The notes under the pieces were generated by a model. That model searched no databases and was not told the DNA's origin. It worked only from the letters and a program-made list of their open reading frames with translations. Made by a program: the position numbers and the translations under genes. Source: Alphaproteobacteria bacterium (GTDB taxonomy: Bacteria > Pseudomonadota > Alphaproteobacteria > Rhizobiales > Aestuariivirgaceae). Taken from it: a stretch of DNA of 48,162 nucleotides. This document shows, one piece after another, positions 1-48,162 of the stretch. The stretch is taken from NCBI GenBank assembly GCA_028868255.1, contig JAGWUY010000002.1, forward strand, positions 1 to 48,162, in the 5' to 3' direction. Every line of letters starts with the position of its first letter. Position 1 is the stretch's first letter.

Positions 1-2444
1 GGTCGCGCACCATAGGCCGGGTCATAGCCCTTTTCAGAGAGCAACTCGCGCGCGGCCTTATCCAACACCACGTCGATCTTCCGTTCACTGAGCAATTTTT
101 TCAAGCGCAAGAGCTGAATATCGACAATGGCGCCCATATGCGTCCGCTTCAGGCGGTGAAACAGAATGATTTCATCGAGGCGGTTGAGAAACTCAGGTCG
201 GAATGCGCCCTTAACCACACCCATCACCTGCTCGCGCACCTCATCCACATCCTGATTCTCACCCAGAGCGACGAGATATTCAGAACCCAGATTGGAGGTC
301 ATAATGATCAGCGTGTTCTTGAAATCCACGGTGCGGCCCTGACCATCGGTCAAGCGGCCATCATCGAGAACCTGCAAGAGCACATTAAACACATCAGGAT
401 GTGCCTTTTCCACTTCGTCAAACAGCACCACCTGATAAGGCCTGCGCCGTACAGCTTCAGTGAGGGCGCCTCCCTCATCATAGCCCACATAGCCTGGAGG
501 GGCACCAATGAGCCGCGAGACGGAATGCTTCTCCATATATTCTGACATGTCGATGCGCACCATCGCGTGTTCATCATCAAACAAATAAGATGCCAATGCC
601 TTGGTCAGCTCGGTTTTGCCCACGCCCGTGGGGCCCAAAAACATGAAAGAGCCAATGGGGCGGTTGGGGTCTTGCAAGCCAGCACGTGAGCGGCGCACAG
701 CTGTGGCCACGGCCTCCACCGCTTCTTCCTGGCCCACCACACGCTTGCCAAGTTCCTGCTCCATCTGCAACAGACGGTCGCGTTCCCCGGCCAGCATCTT
801 GTCGACAGGAATTCCCGTCCAGCGCGAAACGACCTGCGCGATATGCGATTCGGTGACGGCCTCTTCCAACATTTTGGAAGCGCCCTCTTCTTCAGCTACC
901 GCCAACTTCTTTTCCAACCCAGGAATCGTGGCGTAAGCCAATTCTCCTGCCTTGGCGAAATCCCCTTTACGTTGCGCCAATTCTAAATCACGTCGGGCTG
1001 CTTCCAATTCTTCCTTGATCTTGGACGCCGAAGCGATTTTCTCTTTTTCTGCTTGCCAATTGCGCGTCATCAAAGCCGATTTCTCTTCGGTTTCCGCCAA
1101 TTCTTTTTGCAACTTATCCAAACGATCCTTGGAGGCCGAATCCGTTTCCTTCTTCAAGGCCTCGCGCTCGATCTGCAGTTGCATGATGCGCCGATCAAGT
1201 TCATCGAGTTCTTCCGGCTTGGAATCCACTTGCATCCGCAAACGCGAGCCCGCCTCATCCATCAAATCGATGGCTTTGTCGGGCAAGAAACGATCAGCAA
1301 TATAGCGGCTGGAAAGCTGGGCGGCGGCGACGATGGCGGAGTCGGTAATGCGGACGCCATGGTGCAGCTCATATTTTTCCTTAATCCCGCGCAGGATCGA
1401 GATGGTATCTTCCACCGTGGGCTCTTCAACAAAAATGGGTTGAAAGCGCCGCGCCAAAGCAGCATCTTTTTCAACATGCTTGCGATATTCGTCCAAAGTG
1501 GTGGCACCCACGCAGTGCAGCTCACCGCGTGCCAACGCAGGCTTCAAGAGATTGGAAGCATCCATCGCCCCTTCGGCCTTGCCAGCCCCCACCAGCGTGT
1601 GCATTTCATCAATGAACAAAATAATGCCACCATCGGCGGACGTAACTTCCGAAAGAACAGCCTTCAACCGCTCTTCAAACTCGCCACGGAATTTGGCACC
1701 CGCAATCAGCGCACCCATATCCAGTGCCAGCAATTTCTTGTCTTTCAGCGATTCAGGCACATCACCTTTAATGATGCGCAAGGCCAATCCTTCAGCAATG
1801 GCAGTTTTGCCCACACCTGGCTCACCAATTAAAACCGGGTTATTTTTGGTGCGGCGCGACAGGACCTGAATGGTGCGACGAATTTCTTCATCGCGCCCAA
1901 TCACCGGATCCAGCTTGCCGTCACGCGCGGCTTCCGTCAGGTCACGGGCATATTTCTTGAGCGCATCATAGCTTTGTTCGGCAGAGGCAGAGTCAGCCGT
2001 GCGGCCTTTGCGAATAGCATTGATCGCAGTGTTCAGCCCCTGTGGTGTCACGCCAGCGTCTTTCAATGCCTTTTGCGCATCGGATGATTCAATGGCCAAA
2101 GCCTGCAATAGGCGTTCGGCCGTCACATAACTATCGCCCGCCTTATCAGCAATCTTTTGACCGGCTTCAAAGACCCGCGCCATTTCCGGCGACAGATAAA
2201 CTTGGCCAGCCCCGCCACCTGAAACTTTGGGCATTTTGGCCAGATTGGCTTCTACCGTTTTAAGCGCAAGGCGGGAATCGCCACCGGCTGCGCCGATCAA
2301 TCCAGCCGCCAGCCCTTCCTCGTCGTCGAGCAGAACTTTCAACACATGGTCTGGGGTAAAACGTTGATGGCCTTCGCGTAAAGCCAATGATTGCGCTGAT
2401 TGAATAAAGCCGCGCGAGCGCTCGGTATATTTTTCGAAATCCAT
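1..2444 (-). CDS. clpB: ATP-dependent chaperone ClpB (C-terminal part cut by the window edge)
   Basis: Reverse-strand translation from ATG at 2444: [41 protein letters not shown]..., then [15 protein letters not shown] Walker A and the middle and second AAA+ domains. Open to the left edge. Confidence 0.95.
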
Positions 2445-2513
2445 AAAATGCTCCTCTCAAGCAAGCAAGGTCAAACCCCGAAGGCATAAGACCAAGCTCC
2501 TGACATGAGCGGA

Positions 2514-2542
2514 ATGTGGGAAGGGCTTTGCCGCAGTGCAAG
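2514..2542 (-). promoter_or_regulatory. Candidate RpoH (sigma-32-type) heat-shock promoter for clpB
   Basis: Reverse strand CTTGCAC-N15-CCCACAT, about 70 nt upstream of the clpB ATG; resembles the CTTGAAA-N11-16-CCCATNT consensus. Confidence 0.55.
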
Positions 2543-2559
2543 ACGGCAAATCCGAATTT

Positions 2560-3381
2560 TTAGGAGCTTGACTCTTCTGTCACAGGTGCCTCTGAAGCTT
2601 CTGCCTCTACCTTGGGCTTGCGTGGCCGCGGCACACGGCGCGGTGTTGGGGTATCCGCCGCTGCTTCTCCTTCAGGTGCTGCCTCAGCTTGAATTGGCGT
2701 TGGCCGCTGCAGGAAGCTTGGCGCTTCCCATTGACCATCATGGGCTTCAACCACCGCTGCGGAAATCACTTCGGCAGCAGCGGGCACGTCTGCGACCACA
2801 TCAGACTGTGGCTCGCTGCCCCCAACATTCGGGTTTTGCTCGTAACGCTCATTGCGTCGGTTTTGCCAGCGCTGGCGATTGTTGCGGTCACGATTATTGA
2901 AGTTGCGATTGCCGCGATTCTGCTGTTGCCCATCATGTTGTGTATTTTGGTCAACACTTGCCCCTTCAACGGGTTCAGCACCTTCAACATTGCCGGGAGT
3001 TTCAGGGTTGCCAGAAGCATCCCCCGCTTCATCTTCAGCGCCTTCAGCGCCGTCTTCATCAAACTCTTCGTCACCCAGTTTTTTATACATAACCAATGAG
3101 TGCCCAGCAGGCTGGCTGGCGGCCCAGACGCGGTAATAATGTTCCGCATGCTGATAATAATTTTCGGCGGCGACATTATCGCCAGAACTTTGCGCATCAC
3201 GCCCCAGCTGCATGTATTTCTCAGCAATGGTTTGCGACGTGCCGCGCAGCTTGATGTCTGGCCCATTGGAATCAAACACTTTGTTGTTCGAGTTGCCACC
3301 GCCACCCGTGTTGCGTCGGCCATTGTTATTATTGCGATTGCGGTTGCGGTTATTATTGTTCTTGTGTTGGCCGGGGCGCAT
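2560..3381 (-). CDS. DUF4167 domain-containing protein (Asn/Arg-rich)
   Basis: MRPGQHKNNNNRNRNRNNNNGRRN...NKVFDSNGPDIKLRGTSQTIAEKYMQLGRDAQSSGDNVAAENYYQHAEHYYR is typical of DUF4167 proteins; ATG at 3381 within the longer ORF. Confidence 0.9.
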   Translation of the reverse strand: MRPGQHKNNNNRNRNRNNNNGRRNTGGGGNSNNKVFDSNGPDIKLRGTSQTIAEKYMQLGRDAQSSGDNVAAENYYQHAEHYYRVWAASQPAGHSLVMYKKLGDEEFDEDGAEGAEDEAGDASGNPETPGNVEGAEPVEGASVDQNTQHDGQQQNRGNRNFNNRDRNNRQRWQNRRNERYEQNPNVGGSEPQSDVVADVPAAAEVISAAVVEAHDGQWEAPSFLQRPTPIQAEAAPEGEAAADTPTPRRVPRPRKPKVEAEASEAPVTEESSS

Positions 3382-3693
3382 AAAATTATTATTCACAGTC
3401 CGTCTTATCCTTAAGATTGGCAAAGCCAACCGTGAAGTTGTTGAACTTCGCGTTGTGCTGCCATTTTTAAAACCAGAGCTAAAAAAGCCGTTTCAGTTTA
3501 AACACCTTGATTGAATGCCACCCAACCTACCATCCGGTTTCAACACGAACCGGGCGCTCACCACTTGCGGGTCCAAACGGATCAGGATCAGCGTCAGTCA
3601 CACGTCTCGATCGATCTTGTCGCAAAGGATTTGGGATTTGCATACGCTTTTAACCGAGCTTGGCAAAATCTCCAAAGGTTATTTTCAGCCTTG

Positions 3694-4542
3694 TTAAACA
3701 CTTTGAAAAACCAGCGCCCGAACATGGCCACCGAGATCGGCACGTTGGCCGACAAGTTTTAACCCTTGATCTGCAAAAATGTCCGTCACTTCTGTTGCTT
3801 GCCCCGCGCCAATCTCCAGCACAATCCAGCCAGAAGGCGTCAAATGCGCCGCCGCTCCAGCGGCAATGGCACGGTAGGCCGCCAAACCATCATCGCCGCC
3901 ATCCAGCGCCAGCATCGGGTCAAAATGCCTCACATCTTCCTCAAGTCCGGCAATATCAGCCTTGGGGATATAGGGTGGATTGGAAACAATAAGATCAAAC
4001 CGCTCATCCAATGTGCCAAACCATGCACCCCCATGAAATGAAATACGGCCTGCCACGCCTAAAGTTTTCGCATTAAGGCTTGCCACCTCCAAGGCCGCCG
4101 CAGAAACATCGAGCGCAATGCCGGACCAACCAGTCCGTTCCGCCAAAAGCGTGATGATGATTGCCCCACTGCCCGTACCAATATCCAGCACGCGCACATG
4201 GCGCTGTAGTGGCAAGGCGAGAATTTGCTCAACAATGGTTTCCGTATCCGCGCGAGGATCGAGTACAGCAGGTGTGACATGAAAACTCCGGCCGTAGAAT
4301 TCGCGTGACCCCAAGATGCGCGACACGGGTTCATGCGTCAGACGCCGTGTGATAAACCCATCAAACTGCGCTATCTGCGCTGACGACAGCACCAAATCAG
4401 GCTCAGCGATAATCTCTTCGTGGGTCAGCCCACTCGCCGCCTGCAACAGCAGTCGGGCATCAAGAGCCGAAAGCTCAATATCTGCATCACACAAAGCTCT
4501 CTTGGCCTTGAGCAGCAGGGCCTGAACGCTCTCAGCCTTCAT
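3694..4542 (-). CDS. prmC: Peptide chain release factor N(5)-glutamine methyltransferase
   Basis: [15 protein letters not shown] and NPPY ([12 protein letters not shown]) motifs; adjacent to prfA. Confidence 0.93.
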
Positions 4543-5608
4543 TGTCCATCTGCGCCAGAAGATTGGCCTGGTGTTCGGTGATCAGCGCTCGCACCACATC
4601 CTCTAATGCTGGCCCTTCAATGATTTCAGGCAACTTATAAAGGGTAAGATTGATGCGGTGATCGGTGAGCCGCCCTTGCGGGAAATTATAAGTGCGAATG
4701 CGCTCTGACCGATCACCAGAGCCCACCTGTCCCTTGCGCTCGGCTGAACGTTCAGAGTCAATACGCTCCCGCTCGCGCTCAAACAGACGCGCCCGCAAAA
4801 CCTTCATGGCTTTGGCCTTGTTCTTGATCTGTGATTTTTCATCCTGTTGTGACACCACAACACCTGTGGGAATATGGGTGATGCGCACTGCGCTATCCGT
4901 GGTGTTCACCGATTGCCCACCGGGGCCGGAAGAGCGGAACACGTCAATGCGCAAATCCTTTTCTTCGATCTTGATGTCCACCTCTTCAGCTTCCGGCAAC
5001 ACGGCAACCGTGGCGGCAGACGTGTGAATGCGCCCTTGTGTTTCCGTATCCGGAACACGCTGCACACGGTGAACACCCGATTCAAATTTCAAATTGGCAT
5101 AAGCGCCTGAGCCAAAAATATTGGCAATGATTTCTTTATAGCCACCATGTTCCCCATCGGATGCGGAGATGATTTCAACCTTCCACCCCTTGGTTTGAGC
5201 ATAGCGTTGATACATGCGAAACAGGTCGCCCGCAAAAATGGCAGCCTCATCACCGCCCGTGCCAGCCCGCACTTCCAAGATCACATTGCGTTCATCAGCC
5301 GAATCCTTAGGCAGCAGAAGGATTCGCATATCTTGTTCAAGAGTATCGACGCGTTCATCCAGCAGCGGTTTTTCAACTTCGGCCATTTGCGCCATTTCGC
5401 CACCTGCCGCCAACATCTCGGCCAAGCCTTCACGCTCTTGATAGGCCGCCTTCAGCGCCATGGCGCCCTTGGCCATGGGTTCAATTTCGGCATAGTCTTT
5501 TGATAGCTTGACGAACGCCTCGCCCGTGGCCCCACTGGCCAGCGCGTGTTCCACGCCAGCAAAGCGTTCAATAATGCGGTCAAGTTTCTGAAGTTGAATG
5601 GCAGACAT
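4532..5608 (-). CDS. prfA: Peptide chain release factor 1
   Basis: GGQ motif in [24 protein letters not shown]; full-length RF1 (358 aa); overlaps the prmC start by 11 nt. Confidence 0.97.
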
Positions 5609-5656
5609 GGCCAGGGCTTCTAGCCCACGGCTTCAAACTTCGCAAAAGCTTTTAGA

Positions 5657-5690
5657 GCGTTTTGGTGTTTCACCGAAACATCAAAATCGC
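5657..5690. repeat. Short inverted-repeat hairpin in the rodZ-like/prfA intergenic region
   Basis: gcgttttggtgtttc-acc-gaaacatcaaaatcgc: near-perfect arms with a 3-nt loop. Confidence 0.6.
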
Positions 5691-5730
5691 CTTCAGATGA
5701 GAGAGGCGGTGACCTGTCTAACGTGGTCGT

Positions 5731-6870
5731 TTAGCCCTTTTGCTTGGCAGCCAAGGCATCAATGTCCAGTTTTTCACCCACCAGAATCTTTCCCGGTGCG
5801 CCGAGCACGCCCACTTCCTTGCCATCAATCAGATAACTCAGCTTGCCACCATCACGAGAGAGCGCAATTAAACCATCCTTGTTGGGCACGCGGTAAGTAT
5901 CACCCGCCGCCATCATTTGGGTGATAAGCACATTGCCCTTGGCGTCTTCAATACGCAACCAGACGGGCGATTTCGCTTTTAAAACCAGCCGCGCATCGGC
6001 ATTGTCTGCACCATATATCGTGCCGCCGGAGTTGCTCGCAGCTGCCACTTGAAGGGGCTTTTTGGTTTTACTTTTGCCACTGGGCGCCGGAACCTGCTCT
6101 TGAATAAAGGCCCCCATGGCATCAGGATCTTCTGATGCCAGAGCAGGTTCTGCAGGCGGAATGGGTGGAACGTCTTCCGCATTGGCCACAGCGTCAACGC
6201 CTTGAATGGGTTCTTGCGTTACTGTCACTTGCGCGGCCTCAGGCCCGGTTGAAGCAGTGGGCATTGTATCAACAGCCATAGCAGGTGCTGATGCGGCTTC
6301 TGCCGTTTGAGCAGGTGGAGCGTTCAACTGGTCTGGCGCGGAAGACATCATCCAATTGGTGGCCGAAAACAACATGAAAACCGCGAAAGCCGACGCAATC
6401 ATGCCACCGGGTCCGCCAGGAAAGTTTGAAAGTTTCAAATTCAGCGAAGGCACTTTGGGCAATTGGCCAAACCGCAGAACCTTGGCACTGGACAGCACGG
6501 GCGGATTGGCAGGGTGAAACGTGCGCCGCGCCACTGGCGGTGCCGGCATAAAGCTGACGAGATGTTGCACCAAAGGGTCAGGATCAAATCCCAGCAGCTG
6601 GGCATAGACTGCAATCATCTCCAAGGCTTCCATGCGCGGTGGCATGTGGGTCATTTCGCCATTTTCGATCGCATCGAGATGATAGGGGTGGATGCCTGTG
6701 GCATCACTGGCTTCTTCCAGTGTTAACCCGCGTTTTTCGCGCTCACGCTGCAAAAACCAACCCACTTCTCCGGCTGGATCAATTTTCCCATTAGGCTTTT
6801 GGCGTGGCACGTGAGCAAAAAACTTAGGCTCGGCTCGGGATGGGGGGTGATCCAGAATATCTGTGGTCAT
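5731..6870 (-). CDS. RodZ-like protein: N-terminal HTH, TM segment, C-terminal DUF4115
   Basis: GWFLQREREKRGLTLEEASDATGIHPYHLDAIENG HTH; TM near GGMIASAFAVFMLFSATNW; C-terminal ARLVLKAKSPVWLRIEDAKGNVLITQMMAAGDTYRVPN, DUF4115-like. Confidence 0.85.
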   Translation of the reverse strand: MTTDILDHPPSRAEPKFFAHVPRQKPNGKIDPAGEVGWFLQREREKRGLTLEEASDATGIHPYHLDAIENGEMTHMPPRMEALEMIAVYAQLLGFDPDPLVQHLVSFMPAPPVARRTFHPANPPVLSSAKVLRFGQLPKVPSLNLKLSNFPGGPGGMIASAFAVFMLFSATNWMMSSAPDQLNAPPAQTAEAASAPAMAVDTMPTASTGPEAAQVTVTQEPIQGVDAVANAEDVPPIPPAEPALASEDPDAMGAFIQEQVPAPSGKSKTKKPLQVAAASNSGGTIYGADNADARLVLKAKSPVWLRIEDAKGNVLITQMMAAGDTYRVPNKDGLIALSRDGGKLSYLIDGKEVGVLGAPGKILVGEKLDIDALAAKQKG

Positions 6871-7002
6871 GGCTTTACTCTCTACGCAACAATGAACGCC
6901 GCTAAACGAAACGCGATAGAAAACAGCATGAACAAAAATGGTGAACACCTCCCTAACAGAGGCGTTTTCAAGCAATATTGCAGATCAAGACTGATTAAAC
7001 CT

Positions 7003-9267
7003 TCATATTTCCACGCCGTTGCGCTGGGCAAATTCCATGAGATCACCCCGCAGTGAGTGAAGTGGGCCGCGCAACAGGGGTTCCATGAATGCCCACAACT
7101 TGGCTTGATCAAGGCTGCGGATCATGGCTTTGACAGGTCCAACACCAGATGGCACCATGCTCATGGAGGTGAGGCCCACCCCCACCAAACCCATCGCTTC
7201 CAAGGGCCTGCCGCCCAATTCACCGCAGAGCGTAACAACTTTTTTGTGCTGCTTGGCCTTTTCCACAATCTGGCGCATCGCCCCAAGCGCGGCCGGGCTA
7301 AGCGGATCATAACGCCCGGCCAACTTCGGGTTGCCCCGGTCAGAAGCAAACAAGAACTGAACAAGGTCATTGGAACCGATCGATGCAAAATCGACAAGCG
7401 GCAACAAAGAATCAAGCTGCCAAATGAGCGACGGAATTTCAATCATCACGCCAATCTTGAGATTGCGTGGCAAGCCATAGCCCCGCTTTTTCAAAATCCC
7501 ATGCTCCATCATCACAGCCGCCTTGGCCTGCGTGAATTCCTGCACATCGGCAATCATGGGGAACATGATCTTCAAATCTTGGCCCGCACCCGCAATCAAC
7601 ATGGCCCGCGCCTGCAGACGTAAAAGGGCAGGCCTGTCCATCGCCATGCGGATGGAGCGCCACCCAAGGGCTGGGTTTTCTTCACGCGGTTGGCGCAAAT
7701 AGGGTAAGGTTTTATCAGCGCCAATATCCAGCGTGCGAAAAGTCACTGGCTTGCCTTTGGCCTGCTCCAGAATGCTGCGATAATGCCGCACCTGCGCATC
7801 CAGCCGTGGGAAGCGCTGCGCCATCATAAAATGTAGTTCAGTGCGGTACAGCCCCACACCATCAGCACCCGACTCAGCAAGGTGCGGCATATCAACGGTC
7901 AGCCCCGCATTGATGTTGAGGCCGATCAATTGCCCATCGCGGGTAAGGGCAGGTAAATCCCGCAATGCGGTAAAGCGCGCTTGCTTCTTGGCATAGAAGC
8001 GCACTTTTTCGGCATAGGATTTTTGCAGCTCCGCAGTTGGGCGTACAAAAATTTCGCCCGTGCTACCATCCACGATAATCTCATCGCCGGTGTCAACGAG
8101 ATTGATGATGCCATCGGCTTGCCCTATGGCCGGGATGCCCAAGGCCCGCGCCACAATGGCCACATGGCTGGTTTTGCCACCCTCCTCCAAAATCACACCG
8201 CGAATTTTCGTACGGTCATAATCCAGAAGTTCGGCAGGCCCCATATTGCGCGAAACCACAATAGAGTTTTGCGGCAAATCCGTGCGCGAGGCCGTTGCAA
8301 CTGCCCCAGTCAAAATGCGCAGCAAGCGATTGGATAAATCATCCAGATCATGCATGCGTTCACGCAGATAAGGGTCCGGCATGCGTTGCATGCGAGCGCG
8401 ATTATCATTCTGCACACGCTCAACCGCGGCTTCGGCGGTCAAACCCGTTTCCACCGCTTCCTTCAAACGGTTCAGCCAGCCTTTGTCATTGGCAAACATG
8501 CGGATGGTTTCAAGCACATCGGAATAATCCGTAGCGCGCGCGGCATCACTGCCATCCAAAAGTTCATCCACTTGATTGCGCAGTTGCGCCACCGCGTCAT
8601 CCAGCCGCTTCAATTCGAATGGCAGGTTTTCGGCAATCATGTTTTGAATGCGCACGCGCGGCTCATGCAAGACCACATGACCAAGGGCGATACCTTCCGC
8701 CAGTGACTCAACCCGCAAATGATGGCTGCGCACCTGCGCCACATCGATGGCAGTCTCGCGCGCCATTTCCTTCAAGTCACCAGAGGCCATCACCTCCGCC
8801 AGCACCATGGCGGTGGTTTGCAAGGCTTCCTCTTCTTCGTCGGTGTAATGGCGCAGTGTGCGGTTTTGCACCACCAAAACACCCAGCACTGCGCCGCCCC
8901 GCATGATGGGAACACCCAAGAAGGAATGATAGATTTCTTCACCCGTTTCCGGCAGATATTTAAAGGCTGGGTGATGCTGGGCATCAGACAGATTTAATCC
9001 TATCGCCTGATCACCGATCAGACCGACCAGACCTTCACCTGTTTTCAGTTTAGATTTGTGAACCGCCTCGCGCTTCAGACCTTCTGTGGCATAAAGCTCT
9101 AAGATATTACCCGGCCGCATAACATAGATCGAGCACACCTCAGCCACCATATTACCGGCGATGAGAGTGACGGTTTTATCGAGCCGCTTTTGCGCTGCTT
9201 CCGGCTCCGCCATAACCTCGCGGAGTTTCCTGAGCAGGACACGCGGGCCAAGTGCGGGACTGGGCAT
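7003..9267 (-). CDS. ptsP: Phosphoenolpyruvate-protein phosphotransferase, nitrogen PTS enzyme I (GAF + PEP-utilising domains)
   Basis: N-terminal GAF domain, GGKTSHVAIVARALGIPAI phosphohistidine motif, GLYRTELHFM, GSNDLVQFLFASDR. Confidence 0.95.
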   Translation of the reverse strand: MPSPALGPRVLLRKLREVMAEPEAAQKRLDKTVTLIAGNMVAEVCSIYVMRPGNILELYATEGLKREAVHKSKLKTGEGLVGLIGDQAIGLNLSDAQHHPAFKYLPETGEEIYHSFLGVPIMRGGAVLGVLVVQNRTLRHYTDEEEEALQTTAMVLAEVMASGDLKEMARETAIDVAQVRSHHLRVESLAEGIALGHVVLHEPRVRIQNMIAENLPFELKRLDDAVAQLRNQVDELLDGSDAARATDYSDVLETIRMFANDKGWLNRLKEAVETGLTAEAAVERVQNDNRARMQRMPDPYLRERMHDLDDLSNRLLRILTGAVATASRTDLPQNSIVVSRNMGPAELLDYDRTKIRGVILEEGGKTSHVAIVARALGIPAIGQADGIINLVDTGDEIIVDGSTGEIFVRPTAELQKSYAEKVRFYAKKQARFTALRDLPALTRDGQLIGLNINAGLTVDMPHLAESGADGVGLYRTELHFMMAQRFPRLDAQVRHYRSILEQAKGKPVTFRTLDIGADKTLPYLRQPREENPALGWRSIRMAMDRPALLRLQARAMLIAGAGQDLKIMFPMIADVQEFTQAKAAVMMEHGILKKRGYGLPRNLKIGVMIEIPSLIWQLDSLLPLVDFASIGSNDLVQFLFASDRGNPKLAGRYDPLSPAALGAMRQIVEKAKQHKKVVTLCGELGGRPLEAMGLVGVGLTSMSMVPSGVGPVKAMIRSLDQAKLWAFMEPLLRGPLHSLRGDLMEFAQRNGVEI

Positions 9268-9339
9268 CGGCGTCGTCCTCAGGCCTCAAAGGCCTTTTGC
9301 CAGATTCGGAAAGTGCAATTGACGTTCAACATGATGGCC

Positions 9340-10599
9340 TTAAACCTTATCCAAACCATAGGCCGTGTGCAATGCACGAACCGCAAGCTCGGTGTAGGCC
9401 TCGTCGATCAACACGCTAACCTTGATTTCGGATGTGGTGATCGCCTGAATGTTGATGCCCTTATCCGCCAGAGATTTGAACATGCGGGCTGCAACGCCAG
9501 CATGGCTGCGCATGCCAATGCCCACCACAGAAACCTTGGCCACATCCGCCGAATGGGCAATGTCCTGAAAGCCAATTTGATCCTTCAGCTTGTCAAGAAC
9601 GGCAATGGCCTTTTGCAAGTCTTTGCGCGGCAGGGTGAAGGTCACATCAGCCACGGCACCATCAGCTGAAACATTCTGTACAATCATATCGACGCTGATA
9701 TCGGCCTCTGCCAGGGGACCAAAAATGCCTGCTGAAACGCCGGGCTTATCTTTTACCTTGCGCAGCGAAATTTTCGCTTCGTCGCGTGAATAGGCAATCC
9801 CACTGACAACATGCTGTTCCATCGATTTATCCTCTTGGCATACGATCGTTCCGGGTCCGGTGCCATCCGGCTTGTTTTGATTGGGTGAGTCTGGCGCTTC
9901 AAAGCTGGAGCGCACTTGCAATGGCACATTATAAACCATCGCCAATTCAACGGAGCGGGTTTGCAAAACCTTGGCCCCCAAGGAAGCCTGCTCCAACATT
10001 TCTTCATATGAAATCTTATCAAGCTTGTGCGCGCCCGTCACAATGCGTGGGTCTGTGGTGTAAACGCCGTCCACGTCTGTATAAATATCACAACGTGCCT
10101 CAAGGGCGGCAGCAATCGCCACAGCCGATGTATCTGATCCGCCACGCCCCAGCGTGGTGATACGCTTGTCGGGGCCAAGGCCTTGGAAGCCGGCGATCAC
10201 CGCCACTTGGCCTTGCTCCATGCGCTTGATGATTTCAGCCCCATTGATATTGGTCATGCGGGCTGAGCCGTGCACACCGTCTGTTTCAATGGGGATTTGC
10301 CAACCCGACCATGAGCGGGCAGGAATGCCTATTTCTTGCAGCACGATCGCCAAAAGACCAGCTGTGACTTGCTCGCCAGTTGCAACCACCGCGTCATATT
10401 CACGCGCATCATGCATGGGGGCTGCCTGTTTGCACCACTCAACCAGCTGATTTGTAGTGCCAGCCATGGCCGAAACCACAACAGCCACATGGTGGCCAGC
10501 CTTTACTTCACGTTCCACATGGCGCGCCACATTGCGGATGCGATCAATATTCGCAACCGACGTGCCGCCAAATTTCATAACCAAACGGCCCATCGGCAC
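9340..10599 (-). CDS. lysC: Aspartate kinase
   Basis: VMKFGGTSVANIDRIRNVA, GRGGSDTSAVAIAAAL, C-terminal ACT domains. Confidence 0.96.
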   Translation of the reverse strand: MPMGRLVMKFGGTSVANIDRIRNVARHVEREVKAGHHVAVVVSAMAGTTNQLVEWCKQAAPMHDAREYDAVVATGEQVTAGLLAIVLQEIGIPARSWSGWQIPIETDGVHGSARMTNINGAEIIKRMEQGQVAVIAGFQGLGPDKRITTLGRGGSDTSAVAIAAALEARCDIYTDVDGVYTTDPRIVTGAHKLDKISYEEMLEQASLGAKVLQTRSVELAMVYNVPLQVRSSFEAPDSPNQNKPDGTGPGTIVCQEDKSMEQHVVSGIAYSRDEAKISLRKVKDKPGVSAGIFGPLAEADISVDMIVQNVSADGAVADVTFTLPRKDLQKAIAVLDKLKDQIGFQDIAHSADVAKVSVVGIGMRSHAGVAARMFKSLADKGINIQAITTSEIKVSVLIDEAYTELAVRALHTAYGLDKV

Positions 10600-10708
10600 C
10601 GTCCCCTCAAAGATTCGCCATGCCCCCTATGGTGCGGCGCGGCGTACTCATAGTAGAGGGCAGTCTTATATGCAATAATGTGACAGTAAAATCAGGTAAC
10701 TAAACGCA

Positions 10709-11458
10709 ATGACAACCGATACATCACCCCATCTTTCCAGCCTCGACCCGTCAGAAGTCGAAAAATTCTCAAAAATGGCGGCAGAATGGTGGAATCCCAA
10801 GGGGAAATTTGGGGTTTTGCATGTGTTTAACCCGGTGCGCCTTGATTATATCAAGGAACAGGTTTGCGCACGGCTCGGCCTCGACCCGCTGGAGCCGGAA
10901 CCCTTCAAAGGCCTGCGCTTTCTGGATATTGGCTGCGGCGGCGGCTTGCTGTGCGAGCCTATGGCCAGGCTGGGCGCTTCAGTTGTCGGCGTTGACCCAT
11001 CGGACAAAAACATCAAGACCGCATCGGTCCATGCCATCGAGCAAGGCCTGGTGATCGATTACCGTGTTGGTACGGCGGAAGACCTGAATGAGGCCGGAGA
11101 AAAATTTGATGTAATTCTCAATATGGAGGTCATTGAACATGTGGCCCTACCGCAAAACTTCACGAAAAACTGCGTGGCAATGATGAAGCCCGGCGGCCTG
11201 ATGTTTGTGGCCACCTTGAACCGCACATTGAAATCCTTTGGCCTTGCCATCATTGGTGCCGAATACATTCTGCGCTGGCTGCCCAAAGGCACGCATGAAT
11301 GGGAAAAATTCATCAAGCCAGAAGAGTTGAAATTGTGGCTGGGCAATAATGGCGCCACGGTGAAAAGTGAAACCGGCGTGGTCTATCACCCCATTGGCCG
11401 CGAATGGAAACGCGCCCGCGATATGGATGTAAACTATATGCTTGTTGCCCAAACGTGA
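10709..11458 (+). CDS. ubiG: Bifunctional 2-polyprenyl-6-hydroxyphenol methylase / 3-demethylubiquinol 3-O-methyltransferase
   Basis: [52 protein letters not shown]; adjacent to lysC as in many alphaproteobacteria. Confidence 0.95.
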
Positions 11459-11459
11459 G

Positions 11460-11921
11460 ATGCGGATCAGCAATCTCAACGCGGTGCCTCCCTTCAAAGA
11501 AGTAGTGGCTGACCGTATCTGGAAAGCGTGGTGGCGCCACCATGGCCACTTGTTGCAAGTTGTAACGGATTTCTTTGATGCGCTGCCACTGGAGCGCGGC
11601 ATTCCCTTTGCGTTGGTGGCGCATGAAGGCGAAACCTATTTTGGCAGTGTGCTGGCTGTAGCGTCCGATCTTGATGACAGGCCAGAACTTTCACCTTGGG
11701 TCGCGGCCCTTTGGGTTGAACCTGACCACCGCAACAAGGGCATTGGCGCAGCCTTAGCCAAAGCCGCACGCACAGAAATATTAAACCTTGGCTATGATGC
11801 CGCCTTTCTTTGCGCTACAGCCGAGAAGCGGATCATGTATCAAAATCAGGGCTGGACCCTGCTGGAAAAAAGTGTCGGCGAGCATGCTCTCGATGTATTT
11901 GAGTTGAGTGCGAACGCCTGA
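11460..11921 (+). CDS. GNAT family N-acetyltransferase
   Basis: LSPWVAALWVEPDHRNKGIGAALAKAARTEILNLGYDAAFLCATAEKRIMYQNQGW GNAT core. Confidence 0.85.
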   Translation: MRISNLNAVPPFKEVVADRIWKAWWRHHGHLLQVVTDFFDALPLERGIPFALVAHEGETYFGSVLAVASDLDDRPELSPWVAALWVEPDHRNKGIGAALAKAARTEILNLGYDAAFLCATAEKRIMYQNQGWTLLEKSVGEHALDVFELSANA

Positions 11922-12365
11922 TCAATTCCCATCTTCCGGCAAGATCGGAATGGGGTGAACTTCGATGCCTTCTTCGATCAAGGCTTTGGCGTCGTCTGCT
12001 GTAGCATTGCCATAAATGCCGCGGGCTTCCGTTTCATTGTAGTGAATCTTGCGCGCTTCTTCGGCAAATTTATTGCCCACATTTTCAGCGTTGCTTTCCA
12101 CATGTTTTCGATAGTCGCGCATCAGCTGCATCATCTGTGCCAAGCGCGGATCAGCTGGCCCGGCCACCATGCGCTGTGTGGCCTCGGGCTTGCGATTAGA
12201 CTTGCTAGGAATGCCGGGTGCCATGATCTGCTTTTCAACCTTGGTCGAACTGCAATGCGTGCAAGCCACAAGCCCGGCCCTTGCCTGCTTGTCATAGGCC
12301 GCACTGTTGCTGAACCAGCCATCAAATGCGTGACCTTGATCACAGACAAGATCATAATGGATCAT
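11922..12365 (-). CDS. DUF1178 family protein
   Basis: MIHYDLVCDQGHAFDGWFSNSAAYDKQARAGLVACTHCSSTKVEKQIMAPGI is characteristic of DUF1178. Confidence 0.92.
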   Translation of the reverse strand: MIHYDLVCDQGHAFDGWFSNSAAYDKQARAGLVACTHCSSTKVEKQIMAPGIPSKSNRKPEATQRMVAGPADPRLAQMMQLMRDYRKHVESNAENVGNKFAEEARKIHYNETEARGIYGNATADDAKALIEEGIEVHPIPILPEDGN

Positions 12366-13195
12366 GCGGCACTCACGGTTTTCACGTCGAAATCACGGGC
12401 ATGCCGCAAATTGGGGATTTTGGCTCGCGCGGCATCCGCCTGTGCAACATCAATCTCAAACACTTTATAGTCAGGGTCTGTGCCACATTCACAAATCACC
12501 TCGCCCCATGGGCCGATGACCTTGGAGTGGCCAAAAGTTTCGCGGCCTGAGTCATGCGTGCCACCCTGGGCTGCCGCGATCACAAAGCTGCCGGTTTCAA
12601 TGGCGCGCGCGCGCAAAAGCACATGCCAATGCGCTTTGCCGGTGGGCACGGTGAAAGCCGCAGGCACCAGCAGCACTTTGGCCCCAGCCATTGCCAAGGC
12701 GCGGTGCAGGGCCGGAAAGCGCACATCATAACAAATGGTCAAACCAAATGGCGCCAAGGGTGTTTCAACAACAACCGCCGCTTGCCCGCCTGTGTAAGAC
12801 GCAGACTCGCGGTAAACCTCGCCATTCGCCAGATCGACGTCAAACAGATGGATCTTGTCATAACGCGCAACGATCTTTCCCTCAGGGGAAAACAGCAATG
12901 TGCGATTGGCCAGCTTGTCACCTTCACTCTTCAGCGCCAGCGAACCAATGTGAAGCCAGATGCCAAGTTTTGCCGCCAGTTCTGAAAAACCTTTTACGGC
13001 CAGGTCCTCAGCCTCAGGACGGGTGATGGCTTTGAGGCGCTCGCGGTCGGGTTCAAACAAATTCGTCATTTCCGGAGTGGAAACAAAGCGTGCCCCTTGC
13101 GAGGCCGCTGAGCGAATCAAGGCGGATGCGTCTTTCACATTGCGCGCCGGATCAGTCGATGACCGCAGCTGAACCATGCCTGCTTTGAAACTCAT
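12362..13195 (-). CDS. Carbon-nitrogen hydrolase family protein (nitrilase/Nit-like)
   Basis: GLTICYDVRFPALHRALAMAGAKVLLVPAAFTVPTGKAHWHVLLRARAIE: Glu/Lys/Cys catalytic region of the Nit family. Confidence 0.93.
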   Translation of the reverse strand: MSFKAGMVQLRSSTDPARNVKDASALIRSAASQGARFVSTPEMTNLFEPDRERLKAITRPEAEDLAVKGFSELAAKLGIWLHIGSLALKSEGDKLANRTLLFSPEGKIVARYDKIHLFDVDLANGEVYRESASYTGGQAAVVVETPLAPFGLTICYDVRFPALHRALAMAGAKVLLVPAAFTVPTGKAHWHVLLRARAIETGSFVIAAAQGGTHDSGRETFGHSKVIGPWGEVICECGTDPDYKVFEIDVAQADAARAKIPNLRHARDFDVKTVSAA

Positions 13196-13452
13196 GAAGT
13201 GGCCAATAACGGGTCAAGCCCGCCTTGTGCGTCCAGCGCATGCAAATCATCACAGCCACCCACATGGGTGTTCCCAACAAAAATTTGTGGCACGCTGCGC
13301 CGCCCATTGGCGCGCGCAGTCATACGCTCGCGCTCAGCGAAATCACGGCTCACATCAATTTCTGAAAATGCAGCACCCTTCTTGTTCAAAAGGTTTTTGG
13401 CCATCATGCAATAGGGGCAACTGGGCGTGGTATAGATGGTAATTTTCGACAT
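13192..13452 (-). CDS. grxC: Glutaredoxin 3
   Basis: MSKITIYTTPSCPYCMMAKNLLNKKG...RRSVPQIFVGNTHVGGCDDLHALDAQGGLDPLL. Confidence 0.95.
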   Translation of the reverse strand: MSKITIYTTPSCPYCMMAKNLLNKKGAAFSEIDVSRDFAERERMTARANGRRSVPQIFVGNTHVGGCDDLHALDAQGGLDPLLATS

Positions 13453-13467
13453 CGAGCTTTCTTTCAA

Positions 13468-14271
13468 TCAGGCCTCAATATGGAACCGGTGCGGTTCCAA
13501 AACAAGGGCAAAGCTGAGCACAAAAACCTGCGCCGCGCCGGCCACTTTCAGCGCCTCAGCACAGGCCGCCGCCGTGGCCCCGGTGGTGCGCACATCATCT
13601 ACCACCAAAACAGTGCGGTCTTTGATGTCCAATAAAAGATCTTCAGCAATTGCAAAAGCCTTGCGCACATTTTTCTCACGCGCTTCCTGTTTCAGCCCCA
13701 CCTGTTGGCGCGTGGCAACTTTGCGTAACAATTGAACCGCCCCATAGGGCTTGCCCGCCCCCGCCGCCAAAGGCTTGGCCAGAAGGGCAGCTTGGTTAAA
13801 CCTGCGCTTCCACAATCGGCTAGGGTGAAGTGGCACAGGCACCACCAAATCTGATGCAGCCAAAACATCTCGCCCCGCCCGCGCCATCAAACGAACCATA
13901 AAGAGGGCTGCCTCGTGATGATCCTTATATTTGAGGGCATGAACCAACCCCTTGGAGTGATCGTCAAACACCACAGCTGCACGCGCCTTGTCCCAAGGCG
14001 GGGGTGCAGCCAGCGCCGCTGCGCTTAGAGTGCCGATCCCCTGATCATAGGCAAAGGGTGTTCCCATCACATCGCAAATGGGGTGTTCGATGAAATTGAG
14101 TTTTTGCCAGCACGCAACGCAGAGGCTGGCCCCGATTGTCACCGATTGGTGGCAAACCAAGCATTTGGGCGGCACTATGAGATCAACCACACGGCCCATG
14201 GCCAGTGAAAAACCCCGGCGCACATCAGCAAACTGGAATTTGGGGGCCACATCGGCTACCTCTTCATCCAT
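13468..14271 (-). CDS. ComF family protein (phosphoribosyltransferase-like)
   Basis: CxxC zinc region PKCLVCHQSVTIGASLCVACW; PRPP motif TVLVVDDVRTTGATAAACAEALK. Confidence 0.92.
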   Translation of the reverse strand: MDEEVADVAPKFQFADVRRGFSLAMGRVVDLIVPPKCLVCHQSVTIGASLCVACWQKLNFIEHPICDVMGTPFAYDQGIGTLSAAALAAPPPWDKARAAVVFDDHSKGLVHALKYKDHHEAALFMVRLMARAGRDVLAASDLVVPVPLHPSRLWKRRFNQAALLAKPLAAGAGKPYGAVQLLRKVATRQQVGLKQEAREKNVRKAFAIAEDLLLDIKDRTVLVVDDVRTTGATAAACAEALKVAGAAQVFVLSFALVLEPHRFHIEA

Positions 14272-15112
14272 GACTGACGCTGCCCCCCAGATTTTTGCCC
14301 CAAAGATTTTTGATCGTGCGCTTTATCTTTCCCGCCAATCCAAGGCGATTGCAACAGGTGATCTGCACCACCACGTCGCGGGCGAACTGGGCGACAGGTT
14401 TTCCGTCAATCTCAAATCTTTTCCCAAAACGTTGCTAATTGCATCTCCCGCTGAACCGGCTGCAACAACCTTGCGTCTTTCAGGCAAGATCGAAACACTG
14501 CATGTAATCGCGCGCCCCAGAGATGAGCAGATTGAACATCCAGACAAAGACTATGACGCCATCATCAGCCTGCTTGACCTGCACTGTGTGAATGATGTGC
14601 CGGGCCATCTCAGCCAGTTGGCGCGCGCCTTGAAGCCAGATGGCCTTTTGGCCGTGGCCTTTTTTGGTGGCGAAACACTTTTCGAATTGCGGGAAAGCTG
14701 GCTGCAAGCGGAAATCGAAATCACAGGCGGCGCAAGCCCGCGTGTGGCCCCCATGATTGGCGTGCGCGAACTCGGTGGCCTGATGCAACGTGCAGGCCTT
14801 GCGCTGCCTGTGGCCGATATGGATCACACCACCCTGCGCTATGCTGATGCCTTCGCCTTGATGCACGAGGTCAAAGCCTATGGCTATGCCAACCCTCTGA
14901 TCGGGCGAAAAACAAATCTGGTCTCGCGCCGTTTCCTCACCAAAGTGGCCGACTATTATCACGCGCAATTTTCAGATGCTGATGGCCGCATTCGCGCCAC
15001 CTTGGAACTGGCTTGGGCGATGGCCTGGAAGCCCCATGAGAGCCAGTCCAAGCCCTTGAAACCGGGCAGTGCCACGCACCGCCTGGTTGATTTTCTCAAG
15101 CCAAAATCATAG
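14270..15112 (+). CDS. SAM-dependent methyltransferase (BioC/NDUFAF5-like)
   Basis: MTDAAPQIFAPKIFDRALYLSRQSKAIATGDLHHHVAGELGDR...LSQLARALKPDGLLAVAFFGGETLFELRESWLQAE. Confidence 0.85.
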   Translation: MTDAAPQIFAPKIFDRALYLSRQSKAIATGDLHHHVAGELGDRFSVNLKSFPKTLLIASPAEPAATTLRLSGKIETLHVIARPRDEQIEHPDKDYDAIISLLDLHCVNDVPGHLSQLARALKPDGLLAVAFFGGETLFELRESWLQAEIEITGGASPRVAPMIGVRELGGLMQRAGLALPVADMDHTTLRYADAFALMHEVKAYGYANPLIGRKTNLVSRRFLTKVADYYHAQFSDADGRIRATLELAWAMAWKPHESQSKPLKPGSATHRLVDFLKPKS

Positions 15113-15124
15113 GGTTTTCAAAAA

Positions 15125-15207
15125 CGTCATTCCCGCGAAAGCGGGCATCCATTACAAAATCCAAAGCTCGAATTTTAATGGATACTCCGCCTGCGCAGAG
15201 TATGACG
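15125..15207. repeat. Imperfect inverted repeat (GTCATTCCCGCG-type palindromic element) between convergent genes
   Basis: Left arm cgtcattcccgcgaaagcgggcatccatta; right arm taatggatactccgcctgcgcagagtatgacg. Confidence 0.75.
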
Positions 15208-15233
15208 GTGTAAGAAAAGCGGGGTAAAAACCC

Positions 15234-17969
15234 TTAAACATAAGCCCCATGGCAATGCTTATAGCGTTTGCCAGAACCACAAGGGCATTCGTCGTTGCGC
15301 CCCACCTTGCCCCATGTGGTGGGGTTTTGCGGGTCAATGGCTTTAGCAACATCTGCTGCTGCAACAGCAAATGACCCAAACATTGGCGAGCCTTCACCCA
15401 CATCATCAAGGCCTGTAGTTTGGTCAATATGATGCGCCTGCATGGGTGGCAATTGGTTTTCATCCGGCAACATATCATCAGTTGGGCGGGTCTGGATTTC
15501 CACGCGCATCAACTGCCCCGTCACCGCCTCTTTCATTTGGGTGACCATATTTGAGAACAGGGTGAAGCCTTCCGTCTTATATTCATTCAGCGGGTCGCGC
15601 TGCCCATAACCGCGCAAATGGATCACCTGACGCAGGTAATCCACCGTTACGATATGCTCACGCCACAAGCGGTCCATGGTTTGCAGCAAGACGGCTTTCT
15701 CGACTTGCTGCATGATTTCTGGTGAATATTTTTCGCGCTTGGAATTATAATAAGTATCAGCAGTCTTGGTTACGCGTTCTTTGATTTCCTCATCAGCAAT
15801 GCCTTCTTCCTTGGCCCAGTCTTCAACGGGAAAATCAATTGCCACCGTCTCACGCAGGCGCTCACGCAAGCCTGTCGCATCCCATTGCTCCGCATACGCA
15901 TTTTCCGGAATATGTTTTGAAACAAGATCAGTAATGATGTCATGGCGCAGGTCATCCACCGTCTCTGAAATCTCTTCGCCCTTCATAATTCCAATGCGTT
16001 GATCGAAGATCACCTTGCGCTGGTCATTCATCACATTGTCAAATTTCAACAGATTCTTGCGGATGTCAAAGTTGCGCGCTTCCACCTTCTGCTGCGCCTT
16101 TTCGAGCGCCTTGTTGATCCATGGGTGAATAATGGCTTCACCATCTTTCAGGCCAAGCTTTTTCAACATGCCGTCCAAACGGTCTGAACCGAAAATACGC
16201 ATCAAATCATCTTGCAGCGAAAGATAGAAACGCGACATGCCGGGGTCACCCTGTCGGCCAGAACGACCGCGCAGCTGATTGTCAATACGGCGGCTTTCAT
16301 GGCGCTCGGTGCCGATCACAAACAGCCCACCGGCAGCCAGCACAATCTGTTTCTTGACTTCAATATCAGCCTTGATCGCATCAATAGCGCGGTTGCGGGC
16401 TGCCCCTTCGGGCATATCAGCAAGTTCGTTGCTCACGCGCATTTCCAAATTGCCACCGAGTTTGATGTCTGTGCCGCGGCCCGCCATGTTGGTGGCAATG
16501 GTCACTGCACCCGGCGCACCTGCCTGAGCAATAATCTGCGCTTCCTGTTCATGGTAGCGCGCATTGAGCACATTGTGCGGAATCTGGGCAGCCTGCAAAA
16601 GGGCTGACAATTCCTCTGATTTTTCAATGGATGTCGTGCCCACAAGAACCGGCTGGCCACGCGCAATCGCTAAGCGCAGCGTTTCGGTAATTGCCGCATA
16701 TTTTTCTTTTGCCGTGCGGTAAACTTCATCGTCTTCGTCTTTGCGCGCCACAGGCACATTAGTTGGAATTTCGATGACTTCGAGATTGTAAATATCTTGG
16801 AACTCATCCGCTTCAGTCAGCGCCGTGCCGGTCATGCCGGCAAGCTTGGAATACATGCGGAAATAGTTTTGGAAAGTGACAGAAGAAAGGGTCACATTTT
16901 CGGGCTGAACGGTCACATGTTCCTTGGCTTCAATCGCCTGGTGCAGCCCTTCTGAATAGCGGCGGCCTTCCATCATGCGGCCTGTGAATTCATCAATAAT
17001 GATCACCTGATCATCCTTGACGATATAGTCCTTGTCGCGCGTGAAAAGGGTGTGGGCGCGCAAAGCTTGAGTGATGTGATGAATGATGGGCACATTGGCA
17101 GCATCATAGAGTGTGCCCTTCATGGCTTCTGCCGCCACAAGCAGTTGCTCAAGATGCTCATTGCCTGCTTCTGTCAATGTAACTGAGTGCTGCTTCTCAT
17201 CAAGCTCATAATCAGCAGCCGCCAACTGCGGAATAAAGCCATCCAGCAGATTATAAAGATTGGATTGGTCGTCCACCGGGCCCGAAATAATCAAAGGTGT
17301 GCGCGCTTCATCCACCAAAATGGAGTCCACTTCATCGACAATGGCAAAGTGATGGCCGCGCTGTACCATCTCTTCCAGATGATACTTCATATTGTCGCGC
17401 AAATAATCAAAGCCCAACTCATTGTTGGTGCCATAAGTGATGTCGCAGGCATAGGCCGCGCGGCGCTCATTATCATCCAGGCCGTGAACGATCACACCTG
17501 TGGAGAGACCCAAGGCGGCATAAACTTTAGCCATCCAGCTTGCGTCACGTTTGGCCAGATAGTCATTCACCGTCACCACATGAACGCCCTTGCCTTCCAG
17601 CGCGTTGAGATAAACTGGCAGTGTTGCCACCAAAGTCTTGCCTTCGCCGGTTTTCATTTCCGAGATCATGCCAGCATGAAGCACCATGCCGCCTACCATC
17701 TGCACATCAAAGTGCCGAAGGCCCAGTGCCCGCTTGGCGGCTTCACGCACGGCAGCAAAGGCCTGTGGCAAAAGATCATCAATTGTTTTTCCCGCAGCCA
17801 GTTCGGCCTTGAAACCAGCCGTCACGTTTTTCAGTTCAGCATCGCTCAGGGCTTGATAATGGTCTTCCAGAGCATTGATTTGCGGTACGCGTTTCTGAAA
17901 GGCCACCAATTTGCGGTCATTCGTTGTTCCAAAAACCTTGGCGGCTACATTCCGCAACATTCCGAGCAT
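15234..17969 (-). CDS. secA: Preprotein translocase subunit SecA
   Basis: [20 protein letters not shown] Walker A region, [34 protein letters not shown]-terminal [14 protein letters not shown] zinc motif. Confidence 0.98.
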
Positions 17970-18211
17970 TTGATTCGTTCCTTGTTCGGCCGAAAGGCCA
18001 GTTTTGCGGTCTCATAGCGCAGAGTTTGGTTCAGAGGAAACATTCAAATGCGTATTTTTATGACCGAGAGGGGTGTCTTGTCGGCACGTAAGGGCCAAAT
18101 CATGCAATTTCAACCTGTTGCATTGCGGCAACAGCAGAGCAAAAGGCTTATTATTGCCTTGTTTCGATTCCATTGCCTGCATATAGGACACTTTTAAGGG
18201 CACAATTTTTG

Positions 18212-19225
18212 ATGGATCACATGCCGCGCATTCGCACAATTTTGAAGACAGCACTCCTGGCAGGCGTGTTTGGTTTGGCATTTTCGGGCGTAAGCTTGGC
18301 CCAACAGGATGCCAGCGCTCCGCTGACTGGCCAAGATTCCACCGTTGCCACGGTTAATGGCTATGAAATTAAAACCTCAGAAGTGCGCATGGCTTTCGAT
18401 GATGTGATCAGCCAGCTGCCCAATATGCCAGCCAAAATGCGCTTCCCCTTTGTGGTTGAATTTTTAATTGAACGCCACCTGATTGCGCAGGTCGCAGCCA
18501 AGGAAGGCACTGCCGACAGTGAAGACTATAAGCGCCGCTTGGCCGCTTATCAGGCCAAAGCCCTGCGTGATAGCTATCTTGCCACCAAGATCAGCCCATC
18601 TATTACCGAAGAAGAGATCAAGGCCGCTTATGACAAAGAAACCGCAAAGGTCACCCAGACTGAGCGGATTCGCGCCCGTCACATTTTGGTCGCCACCGAA
18701 AAAGAAGCCAATGATATTGAAGCCAAACTGAAGGCTGGCGCAAAGTTTGAAGATTTGGCCAAACAATATAGCCTAGATGGCTCCAAGGACTATGGTGGTG
18801 ATTTGGGTTATTTCACCGCCCCTGAAATGGTGGCCGAATTCTCCAAAGCGGCCTTTGCTTTGAAACAGGGAGAAGTTTCGGCGCCGGTAAAAACCGAATA
18901 TGGCTGGCATGTGATCCGCCTCGATGACCGCAAGATGGGTGCTGCCCAGCCTTTCGATCAGGTGAAGGGCGCCATCCGCAATGTGTTGGTGCGCAACAAG
19001 GTTCAAGCCATTTTGGCTGGCTTGCAAGGCACAGCAAAAGTCGAAATACTTGATCCTGATCTCAAGAAAGCACAAGAAGAAGCCCAAGCGCAGTTGAAGA
19101 AAAAAGCGGGCGAAAAGCCGGCTGTAGCGACAGACCCCGCCGCTCAGGGTGATGTTGGGGCACCTGCTGCGCCTGATACCAGCGGCAAAGGCGATTTGGG
19201 CCTGCCCGACGCGCCCAAGCAATAA
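18212..19225 (+). CDS. Periplasmic peptidylprolyl isomerase (parvulin/PpiC type)
   Basis: Signal-peptide-like N-terminus (LKTALLAGVFGLAFSGVSLAQQ); RIRARHILVATEKEANDIEAKLKAGAKFEDLAKQYSLDGSKDYGGDLGYF rotamase core. Confidence 0.93.
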   Translation: MDHMPRIRTILKTALLAGVFGLAFSGVSLAQQDASAPLTGQDSTVATVNGYEIKTSEVRMAFDDVISQLPNMPAKMRFPFVVEFLIERHLIAQVAAKEGTADSEDYKRRLAAYQAKALRDSYLATKISPSITEEEIKAAYDKETAKVTQTERIRARHILVATEKEANDIEAKLKAGAKFEDLAKQYSLDGSKDYGGDLGYFTAPEMVAEFSKAAFALKQGEVSAPVKTEYGWHVIRLDDRKMGAAQPFDQVKGAIRNVLVRNKVQAILAGLQGTAKVEILDPDLKKAQEEAQAQLKKKAGEKPAVATDPAAQGDVGAPAAPDTSGKGDLGLPDAPKQ

Positions 19226-19255
19226 CCCACCCGCATCCAAAGAGGCAGGCGACAG

Positions 19256-20491
19256 ATGGCACTCACAATTTCCCCTCTGGCACCTGCCAGCTTTCCCCAT
19301 TTGCCCGAAATCAAAGGCGTGGCCTTGGCCTCTGCCGCCACAGGCATTCGCTACAAAAACCGACCCGATGTTTTGCTGGCGGTTCTTGATGCGGGCACAA
19401 CTGTTGCAGGGTGTTTGACGACCTCCAAAACCCGCTCTGCCCCGGTTGATTATTGCGCAGAAAATCTGAAATCCGGCAAAGCCCGCGTGATGATCTGCAA
19501 TGCCGGCAATTCCAATGCCTTCACGGGCAAGGCGGGCATCACCACTGTCAAGGCTGTGGCCAGTGCCGCCGCCAAACAGTTCAAATGCAAATTGACTGAG
19601 GTGTTTCAAGCTTCAACAGGCGTGATCGGCGAACCGATGAACCCCGCCCCCATCATCAATGCTCTGCCCACCCTAGCCCAAGCGGCAAATGCAAAAGATT
19701 GGGATATGGCAGCACGCGCCATAATGACGACAGATACGTTTCAGAAAGTGGCCACAGCGCAAGTGAAACTGGGCGGCAAAACCGTAACGATCAATGGCAT
19801 TGCAAAAGGCTCAGGCATGATTGCGCCAGAAATGGCCACCATGTTGGTGTTCATTTTCACTGATGCAGCAATCCCCGCTAAAATCTTGCAAAAATTGTTG
19901 AGCCCCGCTGTGGGTAAAAGCTTCAATTGCATCACTGTGGACGGCGATACGTCAACGTCCGACACAGTTTTGTTGTTTGCCACGGGCAAAGCAGGTGTGG
20001 TGAAAGATCTGAAATCTGCCTCGGACGCCCGCCTCAAACCCTTTGCCAAGGCATTAGATGGCATTTGCCATGATCTCGCCATGCAAGTTGTGAAAGATGG
20101 CGAAGGCGCTGAAAAGCTGGTCGAGGTCAAAATCACCGGCGCTGAATCAAATTCAGCCGCCAAGAAAATCGGCATGGTGATTGCCAATTCACCTTTGGTC
20201 AAAACCGCAATTGCGGGTGAAGATGCCAATTGGGGCCGCATTGTCATGGCCGTTGGCAAATCCGGTGAAAAGGCGCTGCGTGACAAACTGCGCATCAAGA
20301 TTGGTGGCGTGCAAGTGGCAGCCAAGGGCATGAAAGACCCAAACTACAATGAGATCGACATCATGCCCCACATGAAAGGCCGCGACATCAAGATCGAAGT
20401 GGATATCGGTGTGGGCAAAGGTGCAAGCACGGTGTGGACTTGCGATTTGACGCACCGCTACATTGACATCAACGGCTCCTATCGCAGCTGA
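19256..20491 (+). CDS. argJ: Bifunctional glutamate N-acetyltransferase / amino-acid acetyltransferase
   Basis: ICNAGNSNAFTGKAG, KGSGMIAPEMATMLVFIFTDA (autocleavage region), DGDTSTSDTVLLFATG. Confidence 0.97.
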   Translation: MALTISPLAPASFPHLPEIKGVALASAATGIRYKNRPDVLLAVLDAGTTVAGCLTTSKTRSAPVDYCAENLKSGKARVMICNAGNSNAFTGKAGITTVKAVASAAAKQFKCKLTEVFQASTGVIGEPMNPAPIINALPTLAQAANAKDWDMAARAIMTTDTFQKVATAQVKLGGKTVTINGIAKGSGMIAPEMATMLVFIFTDAAIPAKILQKLLSPAVGKSFNCITVDGDTSTSDTVLLFATGKAGVVKDLKSASDARLKPFAKALDGICHDLAMQVVKDGEGAEKLVEVKITGAESNSAAKKIGMVIANSPLVKTAIAGEDANWGRIVMAVGKSGEKALRDKLRIKIGGVQVAAKGMKDPNYNEIDIMPHMKGRDIKIEVDIGVGKGASTVWTCDLTHRYIDINGSYRS

Positions 20492-20889
20492 TGAAGCTCG
20501 TACTCGTCGCCGCGGTTGCGCTGATTGATGCCGATGGCCGCATCTTGCTGGCCAAGCGACCGGAGGGAAAAACACTCGCGGGCCTGTGGGAATTTCCGGG
20601 CGGCAAAGTGGAACAGGGCGAGCGCCCTGAACAAGCATTGATCCGCGAATTGCGCGAAGAACTGGGCATTGACGTTGAACAATCCTGCCTCGCCCCCCTC
20701 ACCTTCGCCAGCCACGCTTATGATGATTTCCATCTGCTGATGCCACTTTTTGTGTGCAGGCGCTGGAAAGGCATAGTGCAAGCCATGGAAGGCCAAGACC
20801 TGAAATGGGCCTACGCCAAAGACCTCAAAACCTACCCCATGCCACCGGCAGATAAACCGCTGATCCCGCATTTGGTGGAGTTGCTTTAA
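20491..20889 (+). CDS. mutT: NUDIX hydrolase, MutT-like 8-oxo-dGTP diphosphatase
   Basis: NUDIX box GGKVEQGERPEQALIRELREELGI; start overlaps the argJ stop (TGATG). Confidence 0.92.
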   Translation: MKLVLVAAVALIDADGRILLAKRPEGKTLAGLWEFPGGKVEQGERPEQALIRELREELGIDVEQSCLAPLTFASHAYDDFHLLMPLFVCRRWKGIVQAMEGQDLKWAYAKDLKTYPMPPADKPLIPHLVELL

Positions 20890-22610
20890 TCAATCTTGAT
20901 GTTGAACATCATGCCCATGTCTTCATGTTCCAAGATGTGGCAGTGATAAATATAATTGCCCCTATACCCATCAAAGCGCATGATAATACGCGTGGCCTCA
21001 TTGGGCTTGCATTGGATCGTATCCTTCCAACCATTTTCATGCGGTGGGATTTTAGAACGATTCAAATATTTGAAGCCAATAGCTTTGGGCATTGGCGGGT
21101 CAACCGGATCACCCGTCGCTGGCACAAATTCAATGCCTGTTCGGCTGAGCGGCATGAATTGAACCAAATGAACATGCATCGGATGAACGTCTTTTGTCGT
21201 GTTGAGAAATTCCCAAACCTCATAGCCCAAACTCTTGATCTCAATGGGAGGGGTGTTGCCCCAATTGCCGCCATTGACCAACACGGTTGGTGTGAGCAAT
21301 CCTGGCTTTGTATTCACCGGCAACATATATTCTTCCAATACGAAGCGGCGAAACACAAAGGAATGAGTTTGAACGGTAAAACCAGATTTCAAGCTTAACA
21401 TTGGCACTTGATCTGCGGCGGCCTCAATCGCGGCAAAGTCCATGGTGTCGATTTCATTCGGCGGCGCACCCGGTGGCAAAACCGGTTCCTTGCGTGCAGG
21501 AAGCTTAATCGGCCAAGACAAGAAATGCTTTTCATCACTTGCCAACGCTTTGCCTTTGACAGCAAACTGCAACAGTTGTGCAAAATTTTCCTTGCGATGA
21601 TCCAATATATCGGGATGGCTGTTGTGCAAAATAATATTTTTGTTGTTGTGCTTGCGCAAATCCAACAAGACATCGAATCTTTCACCAGGTGCCATGAGCA
21701 ATGTTTTTGCAGCCACTGATTCTTTGAGAAAACCGCCTTCCGTTCCGATGACGTGAAAATTGATTTTCTTGCCCGGATCGCCCTCTTCGCAGAAGGAAAG
21801 ATTGAAAATGCGTGTGTTGGCACCGTTGAGAATGCGAAGGCGGTACACGCGCGGTGCCACGCTTGCCCTTGGCCAAATTTGGCCATTCACGACAGGAAAT
21901 TGACCTACGAACTCTGGCGTCGCTGTGTAATTGGGGTCATTCTTGGCTTTCTCTTTGTCATATTCCTGCTCATAATAGAGCTGGCTGCCATCCTCGGTGA
22001 AGCTCTTATCCTGCAAGACCAACGGAATTTCCTGTTTGCCGCTGGGGAGAAAAGCCTCGCCATCCCCACGCAGCAAATACATGCCGCACAACCCCGCATA
22101 AACATTGAGGCGCGTCACATCCATCGCGTGATCGTGATACCATAACGTGGAGGCGGCCTGTTTGTTGGGGTAGTAATAAAGATGGCCCTCATTTGGATGG
22201 GAAAAGTGATGTGGAAATCCGTCACTTGTCGCTGGCACTCTTGCCCCATGCACATGAACCACATGATGCGGCTTCTCCAGCATGTGATCTTCTTCCATGC
22301 CCTGGCGCACGCCAAACGAGATGAGTGAGTCAAGGCTTTTGCCTTCCAAGCCATTGAACCAGTTGATTCTCACAGCTTCATTGGTTTTGGCCACGATTGT
22401 TGGCCCCGGATAGGTTCCATTATATCCAAATACCCGCACGGGGGACATGTCAGGGTGAAACCGGTGTTCGAACTCACCCATTGTCAGCATATATTGCTTG
22501 GTTGCATCATAAATCGGACTGACTGGCATAGCGACTTTTGGGATCACCAGCTCATTCTTGGCAAGCCATTTTCCAGTCGAAACAATTGGAAGCGGCATCT
22601 CGCCCTCCAT
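20886..22610 (-). CDS. Multicopper oxidase (CotA/bilirubin-oxidase-like), no obvious signal peptide
   Basis: HVHGARVP, WYHDHAMD, HPMHVHLVQF, YHCHILEHEDMGMM: four copper-binding motifs. Confidence 0.9.
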   Translation of the reverse strand: MEGEMPLPIVSTGKWLAKNELVIPKVAMPVSPIYDATKQYMLTMGEFEHRFHPDMSPVRVFGYNGTYPGPTIVAKTNEAVRINWFNGLEGKSLDSLISFGVRQGMEEDHMLEKPHHVVHVHGARVPATSDGFPHHFSHPNEGHLYYYPNKQAASTLWYHDHAMDVTRLNVYAGLCGMYLLRGDGEAFLPSGKQEIPLVLQDKSFTEDGSQLYYEQEYDKEKAKNDPNYTATPEFVGQFPVVNGQIWPRASVAPRVYRLRILNGANTRIFNLSFCEEGDPGKKINFHVIGTEGGFLKESVAAKTLLMAPGERFDVLLDLRKHNNKNIILHNSHPDILDHRKENFAQLLQFAVKGKALASDEKHFLSWPIKLPARKEPVLPPGAPPNEIDTMDFAAIEAAADQVPMLSLKSGFTVQTHSFVFRRFVLEEYMLPVNTKPGLLTPTVLVNGGNWGNTPPIEIKSLGYEVWEFLNTTKDVHPMHVHLVQFMPLSRTGIEFVPATGDPVDPPMPKAIGFKYLNRSKIPPHENGWKDTIQCKPNEATRIIMRFDGYRGNYIYHCHILEHEDMGMMFNIKID

Positions 22611-22696
22611 TCTTTTGTATCAACCCCACCCGACAAGCTAAAACGAAGCAAACAAATTGCCAAGTGCATTAAACTGCTGAAACTGAAGTTACGGTT

Positions 22697-24052
22697 TTAA
22701 GCCGCCCCCACATAACGCATCGCCGCCATCATGCCGGCGTTCATATGATAGAGGTGATGGCAGTGGAAGGCCCAATTGCCGGGGTTCTTTGCATCGAATT
22801 GAATGGTGGCGCGTGATTTTGCAGGGATAAGGATTGTATCACGCACCGCGCCATTGACGCGCGTGTCACCCAGCCCCACCACTTTGAAGTAATGCCCATG
22901 CAGATGCATGGGATGCGCCATGCCGGTGCGGTTTTGCATGGTGACTTCGACACGCTCACCCTCGCGCACGCTAAACAACGTGTCGTGCATCATGGCTTTG
23001 CCATTAAAGCCCCAGCTATAATTTTTGTCGCTGCCTGTGAGGTCAACCACTTCGGTCTGATTTGTCGGCTCTTGCGGCACTTGCGCCACGGATCGCAACT
23101 GCTTCTCGAGCGAAAAATCCAGCATAGCACCTGGTTCACCCTGATCCGACACCGCAACAACCTCGGCCTTACCTGCCTTGATGATGATGCCGCTGCGCAG
23201 GGGCGCCCCTTCCGCTTGAAAGAGAATAGGCCATGCCCCAGGCCCTTGCGGCAATGCGATGCGGATATCCACCCGCTGCGCAATCCCGATGGGGAAACGC
23301 TTACCTATAACAGGAAACACGGTGTTGCCATCAACAGCAATCAACGACCCATCCAATGCACCAAGTTCAATCCACATATTGGTGGACGAACAGCCATTGA
23401 TGATACGCAGCCGCAAATGCCCCCCAATTTCAGCCTGTACTATTTCCGGGTCATCCAATGTGCGGTCATTGGCCAGCATGGCATCATAAGTCACGTCATT
23501 GGCCATCACCATATCAGGCATGTCCTTCATATTGGCTTTGAGGTCAGCCAGAATCTCTTGAGGGTCGCGGAACGAAAAATCATGCAGCATCACCACATGC
23601 TCTTGCTCATCAAACAGGGGCTTTTGCAACTCATGCACAATGAGAGGCGCAGCCAAAAGGCGCTGCTCCTGCAAGCCCACATGCGAATGCATCCAATGCG
23701 TGCCGGCCTTGGTGTTTTCAAAATCAATGGTGCGTGTTTCTTTGGGCTGCAAGGCAGGCGCAGAAAGTTGCGGCACACCATCCATCGCCGAAGGCGGTGT
23801 CAAACCATGCCAATGAACAGATGTTTCTTCAGAAAGCTGATTGACCAGATCATAACGAAAGCGTTGGCCCAACACCATTTCAAGGCCGGGTTTACCCGTC
23901 GGGCCCATCAAGCCAAAAACCTTGGCGGCCTTTCCCTTGACATCCAAAACACGCGATGTGACCGTAATGCGGGGTGCGAGTTGTGCTTGGGCAAGGCCCA
24001 CAAATGGCGCACCAGCAACGCCTGATAAAAATCCACGACGTGTGAGAGACAT
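22697..24052 (-). CDS. Multicopper oxidase with Tat-type signal (CueO/CumA-like)
   Basis: SLTRRGFLSGVAGAPFVGLAQAQ twin-Arg leader; VHWHGLTPP, HWMHSHVG, HPMHLHGHYF, FHCHHLYHMNAGMM. Confidence 0.93.
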   Translation of the reverse strand: MSLTRRGFLSGVAGAPFVGLAQAQLAPRITVTSRVLDVKGKAAKVFGLMGPTGKPGLEMVLGQRFRYDLVNQLSEETSVHWHGLTPPSAMDGVPQLSAPALQPKETRTIDFENTKAGTHWMHSHVGLQEQRLLAAPLIVHELQKPLFDEQEHVVMLHDFSFRDPQEILADLKANMKDMPDMVMANDVTYDAMLANDRTLDDPEIVQAEIGGHLRLRIINGCSSTNMWIELGALDGSLIAVDGNTVFPVIGKRFPIGIAQRVDIRIALPQGPGAWPILFQAEGAPLRSGIIIKAGKAEVVAVSDQGEPGAMLDFSLEKQLRSVAQVPQEPTNQTEVVDLTGSDKNYSWGFNGKAMMHDTLFSVREGERVEVTMQNRTGMAHPMHLHGHYFKVVGLGDTRVNGAVRDTILIPAKSRATIQFDAKNPGNWAFHCHHLYHMNAGMMAAMRYVGAA

Positions 24053-24076
24053 GACGTGAGCTTCTCCAAGAAGGGC

Positions 24077-25030
24077 CTAGAGCCCTCGGCCAATATTCAA
24101 AAATTTCTCGCGCCTTTGTGTACGCAACACATCGCCCGACAAACCACCATAGGCGCGCAACGTGCGGGCCAAAGCTTCAGCGGTGGATTGCATAGCCTGC
24201 GCGGGCACACGGTGCGCCCCACCCAAAGGCTCGGGGATAATTTCATCAATGATACCGAATTTCTTCAAATCCTGCGCGGTGATCTTTAACGCTACGGCAG
24301 CATCCTTGGCCCGCGCCGGATCCCGCCACAAAATGGACGCCGCACCTTCTGGCGAAATCACACTGTAGATCGCATGTTCCAGCATCAAAACCGTATTGGC
24401 CGTGGCGATGGCAATTGCACCACCAGAGCCACCTTCGCCAATCACCACAGAAATCAGTGGCACTCCGAGCGACAGGCAGCAATCAGTAGACCGCGCAATC
24501 GCCTCCGCCTGCCCACGCTCTTCTGCATCAACACCGGGGTAAGCCCCTGAAGTATCAACAAAGGTAATCACAGGCAAACCAAAACGATTTGCCATTTCCA
24601 TCAGGCGCACGGCCTTGCGGTAACCTTCAGGCTTGGCCATGCCAAAATTGTGCTTGAGGCGGCTAGCGGTGTCAGACCCTTTTTCTTGCCCGATGACCAC
24701 AACAGGTTGGCCCTCAAACCGGCCAAGCCCACCCACCACAGCTTCATCTTCAGAGAATTTGCGGTCGCCTGCCAGAGATACAAAATCCGTGATCAGCGTG
24801 TTGATATAATCCAGCGCATGAGGCCGTTCCGGGTGGCGGGCCACCTGGGCTTTTTGCCATGGGGTAAGATTTTGATAGAGATCGGCCAGAATCTTGTTGG
24901 ACTTCTTTTCCAGCGATTTCACATCATCGGCGATGGAAATCTTGGCATCACCTTGCGCCACGGTGCGCAGCTCGGCAATCTTGCCTTCCAACTCGGCGAC
25001 CGGAGTTTCAAAATCCAGAAATGCGTGCAT
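24077..25030 (-). CDS. accA: Acetyl-CoA carboxylase carboxyltransferase subunit alpha
   Basis: [70 protein letters not shown]. Confidence 0.97.
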
Positions 25031-25108
25031 AATCCCTCTTGTCGTGTTTGGGGCAATGAATAGGCTGTTTACTGGCGCTCTAACGCGCCCTTGTCAACTT
25101 GTCTCGTG

Positions 25109-26065
25109 TCAACTTTTCTTGTGCTTTGCAGAAAGCGGGTGGAATGACTCGACCGCTTCCTTTAGACGATCGGCCTGCACATGGGTATAAATCTGCGTGG
25201 TTGAAATATCGGCATGGCCCAGCATCTGCTGCACCGCCCGCAAATCTGCCCCATGCGCCAATAAATCGCTGGCAAAAGCATGTCGTAACACATGGGGAGA
25301 CACCTTCTCGGCATCAAGCCCTGCTGCACGCGCCAGCGCTTTCAACTCCAGCGCGAAATGTTGTCGGGTCAAGGCACCCTTGGCCCCATGCGAAGGAAAC
25401 AGGAACTTGGGCTCACCTTTTTGGTTAAGTTTCAGCGCCGCCACATAATCACGCAACACGCCCAACACCCGGTCCGACATCGGCACCATGCGCTCGCGCC
25501 CGCCCTTGCCCTTGATGGTCAAAAACCCATCACTGGCCATAGCAGCGCGAAATGTCAGCGTCACAAGCTCTGACACACGAAGGCCAGTGGCCGCCAACAT
25601 CTCTAACAAGCATTGCAGACGCATGGCTTTGAAGCGTGCGTTATCTTCACTCTGCTCCACTTTAACTTTGGCGGTATCCAACAATGCCAGCATTTCAGCC
25701 TCACTCAAAAGCTTAGGCAAGGGCTTGGCAGCGCGTGGACCTTCAACAATACTGGCCGGATTTTCCGTAGCAATATTTTCGCCATGCAAAAAGCCATGGA
25801 ATTGTTTCACCGCTGAAAGCCTACGGGCGGCTGTGCTGCGCGCCAGACCTTCAGCTTCAATATCAGCCATGAAATCTTTCACATCCGCCGTACGTGCAGC
25901 CGCGGCACTGACCTCGCGACCCCCCAAAAAAGTAAGATAACTCTGCAAATCGCGAGAATAGGCACTAAGTGAATTGGCGGCAGCGCCACGTTCAGCACTC
26001 ATCATTTCCAAAAACCGCCCCAGCAAGCGCCGATCAGATGAACTACTTTTCTCGAAGCTTGTCAT
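25109..26065 (-). CDS. xerD: Site-specific tyrosine recombinase XerD
   Basis: LEMLAATGLRVSELVTL, SPHVLRHAFASDLLAHGADLRAVQQMLGHADISTTQIYTHV: R-H-R-H-Y catalytic residues. Chromosomal position next to accA/aroK argues for Xer, not a mobile integrase. Confidence 0.93.
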   Translation of the reverse strand: MTSFEKSSSSDRRLLGRFLEMMSAERGAAANSLSAYSRDLQSYLTFLGGREVSAAAARTADVKDFMADIEAEGLARSTAARRLSAVKQFHGFLHGENIATENPASIVEGPRAAKPLPKLLSEAEMLALLDTAKVKVEQSEDNARFKAMRLQCLLEMLAATGLRVSELVTLTFRAAMASDGFLTIKGKGGRERMVPMSDRVLGVLRDYVAALKLNQKGEPKFLFPSHGAKGALTRQHFALELKALARAAGLDAEKVSPHVLRHAFASDLLAHGADLRAVQQMLGHADISTTQIYTHVQADRLKEAVESFHPLSAKHKKS

Positions 26066-26186
26066 GGGGCAAAGATTTGATGATTTCGGATTGCTCGGGC
26101 GGGAAACTGGCCAAGGCAAAGGCCGCCCCATAGATCGCTGCCATGATCAAACCGACAACGATGACAAATTTGATCGTATCTGGCAC
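26043..26186 (-). CDS. Small putative membrane protein (47 aa), GTG start, overlapping the xerD 5' end
   Basis: Reverse-strand reading: (V/M)PDTIKFVIVVGLIMAAIYGAAFALASFPPEQSEIIKSLPHDKLREK*; GAGGG Shine-Dalgarno 6 nt upstream of GTG; one TM helix. Absent from the supplied ORF track. Confidence 0.6.
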   Translation of the reverse strand: MPDTIKFVIVVGLIMAAIYGAAFALASFPPEQSEIIKSLPHDKLREK

Positions 26187-26300
26187 GCAAAACCCTCTAT
26201 TAAAACCAAGCCTCAGCATAGCGCGTCAGTGCTCATTTGCCAAATGAAAGCCTTCTAGCACTTCAGCTCCTCTTGCTCTAAAAGCCGTGGCCGAACAATC

Positions 26301-26888
26301 ATGGCCCGAAGATCAATCAACAAAGATATTGAAATTGTCCACCAAAAACTGGGCAACCGTGCGCTTGTGCTGGTGGGGCTGATGGGCGCGGGCAAAACCA
26401 GTGTTGGGCGCCGCGTTGCCGAAAAACTAGATATTCCTTTTATTGATGCTGATCACGAGATCGAAATTGCCGCTGGCAAAACCATACCTGAAATTTTTGC
26501 CGACCATGGCGAAGCCTATTTCCGCGAGGGAGAGCGTCGGGTGATCAACAGGCTTCTTGAAAATGGCAAGCAAGTGCTGGCCACAGGGGGCGGCGCATTT
26601 ATGAACACGGAAACGCGCCAGAATATTAAGCATCATGGCCTTTCGCTTTGGTTGAAAGCTGATCTTGATGTGCTCTTAAAGCGCGTTGCCAAGCGCAATG
26701 ACAGGCCGTTGCTGCAACAGGAAGACCCAGCAGCGGTAATGACCCGGCTGATGGACCTCCGCTACCCTATCTATGCTGAAGCAGACATCACCGTTGAAAG
26801 CCGCGATGTGCAACACGGCCAGATGGTCAATGATGTGATCAAGGCCATTGCTGATTTTGAAAACGAGGACGACAGCACTGATGAATGA
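26301..26888 (+). CDS. aroK: Shikimate kinase
   Basis: LVGLMGAGKTSVGRRVAEKLDIPFIDADHEIE, GGGAFMNTETR; followed by aroB. Confidence 0.95.
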   Translation: MARRSINKDIEIVHQKLGNRALVLVGLMGAGKTSVGRRVAEKLDIPFIDADHEIEIAAGKTIPEIFADHGEAYFREGERRVINRLLENGKQVLATGGGAFMNTETRQNIKHHGLSLWLKADLDVLLKRVAKRNDRPLLQQEDPAAVMTRLMDLRYPIYAEADITVESRDVQHGQMVNDVIKAIADFENEDDSTDE

Positions 26889-28011
26889 GCACCCCATTAG
26901 CCAGTCAGTGCAAGTGAGTTTGGCCGATCGTTCATATGACATCACCATCGGGCAAAAATTGGTGGCCACGGCAGGTGCGCGCATCGCCCCTCTGCTCAAG
27001 CGCCCTTTCTTGGCCATCGTGACAGATGAAAATGTAGCAAAACTGCATTTGCCAACTTTAGAAAAATCTTGCGCCGACCACGGCATCGAAACCAAATCCA
27101 TCATTTTACCCGCAGGCGAAGCGACCAAGAGCTATAAATATCTGGCCGAGCTGTGCGATGGCTTGCTTGCGGCGGGTGTTGAGCGACGCGATGTGGTGGT
27201 GGCCCTGGGCGGTGGTGTGATCGGTGATCTCACAGGCTTTGCCGCCAGCATTTTGCGCCGGGGGGTGAACTTCATACAAGTCCCAACCTCGCTTCTGGCC
27301 CAGGTTGACAGTTCTGTCGGTGGCAAAACCGGTATCAACTCACCCCTGGGCAAAAACCTGATTGGTGCCTTTCACCAACCCATCGCCGTGTTGGCGGATC
27401 TTGATGTGCTTTCAACTTTGCCCCAGCGCCAACGCGCCGCTGGCTATGCCGAAATTGCCAAATATGGCTTGCTTGGCGATGCCACATTTTTCAAATGGTT
27501 GGATGCAAATGTAGAATCCATTGTGAATATGGGCAATGATCTTTCAGCTTTGGCCAAGTCGGTCGAAACCAGCTGCTCCATGAAGGCCCGCATCGTCGCC
27601 GAAGATGAAACCGAAACCGGCGTGCGCGCCCTGCTCAATCTGGGCCACACTTTCGGCCACGCTTTGGAAGCAGCAACAGGCTATTCAGATCGCCTGCTGC
27701 ATGGCGAGGGTGTGAGCATTGGCATGGTGCAGGCGTTCAAATTTTCGGAACAGCTGGGCCATTGTGCATCCGGCACGGCTGAAAACGTGGCCAAACATCT
27801 GGCGCGCGCAGGCCTGCCCACTCACATGTCACAAATTCCGGGTAGCCTGCCCCCGCCGGAAAAATTGGTCGAACTGATGCGACAGGATAAAAAAGCCATA
27901 GGCGGCAAACTGACCTTTATTCTCGCCCGCGCCATTGGAGAAAGTTTTATCGCCAAAGACGTTGCGGAAGCAGATGTCTTGGCGTTCCTTAAAGAGGATA
28001 TGGTGAAGTGA
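26881..28011 (+). CDS. aroB: 3-dehydroquinate synthase
   Basis: VVALGGGVIGDLTGFAASILRRGVNFIQVPTSLLAQVDSSVGGKTGINSPLGKNLIGAFHQP. Confidence 0.97.
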   Translation: MNEHPISQSVQVSLADRSYDITIGQKLVATAGARIAPLLKRPFLAIVTDENVAKLHLPTLEKSCADHGIETKSIILPAGEATKSYKYLAELCDGLLAAGVERRDVVVALGGGVIGDLTGFAASILRRGVNFIQVPTSLLAQVDSSVGGKTGINSPLGKNLIGAFHQPIAVLADLDVLSTLPQRQRAAGYAEIAKYGLLGDATFFKWLDANVESIVNMGNDLSALAKSVETSCSMKARIVAEDETETGVRALLNLGHTFGHALEAATGYSDRLLHGEGVSIGMVQAFKFSEQLGHCASGTAENVAKHLARAGLPTHMSQIPGSLPPPEKLVELMRQDKKAIGGKLTFILARAIGESFIAKDVAEADVLAFLKEDMVK

Positions 28012-29303
28012 TAACTTATGATGCGGGCATCGCCCTGCTTTCCATTCTCGGCCTAATCATTGTGTCAGCCTTTTTTTCGGCTTCGGAAACGGGTCTCACC
28101 ACCGCCTCGCGCGCAAGGTTGACCGAGCTTGAAAAGCGCGGCAGCAAACGCGCTTCGATGGTCTTGAAAATGACGGCCCTGCCGGAGCGGTTAATCGGTG
28201 CTTTGCTGCTGGGTAACAGCCTGGCCAATATCACAGCCTCCGCCGTGGCCACCGCCGCTTTGGTGAAAGTGTTCAACGAGTCCGGCGCAGTGATTGCTTC
28301 TGTCGTTATGACTGTTTTGATCTTGATCTTTGCCGAAGTGATGCCCAAAACCTATGCCATCGCTTATCCAGATCGGGTTGCGGCAGCCGTTGCCCCAGTC
28401 ATGCGCATCATCGTGGCTGTTCTCGCCCCAATCGTTATGACTGTTGAGTATATCGTCAAAAAAACGCTCATGCTGTTTGGTGTAGATACATCAAATGTAG
28501 ACGGCATTCTATCTGCTCACGATGAATTGCGGGGCGCAATTGATCTGCACCACAAAGAAGGCACCTTCGTGAAGAAAGACAAGGACATGCTGGGCGGCAT
28601 TCTTGATCTGAAAGATCTGGAAGTGGCGGATGTGATGATCCATCGCACCAAAATGCAGACGATTGACGGATCAGAACCTATCCAAGCGATCGTGCAACAA
28701 GTTCTGAAAAGCGGCAATACGCGTCTGCCTGTGTGGAAGGATGACCCTGAAAACTTCATTGGAGTGTTGCACGCCAAAAATCTGTTTGCGGCCATTCAGC
28801 AAAGCGGAGGCGACCTGTCCAAGGTGAAACTAGATGATGTATTGACCCCGCCTTGGTTTGTGCCCGACACGCGTCCGCTGAACGACCAGCTCAATGCCTT
28901 CTTGCGTCGCAAAGGCCATTTTGCCTTGGTGGTTGATGAATATGGCGAGGTGCAAGGCTTGATCACGCTGGAAGACATCGTTGAAGAAATTGTCGGCGAC
29001 ATCAAAGATGAGTTTGATGCCGTGACCACCGGTGTGCGCAAACAGAAAGACGGCTCATACAACATTGAAGGCACCGTGCCGGTGCGTGATTTGAATCGCA
29101 GCTTTGATTGGAGTCTGCCAGATGATGAGGTCACCACCATCGCTGGCCTCGTGATCCATGAAGCGCGCATGATCCCCGATCAGGGCCAGATCTTCAACTT
29201 CCATGGATTCCGCTTTGAAGTGTTGAAAAAGCGCAAGCAACAATTGGCCTTGATCAATGTCCTGAAACTAGAAGCGGCCCCACATGAAGCTGAGCAAGGC
29301 TAA
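28008..29303 (+). CDS. HlyC/CorC family transporter (CNNM + CBS + CorC_HlyC domains)
   Basis: [26 protein letters not shown] pair with [41 protein letters not shown]. Confidence 0.95.
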
Positions 29304-29572
29304 AGCACAATCTCAATCGCCAGCGCATGGACGCGCGACTTTAATTCTAAAGCCAGCGCATCATGCACCATACGGTGCTGCTGCACGCGGCTCTTGCCTT
29401 GAAATGCAACTCCGCCGATCTTAACTCTGAAATGGCTCTCACCTGAACGGTGCGCACCGACATGCCCATGATGCTGGTTTGACTCATCAGTCAACTCCAG
29501 CACGGTGGGATGAAAAGCATCCTCCAGTTTGGCTTTCACAATCTGGCCAACTGGCCCCAATTCTAACTGCAT
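29300..29572 (-). CDS. BolA family protein
   Basis: VKAKLEDAFHPTVLELTDESNQHHGHVGAHRSGESHFRVKIGGVAFQGKSRVQQHRMVHDAL. Confidence 0.93.
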   Translation of the reverse strand: MQLELGPVGQIVKAKLEDAFHPTVLELTDESNQHHGHVGAHRSGESHFRVKIGGVAFQGKSRVQQHRMVHDALALELKSRVHALAIEIVL

Positions 29573-29645
29573 TTTTTTCACCAACGCGGTTGCGAAATCG
29601 CCCACAAACAAGCATAATCAGCGATCGACAAAAACTGAAGCACAA

Positions 29646-30251
29646 ATGAAACTCGACAATAAGATATTTGACAAAATCCGCATCAAATCGCCTTCCGCCG
29701 TCAAGAAAGAGGCAGAAGAAGCGGCTTTGAAGAAATGTGAGTGGACGGGATGTGAGAATCCGGCAAAACACAAGGCTCCCAAAGGCCGCGGCTTTGAGGG
29801 CCAATTCTGGAACTATTGCACCGCCCATGTGCAACAATACAACAAGACCTATAACTATTTTGACGGCATGAAGGACGATGAGCAGGCGGCTTTCCGCAAG
29901 GATGCGCAGATGGGCCACCGCCCTACGTGGAAGCTTGGCCAAAACAGCAATGTCCATGTGGGCGCCAGCCGCCGCTCGGCCAAGCACATTGATGATCCGC
30001 TGAATGTGCTGCTGAAAAAGGAAGTGCGTTCCAACGCCAAACATGGCAGAAATTTGCGCCGCAATGAGCTGGATGCGCTGGGCGTTCTGGGCTTGCCGGA
30101 GGATGCAACCCCCGCCGAAGTCAAATCCAAATATAAAATTTTGGTGAAACGGCTGCACCCGGACAGCAACAATGGCAGCCGCGCCAATGAAGACACGTTG
30201 AACGCCGTCATCAAAGCTTACGACACCTTGCGCGCCACTGGTTTTTGCTAA
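29646..30251 (+). CDS. J domain-containing protein (DnaJ-like)
   Basis: C-terminal LGVLGLPEDATPAEVKSKYKILVKRLHPDSNNGSRANEDTLNAVIKAYDTL with HPD motif. Confidence 0.93.
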   Translation: MKLDNKIFDKIRIKSPSAVKKEAEEAALKKCEWTGCENPAKHKAPKGRGFEGQFWNYCTAHVQQYNKTYNYFDGMKDDEQAAFRKDAQMGHRPTWKLGQNSNVHVGASRRSAKHIDDPLNVLLKKEVRSNAKHGRNLRRNELDALGVLGLPEDATPAEVKSKYKILVKRLHPDSNNGSRANEDTLNAVIKAYDTLRATGFC

Positions 30252-30311
30252 GCTTGCCGCCCTGTAATCAATCGACTATGAGAACCCTTTCGATCTCGTG
30301 AGTATTCATCA

Positions 30312-31295
30312 ATGACCACCGCTGCTGCCTTGACCACCCTGCCCGACACAAAAATGTCTGTGAGCCAATTGTTTGGATTTGAGTCCAACATGCAAATTTT
30401 GGGCTTTGCGGAGCGCAGCGAGCATGTGCCTGATCTTGATGAAGACTATCTCTTCAACAAGGAAACCACCTTGGCCATTTTGGCCGGCTTTGCTCATAAC
30501 CGCCGTGTGATGGTGACAGGTTATCACGGCACCGGCAAATCCACCCATATTGAACAGGTGGCCGCTCGGCTCAATTGGCCTTGCATCCGCATCAATTTGG
30601 ATAGCCATATCAGCCGTATCGATCTCATTGGCAAAGATGCGATAGTTCTCAAAGACGGCAAGCAGATCACTGAATTCAAGGAAGGCATTTTGCCTTGGTC
30701 CTACCAGCACAATGTGGCCTTGGTGTTTGACGAATATGATGCGGGCCGGCCGGACGTGATGTTCGTGATCCAGCGCATTTTGGAATCATCGGGTAAACTC
30801 ACTTTGCTCGATCAATCCCGCGTCATCCGCCCCCATGCCGCTTTCCGTCTGTTTGCCACCGCCAACACAGTGGGCTTGGGTGATACCACGGGGCTTTATC
30901 ATGGCACACAACAGATCAATCAGGCTCAGATGGACCGCTGGTCTATCGTGTCTGCTCTCAACTATTTGCCGCATGCCCAAGAAGTGGGCGTGGTGCTGTC
31001 CAAGAACAAATCTTACAGCACTGAAAAAGGCAAAAAGATCATTGGCAACATGGTGCGTGTGGCGGATCTCACCCGCAATGCCTTTATGCAGGGTGATCTA
31101 TCTACAGTGATGAGCCCGCGCACTGTCATCACCTGGGCGCAGAACGCAGATATTTTCAGTGATGTGGGATTTGCCTTCCGTCTCACCTTTCTCAACAAAT
31201 GCGATGAGCTGGAACGCGCCATTGTGGCGGAGTTCTATCAGCGTTGCTTTGGGGAAGATCTTCCCGAATCCGCTTCACGCATTGCGATAGCTTGA
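30312..31295 (+). CDS. cobS: Cobaltochelatase subunit CobS (AAA+ ATPase)
   Basis: [45 protein letters not shown]; followed by cobT. Confidence 0.96.
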
Positions 31296-31311
31296 GAGCG
31301 GCGGCAAGCCC

Positions 31312-33180
31312 ATGGCCGCTGAAAAAATAGACCGCGCCGAGCGCTTCAAGGAAGTGCTGGGAACCGCCATGAAATCCATGGCACATGATGCCGAATTGAC
31401 GGTGTCTTTCGGCAATGAACAGCCGCAATTGGTGGGCCACAAAATCAAATTGCCACAGGTTTCTGGTGCGGCAACCGAAAAAGATATTGCGATCACCCGC
31501 GGCCTGGCCGACAGCTTCACCTTGAAGCTGGCCAATCATTCTGATGCCGTGCACGGCAAATATATTCCCGAAGGCAAGAATGCCCGCGCTGTGTTTGAGG
31601 CGGTTGAACAGGCGCGCATTGAAGCTATTGGTGCGCGCGCCATGGAGGGCGTGGCCAATAATCTGTCGGCCATGTTGGATGACCGCTACGGCAAGATGGT
31701 GGTCAACCGTTCCAGCAACCGTAAGGATACACCGCTGGAAGAAGCCGTGGGCCTGATCGTGCGCGAAAAACTAACGGGCCTCAAACCACCTGCCGCCGCA
31801 CAAGCCTATGTTGACCTCTGGCGTGATTGGGTGGAACAAAAGGCCGGGCCAAAACTGGCAGGCCTGGAAGATGCCTTGTTGGACCAGCAGGCTTTTGCGC
31901 GCGCATCACGCGATCTGATTGCGGCCTTAGACATGGCCGATGAACTGGGCGAAGACCCAGATCAGGGCGAAGAGAACGAGGAACAGGACGCTGAAGACGA
32001 TTCCGGTAAAAATTCGGATCAACCTCAAGGCGAAGAACAGGAATCGGAGCAATCCGCCGCCGAGCAAATGGAAGATGCTGAAGGTGAATCAGAAGCTGCC
32101 GAAATGGAAGCGCAGCAGATTGATTCAGATGAATCCCCTGATGATGCAGATGGCGAGGAAATGCCGGATGGTGAAGAGCCTTGGCGCCCGCAATTACCGT
32201 TTTCCTCATTGGCCAATGACAATTTCTACCGCGTCTACTCCAACCAGTTTGATGAAGAAATCTGCGCCGAAGACCTGTGCGATGCGGAGGAACTCACACG
32301 CCTTCGCGCCTATCTCGACAAGCAATTGTCAAACCTGCAAGGCGTAGTGGCACGTTTGGCCAACAGATTGCAACGCCGCCTGATGGCCCAGCAAAACCGG
32401 TCATGGGATTTTGATTTGGAAGAAGGCGTGCTTGATGCTGCGCGTCTCACCCGCGTGATCACTGATCCCTTGCACGCGCTCTCCTTCAAAGTAGAACAAG
32501 ACACCAAATTCCGTGACACGGTGGTCACCTTGCTGCTCGATAATTCTGGCTCGATGCGTGGCCGCCCCATCACGGTGGCCGCAACCTGCGCCGACATTCT
32601 GGCGCGCACGCTAGAGCGCTGTGGTGTAAAGGTTGAAATTCTGGGGTTCACCACCAGAGCTTGGAAGGGCGGGCAGGCGCGTGAAAAATGGCTGGCAGGG
32701 GGCAAATCCGCCAACCCGGGCCGGTTGAATGATTTGCGCCATATTATCTATAAGGCTGCCGATGAGCCATGGCGGCGCGCCCGCAAAAATTTGGGCTTGA
32801 TGATGCGTGAAGGTCTGCTGAAAGAAAACATCGACGGTGAAGCACTGATCTGGGCGCACAACCGCCTGCTGGCAAGGCAAGAGCAGCGCCGCATATTGAT
32901 GGTGATTTCAGATGGCGCACCCGTTGATGATTCAACTTTGTCGGTGAACTCCGGCAATTACTTGGAGCGTCATTTGCGTCAAGTGATTGCTGATATTGAA
33001 GGTCGTTCGCCCGTTGAATTGATTGCCGTGGGTATTGGCCATGATGTGACACGTTACTACAAGCGTGCCGTCACCATCATAGATGCCGAAGAACTGGGCG
33101 GCGCCATGACCGAAAAACTGGCGGAATTGTTTGAAGAACATGACCAACAGCCCCAACCCCGCCGCCGCACCCGTCATTGA
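31312..33180 (+). CDS. cobT: Cobaltochelatase subunit CobT
   Basis: Acidic Asp/Glu-rich linker; [58 protein letters not shown]. Confidence 0.96.
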
Positions 33181-33685
33181 GACGCAACGCTTGCGCCTGC
33201 GCGGCCACCACCTCAATGACTTTGAGCAACTGCACGCCAATTGGTCTGACCCAATGGTCTACAAATTCACCTCGGGGCGGGCCTCAACCCGCGAGGAATC
33301 TTGGAACCGTTTGATGCGCTATTTTGGTTATTGGCCAGCGCTGGGCTTTGGTTTCTGGGTGCTTGAAGAAAAGCACTCTGGAAAAATGCTCGGCGAGATT
33401 GGGATGGCGGAGTTTCACCGGGACATCGCCGAAGTGCCAGATGGTTTTCCTGAATTTGGCTGGGTGCTTGGCACCGCCGCCCATGGCAAAGGATATGCAA
33501 GTGAGGCCCTCACCGCGATCATGGCGTGGGCGGATGCAACGCTCAAGGCACCTTCAACTTTTTGCATCATCGATCCCAAAAACATCGCCTCGCAGAAGTT
33601 GGCGCAAAAATTTGGATTCATGCAAATCGCCGAGTGTCTCTATCACGACATGCCGTCACTTGTATTCAGGCGTGACCGAAAATAG
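33140..33685 (+). CDS. GNAT family N-acetyltransferase (RimJ/RimL type)
   Basis: [32 protein letters not shown]...[26 protein letters not shown]...[13 protein letters not shown]. Confidence 0.92.
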
Positions 33686-33721
33686 CTTCTCCGGCCCGCC
33701 TGAACTTCAGCTTTCAAAGCC

Positions 33722-34354
33722 TCATTTCACCTCGTGAAACATGTCCACTTTCGGGCGGCGCACCTTTTTGAGGTTCACCAACCAGTCATTGGCACCATCG
33801 CGATAACCCAAAGCCATCACAGCCACGCTGCGCAAGCCTTTTTCTTTCAGGCCCAATATCTCATCAAACTGTGCGGGGTTAAAGCCACCCATGCCCGTCG
33901 AATCCACCTGCAATTCAGCCGCCGCCGCAAGACCAAAACCAAGGCCAATGAAAGCCTGCTGCGCCGCATGGGCAAAATTCTGTTCAGGTGATTTGCCGGC
34001 AAAATTTTCGAGCGAGGATTTGCGGCGCTCAGTCAGACTGTCGCTCGCACCTCGCGTCGCCGCCATATTGTCAAAAACTTTGCCAAGGTTGCCTTCATGA
34101 ATATTGTCCCATGCAGCAAACACCAGAACATGAGACGCTTCTGTCAGTTGAGGTTGGCCGAATGCTGCTGCACGCAATTTTTCACGTATGGCAGGGTTGG
34201 TCACCACCAACACATCATAAGGCTGAAAACCGCTGGATGATGGCGCCATGCGAATGGCTTCCAAAATCTGGTCCAGCTTGTCTTGCGGCACTTTTTTGCT
34301 GGCATCATATGTCTTGGTAGCATAGCGCCAGTTCAATTGTGACAGAAAGCTCAT
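33722..34354 (-). CDS. NAD(P)H-dependent oxidoreductase, nitroreductase family
   Basis: LNWRYATKTYDASKKVPQDKLDQILEAIRMAPSSSGFQPYDVLVV...AHAAQQAFIGLGFGLAAAAELQVDSTGMGGF. Confidence 0.95.
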   Translation of the reverse strand: MSFLSQLNWRYATKTYDASKKVPQDKLDQILEAIRMAPSSSGFQPYDVLVVTNPAIREKLRAAAFGQPQLTEASHVLVFAAWDNIHEGNLGKVFDNMAATRGASDSLTERRKSSLENFAGKSPEQNFAHAAQQAFIGLGFGLAAAAELQVDSTGMGGFNPAQFDEILGLKEKGLRSVAVMALGYRDGANDWLVNLKKVRRPKVDMFHEVK

Positions 34355-34408
34355 TGCATATCCTTTTTATGAAACTGAATTGATTACATATGATTGAAAC
34401 AGAAAATA

Positions 34409-35053
34409 TCAAGCCCTGTGGCGCTCTAAAAACGCTTCCACGGTCAAGTTCTGCATATCGACAACAGCTTGCGAAAGCCGGTCATGTGGCCAATCCCACC
34501 AGCCAAGTGCCATGATCCGTGTACGGATTGATTTCTTGAACCGCCATTTGATGCGCTTGGCCGGAACGCCGGCAACAATGGCAAAAGGCTCAACATCCTT
34601 GGTCACCACAGCGCCTGCTCCCACCACAGCGCCATGGCCGATGGAAACACCCGGCATGATAGTAGAGCCATGCCCCACCCACACATCGTGGCCGATCACA
34701 ACACGCAAGGCCTGCCGCGCCTCACGAAAATTCTTATCCACCTTGGCATAAAGAAAATACTCATTGGGCCGATAGGTGATCTTGTGTTGCGAAATACGTT
34801 CAACCGGGTGCTTCAGCGCATTGATGCGCACATCGGCGGCAATGGCGCAAAACTTGCCGATGTCGGCATAGATCGCCTCTACATGGCGCTCAATATAGGT
34901 GTAGTCGCCCACCGTGGTTTCAGCCAGCAAGCAACGCTCAGCCACGTCAGTGAATTGGCCGAGAACACAATCGCGCAATAGGGTTGAGGAATGAACGCGC
35001 GGCGATCCGTCGCGCGGCGCGTTGATGGCATGGCGGATCTGTTTTTCGCTCAT
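34409..35053 (-). CDS. Hexapeptide-repeat acyltransferase resembling the phosphonate-metabolism (TIGR03308-type) family
   Basis: RPNEYFLYAK..., VVIGHDVWVGHGSTIMPGVSIGHGAVVGAGAVVTKDVEPFAIVAGVPAKRIKWRF...ALGWWDWPHDRL. Confidence 0.82.
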   Translation of the reverse strand: MSEKQIRHAINAPRDGSPRVHSSTLLRDCVLGQFTDVAERCLLAETTVGDYTYIERHVEAIYADIGKFCAIAADVRINALKHPVERISQHKITYRPNEYFLYAKVDKNFREARQALRVVIGHDVWVGHGSTIMPGVSIGHGAVVGAGAVVTKDVEPFAIVAGVPAKRIKWRFKKSIRTRIMALGWWDWPHDRLSQAVVDMQNLTVEAFLERHRA

Positions 35054-35065
35054 CGCTCAACCATA

Positions 35066-35099
35066 GCAAAAAGCCGCCCTACAAGAGAGCGGCTTTTCA
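35066..35099 (-). terminator. Intrinsic terminator downstream of rpmB
   Basis: Reverse strand AAAAGCCGCtctcttgtaggGCGGCTTTTT hairpin with T-run, just after the rpmB stop. Confidence 0.7.
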
Positions 35100-35116
35100 A
35101 AATTTCCTCAATAGAC

Positions 35117-35419
35117 TTAAGCGGCCTTGGCAGCAGAAGCAGCAACCTTCTTGGTGATCGCGGCCTTCAGCTTCTTGGCCTTGGCGGAAAGATCCTCAGC
35201 GCTAGCTTTCAAAAGGAATCCGTCCAAGCCGCCGCGATGTTCAACCGACTTCAAGGCGTTGGCGCTGATGCGCAAATTGTAAGACAGGCCCATGGCTTCG
35301 CTCATCAAGCTCACCTGGCACAGGTTGGGCAGAAACCGTGTCTTGGTTTTGTTGTTGGCGTGGCTCACCTGGTGGCCAGAAAGCCAGCCCTTACCAGTCA
35401 ATTCACAACGACGCGCCAT
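35117..35419 (-). CDS. rpmB: 50S ribosomal protein L28
   Basis: [69 protein letters not shown]. Confidence 0.98.
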
Positions 35420-35478
35420 GTTAAATCTCCATACAAAAGAACGAGCCGGAAAAACCTTTCCAGCTCCTGTTGGCGCTG

Positions 35479-35507
35479 TCCTTAGCGGGCGGAAGAAGAC
35501 AGGTCAA
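35479..35507 (-). promoter_or_regulatory. Candidate housekeeping promoter for rpmB
   Basis: Reverse strand (C)TTGACC-N17-TAAGGA about 60 nt upstream of the rpmB ATG; CTTGAC is the usual alphaproteobacterial -35. Confidence 0.35.
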
Positions 35508-35814
35508 GCAAGAGCTGGCGACTCTTTATAAGAGATTGAAGAATCCTCCGTTCCAGCTTTGAGACAAAAGGTTAACGCGCCCGATAAGTTTCGGGCGGCA
35601 ATGCGCCCGCCATACCTTCCCACTTGTGATGTTTGTCCACAGACCCACAACAGATAGCGTGAACAAAACAAGAAAAAAGGCCAATCCGCGATTCGGGCGG
35701 TGTATGTTCTGCTTTGAGAACGCTTCGTTAATTTTGATCACGGACCGAGAGCGGCCGGATGCAGGTTTCATTAACTGGCGCACCAAAACGATTAATTCCG
35801 CCGTCCTAAAACAG

Positions 35815-35895
35815 CGTCATTCCCACGCAAGCGGGAATCTCTGATTGGTTTTGATCACCAGTAAAACCCAGATTCCCGCCTGCGCGGGAATGACG
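35815..35895. repeat. Inverted repeat (GTCATTCCCGCG-type palindromic element), 26-bp arms
   Basis: cgtcattcccacgcaagcgggaatct (35815-35840) versus agattcccgcctgcgcgggaatgacg (35870-35895): 24/26 complementary. Same family as 15125-15207. Confidence 0.85.
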
Positions 35896-36095
35896 AAAGA
35901 GGCCCAGCCATTGGCTCGCTTTGATCGCACCCTCGATTCAGAACAAATCCTGAATCTCTTCCCATCAGCGATTCGGGCGCTGTTCGTTCACCTTTGAATC
36001 CAAAACCAAATACCCTGCTTCAAATTGATACAATCATTGGATAATTCAGGAAAACCCAAACCTGCCATTGAGCTTTCACTTTAAACCACTAGATT

Positions 36096-39017
36096 ATGCC
36101 GACCATGCCAGCCCAACGCCCTGTCACGGCCGTTCTGGGCCCCACCAACACCGGAAAAACCCACCTCGCTGTCGAGCGTATGCTGGCCCATGGCAAAGGC
36201 ATGATCGGCCTGCCCCTACGGCTGCTGGCGCGCGAAATTTATGACCGCGTACGCGCCAAGGCGGGCGACCATCAGGTGGCCTTGATCACCGGCGAAGAAA
36301 AAATTATTCCGCGTGAGCCGCGCTATTGGGTCTGCACGGTTGAGGCCATGCCGCCTGATGTGGATGTGCCCTTTCTGGCGATTGATGAAGTTCAGCTGTG
36401 TGCTGATTTTGAGCGCGGCCATATTTTCACCGACCGCGTGCTGCACCGCCGGGGCTTCGAAGAAACCATGCTGCTGGGGGCTGGCACCATGCGCCCCATA
36501 TTGGAAAAGCTTCTGCCCGGCACACAGTTCATCAGCCGCCCCCGCCTGTCGAAACTGTCTTATGCAGGCCAGAAAAAGCTTTCCCGCCTGCCGCGCCGCT
36601 CAGCCATCGTTTGCTTCACCGCAGAAATGGTTTATGCGGTGGCCGAACATATTCGCACCCAACGCGGTGGCGCTGCCGTGGTGATGGGTGCCCTCAGCCC
36701 CCGCACCCGCAATGCCCAAGTGGCGCTCTACCAGTCAGGCGATGTTGATTATCTGGTGGCGACGGATGCCATCGGCATGGGCCTGAACATGGATGTGGAT
36801 CATGTGGCCTTTGCCGCCACACGCAAGTTTGATGGTTTTCAGTTCCGCAATTTAAACCCGGGCGAAATGGGCCAAATTGCCGGTCGCGCGGGCCGCTATA
36901 TGAATGACGGCACCTTTGGCGTGAGCGTTGAAGCAGAACCTTTTGATCAGGAAACCATCGACCGCCTCGAAAACCACAATTTTGATGCTGTGCGAACATT
37001 GCAATGGCGCAACCGCGATCTCGATTTCCGCTCTTTGGATGGCTTGCGCAAAAGCCTGGGATATTTGCCCAAAGTCGAAGGCCTTACCCGCGCCCAAAAT
37101 GCGGCTGATGTGACAGTGCTGGAGGCGATCTGCCGCAATGCCGATGTCTTGCGCCTGATTAAGACGCAAGAAGATGTGCGCCGTGTGTGGGAAGTCTGCC
37201 AAGTGCCGGATTACCGTAATATTTCACCCGCCGAACATGCTCATCTTGTCACCCGTATCATCCAGTTTCTTTTTACGGGAAACGGCTTCATCTCAGAAGA
37301 TTGGTTCGCCAAGCAATTGGCTTTGTCAGAAAATCTGGAGGGCGGAATTGATGCGCTCTCGACCCGCATTTCCCATGTGCGCTCCTGGACCTTTATTGCC
37401 AATCGCTCAGATTGGTTGGAAGCCCCGTTTTATTGGCAGGCCCGCGCAAAAGAAATTGACGACAGGCTGTCAGATGTGTTGCATGAAAGGCTAACGCAGC
37501 GTTTCATTGATCGAAGAACCAGTGTATTGATGCAGCGTCTGGCGAAGAAGGAAGGCTTAATGACGAATATAGACGCGAGCGGCGACGTTCATGTGGAAGG
37601 GCAATTTGTAGGGCGCATTCACGGCATGGTGTTTCAGCCCGATGCAGCTGCAGCAGGCAGCGATGCTCAAACGCTCAAAACAGCAAGCCAGAGCGCCATC
37701 ACGGTTGAAATCGGCCACCGCGCCCGCAACCTCACCATGACAGCCGATCCTGAATTGCGGCTCAATCGCCAAGGTGAAATCTGGTGGATGGGCGCCGTTG
37801 TCGGCCATTTACTTGCAGGCGATCATGCCTTGCGGCCCCGCGCTGAAGTTTTGGCTGATGATGTGCTGCAAGGGGCCCAGCGCGATGAAGTGCGCGAACG
37901 CCTGCAGAAATTTGTGAGCCGCCACATTGCCAGCCTGCTGGAACCTTTGATCAAGCTGGAAGAGGCTGAAGGATTTGAGGCGCCTGCGCGTGGCATGGCT
38001 TTCCGCATCGTTGAACATTTTGGCGTTTTACCGCGTGAAAAGGTAGCCGAAGAGGTAAAGGCCCTGAGCCAGGACGACCGTGCCAAGCTGCGCAGTTTGG
38101 GCGCGCGCTTTGGTGCCTTTCATGTGTTCCTCCCTGCTTTATTAAAACCTGCAGCCACAGATTTGCGTTTGCTGCTCTGGTGGTTGCAACATCAGAAAAC
38201 GACAGGTGCCACAGGCCATGTGCCAGCCCCACCGGCAAATGGTCTGACCTCCACCCATCTCGACACTGAAAAACCAGAAGGCTTTTACGGCATTTGCGGC
38301 TACCGTGTGTGTGGCAAACGCGTGGTGCGCGTGGATATGTTGGAGCGCCTGTCTGACCTGATCCGCGACCGTGTGTTCTGGAAACCACGCATTCCGGAAG
38401 AACAACGCCCGGCGGGTTCTGTGGAAGGTGGCGGTTTTACGGTTGTATCTGACATGATGTCACTGGTCGGCTGCTCTGGCGAAGAGTTTGATGAGATTCT
38501 GCGCAGTCTCGGCTTCCGCGACCAAAAGCGCAGCCTGCCAAAGCCTGTGCCCCCAGCACCTTCCCCGGCAATCGCCGCAGCACCTGTAGCCGAAGCGACA
38601 CCGGCTGCACCCGAAACCGCGATGGCGGAAATCCTGACTCAAGTTGAGGAACCTGTTCCTGCAACAGAGCCTGCAACTGCTGCTGAAGCCGCACCAGCGG
38701 TGGAACCAACACCCGTTGAAATGATTGAGGTCAATGTCTGGTGGCCAAAGGAAACGGGGCCCTTCCGCAAACAGCCCGAACGCCCTGAGCGCAAAGAAAG
38801 ACCGCCATTCAAGCGCCGCGAAGCCACAGAAGGCGAAGCCCGACCCAAATTCTCAAAGCCGGATCGCCACCGCCACAAGGGCAAACCAGAACGCGGTGAA
38901 TGGCCAGAACGCGGCGAACGCCCGGCTCCGCGTCCTCCGCGCCCCGAAAAGCCAATTGACCCCAACTCGCCCTTCGCCGCCTTGGCTGCACTTAAAGAAC
39001 AGCTCAAACAGAGGTAA
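36096..39017 (+). CDS. SUV3-like DExH/DEAD-box helicase with a long low-complexity basic C-terminal tail
   Basis: AVLGPTNTGKTHLAVERML Walker A, LAIDEVQLCADFERGHIFTDRVL, ATDAIGMGLNMDVDHVAFA, QIAGRAGRY; C-terminal Pro/Arg/Lys-rich tail. Confidence 0.9.
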   Translation: MPTMPAQRPVTAVLGPTNTGKTHLAVERMLAHGKGMIGLPLRLLAREIYDRVRAKAGDHQVALITGEEKIIPREPRYWVCTVEAMPPDVDVPFLAIDEVQLCADFERGHIFTDRVLHRRGFEETMLLGAGTMRPILEKLLPGTQFISRPRLSKLSYAGQKKLSRLPRRSAIVCFTAEMVYAVAEHIRTQRGGAAVVMGALSPRTRNAQVALYQSGDVDYLVATDAIGMGLNMDVDHVAFAATRKFDGFQFRNLNPGEMGQIAGRAGRYMNDGTFGVSVEAEPFDQETIDRLENHNFDAVRTLQWRNRDLDFRSLDGLRKSLGYLPKVEGLTRAQNAADVTVLEAICRNADVLRLIKTQEDVRRVWEVCQVPDYRNISPAEHAHLVTRIIQFLFTGNGFISEDWFAKQLALSENLEGGIDALSTRISHVRSWTFIANRSDWLEAPFYWQARAKEIDDRLSDVLHERLTQRFIDRRTSVLMQRLAKKEGLMTNIDASGDVHVEGQFVGRIHGMVFQPDAAAAGSDAQTLKTASQSAITVEIGHRARNLTMTADPELRLNRQGEIWWMGAVVGHLLAGDHALRPRAEVLADDVLQGAQRDEVRERLQKFVSRHIASLLEPLIKLEEAEGFEAPARGMAFRIVEHFGVLPREKVAEEVKALSQDDRAKLRSLGARFGAFHVFLPALLKPAATDLRLLLWWLQHQKTTGATGHVPAPPANGLTSTHLDTEKPEGFYGICGYRVCGKRVVRVDMLERLSDLIRDRVFWKPRIPEEQRPAGSVEGGGFTVVSDMMSLVGCSGEEFDEILRSLGFRDQKRSLPKPVPPAPSPAIAAAPVAEATPAAPETAMAEILTQVEEPVPATEPATAAEAAPAVEPTPVEMIEVNVWWPKETGPFRKQPERPERKERPPFKRREATEGEARPKFSKPDRHRHKGKPERGEWPERGERPAPRPPRPEKPIDPNSPFAALAALKEQLKQR

Positions 39018-39019
39018 CC

Positions 39020-39316
39020 CTGTCTCAGCGCTTGGATAAATGGCTGTGCTATGCCCGCTTCGTCAAACACCGATCTTTGGCTCAGGAGCTGATTGAATCA
39101 GGGCACATCCGCGTCAACCGTGTAAAAATCCAAAAACCGGCCCACGCGATCAAACCTCAAGATGTGTTGACCATCGCCATCCATAACCAAATCCGCGTGG
39201 TGCGGGTGTTGGGCGAGGCCGAACGGCGCGGCCCAGCAACCGAGGCAAGGCTGCTTTACGAAGATCTCATGCCTGACCCCCTCAAACCGCAAACCGACGA
39301 AAATATGGGTGCATAA
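39020..39316 (+). CDS. RNA-binding S4 domain protein (Hsp15-like), probable CTG start
   Basis: (L)SQRLDKWLCYARFVKHRSLAQELIESGHIRVNRVKIQKPAHAIKPQDVLTIAI S4 fold; GAGG 5 nt before CTG 39020. The ORF track starts at TTG 39032. Confidence 0.8.
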   Translation: MSQRLDKWLCYARFVKHRSLAQELIESGHIRVNRVKIQKPAHAIKPQDVLTIAIHNQIRVVRVLGEAERRGPATEARLLYEDLMPDPLKPQTDENMGA

Positions 39317-39376
39317 TCAACAAAGCGCTGCTATCACCCCTCCCATCAAAGGCCGAACAGGAAGACTTGACCCACC

Positions 39377-39715
39377 ATGACCTACATCGTCACTGAAAAC
39401 TGCATCAAGTGTAAATACATGGATTGCGTGGAAGTTTGCCCCGTGGATTGCTTCTATGAAGGCGAAAACATGCTGGTGATCCACCCCGATGAATGCATTG
39501 ATTGCGGTGTATGCGAGCCTGAATGCCCGGCTGATGCCATCAAGCCAGATACAGAGCCTGGCCTCGACAAGTGGCTGAAACTGAACACCGAATATGCCCC
39601 CAAATGGCCAAACATTACCGTGAAGCGTGATGCGCCAGCCGATGCCAAGGATTTTGATGGCGTGGCCGGCAAGTTTGAGGCTCATTTCTCGCCAAATCCC
39701 GGCGAGGGCGATTGA
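39377..39715 (+). CDS. fdxA: Ferredoxin FdxA (7Fe-8S type)
   Basis: [55 protein letters not shown]. Confidence 0.97.
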
Positions 39716-39752
39716 AGCAGGCTCACCTTTAGCGCGAATGGGCGGAAACTTA

Positions 39753-39770
39753 TTAACGTCTGTTAACCAT
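39753..39770. promoter_or_regulatory. Candidate CtrA-like site upstream of carD
   Basis: TTAACgtctgTTAACCAT: TTAACCAT matches the CtrA half-site, but the TTAA spacing is 6 rather than 7. Confidence 0.3.
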
Positions 39771-39882
39771 AATAGGGCAAAAAGGGGCGAAATTGAACCG
39801 TACACGGACGGTCTCGCCTTTAATTTTCCATAAAAATGTGCTACGGTCTTCTCATGTAACTGAGAAAAGCAACATTCTGTTC

Positions 39883-39909
39883 AATCCGGGCTTCTGGCTC
39901 GGATTTTTT
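39883..39909 (+). terminator. Intrinsic terminator or attenuator hairpin between fdxA and carD
   Basis: AATCCGGG-cttctgg-CTCGGATT followed by a T-run; 8-bp stem with one G-T pair. Confidence 0.55.
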
Positions 39910-39973
39910 AACGCCTCAATTTAAAGGGCCACAGATGTTCCAAATCTCGCTAAAAAAGAGGGCGATAACAGAC

Positions 39974-40870
39974 ATGGCAACCAAAAAAGCAGCAGCACCT
40001 AAGGCCAAGGCCAAAGCAGCCACGCCCAAACTGAAGTTGAAAACCAAGCCAGCCGCAAAGGCCAAGCCAGCCGCCAAGGCTGCTGTAAAGAAAGCCGCCA
40101 CGAAGCCTGCCCCCAAAGCAGCGGCCAAGCCGGCCGCAAAGCCAGCACCAGCCGCAGCAACAAAGCCTGCTGCCAAGCCCGCTTTGGCCAAGGCCCTGCA
40201 GGCTCATCATGCGGCCACTAAAAACAAGGCCGCCGCACCTGTTGCAGCGCTTGCGCCAGTTGCTGTTGCACCTAAGGCACCAGCCCCAGCTCCAAAACCG
40301 GCGCCTGCCCCGGCTGCTGCCAAAAAAGTGTTCAAGGTCGGCGAATTGGTGGTTTATCCCGCACATGGCGTGGGCAAGATTTCCAATATTGAAGAGCAAG
40401 AAATTGCCGGCGTGAAGCTGGAGCTTTACATCGTCGATTTCGAAAAGGAAAAGCTGCGTCTTAAAGTGCCAACCAACCGCGCCGAACAAAAAGGTATGCG
40501 CCATTTGGCTGATCGCAACCTGATCGAGCAGGCCATGAAGGTGATCCGTGGCCGCGCCCGCATCAAGCGCACCATGTGGAGCCGCCGTGCCCAGGAATAT
40601 GATGCAAAGATCAATTCGGGTGATGTGATTGCTGTGTCGGAAGTGATCCGCGATTTGTATCGTTCGGATCGCCAGCCTGAACAGTCATACTCTGAACGCC
40701 AATTGTTCGAACAGGCCTTGGCCCGCTTCGCGCGTGAACTGGCTGCCGTGCGCAAGGTGGATGAAGATCAATGCATCCGCGAATTGGAAGAATTTTTGGC
40801 CCGGAACGCCAAGCGCGGTGCTGCCGCTGGCGAAAAGGCGGATGAAGATTCTGCCGAAGAGGCCGCATAA
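39974..40870 (+). CDS. carD: CarD/CdnL family transcriptional regulator with Ala/Lys/Pro-rich N-terminal extension
   Basis: KVGELVVYPAHGVGKISNIEEQEIAGVKLELYIVDFEKEKLRLKVPTNRAEQKGMRHL...RARIKRTMWSRRAQEYDAKINSGD CarD core, preceded by about 115 aa of KAAAPKAKAK-like sequence. Confidence 0.95.
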   Translation: MATKKAAAPKAKAKAATPKLKLKTKPAAKAKPAAKAAVKKAATKPAPKAAAKPAAKPAPAAATKPAAKPALAKALQAHHAATKNKAAAPVAALAPVAVAPKAPAPAPKPAPAPAAAKKVFKVGELVVYPAHGVGKISNIEEQEIAGVKLELYIVDFEKEKLRLKVPTNRAEQKGMRHLADRNLIEQAMKVIRGRARIKRTMWSRRAQEYDAKINSGDVIAVSEVIRDLYRSDRQPEQSYSERQLFEQALARFARELAAVRKVDEDQCIRELEEFLARNAKRGAAAGEKADEDSAEEAA

Positions 40871-40888
40871 GCATTTCGCAATTTGAAA

Positions 40889-40920
40889 TAAAAAGGCCGG
40901 GCTCAACCCCGGCCTTTTTT
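40889..40920 (+). terminator. Intrinsic terminator downstream of carD (possibly bidirectional)
   Basis: AAAAAGGCCGGGctcaacCCCGGCCTTTTTT. Confidence 0.9.
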
Positions 40921-40959
40921 CCTTCGTCCTCGCGCGCTTCAACGGGAGAGGACAAGAAA

Positions 40960-41757
40960 TCAACCTTCCAGAAAATCCATACTCCGTGCAATCTCGCGCG
41001 CAATCTGCTTGGACTTGTGAACTTCAGCCGAGAAAGGCTCAAACGACACATAGCCCTTATAGCCAGCTGCAATGAGCTTCTTCACCTGGCCGCGATTATC
41101 AATCATGTCATGGCCATTCACCATCACGCGCTGCGGATCACGCATCGTGGCGGCGGTGTATTTTTGATCCACCACACCCGACACATGGATGAGGCCTGTG
41201 CGATCCGCAAACATCTCTTGCTCGCCCGCCACATAATGATGGAACGTATCATGCGTCAGCTTGAAACGCTTGGAACCGCCCACATCATCAATGGCGGCAA
41301 TGGCTTCAGCTTTCAGGCGCAGTGAGCATTCCACGAAACCCAAAGGTTCCACACAGCCGATCAAACCATGATCTTTCAAAATACCTTTCAGCCCGTCCAA
41401 CGCCACGCGCAACCCATCCAAGCGCTCTTCCGTTGAAGGCTTAAACGTGGTGTCATTGGTGGGAACAAGGATCAGGTTTTTGCCACCAGCAAGTGCGATA
41501 TATTCCGCCAGCGTGTTGGCTTCGTCTTTCTTCTTCTTGTCCCACTGGTTCCAGCGCTGCAGGCCATTGATGTTGATGATGGTGATGCCCTTATCCTTGG
41601 CCATCTTGCCAATCATCTTGGCATTCTTGTTACCCATCATGGAAACCGGAATATCATTGCGGATTTCAACCGCGCTGATCCCCAGCCGCAAAGCCAGATC
41701 AAAAAATTCGGCATAACCCATCTTGGGCGCCACCATATGGTTCAACGAAAATTGCAT
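40960..41757 (-). CDS. TIM-barrel sugar isomerase/epimerase (IolI-like)
   Basis: MQFSLNHMVAPKMGYAEFFDLALRLGISAVEIRNDIP...GCVEPLGFVECSLRLKAEAIAAIDDVGGSKRFKLTHDTFHHYVAG...GLIHVSGVVDQ. Confidence 0.85.
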   Translation of the reverse strand: MQFSLNHMVAPKMGYAEFFDLALRLGISAVEIRNDIPVSMMGNKNAKMIGKMAKDKGITIININGLQRWNQWDKKKKDEANTLAEYIALAGGKNLILVPTNDTTFKPSTEERLDGLRVALDGLKGILKDHGLIGCVEPLGFVECSLRLKAEAIAAIDDVGGSKRFKLTHDTFHHYVAGEQEMFADRTGLIHVSGVVDQKYTAATMRDPQRVMVNGHDMIDNRGQVKKLIAAGYKGYVSFEPFSAEVHKSKQIAREIARSMDFLEG

Positions 41758-41856
41758 GTTCAGAATCTCCTCTTCGCGCGGCCATAGCAAATCCGAACGC
41801 GCAAGGTAATCACACCAGAGCGGAATTGATCAGAAACTATCAGATGCTCCAACAAA

Positions 41857-41985
41857 TCCCCTCCCCCTTGTGGGGAGGGTTAGGGTGGGGGTCACTCGAA
41901 ACTCAACAACCATGAAATGACAAGAGCGTAAATTAATTCGCCTGAGCGACCCCCACCCCGGCCCTCCCCACAAGGGGGAGGGGGA
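41857..41985. repeat. MITE-like inverted repeat (CTCCCCCTTGTGGGGAGGG element)
   Basis: Left arm tcccctcccccttgtggggagggttagggtgggggtcac; right arm gcgacccccaccccggccctccccacaagggggagggga; about 129 bp overall with a roughly 50-bp AT-richer centre. Confidence 0.85.
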
Positions 41986-41992
41986 AGGATCA

Positions 41993-42634
41993 CTAAAAAT
42001 TACTCAATAAGAACTGCTCTACAAAGCCGATCACGCTATTCACGTCAGGTTCGCTGATCTTAGACCAATCCGCATGCAATGCTGCATTGCGAATGCGTGG
42101 CATAACATCAAGAAGCGATTTTTGCGCTCCAGAAACAAGACCAGCCCCCTTTAGAGAATTGATGACATCGGTCATTGATTTTTCGTCGGGTGTCAGACCA
42201 TTTGCCAACGCAAACCTCTTCAACGCATCTTCAAGTGCTGCACATGCAAGAACGGCAGCAACATCTTTGTGACCTTCCGAAAGGGATTGCTTGGCTAAAG
42301 CAACAAAATCGCCAAATACTTCACCGGAAATTCTCAAATCCAAATTGCCAGCAAAGCCTGCTTCGAAATCACTGCAAGCACTTTGAAAAACTGCAAATAA
42401 AGCCCTCACGCTGTGTTCGGTGTTATTGCAGTTTTGGTACAAATCTTTGAAATTTCTGGAATGAGGGGAAATGGTACCGAACGAAACCTCTATCAAATTC
42501 TGAGCGCTAGTAGCCCAGTTTCGCCACACACCATTCTGACTAGTTGGAAAACCACCGTGACTGCCAGTGACAAATCGGATATCGCCCAATTGTCCGCGAA
42601 GTTCTTCGTATCTCTTCCGAAATTTTTCTTGCAC
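41993..42634 (-). CDS. Hypothetical protein with C-terminal HEPN-like (abortive-infection/DUF4145-like) domain
   Basis: GTG start with GGAG 8 nt upstream; C-terminal HKDVAAVLACAALEDALKRFALANGL...LLDVMPRIRNAALHADW with RNxxxH motif. Confidence 0.7.
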   Translation of the reverse strand: MQEKFRKRYEELRGQLGDIRFVTGSHGGFPTSQNGVWRNWATSAQNLIEVSFGTISPHSRNFKDLYQNCNNTEHSVRALFAVFQSACSDFEAGFAGNLDLRISGEVFGDFVALAKQSLSEGHKDVAAVLACAALEDALKRFALANGLTPDEKSMTDVINSLKGAGLVSGAQKSLLDVMPRIRNAALHADWSKISEPDVNSVIGFVEQFLLSNF

Positions 42635-42720
42635 GCAAGATTCTCCAGTTCAGACCTGCGCTGCAAATCTGAACTACGAAGAGCTGTTTGGCTAGAGAGT
42701 AATTGGCGCTAGTTTGCCTC

Positions 42721-44490
42721 TCACTGCTTCCGCATATCCTTGGCATCAATGCCTGCCACCTGCACCGGCTTCTTCATCGCGTCGCGGCGGAAGGGTTCGC
42801 CCAGTTCCTGGTTCAGCATGGCTTCGATCAGTGTGGTTTTGCCGTGCTTCATCTGGTCATCAATGGCCTTGTGCAAGGCGGCTGTCAGCTCATCCATGGT
42901 GCGGGCCACTACGCCTTCAAGGCCGCAAGCCTTGGCGATGCCAGCATATGACACTTGTTCGTCAAGCTCGGTGCCCACGAAGTTGTCATCATACCACAGT
43001 GTGGAGTTGCGCTTTTCCGCACCCCACTGATAATTGCGGAACACCACTTGCGTGATCGCTGGCCATTCCTTGCGGCCAATCGCGGTAAGCTCCGTCACAG
43101 CAATGCCAAACGCACCATCGCCCGAAAAACCAACCACAGGCACATCGGGGCAGGCAATCTTGGCACCCACAACCGATGGCAAGCCATAGCCACAGGGGCC
43201 GAACAGGCCAGGCGCCAAATATTTGCGACCCTCATCAAAACTGGGATAGGCATTGCCAATGGCGCAATTGTTGCCAATGTCAGATGAAATGATCGCTTCT
43301 CGCGGCAGCGCCGCCTGAATGGCGCGCCACGCCATGCGCGGGCTCATCCACTTGGGCTTGGCCGCACGTGCGCGCTCATTCCATGTGGTACCCGGATCAT
43401 CATTTTCATGATCCATGGATGAGAGTTGCTGCGCCCAGCGCGATTTGGTGGTGGCAATCAAATCCTTGCGGTCTTTTCGGCCATGATCACCAGCAGACGG
43501 TGAAAGCTTGGCCAAAATGCTGCTGGCCACTTTCTTGGCATCACCCACAATGCCCACGGCCACACGCTTGGTGAGGCCGATTCGGGCGGGGTTAATATCA
43601 ACCTGAATGATCTGTGCGCCCTTGGGCCAGTAATCAAGGCCATAGCCTGGCAGCGTAGAAAACGGATTGAGCCGCGTTCCCAAAGCCAACACCACATCAG
43701 CCTTCTGGATCAACTCCATCGCGGCCTTTGAACCATTATAACCGAGTGGCCCAGCAAACAGCGGGTGCGAACCAGGAAACGCATCATTGTGCTGATAGCC
43801 CACACACACAGGCGCATCTAGCCTCTCAGCCAGCGCCTTGGAGGCTGGAATTGCCCCACCCAGCACAACACCAGCGCCATTGAGGATGACGGGGAACTTG
43901 GCATCTGACAACAGTTTCGCCGCCTGCGTCAACGCATCCTCGCCACCAGCGGGGCGCTCAAATTCAACAATGGCCGGAAGATCAATATCAATCACTTGCG
44001 TAAAATAATCGCGCGGCATGTTGATTTGCGCAGGCGCTGAATGGCGCTTGGCATTCATAATCACGCGGTTCAAAACTTCGGCCACGCGCGATGGGTCACG
44101 CACCTCTTCCTGATAGCACACCATATCCTTGAACAGCGCCATCTGCTCAACCTCTTGGAAACCACCTTGACCAATGGTCTTGTTGGCGGCTTGCGGTGTC
44201 ACCAGCAGCAATGGCGTGTGGTTCCAATAAGCGGTTTTGACCGGGGTGACGAAATTGGTAATGCCCGGGCCATTCTGCGCAATCATCATGCTCATCTTGC
44301 CGCAAGCACGCGTAAACCCATCGGCCATCATGCCGCCCGAGCCTTCATGCGCACAGTCCCAGAAGTGAATGCCAGCCTTAGGGAAAATGTCCGAGATCGG
44401 CATGAAAGCCGAACCAATAATGCCAAAGGCGTGTTCAATGCCATGCATTTGCAAAACCTTCACAAAGGCTTCTTCCGTGGTCATCTTCAT
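42721..44490 (-). CDS. xsc: Sulfoacetaldehyde acetyltransferase (ThDP-dependent)
   Basis: MKMTTEEAFVKVLQMHGIEHAFGIIGSAFMPISDIFPKAGIHFWDCAHEGSGGMMADGFTRACGKMSMMIAQNGPGITNF strongly resembles known Xsc; ThDP motif GDGAFGIAVTEL...NYQWGAEKRN. Confidence 0.93.
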   Translation of the reverse strand: MKMTTEEAFVKVLQMHGIEHAFGIIGSAFMPISDIFPKAGIHFWDCAHEGSGGMMADGFTRACGKMSMMIAQNGPGITNFVTPVKTAYWNHTPLLLVTPQAANKTIGQGGFQEVEQMALFKDMVCYQEEVRDPSRVAEVLNRVIMNAKRHSAPAQINMPRDYFTQVIDIDLPAIVEFERPAGGEDALTQAAKLLSDAKFPVILNGAGVVLGGAIPASKALAERLDAPVCVGYQHNDAFPGSHPLFAGPLGYNGSKAAMELIQKADVVLALGTRLNPFSTLPGYGLDYWPKGAQIIQVDINPARIGLTKRVAVGIVGDAKKVASSILAKLSPSAGDHGRKDRKDLIATTKSRWAQQLSSMDHENDDPGTTWNERARAAKPKWMSPRMAWRAIQAALPREAIISSDIGNNCAIGNAYPSFDEGRKYLAPGLFGPCGYGLPSVVGAKIACPDVPVVGFSGDGAFGIAVTELTAIGRKEWPAITQVVFRNYQWGAEKRNSTLWYDDNFVGTELDEQVSYAGIAKACGLEGVVARTMDELTAALHKAIDDQMKHGKTTLIEAMLNQELGEPFRRDAMKKPVQVAGIDAKDMRKQ

Positions 44491-44527
44491 GGGGCAAACT
44501 CCTGATTGGGATAAGCCTTTCTATCAA

Positions 44528-44553
44528 CTGGCACTATCTGGCACTAGTACCAG
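44528..44553. promoter_or_regulatory. Candidate operator upstream of xsc: tandem 9-bp direct repeat plus near-palindrome
   Basis: CTGGCACTA-t-CTGGCACTA-gtaccag; CTGGCACTAGTACCAG is a 16-bp palindrome with a single mismatched pair. Confidence 0.45.
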
Positions 44554-44608
44554 TTTGGGGTGGAAGTTTGGGCGGCCTTTGTGCTAAGCGAATTTGACGC
44601 AAGATCAA

Positions 44609-44685
44609 GTCTCGGTAGCTCAGCAGGATAGAGCACCGGTTTCCTAAACCGGGGGTCAGGGGTTCGAATCCCTTCCGGGACGCCA
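44609..44685 (+). tRNA. tRNA-Arg (anticodon CCT), CCA encoded
   Basis: gtctcgg...ccgggac acceptor stem, ccggt-ttCCTaa-accgg anticodon arm, ggttcgaatcc T-arm, 3' CCA. Confidence 0.96.
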
Positions 44686-44746
44686 CCTTCTGTTTGCATG
44701 TTCCTATTGCAGTCAGTTTCAACCGACAGCACGAAAGGGGACTGCC

Positions 44747-44905
44747 ATGGCTTTTCCGCCAAACTATAATCAGGAGCGCAACAACCGCGCCAAGGCAAAG
44801 CAACAAAAAGCCTTTGAAAAATTGCAAAAGCGCGAAGACAAGTCGGCAAGCCGCAAACACGAAGCGCAAGTCGAACAGCGCCCCGAAGCCAAAAAGGAAG
44901 AATAA
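44747..44905 (+). CDS. Small basic hypothetical protein (52 aa)
   Basis: MAFPPNYNQERNNRAKAKQQKAFEKLQKREDKSASRKHEAQVEQRPEAKKEE*; AAGGGG upstream; 2-nt gap to the next ORF. Confidence 0.65.
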   Translation: MAFPPNYNQERNNRAKAKQQKAFEKLQKREDKSASRKHEAQVEQRPEAKKEE

Positions 44906-44907
44906 TC

Positions 44908-45129
44908 ATGGCCAAGAAAGCCAAAGCTGCCCCCGACAATTTCGTGATGTTTGATGTGGTCTATGAAGACGGCACAAAATCTTCCCGCCGCAAGATCAAC
45001 GCTGTGGGCCTGTCCAGTGATGAAATTGACGATTTCGCCCGTACCGAGATCATGACTCAAGACCGCAAAATCGCCGAAATGTCGGGAAAGCCCCGTGGCA
45101 ATATCAAAGAGCTGACGCGCTCGGTTTAG
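44908..45129 (+). CDS. Conserved hypothetical protein (73 aa)
   Basis: MAKKAKAAPDNFVMFDVVYEDGTKSSRRKINAVGLSSDEIDDFARTEIMTQDRKIAEMSGKPRGNIKELTRSV; compact codon-like reading frame coupled to the preceding ORF. Confidence 0.75.
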   Translation: MAKKAKAAPDNFVMFDVVYEDGTKSSRRKINAVGLSSDEIDDFARTEIMTQDRKIAEMSGKPRGNIKELTRSV

Positions 45130-45361
45130 GCTGCCTTGCGCACAACGACATCAGTGTCTCGAACGCAAATTTCAGGTCCACAATGCGGCACAAATGCCCT
45201 TCTCGCGCGGCGGCGGCATTTTTTGACGCATGGCACTATGCTGCGGCAAAGCGATATTGCCATGGCACCAGCGACGGACTAGCTTGATCGCTGCGTCATA
45301 GAAATATCGACCACTAAAACTCTGCTTGGCGTGGTCAACTCTGAAAGCTGGGGCCTATCGC

Positions 45362-46660
45362 ATGATCAGAACACTCATCGCATTTTCACTATTTGTCGGT
45401 GTCATCGTTGGCGTATGGTTCTTGGCGGACAGTTTATTTACGGCGGCAAGTGCCACCGCGCCCAATGATGGCTTTACCCAGATCTCAGGCATCCTCTCAA
45501 CGGCCATGATGTGCTTTGCCATTCTTCTGGCCATTCGCCCGCGCTTTTTGGAGCCTGCTCTCAATGGGCTTGATAAAATGTACCGCTTGCACAAATGGCT
45601 TGGTGTTGGCGCATTGGTTACAGGTGTTGCACATTGGTTGATCAAGACAGGGGGCGGACCCGGCAAGGGGGCATCGGGCCTTGTCGATGTTGCAACACAA
45701 ACAGTGATCGAAACCTTGCGCGGGCCAGCGCGCGGTGTGGCCCAGCCCGCCATGTTCATTATCTTTGCCTTTATCGCGGTGGCGCTGATTACCAAAATTC
45801 CCTACCGCTTGTTTGCCAAGACACATTATTTGATTGCAATTCCATTCCTCGTTCTGGCTTTCCATTCTGTTGTGCTGCTCAAGGCGGGCTATTGGGCGCA
45901 GCCCATCGGGTGGCTGACCTTAGCACTTGTGGCAATTGGCACTTTAGGCGTTTTTTATTCTCTGCTTGGTTTTATTGGCGTGGGCAGCAAGGTGCAGGCC
46001 ACCGTTGAAAACAGTGCCTACTATCCCGAATTGCGCGTGCTTGAAGCCAATCTAAAAGTAGATGGCGCATGGCGCGGCCACAAACCCGGCCAGTTTGCCT
46101 TTATCACCACGAACAAAAAGGAAGGTGCGCACCCCTTCACCATTGCCACGGCATGGAACCCCGCCAAACCAAGCATCGGCTTTATTGCCAAAGAACTGGG
46201 AGATTTCACCGGCAATCTGCGCCAACAGTTTGAAGTGGGCCGCAGCGCAAAAATTGAAGGGCCCTATGGGCGCTTTGTGTTTGAAGATGACAAGCCATGT
46301 CAGATTTGGGTGGGAGCAGGTGTGGGCATTGCGCCCTTTGTGGCCCATATGCGCCAATTGGCCAGCACACCCAGTGCGAAATCGCTTTACCTGTTCCATT
46401 CCACGGCAGATGTATCAGACTTGGCACTTGCCAAAATGAAAGCCGATGCCAAAGCGGCCAACGTGACACTTCATATCTTGATTTCGCCGCGGGATGGCCG
46501 ATTGACTGCGGAGAAAATCAAAAAAGCTGTGCCGCAATGGAAATCAGCCAGCATCTGGTTTTGCGGGCCCACGGCCTTCGGGGCTGCCTTGAAAAGCGAT
46601 TTTATGCGCGCGGGCCTCGCCTACCGCGATTTTCACCAAGAAGTTTTCAAGATGCGGTGA
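45362..46660 (+). CDS. Ferric-reductase-like transmembrane protein with FAD/NAD-binding reductase domain
   Basis: Multiple TM helices with His residues (HKWLGVGALVTGVAHWL, KTHYLIAIPFLVLAFHSVVLL); HPFTIATAW, IEGPYGRFVFEDDKPCQIWVGAGVGIAPFVAHMR. Confidence 0.88.
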   Translation: MIRTLIAFSLFVGVIVGVWFLADSLFTAASATAPNDGFTQISGILSTAMMCFAILLAIRPRFLEPALNGLDKMYRLHKWLGVGALVTGVAHWLIKTGGGPGKGASGLVDVATQTVIETLRGPARGVAQPAMFIIFAFIAVALITKIPYRLFAKTHYLIAIPFLVLAFHSVVLLKAGYWAQPIGWLTLALVAIGTLGVFYSLLGFIGVGSKVQATVENSAYYPELRVLEANLKVDGAWRGHKPGQFAFITTNKKEGAHPFTIATAWNPAKPSIGFIAKELGDFTGNLRQQFEVGRSAKIEGPYGRFVFEDDKPCQIWVGAGVGIAPFVAHMRQLASTPSAKSLYLFHSTADVSDLALAKMKADAKAANVTLHILISPRDGRLTAEKIKKAVPQWKSASIWFCGPTAFGAALKSDFMRAGLAYRDFHQEVFKMR

Positions 46661-46665
46661 AAACC

Positions 46666-47343
46666 TCAGGCCACGCTTCGCGGTGTCTTAACCACAATCA
46701 ACCAAGCATAGTCACGGTAAAGCGAGTGGAAAGTAACCTCAGCGCCAAGAGCAGCGCTGCGATGCGCCACAACGCGGCGCAACTCCCGCAACGGGTGAAC
46801 GTGAAACAGACCAACCCATGAAAACAGAATATTGCGCAGCAGTTTTGGCAACCCCTCGCATTGACCAAAATCAACGATATGAAGCTCGCCACCTGGTTCC
46901 ACACAATTAAGCGCTGCGTCCAAGGCGGCCCGCCAGTCCGGAATCATTGACAGTGTATAAGAAAAATAAACACGACTAAAATGCGTAACACCAAAACAGA
47001 TTTTGGGGTCAAACGCTGTTGCATCAGCACAGGCTATTTTTGCCTGCCGTGCAAGACCCGCACGCAACAAATTGCCTTGCGCCGATTTGAGCATCTCTTC
47101 TGAAATATCCAGCCCAAATAATTCAGCACCAGGATAACGCCGCGCCACCCCTACCAGATTGCGCCCCGTGCCGCAGCCCATTTCAAGAACTGAATCGCCA
47201 GCTTTCAGCGCAAGTCCATCCAGCATCGTATCGCGCCCCAACAAAAAATAGCGGCGCGTCACATCATAGATGTGCCGTTGAAGACGATAGATATTATCCA
47301 TCGTCACTTTGTGTGCCAGCGCAGGCTCAGCTGTTGAATTCAT
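46666..47343 (-). CDS. btaB: BtaB-like SAM-dependent N-methyltransferase (betaine lipid synthesis)
   Basis: MDNIYRLQRHIYDVTRRYFLLGRDTMLDGLALKAGDSVLEMGCGTGRNLVGVARRYPGAELFGLDISEEML; overlaps the btaA 3' end. Confidence 0.88.
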   Translation of the reverse strand: MNSTAEPALAHKVTMDNIYRLQRHIYDVTRRYFLLGRDTMLDGLALKAGDSVLEMGCGTGRNLVGVARRYPGAELFGLDISEEMLKSAQGNLLRAGLARQAKIACADATAFDPKICFGVTHFSRVYFSYTLSMIPDWRAALDAALNCVEPGGELHIVDFGQCEGLPKLLRNILFSWVGLFHVHPLRELRRVVAHRSAALGAEVTFHSLYRDYAWLIVVKTPRSVA

Positions 47344-48162
47344 AAATGTGAAACCCACCATAGATTGATGAACGATCCTGTGCGCCCAGTTGCCGTGACT
47401 GATCAGCGAGATAGTGCCACTGGCCAAGCGTTACTGCACGAACGCGACCCGGCAAAATAGTATCCACGCCAGCGGTGCGGAAAATCACCCGCGCCTTGGG
47501 GGCTGCTGCATGGGTGATTGCATTCCACAGCGCGTTCAATTGGCTATCTGTCATCCAGTCTTGGGCATCCAGCAAAACCACGCGGTCCACACTGCCAGCA
47601 AGCGCATTGGCCAACACATCAGTGACTGACCCCTGCACCACTTCCGCACGGTCAGCCAAACCCTTCAGAATTTTGAAATTCTTTTCGGCCAAATAAGGCG
47701 GCAATGGCCCAGATGCGTCTGGCGCATAACCGCGGCCAAAGGCTTGCCACGCAAAATAATTGTCCTGCATCGGAAAGCCACAAGCCAGCTTTTCCAGACG
47801 CTGCTCCAGAACAGTGGACATTTTTTGCCCACCTGCCAAGGCCTCATATTGGGCTGGCGGAATACCCAGCCCGTAAAGCGACATGCGCCGATCTGTCAGC
47901 CACCTCACGGCACGCTTTTGAAACAGCGGCGCAATCTCGGTCTTGAACGCCTGCTTCTGCTCGTCGAGCGAAACGCAATCCGTCAATGCCTTAAGGTTCG
48001 CTCCATAAACTTTGGCCAACACATGGCCAACACCGATAAAGCGGCCCAGCAGCCCCTTGCGATAAAAATTGTTGGCGAAATAAGAAAGCCGCCTTGCCCC
48101 ACGCCAATTCCGTCCTTCCCAATACTGCCGCGAAACGCTGTCCAAATTGTGTTTCAGGAAGC
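47327..48162 (-). CDS. btaA: BtaA: SAM:diacylglycerol 3-amino-3-carboxypropyl transferase (DUF3419), N-terminus cut by the window edge
   Basis: FLKHNLDSVSRQYWEGRNWRGARRLSYFANNFYRKGLLGRFIGVGHVLAKVYG...VVLLDAQDWMTDSQLNALWNAITHAAAPKARVIFRTAG; the frame continues past 48145 to the window end. Confidence 0.9.
   Translation of the reverse strand, partial: FLKHNLDSVSRQYWEGRNWRGARRLSYFANNFYRKGLLGRFIGVGHVLAKVYGANLKALTDCVSLDEQKQAFKTEIAPLFQKRAVRWLTDRRMSLYGLGIPPAQYEALAGGQKMSTVLEQRLEKLACGFPMQDNYFAWQAFGRGYAPDASGPLPPYLAEKNFKILKGLADRAEVVQGSVTDVLANALAGSVDRVVLLDAQDWMTDSQLNALWNAITHAAAPKARVIFRTAGVDTILPGRVRAVTLGQWHYLADQSRQLGAQDRSSIYGGFHIYEFNS

Follow-up and report, generated by a model that had tools for sequence, protein, structure and literature searches.

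The window, a 48,162-nucleotide stretch of an Aestuariivirgaceae genome (Alphaproteobacteria; contig JAGWUY010000002.1), carries at positions 41993..42634 of the reverse strand an intact open reading frame of 213 amino acids, with a GTG start, a TAG stop and a GGAG Shine–Dalgarno sequence about 8 nt 5' of the GTG. Several homologues have the same extent as the encoded protein, which is made up of an N-terminal helical module (residues 1–95; 42350..42634, reverse strand) and a C-terminal HEPN domain (approximately residues 97–213; 41996..42346, reverse strand). A hairpin with a 13–14-bp stem and a 3-nt loop, present as a single copy in the genome, lies in the leader and ends at the Shine–Dalgarno sequence (42647..42675, reverse strand). 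We searched for a sigma-70-like promoter for the gene and found none. Just 3' of the stop codon is a dispersed palindrome (41858..41983, unstranded), the arms of which are 40 nt long and 90% complementary; related sequences occur at about 25 genomic sites, in keeping with the palindrome's description in an earlier note on this DNA as a MITE-like repeat.

The gene lies between xsc and a TIM-barrel gene. The naming of xsc as its neighbour was borne out (TIGR03457 / PRK07525); the closest relatives of this xsc (~85%) are plasmid copies in Rhodobacteraceae. Six congeners have xsc next to the TIM-barrel gene but no HEPN gene there, and what the interval holds differs among congeners: a CPBP protease, an EamA-type transporter, small secreted-looking proteins and, in one case, a RelE/HI1420-type toxin–antitoxin (TA) pair. 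Across the genus, the interval (window 41791-42720 and loci L020-L024 and L041) is a spot of gene turnover. The earlier note had regarded the HEPN gene as the only accessory gene in an otherwise conserved neighbourhood; it is accessory, being absent from all 36 congeners searched, but the interval that it occupies is itself variable.

To place the C-terminal half, we compared the protein with Pfam models. It matched DUF4145 (PF13643) with 25.9 bits against a gathering cut-off of 23.1 (E = 1.1e-5) and scored just under the gathering cut-off of the HEPN model; DUF4145 was also matched by 15/15 close family members in the alignment. A match to Dak2 was also sub-threshold, and the Pfam comparison gave nothing for Abi_C, Abi_2 and ApeA-type HEPN.

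From 15 sequences, AlphaFold gave a model with a mean pLDDT of 83 and a pTM of 0.49, the latter meaning that the placement of the two domains relative to each other cannot be relied on. In the numbering of the model, which runs one lower than that of the protein, the helices of the C-terminal half (97–118, 122–143, 153–162, 169–185 and 194–211) are those of a HEPN bundle. Searching the PDB with Foldseek returned HEPN proteins as the top matches (2q00, 2hsb, 1o3u and 1ufb, each with probability 1.00), with HepT of MntA–HepT somewhat lower in the list. Target TM-scores were 0.54–0.75, and E-values were weak (best 0.12); as no E-value fell below 0.1, the fold match backs the Pfam profile match and cannot stand alone. 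Sequence searches of the PDB, whether by the protein or by its profile, gave no HEPN relative, the fold search being the only one to find any. Nothing significant was found in a viral fold library, where the clearest HEPN-like matches had E-values of 0.45 and 2.3.

The sequence RNAALH, previously read as a HEPN RNase motif, comprises R182 to H187 (42074..42091, reverse strand) and lies at the end of model helix 169–185, which is HEPN helix 3. Taken alone it proves little, because 3.7% of shuffled proteins of the same composition contain R[NDH]x3H (0.85% within residues 151–200); its significance comes from conservation and fold. R182, N183 and H187 did not vary among 14 aligned sequences, the others being 16–62% identical to the window protein, and neither did E135 of the acidic Ex3[K/R] motif E135-D-A-L-K139 in HEPN helix 2 (42218..42232, reverse strand). 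These residues are the active-site elements of HEPN RNases described by Anantharaman et al. (2013, PMC3710099), namely Rx4-6H in which N, D or H follows the R, together with an acidic residue of helix 2 within Ex3[K/R], and RNase activity is therefore well predicted from the sequence. With the profile match, both motifs and the helix bundle present, the protein belongs to the DUF4145/HEPN superfamily, as the earlier note had proposed. It could instead be a non-catalytic HEPN protein that binds nucleic acid or a nucleotide, given that the motif has disappeared from some HEPN families, in which RNA cleavage is not expected (PMC3710099), and that support for catalysis here comes from sequence; yet diverged homologues all keep R, N, H and the Glu of helix 2, as is typical of an active site, and we consider this alternative highly unlikely.

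Residues 1–95 form a separate, conserved helical module with the pattern W..W..S..NLI...FG..SPHY.NF; the two-part layout proposed for the protein, with W...LI..SFG..SPHSRNF in the N-terminal part, is thus real, and the module can now be named. A plasmid search with a homologue's copy of the module led to an Escherichia coli IncX4 protein (L074:3980-4777), the C-terminus of which is a DpnII-MboI restriction domain (PF18742; Pfam E = 5.9e-49). An AbiD gene adjoins the gene of this restriction-type protein. The label on L074:3980-4777 is ‘malate dehydrogenase’, as against the DpnII-MboI REase domain actually present, and the label is found on many plasmids. Aligned with hhalign, the N-terminal modules of the HEPN and DpnII-MboI REase proteins matched with 97.9% probability (E = 3.6e-13), as against <1% for reversed and column-shuffled controls, the comparison having been made with the N-termini of PF18742-domain proteins. 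On this sequence comparison, the module is of the DpnII/MboI-NTD type. Its name and its fusion to a DUF4145 HEPN domain were reported by Anantharaman et al. (PMC3710099), and because “DpnII/MboI-NTD + DUF4145” appears in that 2013 study, the two-module architecture is not new. In one homologue, from Trinickia (L013:5770-6507), a Cys-rich CxxC...CxxC segment replaces the first half of the module, joined in frame.

The gene was absent from a further 24 genomes of the order, as from the congeners (0/24 and 0/36). Of 384 other genomes in the class, one carried a relative at E ≤ 1e-25; relatives at E ≤ 1e-10 occurred in 5 of 398 others of a phylum sample. Close homologues (48–66% identity) are spread over Betaproteobacteria, Gammaproteobacteria, Nitrospirota and Latescibacterota. 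Other homologues are carried by plasmids, several have integrase or resolvase genes nearby, and one, on a contig classed as viral (L018), adjoins a DNA methyltransferase gene and is close to a tail protein gene. Also near this last homologue is a Tox-REase-5 domain protein (L018:8256-8843). Searches of phage records with the protein, a relative and the N-terminal module gave no homologues. Base composition is likewise atypical: with a GC content of 0.449 the gene is the lowest of 37 open reading frames of at least 200 aa (mean 0.535, SD 0.024), and its GC3 is 0.41, compared with about 0.6 in its neighbours. Horizontal transfer was inferred from distribution, base composition and locus context and not from the tree, because a tree of 25 proteins left 12 of 22 inner branches open and resolved little within the family. 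The gene is thus accessory and recently acquired horizontally, and is not vertically conserved between xsc and the TIM-barrel gene; with a HEPN bundle present in the model as well, neither of the outcomes that the earlier note had named as refuting its reading came about. A housekeeping role was rejected on account of the gene's absence from the 36 congeners searched. One homologue, from Chromatiales (L017:5986-6620), is frameshifted or broken in its HEPN half.

HEPN toxins may be encoded beside an MNT antitoxin, which the earlier note had not seen next to this gene; indeed, there was no match to MNT (NTP_transf_2) anywhere on the contig. Extending the search for partners, we compared neighbouring open reading frames all against all at 18 homologue loci, where no neighbour family recurred. 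Shared neighbours were few: they belonged to near-identical loci (L007/L008), were integrases or resolvases, or came from a single pair. Since the homologues share no recurrent neighbour, the gene looks genuinely solo, as the term orphan had implied, and with no MNT on the contig a pairing of the HepT/MntA kind was rejected. The protein could still be the toxin of a TA pair that has an unlinked, RNA or unrecognised antitoxin and that serves maintenance of a plasmid or other element rather than defence. In the HEPN toxins of such pairs the active site is the same (PMC3710099), distant homologues occur on small Acinetobacter plasmids amid other TA genes, and the RelE/HI1420-type pair sits in the very same interval of a congener. 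Against this, the 18 loci yielded no recurrent neighbour, the contig has no MNT, and simple HepT toxins lack an additional N-terminal module, making such a toxin an unlikely explanation, if one of some substance.

The stem of the leader hairpin exceeds the length expected by chance for so short a gap, the z-score of the whole leader being only -1.7, and the hairpin may damp translation of the HEPN gene. It could also be a target or an operator, which would suit an RNase that serves stress responses or regulation, and not defence, by acting on RNA of the host or of an element, and RNA-processing enzymes do exist among HEPN proteins (PMC3710099). However, no comparable hairpin was seen upstream of 20 homologues and the distribution of the family is patchy and horizontal, and we regard such a role as distinctly improbable.

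In its architecture, the protein most resembles the DpnII/MboI-NTD + DUF4145 proteins tabulated by Anantharaman et al. (PMC3710099, Tables 1 and 2), which have the same mostly helical N-terminus of ~100 aa followed by a DUF4145 HEPN domain with Rx4H. Their published prototype is PCC7424_3406, and a plasmid DUF4145 protein of that strain is ~25% identical to the window protein; the solo, mobile subfamily (48–66% identity) was delimited in the present analysis. The DpnII-MboI REase proteins (PF18742, L074) have the N-terminal module in common with it but a DNA-cutting C-terminus in place of HEPN. HepT/MntA shares the HEPN fold and active-site motif, whereas our protein lacks MNT, has the extra N-terminal module and falls in another Pfam family. 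No PADLOC model matched the protein. The start of PDC-S35, a PADLOC candidate for single-gene defence, weakly matched the N-terminal module in several homologues (best E = 5.6e-4, in a homologue); the C-terminal HEPN domain gave no match. DUF4145 has been linked to phage resistance in other settings: in BxaP, a BREX-associated anti-phage protein (PMC10799925), and in Mycobacterium abscessus GD01, for which a DUF4145 protein was suggested to be involved (PMC10465359). BxaP (ORF376) differs in having DUF4145 at its N-terminus and a HEAT-like C-terminus, and in its BREX association, the window gene being without BREX neighbours. The literature searched contained no experiment on the DpnII/MboI-NTD + DUF4145 architecture, and the homologues examined were not consistently within defence islands.

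Taken together, we lean, with little more than even confidence, towards a self-contained HEPN RNase effector, acquired horizontally, that uses its N-terminal module as a switch and probably acts against phage. Sequence and model supply the domains, the intact motif, the mobility, the rarity and the lack of a conserved partner gene; the remainder of the mechanism is inferred from the HEPN family and from the architecture. By analogy with the HEPN family, the HEPN domains would dimerise, the two RNx3H motifs of the dimer would make up one metal-independent RNA-cutting site, and the His would activate the 2'-OH to give products with 2',3'-cyclic ends. As suggested by the architecture, the N-terminal module would take the place of an antitoxin, either keeping the RNase quiet or sensing phage infection. 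Sensing would most likely be via nucleic acid, because the same module elsewhere sits on a DNA-cutting restriction-type domain. Release of the RNase by the module would then stop translation and abort the infection. A bolder version, which we think quite unlikely, is a single-gene defence outside current catalogues, in which a restriction-type module senses foreign nucleic acid and triggers an RNase rather than a DNase, with the hairpin at the ribosome-binding site damping expression.

The type itself was described in 2013, and the window gene adds a further protein of it. Provided that the effector is active, it would amount to a compact RNase defence encoded by one gene, the putative sensor of which can be exchanged with that of a restriction-type enzyme that cuts DNA, and would offer a simple route to learning what the DpnII/MboI-NTD recognises; otherwise, it would be one more mobile HEPN gene.
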